A stretch of DNA of 32,437 nt from Pseudomonadota bacterium (GTDB taxonomy: Bacteria; Pseudomonadota; Gammaproteobacteria; Burkholderiales; Burkholderiaceae_C), in NCBI GenBank assembly GCA_018261815.1, contig JAGTRL010000012.1:1-32437 (forward strand). The letters run 5' to 3'. The position numbers and the translations under genes were made by a program. Numbering within the stretch: position 1 is the first letter of the stretch; every line of letters begins with the position of its first letter. Positions 1 through 32,437 of the stretch are shown here, in pieces. The notes below the pieces were generated by a model. The model had not been told where the DNA came from, searched no databases, and saw only the letters and a list, made by a program, of their open reading frames with translations.

Positions 1-281
1 CCGCTTTCGACCTCGCGCACGTCCTGCGCCCAGGTCTGCGGGTTCATCGCCACCATCATGTCGATGCCGCCGCGCCGGCCCAGCCAGCCCTGCTCGCTGA
101 TGCGGGCCTCGTACCAGGTGGGCAGGCCCTGGATGTTGCTGGGGAAGATGTTGCGCGGGCTGACCGGCACGCCCATGCGGATGACGGCCTTGGCGAACAG
201 CTCGTTGGCCGAGGCCGAACCCGAACCGTTGACGTTGGCGAACTTGACGACGAAGTCGTTGACGGCGTGGATGCGCTTCAT
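1..281 (-). CDS. korA: 2-oxoacid:acceptor (2-oxoglutarate:ferredoxin-type) oxidoreductase alpha subunit, N-terminal part only
   Basis: Only the first 93 or so codons lie in the window; the rest runs off the left edge. The visible protein begins MKRIHAVNDFVVKFANVNG and contains GSGSASANELFAKAVIRMG and an RNIFPSNIQGLPTWYEAR stretch. This is the start of the gamma (pyruvate/ketoisovalerate oxidoreductase-type) domain that is fused to the N terminus of the alpha subunit in KorA-type enzymes. The family converts 2-oxoglutarate and CoA to succinyl-CoA and CO2 and passes electrons to an iron-sulfur acceptor. The ATG at 281 overlaps the stop of the upstream korC gene by four bases (ATGA), so the two are translationally coupled. 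A beta subunit gene (korB) would be expected next, outside the window. Substrate specificity is inferred from the korC neighbour. Confidence 0.8.
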   Translation of the reverse strand, partial: MKRIHAVNDFVVKFANVNGSGSASANELFAKAVIRMGVPVSPRNIFPSNIQGLPTWYEARISEQGWLGRRGGIDMMVAMNPQTWAQDVREVES

Positions 282-2095
282 GACGTGGTCTCCACCTCGC
301 GGGCAGTGCTGCCGGCATAGCTCATCTGGATCAGGAACTTCTGCATGTCCCAGGCCCCGGTGGGGCAGCGTTCGGCGCACAGCCCGCAGTGCAGGCAGAC
401 GTCCTCGTCCTTGACCATCACGCGACCGGTCTTCAGCGTGCCGCTGACATACAGCGCCTGCGTCAGGTTGGTCGACGGCGCCTTCAGGCGCGTGCGCAGC
501 TCGGCCTCGTCACCGTTGTCGGTGAAGGTGATGCAGTCGGTCGGGCAGATGTCGACGCAGGCGTCGCATTCGATGCACAGCTTCTGCGTGAAGCTGGTCT
601 GCACGTCGCAGTTCAGGCAGCGCTGGGTTTCCTTGAACGCGGTGGCCGCATCGAAGCCCAGCTCCACCTCGATGCGGATGCTGGCCAGCGCCGCCTCGGC
701 CTTGGCCCAGGGCACCTTGAAGCGGGCATCGTCCGACACCGCGTTGTCGTAGCTCCACTCGTGGATGCCCATCTTCTGCGACACCAGTTGGGTCATCGGC
801 GGCGGGCGCTGGGACACATCCTCGCCACGCAAGAACAGGTCGATCGACACCGCGGCCTCATGCCCCTGCGCCACCGCGGTGATGATGTTCTTCGGGCCGA
901 AGGCGGCGTCACCGCCGAAGAAGACCTCCTGGCGCGTCGACTGGAAGGTGGTGGCGTTGAGCTTCGGCAGGCCCCAGTCGTCGAACGCGATGCCGGCGTC
1001 ACGCTCGATCCAGGGAAAGGCGTTTTCCTGACCGACGGCGATCAGCACCTCGTCGCAGGCAAAGAAGACCTCCGGCTCGCCGGTGGGCTTGAGGCTGCGC
1101 CGTCCCTTGGCGTCGTACACCGGTTCGACGATCTCGAAGTTCATGCCGACCAGCTTGCCGGCCTCAACCACAAAGGCCTTGGGCACGTGGCAGTTGATGA
1201 TCGGGATGCCTTCGTGCATGGCATCCTCCTTCTCCCACGGCGAGGCCTTCATCTCCTCGAAGCCGCTGCGCACGATGACCTTGACGTCGCTGGAACCCAG
1301 GCGTCGCGCCGAGCGGCAGCAGTCCATGGCCGTGTTGCCGCCACCGAGCACGATAACCCGAGGCTTGACGCTCTTGGCATGGCCGAAGGACACCGACGCC
1401 AGCCAGTCGATGCCGATGTGGATGCTGTCGGTCGCCTCCTTGCGCCCGGGGATGTCCAGGTCGCGCCCGCGCGGCGCGCCGCAGCCGACGAAGACCGCGT
1501 CGTAGTCCTCGGCCAGCAACTGTTTCAGCGAATCGATGCGGCGGTGGGCGACCAAGTCGACATGCGGCATGTCGGTGATGTAGCCGGTCTCCTCGTCGAT
1601 CACGCTCTCCGGCAGGCGGAAGCGCGGGATCTGCGACCACATGAAGCCCCCCGCCTTGGCCTCGCTGTCGAAGACCGTGACGTGATAGCCCAGCGGCGCC
1701 AGATCGCGCGCCACCGTCAGCGAGGCCGGCCCGGCGCCGACGCAGGCCACGCGCTTGCCGTTGCGCGGCGCGGCCTTGGGCAGCCGCGAGCGGATGTCTT
1801 CCTTGTGGTCGGCGGCCACGCGCTTGAGCCGACAGATGGCCACCGGCTCGGGCTTGGCCAGGTTTTCTTCCTCCACGCGCCCGCGCCGGCAGGCCGGCTC
1901 GCAGGGGCGGTCGCAGGTGCGGCCCAGGATGCCGGGGAAGACGTTCGATACCCAGTTGACCATGTAGGCATCGCCGTAGCGGCCCTGCGCGATCAGCCGG
2001 ATGTATTCGGGGACGGGGGTGTGGGCCGGGCAGGCCCATTGGCAATCCACCACCTTGTGAAAGTAGGCGGGATCCTGGGTATCGGTGGGCTGCAC
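278..2095 (-). CDS. korC: FAD- and Fe-S-containing NAD(P)H oxidoreductase partner of KorAB (KorC-like, glutamate synthase small-chain family)
   Basis: A 605-residue protein. Order of elements: an N-terminal cysteine cluster (C18, C22, C61, C65, C69) typical of the Fe-S domain of glutamate synthase small chain; an FAD-binding loop GAGPAS at about 120-125; an NAD(P)H-binding loop LGGGNTAMD at about 250-258; and a C-terminal di-cluster ferredoxin module with CxxCxxCxxxCP motifs at C507-C517 and C567-C577. The start is GTG at 2095, supported by AGGAGA about nine bases upstream. In Azoarcus evansii a protein of this kind (KorC) links 2-oxoglutarate oxidoreductase KorAB to NADP. The ATGA overlap with korA supports the same role here. 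A general NADPH:ferredoxin-type oxidoreductase is the alternative. Cytoplasmic; no signal peptide or membrane segment. Confidence 0.82.
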   Translation of the reverse strand: MQPTDTQDPAYFHKVVDCQWACPAHTPVPEYIRLIAQGRYGDAYMVNWVSNVFPGILGRTCDRPCEPACRRGRVEEENLAKPEPVAICRLKRVAADHKEDIRSRLPKAAPRNGKRVACVGAGPASLTVARDLAPLGYHVTVFDSEAKAGGFMWSQIPRFRLPESVIDEETGYITDMPHVDLVAHRRIDSLKQLLAEDYDAVFVGCGAPRGRDLDIPGRKEATDSIHIGIDWLASVSFGHAKSVKPRVIVLGGGNTAMDCCRSARRLGSSDVKVIVRSGFEEMKASPWEKEDAMHEGIPIINCHVPKAFVVEAGKLVGMNFEIVEPVYDAKGRRSLKPTGEPEVFFACDEVLIAVGQENAFPWIERDAGIAFDDWGLPKLNATTFQSTRQEVFFGGDAAFGPKNIITAVAQGHEAAVSIDLFLRGEDVSQRPPPMTQLVSQKMGIHEWSYDNAVSDDARFKVPWAKAEAALASIRIEVELGFDAATAFKETQRCLNCDVQTSFTQKLCIECDACVDICPTDCITFTDNGDEAELRTRLKAPSTNLTQALYVSGTLKTGRVMVKDEDVCLHCGLCAERCPTGAWDMQKFLIQMSYAGSTAREVETTS

Positions 2096-2159
2096 TCTCG
2101 TGTCTCCTGGGCGACATCCGGCCTGGAGAGCAGGCTCGTCGGTGCACCCTTCTTGGTTC

Positions 2160-2200
2160 GGTGATTATCTAAGCATGCCGGTTGGCGCATGTGAATCGGC
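2160..2200 (-). promoter_or_regulatory. possible promoter region for korC-korA
   Basis: The 146-base gap between parC and korC is the only non-coding stretch from which this gene pair could be started. On the minus strand it holds GATAAT (2164-2169), a five-of-six match to a sigma70 -10 box, about 70 bases upstream of the GTG. A TTCACA lies upstream, but the spacing of about 20 bases is longer than ideal. Weak support; read-through from parC is also possible. Confidence 0.25.
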
Positions 2201-2206
2201 GTCCAC

Positions 2207-2240
2207 CCCGGCGCGCGTGAGATGTTGGCGCCGCGCCGGG
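2207..2240 (-). terminator. GC-rich hairpin just after parC, possible terminator
   Basis: CCCGGCGCG (2207-2215) and CGCGCCGGG (2232-2240) form a perfect 9-bp inverted repeat with a 16-base loop, beginning two bases after the parC stop codon. No T-run follows on the minus strand, so it is not a classical intrinsic terminator. It may pause transcription or protect the RNA 3' end. Confidence 0.35.
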
Positions 2241-2241
2241 C

Positions 2242-4572
<2,331 letters not shown>

Positions 4573-4591
4573 GCAGTCGTGTCGTCGGGAG

Positions 4592-6214
4592 TCAGCGCGG
4601 GAACATCTCGCGCAGTTTCAGTTTCCAGAACTTGCCGGTGGAGGTGCGCGGCACGCCGGCGATGGTTTCATAGCGCTCGGGCAGCTGCCACTTGGCAAAT
4701 CCGTGCTGCAGCAGGTGTGCGCCCAGCGCGACGACATCGACCGTCTGCCCGGGTTTGAGCACGATGCAGGCCAGCGGCCTTTCGCTCCACTTCTCGTCGG
4801 GGATGGCGATCACCGCCGCCTCGGCAATGGCCGGATGCGCCATCAGCGCATTCTCCAGGTCCACTGAAGAGATCCACTCGCCGCCGGACTTGATCAGGTC
4901 CTTGGTGCGGTCGGTGATCCGCAGGTAGGCCAGTTCGTCCATCGTCGCCACGTCGCCGGTGCGCAGCCAGCCGTCCTCGGTGAACTTCTCGGCGCTGACC
5001 GGCACCTCGTGGTAGCTGCCGGTGATGTAGGGCCCGCGCACCTGCACCTCGCCGGGCGACTTGCCGTCGTGGGGCACCACAAGGCCCTCGTCGTCGCAGA
5101 GGCGCACGTCGACCAGCGGCACCGGCGTGCCGGCCATCGCGGCGCGGCGGAAGCCCTCGTCCTCGCCGGCATTGCGCAGTTCGGCCCGCGGGTAGGACAC
5201 GGTGGCCAGCGGCGAGGTTTCGGTCATTCCCCAGCCCTGGCCGAGGGTGATGCCATGGCGGGCGAAGGCGCGGATCAGCGCCTCCGGCACCGCCGAACCG
5301 CCGACCAGCGAGCGCATGCCCACAGGCATCTTCCAGCGGCCGGGCTGGGCGGACTGCGCCGCCTCGAAGGCCTGGATCAGGCTCATCCAGATGGTCGGTA
5401 CGCCCAGCGACAGCGTCGGCGGCTCCAGTTGCATCAGGTCGAGCAGGTCGTCGGCATGCAGGTGCGGCCCGGGGAAGACGATCTTCGCGCCCATCATCAC
5501 CGCGCCGTAAGGCATGCCCCAGCAGTTGGCATGGAACATCGGCGTCACCGGCAGCAGGCAGTCGGTGCCCTTCAGGTCCCACACGTCGCCCAGGCAGCCG
5601 ACCAGCGTGTGCAGCACGGTCGAGCGGTGCGAATAGACCACTCCCTTGGGCCGCCCCGTGGTGCCCGAGGTGTAGCACATCGAGGTCGGGTCGCGCTCGT
5701 CGTGTGCCGCGTACCGGAAGCCGTCCGGGTCGGCCCCATCCAGCAGCGCTTCATAGTTCGTGAACTCCGCCGGCACCGCCGCGCCGGAGAAGGGAAACAC
5801 GATCACCTTCTCGAAGTCATGCAGGTGCGCGAACTGCCGGTACAACGGCAGCAGGATGTCGTCGACGATCAGGAAACGGTCCTTGGCATCCGCAGCGATC
5901 CAGCCGATCTCGTCGGGTGCCAGGCGCAGGTTCAGCGTATGCATCACGCCGCCGGCCGCCGGGATGCCGAAATAGGCCTCCAGGTGCGCATGGTGATTCC
6001 AGGCCAGCGTAGCCACCCGCTCACCCTTGCGCAGACCCAGCTGCTGCAGCGCCGAGGCCAGCGCACGTGTGCGCCGGTAGTACTCGCCATAGGTGTGGCG
6101 GCGCAGCGTCTTGTCGGGCAGCCGCGAGATGATCGGGTTGGCGGCAAAGATGGTGCCGGCGCGCTCCAGCAAATGGTTCAGCGACAGCGGCACGTCCATC
6201 ATCGTGGAAATCAT
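4592..6214 (-). CDS. long-chain fatty-acid--CoA ligase-like AMP-forming ligase
   Basis: A 540-residue member of the ANL adenylating enzyme superfamily, expected to activate a carboxylic acid with ATP to acyl-AMP and then to acyl-CoA. Motifs: phosphate-binding loop [11 protein letters not shown] (181-191), GWGMTE (327-332), WLRTGD hinge region (416-421), [15 protein letters not shown] (about 435-449) and the C-terminal PRTSTGK with the adenylation lysine at about K528. No signal peptide. The frame stays open upstream, but ATG 6214 gives the family's usual N terminus, overlaps the GNAT stop by four bases (ATGA), and has GGAGA about 11 bases upstream. It resembles the medium/long-chain ligase group by overall pattern; the substrate cannot be told from sequence alone. 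Confidence 0.88.
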
Positions 6215-6792
6215 CGGTTGTCTCCGTGGGGCGGATGTGGCGCGCGGTCCGTCATGTCTGCCGCAAGGGCTTCCTGATCCAGCGCAAGGCGCGCCTGGTA
6301 CTCGCGGTCGAGCATGCTCATGACCACCAGGGAGTCGTAGCCGTCGGCACCGTCGATCGAGACGCGCACGCTCTCGCGCAAGCGCCCCTCTTCGACGAAG
6401 CCCTCGTTGGCATACAGCGCCAGCGCGCGGGTGTTGAGCTGCTTCACGTCCAGCCAGAAGCGGTGCGCGTGCAGGTCGCGAAAGGCCATCTGCTTGAGCA
6501 GCCGCACGCAGGCCCGGCCGTAGCCGCGTCCCTTGGTCTGCATCACCAGGCGCTTGAGCTCCACACTGCGCTGCGGGTTGCGGCAGCCCTGCAGGATGAC
6601 GAAGCCGATGCTGGCGTAGTCCTCCCCGCCCTCGACGATGAAGTGGCGGAAATCCGGGAAGCGCACGGCGCCCTCGTGCTGGGTGCGCTCCCAGGGGGTG
6701 ATGAAGGGCAGGTTGTGGCTGTCGCGCTCGACCGAGATCACGAAGTCCAGGTCGGACAGCATCGTCGGGCGCAGGCGCAGTCGGGGGATCAT
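6211..6792 (-). CDS. GNAT-family N-acetyltransferase (RimJ/RimL type)
   Basis: A 193-residue protein when started at ATG 6792 (MIPRLRLRPTMLSDLDFV). The opening LRLRP and the later GRGYGRACVRLLKQMAF stretch, which matches the acetyl-CoA pyrophosphate-binding loop (Q/RxxGxG/A), and NTRALALYANEGFVEEGRLRE are hallmarks of GNAT enzymes that acetylate protein N termini or small amines. An upstream in-frame ATG at 6870 would add 26 residues with no family resemblance, so the shorter start is preferred; neither has a clear ribosome binding site. The stop overlaps the ligase start, so the two genes are probably co-transcribed. Substrate unknown. Upstream to 7026 (234 bases) is non-coding and must carry promoters in both directions, but I could not pick out convincing ones. 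Confidence 0.8.
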   Translation of the reverse strand: MIPRLRLRPTMLSDLDFVISVERDSHNLPFITPWERTQHEGAVRFPDFRHFIVEGGEDYASIGFVILQGCRNPQRSVELKRLVMQTKGRGYGRACVRLLKQMAFRDLHAHRFWLDVKQLNTRALALYANEGFVEEGRLRESVRVSIDGADGYDSLVVMSMLDREYQARLALDQEALAADMTDRAPHPPHGDNR

Positions 6793-7026
6793 GATGTTGG
6801 CAGACGGCGGGCCGGGCCCGCGAACTGGGCGCCACTGTATCGGAAGCCGCGCATGGCCCCGAAATTGCATGTGCGTGCCGATCGATCAGCCCGACAAGGG
6901 CATGCCGGCGTCTAGGGTTTGGGAGGATGGTTTCTTCAACCCGCTTCGGATTTACTCTGCCGCTGTCGTGCCGGGGCTTTGGCGCACCCGGCTTGAATAC
7001 AACGAAACATGTCTAGGAGAGTTCCA

Positions 7027-8817
7027 ATGAATGAGCAGCAACTCAGGGGCCTGATCGAAGAGGTCAAGTCGGGCAAGCTGCCGCGCCGCAGCTTCATTCA
7101 CAAGATGGTCGGCCTGGGCCTGAGCGCGCCGATGGCGTCGATGATGCTGATGCATGCCGGTGTGCAGGCACAGACCGCGATGCCGCCCTACAAACCCACG
7201 AAGCGCGGCGGCGGCGGCACGCTCAAGCTGCTGTGGTGGCAGGGACCGGTGCTGCTGAACCCGCATTTCGCCAGCGGCACCAAGGAACAGGAAGGCTCGC
7301 GCGTCTTTTATGAGCCGCTGGCCAGCTGGGACGCCGAGGGCAACCTGGTGCCCACGCTGGCCGCCGAGATCCCGACCAAAGACAACGGCGGCCTGTCGGC
7401 CGACGGCAAGGTCGTCACCTGGAAGCTCAAGCAGGGCGTCACCTGGCACGACGGCAAGCCCTTCAGCGCCGACGACGTGGTCTTCAATTGGGAGTACAAC
7501 GCCAACCCGGCCACCTCCACGGTCTATGTGGCGGTCTATCGCGACATCAAGGTGGAGAAGGTTGACACGCACACCGTGCGCGTCACGTTCCCAAAGCCCA
7601 CGCCTTTCTGGGCCGAGCCCTTCGTCGGCACCGCCGGCATGATCGTGCCCAAGCACCTGTTTGCCGACTACATCGGCGCCAAGTCGCGCGAGAACCCGGC
7701 CAACATCAAGCCGGTCGGCACCGGGCCCTACAAGTTCGTCGACTTCAAGCCGGGTGACATGCTGCGCGGCGAGGCCTATGCCGGCTACCACCAGCCCAAT
7801 CGGCCGTACTTCGATGCGGTGGAAATGAAAGGCGGCGGCGACGCCATCTCGGCGGCGCGCGCGGTGCTGCAGACCGGCGAGTACGACTACGCCTGGAACC
7901 TGCAGGTCGAGGACGAGATCCTCAAGCGCCTGGAGGGCTCGGGCAAGGGCAAGGTGACGATCGTGCCCGGTGGCAACATCGAGTTCATCATCCTCAACTA
8001 TTCCGACCCTTGGACCGAGATCGACGGCGAACGGGCCAGCGCCAAGAGCCGGCATCCGTCGTTCCAGGACAAGGCGGTGCGCGATGCGATGGCGCTACTG
8101 GTCGACCGCAAGGGTGTGCAGGACTTCATCTACGGCCGCACCGGCATCGCCACGGCCAACTTCCTGAACAACCCGCCGCGCTACAACAGCAAGAACCTGA
8201 AGTTCGAGTTCAACGTCGACAAGGCCAACCAGATCCTCGAGGCTGCGGGCTGGAAGAAGGGTGCCGACGGCATCCGCGCCAAGGGCAATGTCAAGCTCAA
8301 GTACGTGTACCAGACCTCGGTCAACCAGCCTCGGCAGAAGACGCAGGCGATCATCAAGGACGCCTGCGCCAAGGCCGGCATTGACCTGGAACTGAAGTCC
8401 ATCACCGCGGCGGTGTTCTTCGGCGGCGACTTTGCCAACCCCGACACCTACACCAAGAACTGGGCCGACATGGAGATGTACACCACCACCATGACGCAAC
8501 CCGATCCGCAATTGTTCATGGAGCAGTATTGCAGCTGGGAATTCGCGCAGAAAGCCAACAAGTGGGCCAGCCGCAATGTCAGTCGCTGGCGAAACGACGA
8601 GTACGACGCCACGCACAAAGCGGCGCAGGGGGAACTGGATCCGATCAAGCGCGCGGCCATGTTCATCAAGATGAACGACCTGGTGTGCAGCGACAACTAC
8701 ATTGTCCCGGTGGTGTACCGGCCGCGTGTGTCGGCGGCGGTGAACAAGCTGTCGGCACCGCTGTCCGGCTGGGACAACGACATGTGGGCCCTGCCCCACT
8801 GGTTCAAGGAATCCTGA
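7027..8817 (+). CDS. peptide/opine/nickel-type ABC transporter substrate-binding protein (SBP family 5)
   Basis: A 596-residue periplasmic binding protein, first gene of a complete importer operon. The N terminus carries a twin-arginine signal: LPRRSFIHK at about 18-26, a hydrophobic stretch, and a cleavage site near GVQAQ (about 45-49), which suggests export in folded form. The mature protein has family-5 features such as the LVPTLAAEIP and TWKLKQGVTWHDGKPFSADDVVFNW stretches. Start ATG 7027 has AGGAGA six bases upstream; an in-frame ATG 18 bases earlier lacks one. DppA/OppA relatives bind peptides, opines, glutathione or metal chelates; the exact ligand cannot be told. Permease genes follow in the same direction after 56 bases. 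Confidence 0.9.
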   Translation: MNEQQLRGLIEEVKSGKLPRRSFIHKMVGLGLSAPMASMMLMHAGVQAQTAMPPYKPTKRGGGGTLKLLWWQGPVLLNPHFASGTKEQEGSRVFYEPLASWDAEGNLVPTLAAEIPTKDNGGLSADGKVVTWKLKQGVTWHDGKPFSADDVVFNWEYNANPATSTVYVAVYRDIKVEKVDTHTVRVTFPKPTPFWAEPFVGTAGMIVPKHLFADYIGAKSRENPANIKPVGTGPYKFVDFKPGDMLRGEAYAGYHQPNRPYFDAVEMKGGGDAISAARAVLQTGEYDYAWNLQVEDEILKRLEGSGKGKVTIVPGGNIEFIILNYSDPWTEIDGERASAKSRHPSFQDKAVRDAMALLVDRKGVQDFIYGRTGIATANFLNNPPRYNSKNLKFEFNVDKANQILEAAGWKKGADGIRAKGNVKLKYVYQTSVNQPRQKTQAIIKDACAKAGIDLELKSITAAVFFGGDFANPDTYTKNWADMEMYTTTMTQPDPQLFMEQYCSWEFAQKANKWASRNVSRWRNDEYDATHKAAQGELDPIKRAAMFIKMNDLVCSDNYIVPVVYRPRVSAAVNKLSAPLSGWDNDMWALPHWFKES

Positions 8818-8873
8818 TCCGGCGCCCTCCCGTCCGTACCTGCTGCGGCCTCCGCTGACGACCTGGGTCGCCC

Positions 8874-9833
8874 TTGGGTAACTACATCCTGCGCCGCCTG
8901 CTGATCGCGGTGCCGAGTCTGCTCGGCATCAGCATCATCCTGTTCACGGTGCTGGCGCTTGCGCCGGGCGACCCGTTCGAGGAGATGGCCACCAACCCGG
9001 CCGTGCCGCCCGAGGTGCGCATGGCACTGCGCGCGCAGTTCGGCCTGGACGACCCGGTCTGGCAGCGCTACACGCATTGGCTGGCCAGCATGCTGCAGGG
9101 CGACTGGGGCTTCTCCTTCGTCAGCCGCATCGACGTCGACGAGCTGATCCTGCAGCGTCTGCCGGTCACCGTCGCGATCATCGGCAGTTCGCTGATCCTG
9201 GCGCTGCTGGTGGCGCTGCCCGTGGGCATCCTGGCCGCCGTCAAGCCCTATTCCTGGTTCGACCGCATCGCCAGCACGCTGGCCTTCATCGGCTTTTCGC
9301 TGCCGACCTTCTTCACCGGGCTGCTGTTCATCCTGTTCTTCTCGATCAAGCTCGACTGGCTGCCCTTCGTCTTTCGCGCCGACATCTCGGCCACCGGCTG
9401 GGCGTGGTGGTGGGAGCACCTCAAGCAGAGCATCATGCCGGTGTCGGTGCTGGGACTGGCGCTGGCCGCCAGCTGGATGCGCTACGTGCGCTCCTCGGTG
9501 CTCGACGTGGTGCGGCTGGACTACGTGACTACCGCGCGCTCCAAGGGCCTGACCGAGCGCGTGGTGATCCTCAAGCATGCAGTTCGCAATGCGCTGATCC
9601 CGGTGGTCACGCTGGTGGCACTGCAGCTGCCGCAGCTGTTCGGTGGCGCCATCGTCACCGAGCAAATCTTCCGTATCCCCGGCATCGGCTCGCTGCTGAT
9701 CGACGCGGTGCTGCGCAACGACACGCCGGTCATCATGGCCGTGACCTTCGTGCTCAGTGCGCTGGTCATCCTCTTCAACCTGTTGGCCGACATCGTCTAT
9801 GGCTGGCTCGACCCCCGCATCAGCTACCGCTAG
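8874..9833 (+). CDS. ABC transporter permease, DppB/OppB type
   Basis: A 319-residue inner-membrane protein. It begins GNYILRRLLIAVPSLLGISIILF, the typical first helix of DppB-type permeases, and ends VYGWLDPRISYR, also typical. The cytoplasmic coupling loop TTARSKGLTERVVILKHAVRNALIPVV (EAA-type motif, about 218-244) contacts the ATPases. The start appears to be TTG at 8874: no in-frame ATG or GTG upstream gives a family-like N terminus, and the residue pattern begins exactly there. No good ribosome binding site is visible, so translation may depend on coupling or be low. The next gene starts five bases after the TAG stop. Confidence 0.9.
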   Translation: MGNYILRRLLIAVPSLLGISIILFTVLALAPGDPFEEMATNPAVPPEVRMALRAQFGLDDPVWQRYTHWLASMLQGDWGFSFVSRIDVDELILQRLPVTVAIIGSSLILALLVALPVGILAAVKPYSWFDRIASTLAFIGFSLPTFFTGLLFILFFSIKLDWLPFVFRADISATGWAWWWEHLKQSIMPVSVLGLALAASWMRYVRSSVLDVVRLDYVTTARSKGLTERVVILKHAVRNALIPVVTLVALQLPQLFGGAIVTEQIFRIPGIGSLLIDAVLRNDTPVIMAVTFVLSALVILFNLLADIVYGWLDPRISYR

Positions 9834-9837
9834 CCCA

Positions 9838-10731
9838 TTGGGCAAGCCCGCAGCCAGCGCGTCGCTTTGGGCCGAGTCCTGGCTGCGCTTCAAACGTCAC
9901 CGCCTGGCCTACCTGAGCCTGTGGGTGCTGGGGCTGCTGGTGCTGGCGGTGCTGCTCGGGCCCTTCGTCTACAAGGTCGGCATCAACGACATCGACTTCA
10001 AGGCGCGGCTGGCGCCGCCGTCGTGGCAGCACCCGATGGGCACCGACGATCTCGGCCGCGACCTGCTGGCCCGGGCGCTCTACGGCGGACGCATCTCGCT
10101 GGCGGTGGGCTTCGCCTCGATGGTGGTGGCCATCCTGGTGGGTGTGACCATCGGCGCCATCGCCGGCATCTCGCGCGGCTGGGTCGATGCCGTCCTGATG
10201 TGGGTCACCGACCTGTTCCTGAGCCTGCCGCAATTGCCGATGCTGCTGGTGCTGATCTTCTTCTTCCGCGATGGCCTGAAGGCGATCGTCGGTCCGGAGG
10301 TCGGCATCTTCCTGCTCATCGTGCTGGTCATCGGTGGCTTCCGCTGGATGCCCGCGGCACGGCTGGTGCGCGCGCAATTCTTCAGTCTTCGGGAGAAGGA
10401 GTTCGTCGAAGCCGCGCGCGCGCTCGGCGCCAGCACGCAACGCCAGGTGGCGAGGCACATCCTGCCCAATGCGCTGGGGCCGGTGATCGTGGCGGCCACC
10501 ATCGACGTGGCGGCGGCGATCATCCTGGAAAGCACGCTCAGCTTCCTCGGCCTGGGCTTTCCGCCCGACATCCCCACCTGGGGCCGCATCCTCTTCGATG
10601 CCAAGGACTACCTGGACATCGCCATGCACTGGTCGCTGTTCCCCGGGCTGGCGATCTTCATCACCGTGCTGTCGATCAGCTTCATCGGCGACGGCCTGCG
10701 CGATGCACTCGACCCGAGACGGGTGATGTGA
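9838..10731 (+). CDS. ABC transporter permease, DppC/OppC type
   Basis: A 297-residue membrane protein when started at TTG 9838. Residues ESWLRFKRHRLAYLSLWVLGLLVLAVLLGPF form the short N-terminal tail and first helix of DppC-type permeases. HPMGTDDLGRDLLARALYGGRISLAVG is a highly conserved family stretch, and EFVEAARALGASTQRQVARHILPN is the EAA coupling loop. The protein ends DGLRDALDPRRVM as expected. The only in-frame ATG upstream (9757) lies deep inside the previous gene, in sequence that codes for that permease in another frame, so the TTG is preferred. Both permease genes thus seem to use TTG starts. Together they form the heterodimeric transmembrane channel of the importer. Confidence 0.88.
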   Translation: MGKPAASASLWAESWLRFKRHRLAYLSLWVLGLLVLAVLLGPFVYKVGINDIDFKARLAPPSWQHPMGTDDLGRDLLARALYGGRISLAVGFASMVVAILVGVTIGAIAGISRGWVDAVLMWVTDLFLSLPQLPMLLVLIFFFRDGLKAIVGPEVGIFLLIVLVIGGFRWMPAARLVRAQFFSLREKEFVEAARALGASTQRQVARHILPNALGPVIVAATIDVAAAIILESTLSFLGLGFPPDIPTWGRILFDAKDYLDIAMHWSLFPGLAIFITVLSISFIGDGLRDALDPRRVM

Positions 10732-10760
10732 TGCGAGCGCCGGGCCGTCCCAAGCTCGCA

Positions 10761-10805
10761 CCGCGCCCCCTTGGGGGGCCGACGCCGCAGGCGTCTTGGG
10801 GGTCA
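10761..10805 (+). repeat. double-hairpin C/G-run repeat, copy 1
   Basis: A structured element in the 80-base gap between the second permease and first ATPase genes. CCCCC (10766-10770) and GGGGGG (10773-10778) can fold on themselves; GACGCC (10781-10786) pairs with GGCGTC (10790-10795) around a GCA loop; then TTGGGGGTCA follows. It matches copy 2 at 11819-11858 in layout, with different but still complementary stem bases. The terminal GGGGG lies about nine bases before the ATG at 10812 and is the only purine-rich stretch there. Confidence 0.75.
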
Positions 10806-10811
10806 TAGTCG

Positions 10812-11789
10812 ATGGCCCTTCTCGAAATCCAGGGGCTGAAGACCCATTTCAAGACCGAGGACGGCTGGCTGCACGCCGTCGACGGTGTGGACATCGCCAT
10901 CGACCGGGGCGAGACCGTCGGCATCGTCGGCGAATCCGGCTGCGGCAAGAGCGTCACCGCCAAGACGGTGCTGAAGCTGATCGACATGCCGCCGGGCAAG
11001 ATCGTCGCCGGAAAGGTGCTGTGGAAGGGCCGCGACCTGGTGCCGCTGCCGCCCGAGGCGATGCAGAAGATCCGCGCCAAGGAAATCTCGATCATCTTCC
11101 AGGAGCCGATGACCTCGCTGAACCCGGTGTACCGGGTGGGCGAGCAGATCGCCGAGAGCCTGCGTCTGCACGAAGGCCTGTCGCGCAAGGACGCACTCGA
11201 CCGCGCGGTGGAGATGCTGAAGCTGGTGCGCATTCCCACACCCGAGCGGCGTGTCAACGACTACCCGCACCAGTTCTCCGGGGGCATGCGCCAGCGCGTG
11301 ATGATCGCCATCGCGCTGGCCTGCAAGCCGCAGCTGGTGATTGCCGACGAACCCACCACCGCGCTGGACGTGACCATCCAGGCACAGATCCTCGACCTGC
11401 TGGGCCGGCTGAAGGACGAGATGGGCATGGCCGTCATGCTCATCACCCACGCCATGGGCGTGGTGGCCGAGGTGGCACAGCGCGTGGTGGTCATGTACGC
11501 CGGCAAGGTGGTCGAGGAAGCGCCGGTGCGCGAACTCTTCGCCCACCCGCGCCACCCCTACACCCAGGGGTTGATCCACTCGATCCCGCGCATCGACCTC
11601 GATGCGCGGCACAAGGTGCGGCTGGAGGCCATCCCCGGCACCGTGCCCAAGCTGATCGACCCGCCGGAAGGCTGCCGCTTCGCCGCGCGCTGCAAGCATG
11701 TGCGCACCGAATGCCGCCAGGCCACGCCGCCGCTGCGCGAGGTCGCATCGGGCCATCGGGTGGCCTGCATCCTGGATCTGCCGACGTGA
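10812..11789 (+). CDS. peptide-type ABC transporter ATP-binding protein, DppD/OppD type
   Basis: A 325-residue ATPase. Walker A GESGCGKS (40-47), Q-loop [10 protein letters not shown] (about 96-105), signature FSGGMRQR (155-162), Walker [13 protein letters not shown] (175-186) and H-loop His213. The C-terminal extension with three cysteines ([14 protein letters not shown]) and the PEGC start is the oligopeptide/dipeptide transporter domain that can carry an iron-sulfur cluster in some members. After the H-loop histidine the usual Asp is Ala (ITHAMG rather than ITHDLG), a mild oddity. The ATG at 10812 is preceded two codons upstream by an in-frame stop, so it is firm. There is no standard ribosome binding site; the repeat's G-run may serve. 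Confidence 0.9.
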
Positions 11790-11818
11790 ACGCCGCATGG
11801 CTGTTCCGCAGGCGTTCG

Positions 11819-11858
11819 CTCCCCCTCGGGGGGACGGCGCGCAGCGCCTTGGGGGCCA
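11819..11858 (+). repeat. double-hairpin C/G-run repeat, copy 2
   Basis: Fills the 70-base gap between the two ATPase genes. CCCCC (11821-11825) and GGGGGG (11828-11833), then GGCGC (11836-11840) paired with GCGCC (11844-11848) around GCA, then TTGGGGGCCA. Same architecture as copy 1 with compensatory stem changes. GGGGG (11851-11855) lies four bases before the ATG at 11860. Read in the ATPase frame, the element stays open back to an ATG at 11797, which could cause a false 21-residue N-terminal extension. Confidence 0.75.
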
Positions 11859-11859
11859 G

Positions 11860-12834
<975 letters not shown>

Positions 12835-12898
12835 CGCAAGCGCGCCGAACTGGTCCAGAATCGGGCCGCGGCATCGCCGACTCAACAAGGAGCGACAA

Positions 12899-13609
12899 AT
12901 GATCAAGTCAGGCATCGACCAGGACGCCCTCATCGACATGTTCGCCGAGGCTTCGGCCAAGCAGGGCGAGAAGCTGCGCAAGGCCGTCGCCGACGCCACG
13001 CTGAAGGCGCTGCAAGGGCGCGAACTGACGCTGGACAACGTGCGCAAGGTGATCAAGTCCGTCACCCAGGCCACCTCGGCCGGTGCCGAGAAGAACCCGG
13101 CCAGCGCGGTGGACATCGAGGCCATGCTGCGCAAGGCCTTCGACGGCATGGATTCGGCGCTGCTGAAGGCCGTCGAGGCCAACCGCAAGGCGCTGCAGCA
13201 GCTGGTGGACCAGGGCGCCGGCCTGCGCGAGACCCAGGTCAAAGCCGCGCTGGATGGCGTCGAGAAGATGGAGGACATGTTCTTCAAGACCGTGGGCAAG
13301 GCGGTGCAAGGCGTGGGCGCGCCTTTGCAGGGCCCGTGGGAACAGGTGCTGAAGGCGATGAAGCTGGAAGGCACCGCCACCGGCGCCGGCGCCGCGCAGA
13401 CCGTCGAGGACTTGATGGCGCAGACGCAGAATGCGCTGCGCCAGGGCCGGGCAACCAGCCTGCGCGCCTCGCAGGCGCTGATGGACAGCTACAGCGCGAT
13501 GGTCAGCGGCGTGCTGATTGGCATGAGCGATGCACTCGGCGGAAGCACCGCACCTGCCAAGGCCAGCGCGTCGCCCAAAGCCGCTGCAACCAAGACGCGC
13601 ACCAGGTAG
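12899..13609 (+). CDS. phasin-like helical protein of unknown function (possibly the DUF6781 family)
   Basis: A 236-residue soluble protein, strongly helical by composition, rich in Ala, Lys, Glu and Gln, with no signal peptide or membrane segment. It begins MIKSGIDQDALIDMFAEASAKQGEKLRKAV and has heptad-like stretches, for example about 75-135. It ends in an Ala/Lys/Pro-rich basic tail (APAKASASPKAAATKTRTR) like those seen on phasins and histone-H1-like proteins. I recall similar proteins in Burkholderiales under a DUF6781 label, but I cannot verify that. AAGGAG lies about seven bases before the ATG, a strong site. CAGAAT at about 12856 could be a -10 box, so it may be transcribed separately from the ABC operon. 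Role unknown; binding to polyhydroxyalkanoate granules is a guess based on composition only. Confidence 0.7.
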   Translation: MIKSGIDQDALIDMFAEASAKQGEKLRKAVADATLKALQGRELTLDNVRKVIKSVTQATSAGAEKNPASAVDIEAMLRKAFDGMDSALLKAVEANRKALQQLVDQGAGLRETQVKAALDGVEKMEDMFFKTVGKAVQGVGAPLQGPWEQVLKAMKLEGTATGAGAAQTVEDLMAQTQNALRQGRATSLRASQALMDSYSAMVSGVLIGMSDALGGSTAPAKASASPKAAATKTRTR

Positions 13610-13623
13610 GCCCCGACGGGGCC
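13609..13623. terminator. short GC hairpin between convergent genes
   Basis: GGCCCC (13609-13614) and GGGGCC (13618-13623) form a 6-bp stem around GAC, starting at the last base of the phasin-like gene's stop and lying 17 bases before the end of the convergent crotonase gene. A further GC-rich self-complementary stretch follows. No T-run, so bidirectional termination is only possible. Confidence 0.35.
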
Positions 13624-13639
13624 ACGCCGCGGCGCGGCC

Positions 13640-14419
13640 CTACTTCCAATTGGGCGGCCGCTTGTCGATGAAGGCCTGCACGCCTTCCAGAGCGCTGGGC
13701 TCCATCATGTTGCAGGCCATCGTCGCTTCGGCATCGGCATAGGCGGCCTCGATGCCCTTCTCCAGCTGCCGGTAAAACAGCTGCTTGCCCATGGCCAGCG
13801 CCTCGCGCGGCTTGGCCACGATCTGCGCCAGCAACGCATCCACCTCGGCATCCAGCCGCTCGGCATCGGCGACGCGGTTGACCAGGCCCTTGGCCTGGGC
13901 CTCGTCGGCGCCAATGAAACCGCCGGTGACCAGCATCTCGAAGGCCGCCTTGCGCGCCAGGTTGCGGCTCAGGGCCACGCTGGGCGTCGAGCAGAAGAGG
14001 CCGACGTTGATGCCGCTGACGGCAAAGCGTGCGTCGCGCGCGGCCACGGCCAGATCGCACATCGCCACCAGCTGGCAACCGGCCGCGGTGGCGATACCGT
14101 GCACCCGCGCAATCACCGGCACCGGCAGCTTCTGGACGGCCATCATCATGCGGCCGCACATCGCGAACAGCCGCTGGTAGTAGCCCAGCGAGGGTTCGGC
14201 GCGCATCTCCTTCAGGTCGTGCCCGGCGCAGAAGGCCTTGCCTGCGCCGGCGATGACCACGGCGCGGACCATGGTGTCGCCGGCCAGTTTGTCGAGCGCG
14301 GCGTGCAGCGCCTCGATCATTCCCTCGGACAGCGCGTTGAAGGCCATCGGCCGGTTCAGCGTGAGCGTGACCACGCCGCGCGCATCCTGGCTGCGCAGTA
14401 CCAGGGCTTCGGTATTCAT
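13640..14419 (-). CDS. enoyl-CoA hydratase/isomerase (crotonase) family protein, ECHDC3-like
   Basis: A 259-residue crotonase-fold protein. The oxyanion-hole stretch AGKAFCAGHDLKEM (about 60-72) and the second loop HGIATAAGCQLVAMCDLAVA (about 107-126) are present. However, the two acid residues of classical enoyl-CoA hydratase are replaced: Gln116 stands where Glu144 should be, and Gly136 where Glu164 should be (numbering of the rat enzyme, by eye alignment). The following INVGLFCSTP stretch resembles the ECHDC3 subgroup. Classical hydration is therefore doubtful; another thioester reaction or binding role is possible. Start ATG 14419 has AAGGAGG six bases upstream, a strong site. It lies 11 bases after the acyl-CoA synthetase gene, so the two form an operon. 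Confidence 0.85.
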   Translation of the reverse strand: MNTEALVLRSQDARGVVTLTLNRPMAFNALSEGMIEALHAALDKLAGDTMVRAVVIAGAGKAFCAGHDLKEMRAEPSLGYYQRLFAMCGRMMMAVQKLPVPVIARVHGIATAAGCQLVAMCDLAVAARDARFAVSGINVGLFCSTPSVALSRNLARKAAFEMLVTGGFIGADEAQAKGLVNRVADAERLDAEVDALLAQIVAKPREALAMGKQLFYRQLEKGIEAAYADAEATMACNMMEPSALEGVQAFIDKRPPNWK

Positions 14420-14430
14420 GACATGCCTCC

Positions 14431-16077
14431 TTATCCGATGGCCGACGAGCTTTTCGCCCGCTCGCGCAGCTGGAACTTCTGGATCTTGCCGGTGCTGGTC
14501 TTGGGGATCGGCTCGAAGCGGATCTCCTTGGGCACCTTGTAGCCGGCCAGCAGGCCCTTGCAGTGGGCGATCAGTTCGGCCGCCGTCACCTGCGCGTCGG
14601 CCTTGGTCTCGACATAGGCCACCGGCGACTCGCCCCACTTCGGATCGGGCCGCGCCACCACTGCGCAGGCCATGACCGCGGGGTGGCGGTACAGCGCGTC
14701 TTCGACCTCGATGGAGCTGATGTTCTCACCGCCGCTGATGATGATGTCCTTGCTGCGGTCCTTGATCTTCACGTAGCGGTCCGGCTCCATCACCGCCAAG
14801 TCGCCGGTGTGGAACCAGCCGCCTTCGAAGGCCTTGGCGGTGGACTTCGGGTTCTTCAGGTACCCCTTCATCACGATGTTGCCGCGGAACATGATCTCGC
14901 CCATGGTCTGGCCGTCGGCCGGCACCTCGGCCATCGTCGTCGGGTCGAGCACCGTCATGCCTTCCTGCAGCGCGTAGCGCACACCCTGGCGGCCGTTCAG
15001 CCGGGCCTGCTCCGAAAGGCTTTGGCGCGCCCAGTCCTCGCGCTTCACCGCCACGCTGGCCGGGCCGTAGACCTCGGTCAGGCCATAGACATGCGTGATG
15101 TCGAAGCCGAGTTGGGCCATGCCTTCGATCATCGATGCCGGCGGCGCGGCGCCGGCCACCATGCCGCGCACGGGGTGGTCAATGCCTTGGCGCAGCGCGG
15201 CCGGCGCGTTGATCAGCAGGTTGTGCACGATCGGCGCGGCGCAGTAGTGATCGGCCTTGTGCTCGCGCATCGCCGCCAGGATCGGTGCCGCCTCGACGCG
15301 GCGCAGGCAGATGTGCGTGCCGCCGAGCATCGCCACCGTCCACGGGAAGCACCAGCCGTTGCAGTGGAACATCGGCAGCGTCCACAGGTACTTCGGGAAG
15401 TGCGGCATGGTCCAGGTGGCCGCATTGCTCACTGCGTTGAGGTAGGCACCGCGGTGATGCGTGACCACGCCCTTCGGGTCGCCCGTGGTACCGCTGGTGT
15501 AGCTAACGGCGATGGCATCCCATTCGTCGACCGGGCCTTCCAGTCTGGCCAGCGGGTCGTTCGCTGCGAGCAAGGCTTCGTAGTCGTGCGTGCCGACACG
15601 GTCGCCGGGGCCGGTGAATTCGCTGTCGCAGACGTCGACGACGATCGGCTCGCGTCCATGCTGCGCCTTCAGCAGACGCAGCGCCTCGCCCATGACCGGT
15701 GCAAACTCGCGGTCGGTGACCACCACCTGCGCTTCGCAATGGTTCATCTGCCAGGCCAGCAGCGGCGCGTCGAGCCGTGTGTTCAAGGTGTTGAGCACGG
15801 CATTCAGCGCCGGTACCGCATAGTGCGCCTCGACCATCTCGGGCGTGTTGGGCAGCATCACCGTGACGGTGCAGCCGCGCCCGATGCCGAAGGCGCGCAG
15901 CGCCGCCGCCAGCCGCGCCGCGCGGTCCCGGCATTGGGCCCAGGTGTAGCGCCGCGCGCCGTGGACCACGGCCGGTGCGTCGGCGAAGACCTCGGCGCTG
16001 CGCTCGACGAAGCTCACCGGGCTGAGAGCCACGAAGTTCGCGGCCGTGCGGCCCAGGTCCTGGTCGTAGATGCTCAT
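14431..16077 (-). CDS. acyl-CoA synthetase (AMP-forming fatty-acyl-CoA synthase family)
   Basis: A 548-residue ANL-superfamily ligase. Motifs: phosphate loop YTSGTTGDPKG (193-203), LTEVYGPAS (about 340), WFHTGDLAVMEPDRYVKIKDRSKDIIISGGENISSIEVE (hinge and following region) and C-terminal PKTSTGKIQK with the adenylation lysine at about K531. Expected to make acyl-CoA from a free acid in the cytoplasm. The frame is open further upstream, but ATG 16077 (MSIYDQDLGR) gives the family N terminus and has AAGGAGAG 8-14 bases upstream. The pairing with a crotonase-like gene suggests a small CoA-thioester pathway. Chain length and substrate are not readable from sequence. It is distinct from the ligase at 4592-6214. 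Confidence 0.88.
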   Translation of the reverse strand: MSIYDQDLGRTAANFVALSPVSFVERSAEVFADAPAVVHGARRYTWAQCRDRAARLAAALRAFGIGRGCTVTVMLPNTPEMVEAHYAVPALNAVLNTLNTRLDAPLLAWQMNHCEAQVVVTDREFAPVMGEALRLLKAQHGREPIVVDVCDSEFTGPGDRVGTHDYEALLAANDPLARLEGPVDEWDAIAVSYTSGTTGDPKGVVTHHRGAYLNAVSNAATWTMPHFPKYLWTLPMFHCNGWCFPWTVAMLGGTHICLRRVEAAPILAAMREHKADHYCAAPIVHNLLINAPAALRQGIDHPVRGMVAGAAPPASMIEGMAQLGFDITHVYGLTEVYGPASVAVKREDWARQSLSEQARLNGRQGVRYALQEGMTVLDPTTMAEVPADGQTMGEIMFRGNIVMKGYLKNPKSTAKAFEGGWFHTGDLAVMEPDRYVKIKDRSKDIIISGGENISSIEVEDALYRHPAVMACAVVARPDPKWGESPVAYVETKADAQVTAAELIAHCKGLLAGYKVPKEIRFEPIPKTSTGKIQKFQLRERAKSSSAIG

Positions 16078-16104
16078 CGGGCGCTCTCCTTGCGGTTGCA
16101 GGCT

Positions 16105-16120
16105 TGAGTCCATCTTAGCG
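16105..16120 (-). promoter_or_regulatory. possible -10 box for the acyl-CoA synthetase-crotonase pair
   Basis: The 123-base gap between metY and the synthetase start holds TAAGAT on the minus strand (16112-16117), about 34 bases before the ATG. No convincing -35 box is found at the proper distance. Low confidence. Confidence 0.25.
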
Positions 16121-16200
16121 CCCGACACGGCGCATGACGCGCGAGATGCTCGTTCGCGCTGATCCTTGCCCTCTCGACTGGTCTGGTCCGATGCCCGCAC

Positions 16201-17502
16201 TCAGCACGCCGTCTGCCCCAGTGCCTGGTCGATGTCCCACAGGATGTCGTCGATGTGCTCCAGCCCCACCGAGATGCGCACCATGTCCGGCAGCACGCCG
16301 GCGGCGCGCTGCTGCGCTTCGTCCAGCTGGCGATGCGTGGTGGTGGCCGGGTGGCTGATCAGTGTGCGCGTGTCGCCGATGTTCACCAGGTGGCTCATGA
16401 ACTGCGCACTTTCGATGAACTTCTCGCCCGCCGCCGCGCCACCCTTGACGCCGAAGGCCAGCAGGCCCGAGGCCATGGGTTCGCCACCCAACGCGCGCAT
16501 TTGTTTCTTCAGCAGGTCGTGCTGCGGGTGGTCGGGCAGTCCGGGATAGTTGATCCAGCTCACTCGCGGGTGGTTCTGCAGGAAGCGCGCCACCGCCATG
16601 CCGTTGCGGCTGTGGCGCTCCATGCGCAAGGGCAGCGTCTCCACCCCCTGCAGGATCTGCCAGGCGCTCATCGGGCTCAAAGCCGCGCCGAAGACGCGCA
16701 GCGTTTCCATGCGTGCGCGCATGCAGAAGCCGAAGTCGCCGAAGGTCTCGTAGAACTTCACGCCGTGGTAGCCGGGCGAAGGCTCGGTCATGCCCGGGAA
16801 CTTGCCGTTGTCCCAGGGGAACCTGCCGCTCTCGACCATCACGCCGCCCAGCGTGGTGCCATGGCCGGCCAGGTACTTGGTGGCCGAATGCACCACGATG
16901 TCGGCGCCGTAGGCGATCGGGTTGCACAGGTAGGGCGACGGCACCGTGTTGTCGATCACCAGCGGCAGGCCGTGCGCATGCGCCACGTCGGCCACCGCGC
17001 CGATGTCCAGCAGCAGCATGCTCGGGTTGCCCAGGCTCTCGGCAAACAGCGCGCGGGTGTTTGGCTGGATGGCGGCAGCAAAAGCCTCGGGCTTCGTCGC
17101 GTTGACGAAGCTGGTGGTGATGCCGAACTTGGCCAGGTTCACCGACAGCATCGACACCGAGCCGCCGTACAGCGCGCCGGCCGCGACCACATGGTCGCCC
17201 TGCTGCAGGATCGTCATCAAAGCCATCGCCTCGGCCGCCATGCCGCTGGCGCTGGCCAGTGCGGCGCGGCCGCCTTCGAGCGCGGCGACGCGCTCTTCCA
17301 GCGCGGCCACCGTCGGGTTGCTCAGCCGTGAATAGACGTTGCCGAAGGTCTGCAGGTTGAACAGGCTGGCCGCGTGATCGGCGCTGTCGAAGACGAAGCT
17401 GGTGGTCTGGTAGATGGGCAGCGCGCGTGCGCCGGTGGCCACGTCGGGGATCTGGCCGGCATGGATGGCCAGGGTCTCGGGCTGGAAGATGCGGTCGGCC
17501 AT
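16201..17502 (-). CDS. metY: O-acetylhomoserine sulfhydrylase (O-acetylhomoserine aminocarboxypropyltransferase)
   Basis: A 433-residue PLP enzyme of the Cys/Met metabolism family that joins O-acetylhomoserine with sulfide to give homocysteine, for methionine synthesis. Its N terminus RIFQPETLAIHAGQIPD and length over 420 residues favour MetY over the shorter MetZ/MetB enzymes. Visible signatures are YSRLSNPTVAALEERVAALEGG (about 57-78), the cofactor-ring Asp at about D184 (VIDNT) and HSATKYLAGHG with the PLP lysine at about K209. Start ATG 17502 lies one base after the stop of the upstream CoA-binding protein gene (TGACATG), with AAGAGG upstream. No SAM or other riboswitch leader is visible, since its 5' side is coding. 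Confidence 0.92.
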   Translation of the reverse strand: MADRIFQPETLAIHAGQIPDVATGARALPIYQTTSFVFDSADHAASLFNLQTFGNVYSRLSNPTVAALEERVAALEGGRAALASASGMAAEAMALMTILQQGDHVVAAGALYGGSVSMLSVNLAKFGITTSFVNATKPEAFAAAIQPNTRALFAESLGNPSMLLLDIGAVADVAHAHGLPLVIDNTVPSPYLCNPIAYGADIVVHSATKYLAGHGTTLGGVMVESGRFPWDNGKFPGMTEPSPGYHGVKFYETFGDFGFCMRARMETLRVFGAALSPMSAWQILQGVETLPLRMERHSRNGMAVARFLQNHPRVSWINYPGLPDHPQHDLLKKQMRALGGEPMASGLLAFGVKGGAAAGEKFIESAQFMSHLVNIGDTRTLISHPATTTHRQLDEAQQRAAGVLPDMVRISVGLEHIDDILWDIDQALGQTAC

Positions 17503-17503
17503 G

Positions 17504-17965
17504 TCAGATGGGCCTCTTGGCGGAGATCACGCGGGTGTTGACGCCGGCCCAGTGCAACCCGCCGAACAGCCGTGCATGCTCGATCTTGACGCAGCGGTCC
17601 ATCACCGAATCGAGCCCGGCGCCACGCACCAGCGCATCGGCCTGCAGGTTCTTCACGCCGATCTGCTGCCACAGGCACTTGGCGCCGATGGCGATGGCGC
17701 CCTGCGCAAAGGGCAGCACGTCCTCGGTGCGGCGGAACACGTCCACCATGTCCACGGGAAACGGAATGTCCTGCAGCGCCTTGTAGCTGCGCTCGCCCAG
17801 GATGCTGTCGTAGCGCGGATTGACCGGCACGATGCGGTAGCCGTGCTGCTGCAGGTACTTGCCGACGAAGTTGCTCGGCCGGTGCCAGTCGGCCGACAGG
17901 CCCACGATGGCCACGGTACGGCAGCCGCGCAGGATGCGCCTCAACGTGCTGATGTCGTCGCTCAT
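17504..17965 (-). CDS. CoA-binding domain protein (YccU-like)
   Basis: A 153-residue small protein with a Rossmann-type CoA-binding domain. CRTVAIVGLSADWHRPSNFVGKYLQQHGYRIVPVNP (about 15-50) is the classic start, as in succinyl-CoA synthetase alpha and YccU, followed by VDMVDVFRR and a CVKIEHARL C-terminal stretch typical of the family. Enzymatic role is unknown in the family. The start at 17965 (MSDDISTLRRIL) is preferred; the frame continues upstream into the divergent LysR gene region without family resemblance. Tight coupling to metY suggests a link to sulfur amino acid or CoA metabolism, which is inference. Confidence 0.85.
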   Translation of the reverse strand: MSDDISTLRRILRGCRTVAIVGLSADWHRPSNFVGKYLQQHGYRIVPVNPRYDSILGERSYKALQDIPFPVDMVDVFRRTEDVLPFAQGAIAIGAKCLWQQIGVKNLQADALVRGAGLDSVMDRCVKIEHARLFGGLHWAGVNTRVISAKRPI

Positions 17966-18023
17966 GATGCCAACAACGATAGCGCATCGGGTACAACCGC
18001 GGCTGCATCCCCTTGTGCGTCCG

Positions 18024-18944
18024 ATGAACCACCGCCACGTCACGCTGCGCCAGTTCCGCTACTTCATCGCGGTGGCCGAGAGCGGCTCGGTGGCGGCCGC
18101 CTCGCGCATGCTCAGCATCGCGCAGAGCGCGCTGACCAAGAGCCTGCTGGAGCTGGAGGCCGAACTCGGCAGCGAGCTGTTCGAGCGCAGTTCCAGGGGC
18201 ATGGCGCTGACGGCGCAGGGCCACCGCTTCCTGGCCAGCGCGCGCAAGGTCATCGGCTCGGTGGCCGATGCGATGCGGCTGCATGCCGGTGCGGCCGACT
18301 CGGGCCTGTCGGGCGTGCTCACGCTGGGAGTCACCAGCCTGGTGGCCGGCTACTACCTGAGCGAACTGTTCAGCCGCTACCGCCGCCACTGCCCCGCCGT
18401 GGAGGTGTTCGTCACCGAAGACGCACCGCGCTTCCTGGAGCACCTGCTGATCAACGGCGAGATCGACGTGGCCATCATGGTCAGCAATGCGTTGAGCGAG
18501 CCGCAGGCCATGGTCTGCGAGACGCTGACACGCAGCCGCAACCGCGTCTGGCTGCCGGCCAACCATGCATTGGCGGCGCAGGACGAGGTGTCGCTGGCCG
18601 ACTGCGCGGCCTGTGACCAGATCGTGCTCGAGGCCGACCGCATCGACGAGCTGATGACCAGCGTCTGGGCACGCCACCAGCTCAAGCCGCGATGCATCCT
18701 GCGCACCGCGTCGCTGGAGGCGGTGCGCTCGCTGGTCGGCGCCGGCGCCGGCATCGCCGTGCTGCCCGACATCCTGTACCGGCCGTGGACGCTGGATGCA
18801 GAGCATGTGGAGGTGCGGCCGCTGCGCGACGAGATTCCCACCATCGATGTCGGCCTGGTCTGGCGCCGCGGTTCAGGCCTGAAGCCGGCGGCCAGCGAGT
18901 TCATCGAGCTGGCGCGGGAGCTGGCACGCTCGCGCCGGGTATAG
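18024..18944 (+). CDS. LysR-family transcriptional regulator
   Basis: A 306-residue regulator. The N-terminal winged helix-turn-helix MNHRHVTLRQFRYFIAVAES followed by GSVAAASRMLSIAQSALTKSLLELEAELGSELFERS (about 20-56) is diagnostic. The rest is a periplasmic-binding-protein-like effector domain containing VTSLVAGYYLSELFSRYRRHCP and GAGAGIAVLPD. ATG 18024 is chosen because the HTH begins right there. The gene diverges from the CoA-binding protein/metY pair with 58 bases between starts, a common LysR arrangement, and ends 10 bases from the end of the convergent patD gene. Targets could be either neighbour. TACAAC (17992-17997) may be its -10 box. Confidence 0.9.
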   Translation: MNHRHVTLRQFRYFIAVAESGSVAAASRMLSIAQSALTKSLLELEAELGSELFERSSRGMALTAQGHRFLASARKVIGSVADAMRLHAGAADSGLSGVLTLGVTSLVAGYYLSELFSRYRRHCPAVEVFVTEDAPRFLEHLLINGEIDVAIMVSNALSEPQAMVCETLTRSRNRVWLPANHALAAQDEVSLADCAACDQIVLEADRIDELMTSVWARHQLKPRCILRTASLEAVRSLVGAGAGIAVLPDILYRPWTLDAEHVEVRPLRDEIPTIDVGLVWRRGSGLKPAASEFIELARELARSRRV

Positions 18945-18954
18945 CGGCCGGCGG

Positions 18955-20394
18955 CTACAGCTTGACCATCACGTGCCGCGCCACGGTGTAGTCCTCCAGC
19001 GCATACATGCTCAGATCCTTGCCGTAGCCCGATGACTTCATGCCGCCGTGCGGCATCTCGTTGACCAGCATGAAGTGGGTATTGATCCAGGTGCAGCCGT
19101 ACTGCAGCTTCTTGGCCACGCGCATGGCGCGGCCTACGTCCTGGGTCCACACCGATGAGGCCAGTCCGTAGTCGCTGTCGTTGGCCCAGGCGATGGCCTG
19201 CTCGGTGTCGGTGAAGCGCGTCACGCTGACCACCGGGCCGAAGACCTCGCGCTTGACGATCTCGTCCTCCTGGCGTGCGCCGGCCACCACCGTCGGTTCG
19301 TAGAAGAAGCCGGCACCGGCGCGAGCCTTGCCGCCGGCGGTGATCTCCATGTGGCCGCTCATCTGCGCACGCTCGACGAAGCTGGCCACGCGGTTGCGCT
19401 GGCGGTCGCTGATCAGCGGGCCGATCTCGGCGTCCGGGTCGTCCTGCAGCCCCGCCTTGATGGTCTTGACCGCGCTGGACAGGTCGGCCACCAGCTTGTC
19501 GTAGACCTTGGCGCCGGCGTACACCCGACAGGCCGCCGTGCAGTCCTGCCCGGCGTTGTAGTAGCCGAAGGTGCGCAACCCCTCGACCACCGCACCGATG
19601 TCGGCATCGTCGAAGACGATCACCGGCGCCTTGCCGCCCAGTTCTAGGTGGGTGCGCTTCAAGGTGCCGGTGGCCGCCTGCAGGATCTTTCGGCCGGTGG
19701 ACACGTCGCCGGTCAGGCTGACCATCGCCACCTTCGGGTGTTCGACCAGCGGCTGGCCCACCGAGGCGCCGCGGCCGGCGATGACGTTGAGCACACCCTT
19801 CGGGAAGATGTCGGCCGCCACCTGCGCCAGCAGCAGCGTCGTCAGCGGCGTCTGCTCGCTGGGCTTGATGACCACGGTGTTGCCGGCGGCCAGCGCCGGC
19901 GCGATCTTCCATGCCGCCATCATCAGCGGGTAGTTCCACGGCGCGATCGAACCGACCACGCCGATCGGGTCGCGGCGGATCATGCTGGTGTGGCCGGCCA
20001 GGTATTCGTTGGCCACCGTGCCGCTGACACAGCGCGCCGCGCCAGCAAAGTAGCGCAAGCAGTCGGCCACCGCCGGGATCTCGTCGCCCAGCGCGCGGGC
20101 ATAGGGCTTGCCGCAGTTCAGGCTCTCCAGCCGGGCGAACTGTTCGCCGCGCGCCTCGATGGCGTCGGCCAGCTTCAGCAGCAGCCGCGAGCGCTCCATC
20201 GGCGTGCTCTCGCTCCAGCCGTCGAAGGCGCGGTGCGCGGCCGACACGGCCTTGTGCACCTGCTCGACGGAGGCTTCGGGCAGGGCCACCAGCAGTTCGC
20301 CGGTGGACGGGTTCAGCACCTTCTCGGCTTCGCCCTCGCCGGCGACGAACGCCCCGTCGATGAACAGTTGCGTAGGCAGCGTGATGTCGGTCAT
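18955..20394 (-). CDS. patD: gamma-aminobutyraldehyde dehydrogenase
   Basis: A 479-residue aldehyde dehydrogenase that oxidises 4-aminobutanal (from putrescine transamination) to GABA with NAD. It closely resembles E. coli PatD/YdcW over its whole length as I recall that sequence, for example [48 protein letters not shown] and the end [13 protein letters not shown]. Catalytic residues are visible: Glu251 in ELGGKAP, Cys285 in GQDCTAACR, Asn154 and Lys177 (VIKPSE). It is the last gene of a five-gene operon in the same order as E. coli ydcSTUV-ydcW. Start ATG 20394 has AAGGAGA-type purines upstream in the 21-base gap after the permease gene. Confidence 0.92.
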
Positions 20395-20415
20395 GGGGGT
20401 CTCCTTGGTAAGGGT

Positions 20416-21216
20416 TCAGCGGTGCGCCGGCTCGTCGGCGCGCGTCAGCCAGTAGGCGCCGAGGATCGGGATGAAGGTCAGCGCGATGATCACCACCGCC
20501 ACCACGTTGGTGACCGGGCGCTGGCGCGGACGGATCAGCTCCTGCAGCATCCAGATCGGCAGCGTGGTCTGCTGGCCGGCGGTGAAGGTGGTGACGATGA
20601 CCTCGTCGAAGCTCAGCGCGAAGGCCAGCAGCGCACCGGCCAGCAACGCCGAGCCCAGCTGCGGCAGGATGATGTGGCGCACGGTCTGGAAGCCGTCGGC
20701 ACCCAGGTCCATGCTGGCTTCGATCAGGTTCGGGTTCAGGCGCCGCAGCCGCGCGATGGCGTTGTTGAACACCACCACCACGCAGAAGGTGGCGTGGCCG
20801 ATGACGATGGTCCAGAACGAGAACGGAATGTGCAGCGTGCCGTAGGCCGAACGCAGCGCGATGCCGGTGATGACACCGGGCAAGGCGATCGGCAGGATCA
20901 GCAGCAGCGAGATCGCATCGCGGCCGAAGAAGGTCGTGCGCGCCAGTGCCGCCGCGGCCAGCGCCCCCAGCACCACCGCGATGGCGGTGGACCAGGCAGC
21001 CACCTCGAAGCTGAGCTGGATCGCCGCCCACACGTCCTCGCGCTGCCAGGCCACGCCGAACCACTGCGTCGTGAGTGCCGGCGGCGGGAAGACATAACTC
21101 TTGTCCTCAGCGCTGAAGGCATACAGGATGATCAGCGCCAGCGGGATGTGCAGGAAGGCGATGGCACCCCAGGCCGCGGCCTTCAGCCCCCAGCCTGCGC
21201 GCGGCTCAGAGCGCAT
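20416..21216 (-). CDS. ydcV: polyamine-type ABC transporter permease (YdcV-like)
   Basis: A 266-residue inner-membrane permease of the PotC type. It starts with a short cytoplasmic tail and a first helix ([23 protein letters not shown]). It contains about six hydrophobic segments and the EAA coupling loop [23 protein letters not shown] (about 170-192). [12 protein letters not shown] is typical of PotC-family members. The ATG at 21216 lies inside the end of the ydcU-like gene (11-base overlap); the open frame extends further upstream but only into ydcU coding sequence. Works with the YdcU-like permease as the membrane channel. Substrate (putrescine or another amine) is inferred from operon context. 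Confidence 0.88.
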
Positions 21217-22150
21217 CGAAGGCCCCCATGCGCTTGGCCAGCCACAGGTAGACACCGACCACGACGATCGGCACCAGCGAGAAGGCGGCTGCAAATGGCA
21301 GGTTGCCGGCCACGCCCTGCTGCATGTAGACCACCTGGCCGATGTAGCGCGTGCTGTCGCCGATGACCTGCGGAATGATGTAGTCGCCCAAGGTCAGGCT
21401 GAAGGTGAAGATCGACCCGGCGGCGATGCCCGGCAGCGCCAGCGGCAGGATCACCTTACGCAGGGTCAATGCAGGGCTCGCACCCAGGTCGCCCGAGGCT
21501 TCGATGTACGAACCCGGAATGCGCTCGATGGCGGCCTGCACGGGCAGGATCATGAACGGCAGCCACATGTAGACGAAGACGATGAAGGTGCCGATGGCCG
21601 AGAAGCTCAAGCTCGGCCCGCCGATTGACGGCAGGCTCAGCAGCGCGTCGAGCAGCCACACCAGGTGCAGCTCGTGCGCCAGCCACGAGATCGCGCCTTC
21701 GCGTGCCAGCAGCAGCTTCCACGCATACAGCCGCACCAGGTAGCTCGACCACAGCGGCAGCATCACCGCGATGTAGAGCAGCGCCTTCTGCGCACCGGTG
21801 GCGTAGCGCGCCATGTAGTAGGCCAGCGGGAAGGCGATGGCCACGCAGGCCAGCGTCACGGCGACGGCCATCGTCACCGAGCGGCGCACCACGTCCAGGT
21901 TGGCCGGGTTGCCGATCTCGACGAAGTTGCGCAGCGTGAACTCGCGCACCACCTGTCCGGTGAAGTCGTCGATGCCGAAGAAGGCGTTGGCCAGCAGCGC
22001 GAACAGCGAGCCGAGGTAGATGACGCCGAACCACAGCAACGGCGGCGCCAGCAGCGCCAGCAGCAGCAAGCCGCGGCGTGTGTACAGCAGGTCCGAGATG
22101 CGGCGCCGCAGGCCGCCGGCCGGCGCGGGCAAGGCCAGCGCGGTGTTCAC
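21206..22150 (-). CDS. ydcU: polyamine-type ABC transporter permease (YdcU-like)
   Basis: A 314-residue PotB-type permease. About six transmembrane segments, with the first long hydrophobic run at about 30-50 ([21 protein letters not shown]) and the EAA coupling loop [25 protein letters not shown]. The start is GTG 22150, because this overlaps the ATPase stop by four bases (GTGA); upstream in-frame codons are only the shadow of the ATPase gene. This is tight translational coupling. Extra residues at the N terminus (about 25 before the first helix) are usual for YdcU-like members. Confidence 0.87.
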
Positions 22151-23163
22151 GCCACCGGCTCCACGTCGAGCGCATGCACCGCGCCCGCGTCCCAGTGCAG
22201 CTGCACCGCTTCGCCGGGCGCCGGCCAACGCGTGTCTGGGGCTTCGGGCAGGTCGGCCTGCAGCAGCGCGCCGGCCACGTCGACCTTGAGGCGCGTGAAG
22301 GCGCCGAAGTACTGCACCTCGCGCACCGCGCCGATGGCGCGCGCGCCATCGGCCGCGCCGAGGCGGATGCGCTCGGGCCGCAGCATGGCGCTGCTGCGGC
22401 CGGTCAGGCGCATCGCGGCATCGCCGTCCAGCACGTTGGCCGCGCCGACGAAGTTGGCGACGAAGCGCGTGGCCGGGGCGTTGTAGACCTGCTGTGGCGT
22501 GCCCACCTGCTCCAGCCGGCCCTTGTTGAACACACCGATGCGGTCGCTCATCGACAGCGCCTCGTGCTGGTCGTGCGTGATGAAAAGGAAGGTGATGCCC
22601 AGCCGACGCTGCAGCGCCTTGAGCTCGCTTTGCATCTGCTCGCGCAGCTTCAGGTCGAGCGCGCCCAGCGGTTCGTCCAGCAGCAGCACCTGCGGCTGGC
22701 TGATCAGCGCACGCGCCAAGGCCACGCGCTGGCGCTGGCCGCCGGACAGCTGCGCCGGCCGGCGGTCGCCGACGCCGGCCAGTTCCACCAGCGCCAACAG
22801 CTCGTCGGCACGGCGCGCTCGCTCCGCCTTGTCCACCTTGCGCACCATCAGCGCATAGGCGACGTTGTCGCGGATGCTCATGTGCGGGAACAGCGCGTAG
22901 TCCTGGAACACGGTGTTCACCGGCCGTGCGTAGGGCGGCTGCATCGTCACGTCCTGCCCACCGATCAGCACGCGGCCGGCCGTCGGCAGCGTGAAACCGC
23001 CGATCATGCGCAGGCAGGTGGTCTTGCCCGAGCCCGAAGGCCCGAGCAGCGTGAAGAACTCGCCGGCCTCGATCGTCAGATCGACGCCGTCGACCGCACG
23101 CACCTCATGGCCGGCGCTGCCGAAGATGCAGGAGACGCGGTCGAGCGTGACCGCCGCCGTCAT
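22147..23163 (-). CDS. ydcT: polyamine-type ABC transporter ATP-binding protein (YdcT-like)
   Basis: A 338-residue PotA-type ATPase that drives the importer. Walker A GPSGSGKT (41-48), Q-loop Gln87 (FQDYALFPHM), signature LSGGQRQRV (139-147), Walker B LLLDEPLGALD (160-170) and H-loop His197 (ITHDQHEAL). The C-terminal part (from about 235) is a TOBE-like regulatory domain, ending [17 protein letters not shown]. The ATG at 23163 abuts the TAG stop of the binding-protein gene with no gap. Cytoplasmic, peripheral to the membrane. Confidence 0.92.
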   Translation of the reverse strand: MTAAVTLDRVSCIFGSAGHEVRAVDGVDLTIEAGEFFTLLGPSGSGKTTCLRMIGGFTLPTAGRVLIGGQDVTMQPPYARPVNTVFQDYALFPHMSIRDNVAYALMVRKVDKAERARRADELLALVELAGVGDRRPAQLSGGQRQRVALARALISQPQVLLLDEPLGALDLKLREQMQSELKALQRRLGITFLFITHDQHEALSMSDRIGVFNKGRLEQVGTPQQVYNAPATRFVANFVGAANVLDGDAAMRLTGRSSAMLRPERIRLGAADGARAIGAVREVQYFGAFTRLKVDVAGALLQADLPEAPDTRWPAPGEAVQLHWDAGAVHALDVEPVA

Positions 23164-24336
23164 CTACCGGCCACCGAGGACGGCGATGTAGTCCGAGACC
23201 CACTTGTGGTACGGAATGCACTGGTCGTTGTGGCTGGCGCATTTGGTCGTCGGCGTCTTCCAGAAGGCGATCTTGTCGAAGCTCTCGTAGCCCTGGCGCT
23301 TGCAGCCCTCGTCGGTCAGCAGCTTGTTGCCCTTGCAGGCCGCGGGCACGGCGGGCACCGAGCCGAACCAGGCCGCCAGGTCGCCCTGCAGCTTGGCATT
23401 CAGCGAATGCTCCATCCACAGGTAGGCGCAATTGGGGTGCTTGGCATCGACGTGCATCATCGTGCTGTCGGCCCAGCCGGTGGCGCCTTCGACCGGCACC
23501 ACGGTGGCGATGGGCCGCTTCTTCGAGCCCAGGATGTTGGCCTGGAACTGCCAGCTCGACGACGCGACCACGCCCTCGTTGGTGAAGTCGTCGATCTGCA
23601 CGAAGGCGTCGTGCCAGTACTTGCCGACGATCTTGCGCTGGCCGCGCAGCAGCTCCAGCGCCGCCTTGTACTGCGCCTCGTTCAGCTCGTACGGGTCCTT
23701 GATGCCCAGGGCCGGGTTCTTGGTCTTCAGGTAGAGCGCGGCATCGGCGATGTAGATGGGGCCATCGAAGGCCTGCACCCGGCCCTTGTTGCTCTTGCCG
23801 TCGGGCAGCGTCTGCTCCTCGAAGACCACGTTCCAGCTGGTCGGCGGCTTGTCCTTGAAGACATCCTTGTTGTACATCAGCACGTTCCAGCCCCACTGGT
23901 AGGGCACGCCGTAGTGCGTGTTGTTCTCGTAGTGCCAGGGCGCCTTCTGCAGCCGCGGGTCGATGTTCTTGTAGCTGGGGATCAAGTTGACGTTGATGGG
24001 CTGCACCTTCTTGCCGCGGATCAGCCGGGTGCTGGCGTCGCCCGAGGCGGTGACCAGGTCGAAGCCGCCCTCGTTCATCAGCGCCACCATCTCGTCGCTG
24101 GTGCCGGCCGTCTTGACGTTGACCTTGCAGCCGGTGGCCTTCTCGAAATCGGTCACCCAGTCGAAGTTCTTGTCGGTGGCGCCGCGCTCGATGTAGCCGG
24201 CCCAGGCCACGATGTCGACCTGGCCCTCGCCCTTGCCCAGCTTCTGCACGGCCTTCTGGGCGGTGACGGGCGTGGCCACGGCAAATGCCGCGGCGGCGAT
24301 GGCAAAGGCGCTCAGCAACGGAAGGCGGCGTGTCAT
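23164..24336 (-). CDS. ydcS: polyamine-type ABC transporter substrate-binding protein (YdcS/PotD-like)
   Basis: A 390-residue periplasmic binding protein, first gene of the ydcSTUV-patD-like operon. Sec signal peptide MTRRLPLLSAFAIAAAAF with probable cleavage after VTA (VTAQK, about residue 25). The mature part shows PotD-like stretches (EGQVDIVAWAGYIERG, KATGCKVNVKTAGTSDEMVALM, GGFDLVTASGDASTRLI). Start ATG 24336 has CAGGAGAT eight or so bases upstream; an in-frame ATG 17 codons earlier would put arginines and prolines before the signal and is rejected. The ligand is inferred to be putrescine, spermidine or a related amine because of patD downstream. No strong promoter boxes were recognised in the 158-base upstream gap. 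Confidence 0.88.
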   Translation of the reverse strand: MTRRLPLLSAFAIAAAAFAVATPVTAQKAVQKLGKGEGQVDIVAWAGYIERGATDKNFDWVTDFEKATGCKVNVKTAGTSDEMVALMNEGGFDLVTASGDASTRLIRGKKVQPINVNLIPSYKNIDPRLQKAPWHYENNTHYGVPYQWGWNVLMYNKDVFKDKPPTSWNVVFEEQTLPDGKSNKGRVQAFDGPIYIADAALYLKTKNPALGIKDPYELNEAQYKAALELLRGQRKIVGKYWHDAFVQIDDFTNEGVVASSSWQFQANILGSKKRPIATVVPVEGATGWADSTMMHVDAKHPNCAYLWMEHSLNAKLQGDLAAWFGSVPAVPAACKGNKLLTDEGCKRQGYESFDKIAFWKTPTTKCASHNDQCIPYHKWVSDYIAVLGGR

Positions 24337-24494
24337 GGGCAATCTCCTGGCAGGGGTGGACAACCGCGCCCCACTGGGGCACGGCACAGGGGCCGCACGA
24401 TACGGACGACGCGCGGCGCTGTGAAATTCAATGGAGCGGCAGCGAGCGGTCTAGAAAATCGATATCCAGACAAACCCGCAGCCGCGCAGCAGGC

Positions 24495-25193
24495 TCAGCC
24501 GAACCAGGCCACCTTGCCCGAGGCCACGTCGTGCATGGCATAGACGATCTTCAGCTTGCCTTCTCGCACCAGGCCAGCCATGGTCTCGCTGCGGCTGGTG
24601 AGCTGGGCCGCCGCGTCCTTGGCGTTGCGCTCGGCCACGCGTTGCACCAGCGCCTTGTCCTTGGACGAAGGCACGCCTTTGTAGTCGAGCTGAGTCAGTG
24701 CCGGGCGGATCTGCAGCAGCACGCCGGTCAGGCTGCCGAGCTTGGCATCGTCGATGGCGCCCTTGACCGCGCCGCATTTGCTGTGGTCGAGCACGACGAT
24801 CAGCTTCGCCCCAGCCAGCGCGGTGGCGAACTCCAGGCTGCCGATGATGTCGGTGCTGGCAATGTTGCCGGCGATGCGCGCCACGAACATCGCGCCGATC
24901 TGCTGGTCGAACACCAGCTCCGGCGGCACGCGGCTGTCGATGCAGCCCAGCACCGCGGCAAAGGGCGCTTGTTGCGCCGCGGTGCTGCGCACCTGCTCCA
25001 GCAGGTCGCAGTTCAGCGCCTGGCCGGCCACGAAGCGGGCGTTGCCTTCCTGCAGCCGCTTCAGCGCCGCCTCGGGCGTCTTGGCCTCCTGCATCTGCGG
25101 CGTGAAGGCCACGCATTGGTCCTTGGCGATCGCGCTGCCCGTCAGGCCGGCGAATGTGGTCAAGCCAGCCAGAGATTGGCGTCGGTTCATCAT
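24495..25193 (-). CDS. beta-class carbonic anhydrase with export signal
   Basis: A 232-residue zinc enzyme converting CO2 and water to bicarbonate. Zinc ligands and catalytic dyad are visible: Cys84-Ile-Asp86-Ser-Arg88 and His137-Ser-Lys-Cys140-Gly. The N terminus [26 protein letters not shown] looks like an export signal, with paired arginines ahead of a modest hydrophobic stretch, so a periplasmic (possibly Tat-exported) enzyme is likely. ATG 25193 has GGAGG about five bases upstream; ATG 25190 is the alternative. It lies downstream of nothing on its strand, diverging from the aminotransferase gene over 110 bases. Its stop is 158 bases from the binding-protein start, in an AT-richer gap in which I see no gene. 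Confidence 0.9.
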
Positions 25194-25255
25194 CGAGCCC
25201 TCCGGTGAAGGTCGAGCGATTCTGACGGCAAGCGCAGGTCGCATCGCCAACGGTG

Positions 25256-25281
25256 AGTGTGTGGAACACTTGCCACACACT
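25256..25281. promoter_or_regulatory. 26-bp inverted repeat, candidate operator
   Basis: AGTGTGTGG (25256-25264) and CCACACACT (25273-25281) are perfect 9-bp inverted repeats around an 8-base spacer (AACACTTG). The element lies in the 110-base divergent spacer, 22 bases before the aminotransferase ATG and 62 bases before the carbonic anhydrase ATG. A smaller GTGT-GGA-ACAC palindrome is nested in its left half. Position and symmetry suggest a dimeric repressor or activator site. The regulator is unknown. Confidence 0.5.
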
Positions 25282-25303
25282 TCCAGGCAGACCACGTCAG
25301 ACC

Positions 25304-26653
25304 ATGGCACAACGACCCGATACCCACATCCTGCACCGCCAGATAGCGCACACGCTGCCGGTGGCCGCCAGTGCCCAGGGCGTCTACATCACCGACAGCC
25401 AGGGCCGCCAGTACCTCGACGCCTCCGGCGGCGCGGCCGTGTCCTGCCTGGGCCATGGCCACCCCGAGGTGCTGGCGGCCATGCATGCCCAGCTCGACCG
25501 GCTGGCCTATGCCCACACCGGCTTCTTCACCACCGACGTGGCCGAGGAACTGGCCGACCTGCTGGTGCAGGGCGCGCCGGCCGGCACCAGCCATGCGTAC
25601 TTCGTGTCCGGCGGGTCCGAGGCGGTGGAGGCGGCGCTGAAGATGGCGCGCCAGTATTTCGTCGAGATCGGTCAGCCGCAGCGCCGCCATTTCATCGCGC
25701 GTCGGCAGAGTTACCACGGCAACACGCTGGGCGCGCTGGCGGTGGGCGGCAACGCCTGGCGGCGAAGGCAGTTCGCGCCCCTGTTGGTGGAGGTGTCCCA
25801 TGTCGCGCCCTGCTACGAGTACCGCGACCGCCGCGCCGACGAAAGCGCCGAGGCCTACGGCCAGCGCCTGGTCGCCGAGTTGGCGGTGGCCATCGATGCC
25901 CTGGGCGGCGAGAACGTCATCGCCTTCGTGGCCGAAACGGTCGGCGGCGCCACCCAAGGCGCGGTGACCCCCGTGCCGGGCTACCTGCGCGGCGTGCGCG
26001 AGCTGTGCACGCGCCACGGCATCCTGCTGATCCTGGACGAGGTGATGTGCGGCATGGGCCGCTGCGGCACGCTGCATGCCTGCGAGGCCGAGGACGTGGT
26101 GCCCGACCTGCTGGTGGTGGCCAAGGGCCTCGGCGGCGGCTACCAGCCGATCGGCGCGGTGCTGGCGCAAGCGCAGGTCGTCCAGGCCTTCGCTCGGGGC
26201 AGCGGTGCCTTCCAGCACGGCCACACCTACATCGGCCATGCGATGGCCTGCGCGGCGGCGCTGGCGGTGCAGAAGGTCATCCAGCGCGATGGGCTGCTGC
26301 AGCAGGTGCAGCGCCAGGGCGTCGGCCTGCGCGAGCGGCTGCATTCGGCTTTCGGCAAGCACCCGCAGGTCGGCGACATCCGTGGCCGCGGGCTGTTCCA
26401 GGCCATCGAGCTGGTGGCCGACCGGGCGACCAAAGCCCCATTCGATCCGGCGTACAAGCTGCACGCGCGCATCAAGGCCCAGGCCATGGCCGAAGGCCTG
26501 ATGGTCTACCCGATGGGCGGCACCCTCGATGGCCAGCACGGGGACCATGTATTGCTGGCGCCGCCCTTCATCGTCGACGACGCGCAGCTCGACCTGATCG
26601 TGCAGCGCCTGGCGCGGGCCGTCGACACGGCGCTGGCCTCCTTGCCGCGCTGA
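25304..26653 (+). CDS. class III PLP-dependent aminotransferase, substrate unknown
   Basis: A 449-residue fold-type I aminotransferase of the omega-amino acid/ornithine group, usually annotated as aspartate aminotransferase family protein. Features: [23 protein letters not shown] (about 39-60), phosphate-binding [16 protein letters not shown] (101-116), [16 protein letters not shown], cofactor Asp245 ([13 protein letters not shown]) and PLP lysine Lys274 ([16 protein letters not shown]). Start ATG 25304 is preferred; a GTG 51 bases upstream would place the start inside the inverted repeat. Such enzymes move an amino group from omega-amino acids, diamines or beta-alanine-like compounds to pyruvate or 2-oxoglutarate. 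Nearness to patD makes an amine substrate attractive, but the gene is on the opposite strand and this is inference only. Confidence 0.87.
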
Positions 26654-26739
26654 GGACGACCCGGGTACCAGGGAGGTCGGCCATGCGTTATCGTTGGTCG
26701 ACCCCGCCCTTTCATCAAACCGTCATTTGGAGTCCGACG

Positions 26740-27723
26740 ATGACACGAAGCATCACCCCGCTGCGCGCCGCGCTGGCCGCATCCGCCCTGGCCCTGGCCC
26801 TGCCCTGGACGCCGGCCGTCGCCCAGCAGAAGTTCGTCACCATCGGCACCGGCGGCGTCACCGGCGTGTACTACGCGGCCGGCGGCGCCATCTGCCGGCT
26901 GGTCAACAAGGACCGCGCCAAGCATGGCATCCGCTGCTCGGTGGAATCGACCGGCGGCTCGGTCTTCAACGTCAACACCATCAAGTCGGGCGAGTTGGAC
27001 CTGGGCTTTGCGCAGTCCGACGTGCAGTTCAACGCCCTCAAGGGCGTGGGCGCCTTCAAGGACGCCGGCCCGTGGACCGATGAGCGCGCGGTGTTCTCGG
27101 TGCACCCCGAGCCCTTCACGGTGCTGGCGCGCAAGGAAGCCAACGTCAAGAGCTTCAATGACTTCAAGGGCAAGCGCTTCAACGTCGGCAACCCCGGCTC
27201 GGGCACGCGCGCGTCGATGGAAGAGCTGCTCGCGGCGATGAACTGGAAGCTCACCGACTTCTCGCTGGCTTCGGAGCTGAAGGCGGACGAGCATGGCCCC
27301 GCCCTGTGCGACGGCAAGATCGACGGCTTCTTCTATGGCGTGGGCCACCCTTCTGCCAACATCCAGGACCCGACCACCTCCTGCGGCGCCAAGCTGGTGT
27401 CGCTGACCGGGCCGGCGGTCGACAAGCTGGTGGCCGAACGGCCCTACTACGCCAAGGTCACGATCCCGGCCGCGCTGTACCCCAACAACCCCGAGGCCAC
27501 CAACACCTATGGCGTGCTGGCCACGGTGGTGTCGTCGAGCAAGGTGCCGACCGAGACGGTGTACCAGGTGGTGAAGGCGGTGTTCGACAACTTCGAGGAG
27601 TTCAAGAAGCTGCACCCGGCGCTGGCCAACCTGAAGCCCGAGAACATGATCAAGGATGGCCTGTCGGCACCGCTGCACGACGGCGCGCTGAAGTACTACA
27701 AGGAAAAGGGCTGGATCAAGTAG
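26740..27723 (+). CDS. TAXI-family TRAP transporter solute-binding protein
   Basis: A 327-residue periplasmic protein. Sec signal at residues 1 to about 28 (hydrophobic [14 protein letters not shown], cleavage near AVAQQ). The mature protein starts [26 protein letters not shown], the hallmark of the TAXI family, followed by [25 protein letters not shown] and [23 protein letters not shown]. Known TAXI proteins bind glutamate, 2-oxoglutarate or related acids; the ligand here is unknown. Start ATG 26740 has TTGGAG 7-12 bases upstream. The 86-base gap behind the aminotransferase holds a GGTCGACC palindrome but no clear promoter. The partner permease follows after a terminator. Confidence 0.93.
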
Positions 27724-27751
27724 GCCGGGGCCAGCGTTCGCGCACGCACGC

Positions 27752-27779
27752 GGGGCGAAGCCAGGGCTTCGCCCCTTTT
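27752..27779 (+). terminator. intrinsic terminator between TRAP binding protein and permease genes
   Basis: GGGGCGAAGC (27752-27761) and GCTTCGCCCC (27766-27775) form a perfect 10-bp stem around a CAGG loop, followed at once by TTTT (27776-27779). This is a textbook rho-independent terminator, 28 bases after the stop of the binding-protein gene and 29 bases before the permease start. No promoter is evident after it, so it probably allows partial read-through and keeps permease expression below that of the binding protein. Confidence 0.85.
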
Positions 27780-27808
27780 CATTTGTCTGACACGCGAGAA
27801 CCACCGCC

Positions 27809-30376
27809 ATGGCCACCGACATCGAGAAGGCACCCGCCGCGCTGCAGGAACTGGTCGCCGAGGTCGACACCGGCCGGCGCGAGCCCAAGGGTTTCGCCAG
27901 GCAGCTGATCTTCGGCACGGCGCTGGCCTGGGCGCTGTTCCAGCTGTGGTACGCCTCGCCACTGCCCTTCTTGCTGCGCTTCGGCGTGCTCAACGACACC
28001 GAGGCGCGCTCGATCCACCTGGCCTTCGCGCTGTTCCTGGCCTTCATGGCCTGGCCGGCCTTCAAGCGCTCGGCGCGCGATCGCATCCCGTTTTTCGACA
28101 TCGTCTTCGCGCTGGCTGGCGCCTTCGCCGGCGGCTACCTGCTGCTGTTCTATGCGCAACTGGCCACGCGACCGGGCCAGCCGACGACCATGGACATCGT
28201 GGTCGCCAGCGCCGGCATCCTGCTGCTGCTGGAAGCCACGCGCCGCGCGGTGGGCTGGCCGATGGCGGCGCTGGCCGCGCTGTTCCTGGCCTACTGCCTG
28301 CTGGGCCCGTACATGCCCGAGGTGCTGTCGCACAAGGGCGCGTCGCTGAACCGCCTGCTGTCGCACATGTGGCTCACCACCGAAGGTGTGTATGGCATCG
28401 CGCTGGGCGTGTCCACCGGCGCGATCTTCGTCTACGTGCTCTTCGGCAGCCTGCTCGACCGCGCCGGCGGCGGCAACTACATGATGCAGGTCAGCTTTGC
28501 CGCGCTCGGGCACCTGCGCGGCGGGCCGGCCAAGGTGGCGGTGGTGTCCTCGGCGCTGAACGGCATGATCAGCGGCAGCTCGGTCAGCAACGTGGTCAGC
28601 GGCGGCATCTTCACCATCCCGCTGATGAAGAAGGCCGGCTACGGCGGCGTCAAGGCCGGCGCGATCGAGACCATGTCCTCGGTCAACGGCCAGATCATGC
28701 CGCCGGTGATGGGCGCGGCCGCCTTCCTGATGGTCGAGTACGTCGGCATCTCCTATGCCGAAGTCGTCAAGCATGCGCTGCTGCCGGCGGTGCTGTCCTA
28801 CCTGGGGCTGCTGTACATCGTGCACCTGGAGGCGCTGAAGCTGGGCATGATGCCGATCATCAACCGCGTGCCACGCACCTGGGCCAACGCCATGCTGCGC
28901 CTGGGGTTGGGGCTGTCGGGCACGGTCATCGTCATTGCGCTGATGTACTACCTGCTGTCGGCGATCAAGTCGATGCTCGGCGAAAACGCCGGCTGGGCCG
29001 TGGCATTGGTGATGGCGGCGGTGTACCTGGCGGCCATCCGCCAGGCGGCGCGCTGCCCCGACCTGCCGCAGGACATCGACATCGACAACCCCAAGGCGCT
29101 GGACACCTGGCCCACGGTCGAGGCCGGGCTGCATTTCCTGCTGCCCATTGCCACGCTGATCTGGTGCCTGATGGTCGAGGAAATGTCGCCCTCACTGTCG
29201 GCCTTCTGGGCCATCGCGGTGCTGATCGTGCTGATGCTGACGCAGCGCTGGCTGATCGAGTTCTTCCGCGGCCAGCCCACCGCCGGTACGCTGCGCAACG
29301 GCTTCCACGAGGTGGTGCACGGCATGAACGACGGCTCGCGCAACATGATCGGCATCGGCGTGGCCACCGCCACCGCCGGCATCATCGTCGGCGCGATCAC
29401 GCTCACCGGCCTGGGCCTGCGCATGACCGAGTTCGTCGAATTCGTCAGCCAGGGCAACGTCATGGCAATGCTGCTGTTCATCGCCTTCGTCTGCCTGGTG
29501 CTCGGCCTGGGCGTGCCCACCACCGCCAACTACGTGCTGGTGGCCACGCTGATGGCGCCGGTGGTGGTCGAGCTGGGCGCGCAGAGCGGGCTGATCATCC
29601 CGCTGATCGCGGTGCACCTGTTCGTCTTCTATTACGGAATCATGGGCGACATCACGCCCCCTGTGGGGCTAGCGACCTTCGCGGCGGCCGCCATCAGCGG
29701 CGAAGACGCGATCAAGACCGGCATCCAGGGATCGATCTACGCACTGCGTACGGTCATCCTGCCCTTCATCTGGATCTTCAACCCGCAACTGCTGCTGATC
29801 GACATCCACAGCACCGCCGAGCTGATCCGCGTGGTCGTGGCCTGCAGCATTGCCACACTGGTCTTCGCGGCGGTGACGATGAACTGGTTCCGCGTCAAGA
29901 ACCACCTGTGGGAAACGGCGCTGCTGGCCGTGGCCGTGGTACTGCTGTTCCGGCCCGACTTCTTCATGGACCGCCTCACGCCGCCGACGCGCGACGCCCC
30001 GGCGGCCGAAGTCTTCGAGCTGGCCAAGAGCGCCCCGGACAACGCCACGCTGGCCATGGTGATCAAAGGCACCACCCTGGAGGGCGACGACATCACCAAG
30101 ACGGTGGCACTGCAGCTCGGTGAAGCCGGCGCCGATGGCCGCAAGCGCCTGGCCGACGCCGGCCTGCAGCTGGTGCCGCTGGGCGCCAACGTGCAGGTGG
30201 GTGCCGTCAAGTTCGGCTCCCGCGCCAAGCGCGGTGGCTTTGAGTCCGGCTGGGACGTGGCCGCGCTCAAGGTGCCCACCGGCGCGCCCAGTCCGCACTG
30301 GTTCTATCTGCCGGCGCTGCTGCTGGTGGCGCTGGTGTGGTGGAACCAGGGGCGGCGCATGCCATCCACACGCTGA
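27809..30376 (+). CDS. TRAP transporter fused permease (TAXI type, 4TM/12TM) with C-terminal DUF3394-like domain
   Basis: An 855-residue membrane protein combining the small (DctQ-like) and large (DctM-like) TRAP subunits, the usual form in TAXI systems. Many hydrophobic helices run from about 30 to 690. Characteristic DctM-type stretches are GPAKVAVVSSALNGMISGSSVSNVVSGGIFTIPLMKKAGY, SSVNGQIMPPVMGAAAFLMVEY, and LGLGVPTTANYVLVATLMAPVVVELG. From about 710 a helix leads into a soluble stretch of roughly 110 residues and a last helix (WFYLPALLLVALVWW), matching the DUF3394 domain seen on these permeases. TRAP transporters use ion gradients, not ATP. ATG 27809 has only a weak GAGAA purine run upstream. 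The stop is 10 bases before the presumed gcv promoter. Confidence 0.92.
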   Translation: MATDIEKAPAALQELVAEVDTGRREPKGFARQLIFGTALAWALFQLWYASPLPFLLRFGVLNDTEARSIHLAFALFLAFMAWPAFKRSARDRIPFFDIVFALAGAFAGGYLLLFYAQLATRPGQPTTMDIVVASAGILLLLEATRRAVGWPMAALAALFLAYCLLGPYMPEVLSHKGASLNRLLSHMWLTTEGVYGIALGVSTGAIFVYVLFGSLLDRAGGGNYMMQVSFAALGHLRGGPAKVAVVSSALNGMISGSSVSNVVSGGIFTIPLMKKAGYGGVKAGAIETMSSVNGQIMPPVMGAAAFLMVEYVGISYAEVVKHALLPAVLSYLGLLYIVHLEALKLGMMPIINRVPRTWANAMLRLGLGLSGTVIVIALMYYLLSAIKSMLGENAGWAVALVMAAVYLAAIRQAARCPDLPQDIDIDNPKALDTWPTVEAGLHFLLPIATLIWCLMVEEMSPSLSAFWAIAVLIVLMLTQRWLIEFFRGQPTAGTLRNGFHEVVHGMNDGSRNMIGIGVATATAGIIVGAITLTGLGLRMTEFVEFVSQGNVMAMLLFIAFVCLVLGLGVPTTANYVLVATLMAPVVVELGAQSGLIIPLIAVHLFVFYYGIMGDITPPVGLATFAAAAISGEDAIKTGIQGSIYALRTVILPFIWIFNPQLLLIDIHSTAELIRVVVACSIATLVFAAVTMNWFRVKNHLWETALLAVAVVLLFRPDFFMDRLTPPTRDAPAAEVFELAKSAPDNATLAMVIKGTTLEGDDITKTVALQLGEAGADGRKRLADAGLQLVPLGANVQVGAVKFGSRAKRGGFESGWDVAALKVPTGAPSPHWFYLPALLLVALVWWNQGRRMPSTR

Positions 30377-30379
30377 GCG

Positions 30380-30392
30380 CTCGGCTACACTG
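30380..30392 (+). promoter_or_regulatory. possible -10 box for the gcv leader
   Basis: TACACT (30386-30391) lies about seven to ten bases before the predicted 5' edge of the riboswitch, the right place for a -10 element. The -35 region would fall in the last codons of the permease gene and is not a good match. Low to moderate support, mainly from position. Confidence 0.35.
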
Positions 30393-30397
30393 CGCAG

Positions 30398-30603
30398 CGT
30401 CAGGAGAGAGCTCCTGCCCTTGCGGGCTGGGGCCGCCGAAGGCGCAGCGGCTAGACGCTTCGAACGCTCAGGCAAAAGGACTGGCAAGCGTCCCGGCGAC
30501 GGGGCGTTCCTCACTGGAGAGAGGTTGGCGCCAAGCCAGCCCACCGAAGGGGCAAGCGCGGCATTCAATGCAGCGCCAATCTCTCAGGTAAAGCGGACAG
30601 CGG
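30398..30603 (+). ncRNA. tandem glycine riboswitch (two aptamers) upstream of gcvT
   Basis: Two successive glycine aptamers. The first runs from about 30401 (CAGGAGAGAG) through CCGCCGAAGGCGCAGCGG to CGCTCAGGCAAAAGGACTG (30465-30483). The second runs from about 30513 (CTGGAGAGAGG) through CACCGAAGGGGCAAGCGC to ATCTCTCAGGTAAAGCGGAC (ends near 30598). The conserved cores CCGAAGG-GCA and CTCAGG(C/T)AAA occur twice in the correct order and spacing. In this class glycine binding usually turns on the glycine cleavage operon, and gcvT follows directly. Confidence 0.95.
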
Positions 30604-30610
30604 GGGCCCG

Positions 30611-30661
30611 GAACAACCAGAATCGGGTTGTTCACAGCCCTGGGAGCCTGTCATGTCCGCT
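30611..30661 (+). promoter_or_regulatory. probable expression platform of the glycine riboswitch
   Basis: GAACAACC (30611-30618) and GGTTGTTC (30626-30633) form a perfect 8-bp hairpin with no T-run behind it, so termination is unlikely. GGGAG (30642-30646) is the gcvT ribosome binding site. AGCGGACA at the 3' edge of aptamer 2 (30592-30599) is perfectly complementary to 30654-30661, which covers the second and third bases of the start codon and codons 2-3. This suggests control of translation. Confidence 0.5.
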
Positions 30662-31768
30662 GATCTGCTGAAGACCCCGCTGCACGCGCTGCATCTGGAA
30701 CTGGGTGCCCGCATGGTGCCCTTCGCCGGCTACGACATGCCGGTCAACTACCCCGGCGGCATCATTGCCGAGCACAAGCAGTGCCGCGAATCGGCGGCGC
30801 TGTTCGACGTCTCGCACATGGGTCAGGTGCGCCTGGTCGGCGACGACGCCGCCAGGGCACTGGAGACGCTGGTGCCGGTGGATGTGCTCGGCCTGGCCGT
30901 CGGCCAGCAACGCTACGCCCTGTTCACCGACGCCAGCGGCGGCATCCTCGACGACCTGATGGTCACGCGGCGTGAGGCCGACCTGCTGCTGGTGGTCAAC
31001 GCCGGCTGCAAGGACGCCGACATCCGCCACCTGGTCACCCACATCGGCCACCGCTGCCAGGTGGTGCCGCTGCCCGAGCGCGCCTTGCTGGCGTTGCAGG
31101 GCCCGCGCGCCGCCGAGGCGCTGGCGCACCTGAACCCGGCCGTGTCAAAGCTGGTGTTCATGACCGGCGGCGCCTTCAAGCTGGCCGGGGCCGATTGTTA
31201 TGTCACCCGCTCCGGCTACACCGGCGAGGACGGCTTCGAGATCTCGGTACCGGCGGAAGCCGCGGTGGCGCTGGCCCGTGCGCTGATCAACCTGCCGGAG
31301 GTCAAACCCGCGGGGCTGGGCGCGCGCGACACGCTGCGCCTGGAAGCCGGGCTGTGCCTGTACGGCCACGACATCGACACCCGCACCAGCCCGGTCCAGG
31401 CAGGGCTGACCTGGGCGATCCAGAAGGTGCGCCGACCCGGCGGCGAGCGCGCCGGCCACTACCCTGGCGCCGCCGCCATCGAAGGCCAGCTTGCCCATGG
31501 CGTGACGCACAAGCGCGTCGGCCTGATGGCGCTGGAGCGCGTGCCGGTGCGCGAAGGCAGCAAGCTGGTCGATGCCAAGGGCCACAAGCTGGGCACCGTG
31601 ACCAGCGGCACCATCGCGCCGACCATCAACCAGCCGATCGCGATGGCCTACCTGAGCGCCGAGCATGCGATAGCGAAGCACGAGGTCTATGCCGAAGTGC
31701 GCGGCCAGCAGGTGCCGATGCGCGTGACGCCGATGCCCTTCGTGCCGCACCGCTACTTCCGCGGCTGA
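30653..31768 (+). CDS. gcvT: glycine cleavage system T protein (aminomethyltransferase)
   Basis: A 371-residue tetrahydrofolate-dependent enzyme that takes the methylene group from the aminomethyl-lipoyl H protein, releasing ammonia and forming 5,10-methylene-THF. Opening KTPLHALHLELGARMVPFAGYDMPVNYPGGIIAEH and the SALFDVSHMGQVR stretch are diagnostic; TRSGYTGEDGFEI (about 183-195) and GLGARDTLRLEAGLCLYGHD (about 221-240) are folate-site motifs; it ends VPHRYFRG. Start ATG 30653 has GGGAG six bases upstream and follows the glycine riboswitch. gcvH starts 28 bases after its stop. Confidence 0.97.
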   Translation: MSADLLKTPLHALHLELGARMVPFAGYDMPVNYPGGIIAEHKQCRESAALFDVSHMGQVRLVGDDAARALETLVPVDVLGLAVGQQRYALFTDASGGILDDLMVTRREADLLLVVNAGCKDADIRHLVTHIGHRCQVVPLPERALLALQGPRAAEALAHLNPAVSKLVFMTGGAFKLAGADCYVTRSGYTGEDGFEISVPAEAAVALARALINLPEVKPAGLGARDTLRLEAGLCLYGHDIDTRTSPVQAGLTWAIQKVRRPGGERAGHYPGAAAIEGQLAHGVTHKRVGLMALERVPVREGSKLVDAKGHKLGTVTSGTIAPTINQPIAMAYLSAEHAIAKHEVYAEVRGQQVPMRVTPMPFVPHRYFRG

Positions 31769-31796
31769 TTTCCACCCACCACCAGGAGTCCCACCG

Positions 31797-32171
31797 ATGA
31801 CCACCATGTTCACGCCCGATCACGAATGGATCAACATCGAAGACCACGAGGCCGCCGTCGTCGGCATCACGCTGCACGCGCAGGAAGCGCTGGGCGACGT
31901 GGTCTTCGTCGACCTGCCCGCCGTCGGCAAGACGCTGAAGAAGGGCGAGGTCGCCGGCGTGGTCGAGTCGGTCAAGGCCGCGGCCGACCTGTACATGCCG
32001 GTGACCGGCGAAGTGGTCGAGGTCAACGAGGCGCTGCGCGCCGACCCCTCGCTGGCCAACAGCGACCCGATGGGCAACGGCTGGTTCTTCAAGGTGCATG
32101 TCACCGACATGGCCGAGTTCGACCAGCTGATGGATCCGCCCGGCTACGACGCGCTGCTCAAGACCCTCTGA
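31797..32171 (+). CDS. gcvH: glycine cleavage system H protein
   Basis: A 124-residue lipoyl carrier protein that shuttles the aminomethyl group between P, T and L proteins. The lipoylation site is Lys60 in [20 protein letters not shown]. Opening [21 protein letters not shown] and the C-terminal [15 protein letters not shown] are family hallmarks. ATG 31797 has AGGAG about eight bases upstream; a second in-frame ATG three codons later is possible but has worse spacing. gcvP begins 26 bases after the stop. Confidence 0.97.
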
Positions 32172-32197
32172 CTCAACCCGCACACGGACGCCCTGCC

Positions 32198-32437
32198 ATG
32201 TTGATGCCTGCGCTGAAGCCGCTCGACGAACTCGAGAACGATCGCGAGTTCACCGCCCGCCACATCGGACCCTATGCCGACGACGAGCAGCACATGCTGT
32301 CGGTGATCGGCGCCGCCAGCCGGCATGCGCTGATCGAGGCCATCGTGCCGCGCATCATCGCGCGCACGCAGCCGATGCAGTTGCCCGCGCCGCTGGGCGA
32401 AGCGCAGGCACTGGCCGAGTTGAAGGCCTTGGCCGCG
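32198..32437 (+). CDS. gcvP: glycine cleavage system P protein (glycine dehydrogenase, decarboxylating), N-terminal part only
   Basis: Eighty codons are visible before the right edge. The protein begins [18 protein letters not shown] and contains TARHIGP, the conserved N-terminal motif of P proteins, then [27 protein letters not shown] protein is the PLP enzyme that decarboxylates glycine and loads the H protein. Order gcvT-gcvH-gcvP is the usual operon. ATG 32198 is taken; an ATG two codons later is an alternative, and no strong ribosome binding site separates them. The PLP lysine region lies outside the window. Confidence 0.93.

Follow-up and report, generated by a model that had tools for sequence, protein, structure and literature searches.

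The window (the whole stretch of 32,437 nucleotides that was analysed) contains, at positions 30391–30610, two tandem aptamers located upstream of gcvT-gcvH-gcvP. Aptamer 1 (30391–30493, + strand) and aptamer 2 (30504–30610, + strand) match the Rfam model RF00504 with 45.1 and 55.7 bits, respectively, both above its gathering score of 32, and by this sequence match the element is a glycine riboswitch. The ATG at 30653–30655 opens gcvT (30653–31768, + strand), which codes for an aminomethyltransferase of 371 aa (PF01571, PF08669) and is followed on the same strand by gcvH (31797–32171; PF01597) and the 5' end of gcvP (32198–32437; PF02347), cut by the window. The best-scoring named relatives of this gcvT, among the best 80, are from Ideonella, Rubrivivax, Methylibium, Aquabacterium and Pelomonas. 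At the other side of the aptamers, the gene at 27809–30376 codes for a large DctM + DUF3394 (TRAP transporter) protein, with its stop placed 14 bases 5' of aptamer 1; a simple scan of 30100–30760 found no sigma-70-like promoter.

The P1 stem of aptamer 2 is formed, in the Rfam alignment, by the 5' strand CCUCACUG (30509–30516, + strand) and the 3' strand CAGCGGGG (30598–30605, + strand), with 7 of 8 standard pairs. Rfam, covariation and predicted folds place this 3' strand also in the 5' arm of an alternative (OFF) helix. The anti-start strand AGCGGACA (30592–30599, + strand), delimited by the sequence, the Rfam structure line and a register test in 190 leaders, combines the joining segment AGCGGA with the two bases that open the P1 3' strand. 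The original prediction held that this strand is perfectly complementary to the gcvT start, and all 8 of its bases indeed form Watson-Crick pairs with TGTCCGCT (30654–30661, + strand), which spans the TG of the ATG and codons 2–3. In the RNA this stretch (the UG of AUG and codons 2–3, UGUCCGCU) is the candidate masked start, on the basis of its sequence, conservation, register and codon choice. The strand had been described as an edge of the aptamer; it does lie at the end of aptamer 2, but the Rfam alignment assigns it to the core, with AGCGGA as an unpaired conserved joining segment and CA as the first bases of the P1 3' strand. Therefore AGCGGACA cannot serve the bound aptamer and the start codon simultaneously.

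Both arms of the proposed OFF stem would be brought close by a hairpin (30611–30633, + strand) that is perfect, as had been predicted, with arms GAACAACC (30611–30618) and GGTTGTTC (30626–30633) forming 8 bp around a loop of 7. This hairpin is recovered in the fold of 30585–30675 of the window, but its sequence is not conserved in the family alignment. It is followed by the anti-P1 segment GCCC (30637–30640, + strand), defined by the family alignment and covariation and paired in one free fold with 30604–30607; the corresponding segment of relatives reads GCCCT or GCCCC ahead of the Shine-Dalgarno (SD) sequence. The SD-like GGGAG (30642–30646, + strand), recognised by its sequence, is placed 6 nt 5' of the ATG. 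In three of the four free folds its GGG is paired to the CCC at 30607–30609, and the bases 5' of the ATG are paired as well.

Complementarity to the gcvT start in relatives

The complementarity was inspected in 198 gcvT loci from the genus and the GTDB family to which the window belongs, drawn among the matches listed (69 full-length rows and 129 further rows), with the partial genes of the first listing excluded and 18 listed gcvT rows excluded by hand before any leader was seen. A total of 190 leaders were kept; L164, L194, L212, L234, L250, L301 and L332 were dropped for a missing motif or in-frame start and L210 as a duplicate. A first start caller put several starts inside the leader hairpin, and the main counts come from a tighter second caller, with which some wrong start calls persist. 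The first caller underlies the set of 183 gcvT leaders, the comparison with controls and the counts on gcvT genes that lack the riboswitch, and the second the counts on 190 leaders together with the register, codon, duplex, fold-pairing and DadA statistics. As controls, 222 predicted gene starts were taken with the first caller from stretches of two related genomes through a simple ORF and GC filter; being predictions, they are less certain than the gcvT starts, and 95 of them are GTG or TTG, so some are probably wrong. A non-redundant subset comprises 133 leaders, 110 of which, with 50–85 nt from GGACA to the start, were aligned with MAFFT.

The sequence NTGTCC was found at the called start of 113 of the 190 leaders (ATG in 96, TTG in 9 and GTG in 8) and NTGTCCGC in 62; the non-redundant subset gave 75 and 37 of 133, respectively. 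With the first caller these values were 100 and 56 of 183 gcvT leaders, against 6 and 0 of the 222 control genes. Eight contiguous Watson-Crick pairs with the aptamer end TAAAGCGGACAG could be formed in 22 of 183 gcvT leaders and at none of 222 control starts, so the complementarity exceeds chance, although any NTG start codon supplies two of the eight pairs (CA:TG) by itself. The complementarity is thus kept in the orthologous leaders, where the original prediction had proposed to look for it, and it is kept in exact register: when the 190 leaders were scanned over ±14 bases, 77% of the cells were paired at the true register against 25–43% at the others, and at least 7 of the 8 pairs were present in 78 of 190 leaders at the true register and in at most one leader at any other offset. 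No complement at or near the start was seen in 37 of 190 leaders, some of them wrong start calls, against 204 of 222 control genes under the same rule. Compensation at the variable (flexible) aptamer positions, among them the GC that precedes GGACA, was mostly not found in the leaders of the family.

Three of the dropped leaders show particular arrangements. On a short contig with no Rfam match, L212 has the aptamer 2 end GCGGCCAG rather than GCGGACAG and the start TTGTCCGCTG. The L234 leader has a single Rfam aptamer match and an aptamer 2 that lacks the CTCAGG..GGACA end, and its start is still TTGTCTGCTGAC. The L301 leader is of the start-masking type, with TTGTCCGCC; there the conserved GcvT frame has no in-frame start, which points to a frameshift or sequencing error near the N-terminus.

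The P1/anti-P1 helix and predicted folds

In the family alignment (110 leaders) the P1 3' strand pairs with the segment immediately 5' of the SD. This P1/anti-P1 helix was paired in 81.2% of cells against 76.2% in shuffled alignments, and its covariation score was 0.248 against 0.179, neither value being reached in any of 500 shuffles; at one of its pairs A-U occurs 41 times, G-C 27 times and G-U 26 times. Among 181 leaders, the duplexes formed by each leader's own strands were more stable than permuted ones (–14.78 vs –13.30 kcal/mol, z –9.2); neither the shuffle nor the permutation controls keep relatedness. One of the five measures, the number of pairs changed on both sides (4), was unremarkable, as 77 of 500 shuffles reached it. 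The helix over the start codon shows no covariation (77.3% paired, against 77.3% in shuffles), so that of the covariation anticipated in relatives nothing is seen at the start helix, for which it had been proposed, and it is the P1/anti-P1 helix that displays it. Lack of covariation at the start is expected if glycine binding fixes the aptamer side of the helix, and it also means that the classical proof is missing for the start pairing. RNAalifold gave no consensus structure for the MAFFT alignment of 110 leaders, since the middle hairpin is not alignable. The start pairing extends the P1/anti-P1 helix, and it was this second helix that the original prediction had missed.

Predicted folds were more stable than expected in the window (z –3.4 for 30585–30675 and –2.2 for 30500–30690) and, on average, in the region from aptamer end to start of 186 leaders (mean z –2.69), in 151 of which the minimum free energy fold pairs at least 4 bases of GGACA with the final 22 nt. 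The probability of the 8-bp helix over the start was 0.81–0.89 in 30385–30680, 0.77–0.84 in 30385–30720, 0.61–0.67 in 30585–30680 and 0.15–0.16 in 30504–30680, and the prediction is therefore dependent on the segment folded. In the last of these segments the aptamer strand moves onto codons 2–6 and leaves the AUG open; in 30504–30720 all eight bases find partners within 30636–30664, each with a probability of at least 0.91. The aptamer end was paired into positions –16 to +9 with a mean probability of 0.59 across 187 leaders, against 0.14 when start regions of control genes were placed there. Imposing the aptamer opened the start codon by at least 0.3 in 48 of 187 leaders, against 15 of 187 with control start regions.

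In the window, the energy needed to impose aptamer 2 is 9.0 kcal/mol for both folds that begin at 30385 and 16.4–17.9 kcal/mol for both that begin at 30504, and in RNAfold the forced aptamer 2 leaves the SD bases unfreed. On these models the choice between folds would need to occur during transcription, or ligand and tertiary contacts would have to pay for it; with RNAfold alone no clean switch is seen.

A candidate translational switch and its alternatives

The anatomy, the conserved complementarity and the P1/anti-P1 covariation described above lead us to propose that one RNA strand probably either helps to bind glycine or covers the gcvT start, with the gene on when glycine is plentiful. 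The tandem riboswitch would act as an ON switch at the level of translation and, in its OFF state, bury the start region in a long hairpin, a reading to which we give a probability of about 0.6. In the absence of glycine, the 3' portion of aptamer 2 (AGCGGA plus the P1 3' strand) would fold forward into this long hairpin, where the P1 strand would pair with the segment just before or at the SD, and AGCGGACA would prolong the stem across the UG of the start codon and on through codons 2–3, so that ribosomes could not initiate. With glycine, the same strand would be retained by P1 and the aptamer core, which would prevent the hairpin, and gcvTHP would be translated. We infer that masking of the start is the regulatory step and that control is exerted at translation; the ON direction is suggested by the function of gcvT and by published glycine ON switches.

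The alternative that survives best is that the P1/anti-P1 helix does the switching by shading the SD region, the start-codon pairing being an incidental extension of little effect. Between the two helices covariation is confined to P1/anti-P1, and TGTCC is missing at the called start of 77 of 190 leaders while the P1/anti-P1 pairs form in more than four fifths of the cells; moreover, the stretch masked in Neisseria gonorrhoeae extends from –1 to –11 and, in the accessible part of that study, the coding sequence is not needed (PMC13104608). Against an incidental role of the start pairing stand its exact register and the choice of codons 2 and 3, which departs from the gene's own usage towards pairing, and on balance we regard this alternative as unlikely.

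The same codons bear on a second explanation, namely that the complementarity reflects a conserved Met-Ser-Ala N-terminus together with start-proximal codon bias, and that start pairing is unselected. Ser2 is encoded by TCC in 113 of 138 leaders, against 54 of 624 serines in the gene body, 59 of 122 in codons 4–15 and 6 of 22 at position 2 of control genes; this excess is significant with respect to codons 4–15 (binomial p 4e-16, relatedness ignored) and to the control Ser2 (Fisher p 6e-7). Ala3 is GCT in 24 of 62 leaders after TGTCC, against 44 of 2782 alanines of the gene body and 42 of the 304 within codons 4–15. These choices appear to favour pairing beyond a general start-proximal bias, with p-values that ignore relatedness. 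However, codons 4–15 themselves favour TCC, and less so GCT, as the bias would have it; GCT is also found at Ala3 in 11 of 20 leaders without TGTCC and is thus not tied to it, and other serine columns of gcvT are likewise dominated by a single codon, though this is TCG or AGC. Inheritance of the N-terminus is made possible by four relatives with no Rfam aptamer (E 0.1) that retain a TGTC start (L164 TGTCT, L194 TGTCC, L332 TGTCA and L362 TGTCC), and is favoured further by the gcvT genes of Pseudomonas that lack the riboswitch motif, of which 5 of 7 start with ATGTCC. The two pairs that any start codon provides and the absence of covariation in the start helix point in the same direction. Besides the Ser2 excess, what speaks against this explanation is that GTCCG, TCCGC or TGTCC occurs a short way upstream in 20 of 68 leaders without TGTCY at the start but in 17 of the 122 others (p 0.013), elements that weakly suggest a relocated complement. 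We consider an unselected start pairing less probable still than an incidental one.

Control of gcvT by transcription termination, intrinsic or Rho-dependent, instead of translation would find some support in other families of the order, where leaders read by eye (L114, L135, L138, L012, L018 and L022) contain a terminator-like hairpin whose 5' arm is the P1 3' strand and which runs out into a U run. A simple scan of this window detected nothing resembling a terminator from aptamer 2 to gcvT, and a U run between aptamer and start is present in only 9 of 190 leaders of the family, which argues against an intrinsic terminator. Termination is in our view a very improbable mechanism here. Among further lineages of the order, reading by eye also assigned to the start-masking type L360, an aptamer-bearing locus of f24 at the same place as L013, and one of two loci of f30 (L140 and not L361). 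It recognised a related form in two of three loci of f39, another family of the order (L370 and L373, not L372), where a stem abuts the ATG and this is followed by TCT or TCA. In L370 and L373 the stem CGGGACG:CGTCCCG lies directly at the ATG, and the TCT or TCA after it can pair with GGACA. Taken together, these leaders suggest that expression platforms have been exchanged on one scaffold within the order.

The opposite logic, in which glycine binding would repress gcvT, can practically be discarded: glycine OFF switches occur upstream of transporters, according to the accessible text of PMC13104608, but the present analysis found no support for one here, the aptamer-bound fold would withdraw the masking strand, and gcvT degrades glycine.

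The translational ON switch with a masked start thus remains our preferred reading. The masking model of the original prediction is partly supported: it was right in kind, with a mutual exclusion that follows from the anatomy, and incomplete in that anatomy, since the helix that covaries is the one between the P1 3' strand and the pre-start segment; its start-codon step is unproven.

A second riboswitch gene and known systems

A second glycine riboswitch was observed before a gene for a DadA-like oxidoreductase (named from its N-terminal sequence) in other genomes of the genus and near relatives, at L389–L397 and at the aptamer-bearing loci among L409–L443. The aptamer motif is present in 46 of a set of 60 loci of this gene. 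In the near loci the end of the aptamer, which reads CCAAGGACAG or CCGAGGACAG in most cases, is able to pair with bases that overlap the SD, with 10 pairs including G-U in L437 and L415. The set was divided by hand into near and distant loci after the sequences had been seen. In the 22 near loci the aptamer end pairs with its own ribosome binding site (RBS) at –9.6 kcal/mol, against –6.3 kcal/mol with control RBS, while own versus permuted pairings within the set did not differ significantly (p 0.075); no pairing between aptamer end and RBS was found in the 23 distant loci (L446–L468), which belong to more remote members of the family and in many cases show AAAGG ahead of the start in a long leader. 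The pairing at the DadA-like gene is suggestive as a lead only, with group statistics that are inconclusive.

A broader proposal, which we put forward tentatively as somewhat less probable than the switch itself, is that the nearly invariant aptamer core strand GCGGACA acts family-wide as an anti-start strand dictating codons 2–3 of gcvT, that in the same genus the same strand of the second riboswitch is directed against the SD region of the DadA-like gene, which is unrelated to gcvT, and that the order has swapped terminators for start masking on a scaffold provided by the P1 strand. If true, a conserved ligand-binding strand would double as the masking strand, and an ON switch would consequently need no separate anti-sequestor. 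Such platforms might then be revealed by a sequence signature (NUG start, UCC as codon 2 and GCU as codon 3), and synonymous codon changes would break the OFF state with aptamer and protein intact.

In the ON switches with intrinsic terminators of the Bacillus subtilis gcvT type, the P1 strand is common to the aptamer and to the alternative hairpin. In that type a U run lies at the end of this hairpin, whereas in the window the hairpin runs into the start codon. The RF00504 model describes a single aptamer that ends just past P1 and does not describe the expression platform, and no description of start-codon pairing or of expression platforms of this group was found in the literature searched, as far as its accessible text extends.

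The closest system is gcvT of Neisseria gonorrhoeae, reported as a translational tandem glycine ON riboswitch with mutational support (J Bacteriol 2026; PMC13104608). In the accessible part of that article it shares with the window the tandem aptamers before gcvT and a region in which no Rho-independent terminator is predicted and, as proposed here, its OFF state pairs aptamer 2 with the initiation region while glycine retains the pairing bases in the aptamer. The strands involved differ: in N. gonorrhoeae nucleotides of P3a, P3 and P1 pair with positions –1 to –11 and, as a gfp fusion indicates, the coding sequence can be dispensed with (PMC13104608, accessible part), whereas in the window the joining segment and P1 strand face the start codon and codons 2–3, and a separate P1/anti-P1 helix covaries. 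By analogy, the switch would work like that of N. gonorrhoeae gcvT with another masking strand and another target, the glycine response being putative here. Riboswitches that bury the RBS within the aptamer core (Barrick and Breaker 2007; PMC2258182) likewise bring, in the accessible text, core bases and the initiation region into one pairing system; in them the RBS lies in the ligand-bound core, with OFF logic, whereas in the window masking of the start by the core strand would be limited to the unbound state.
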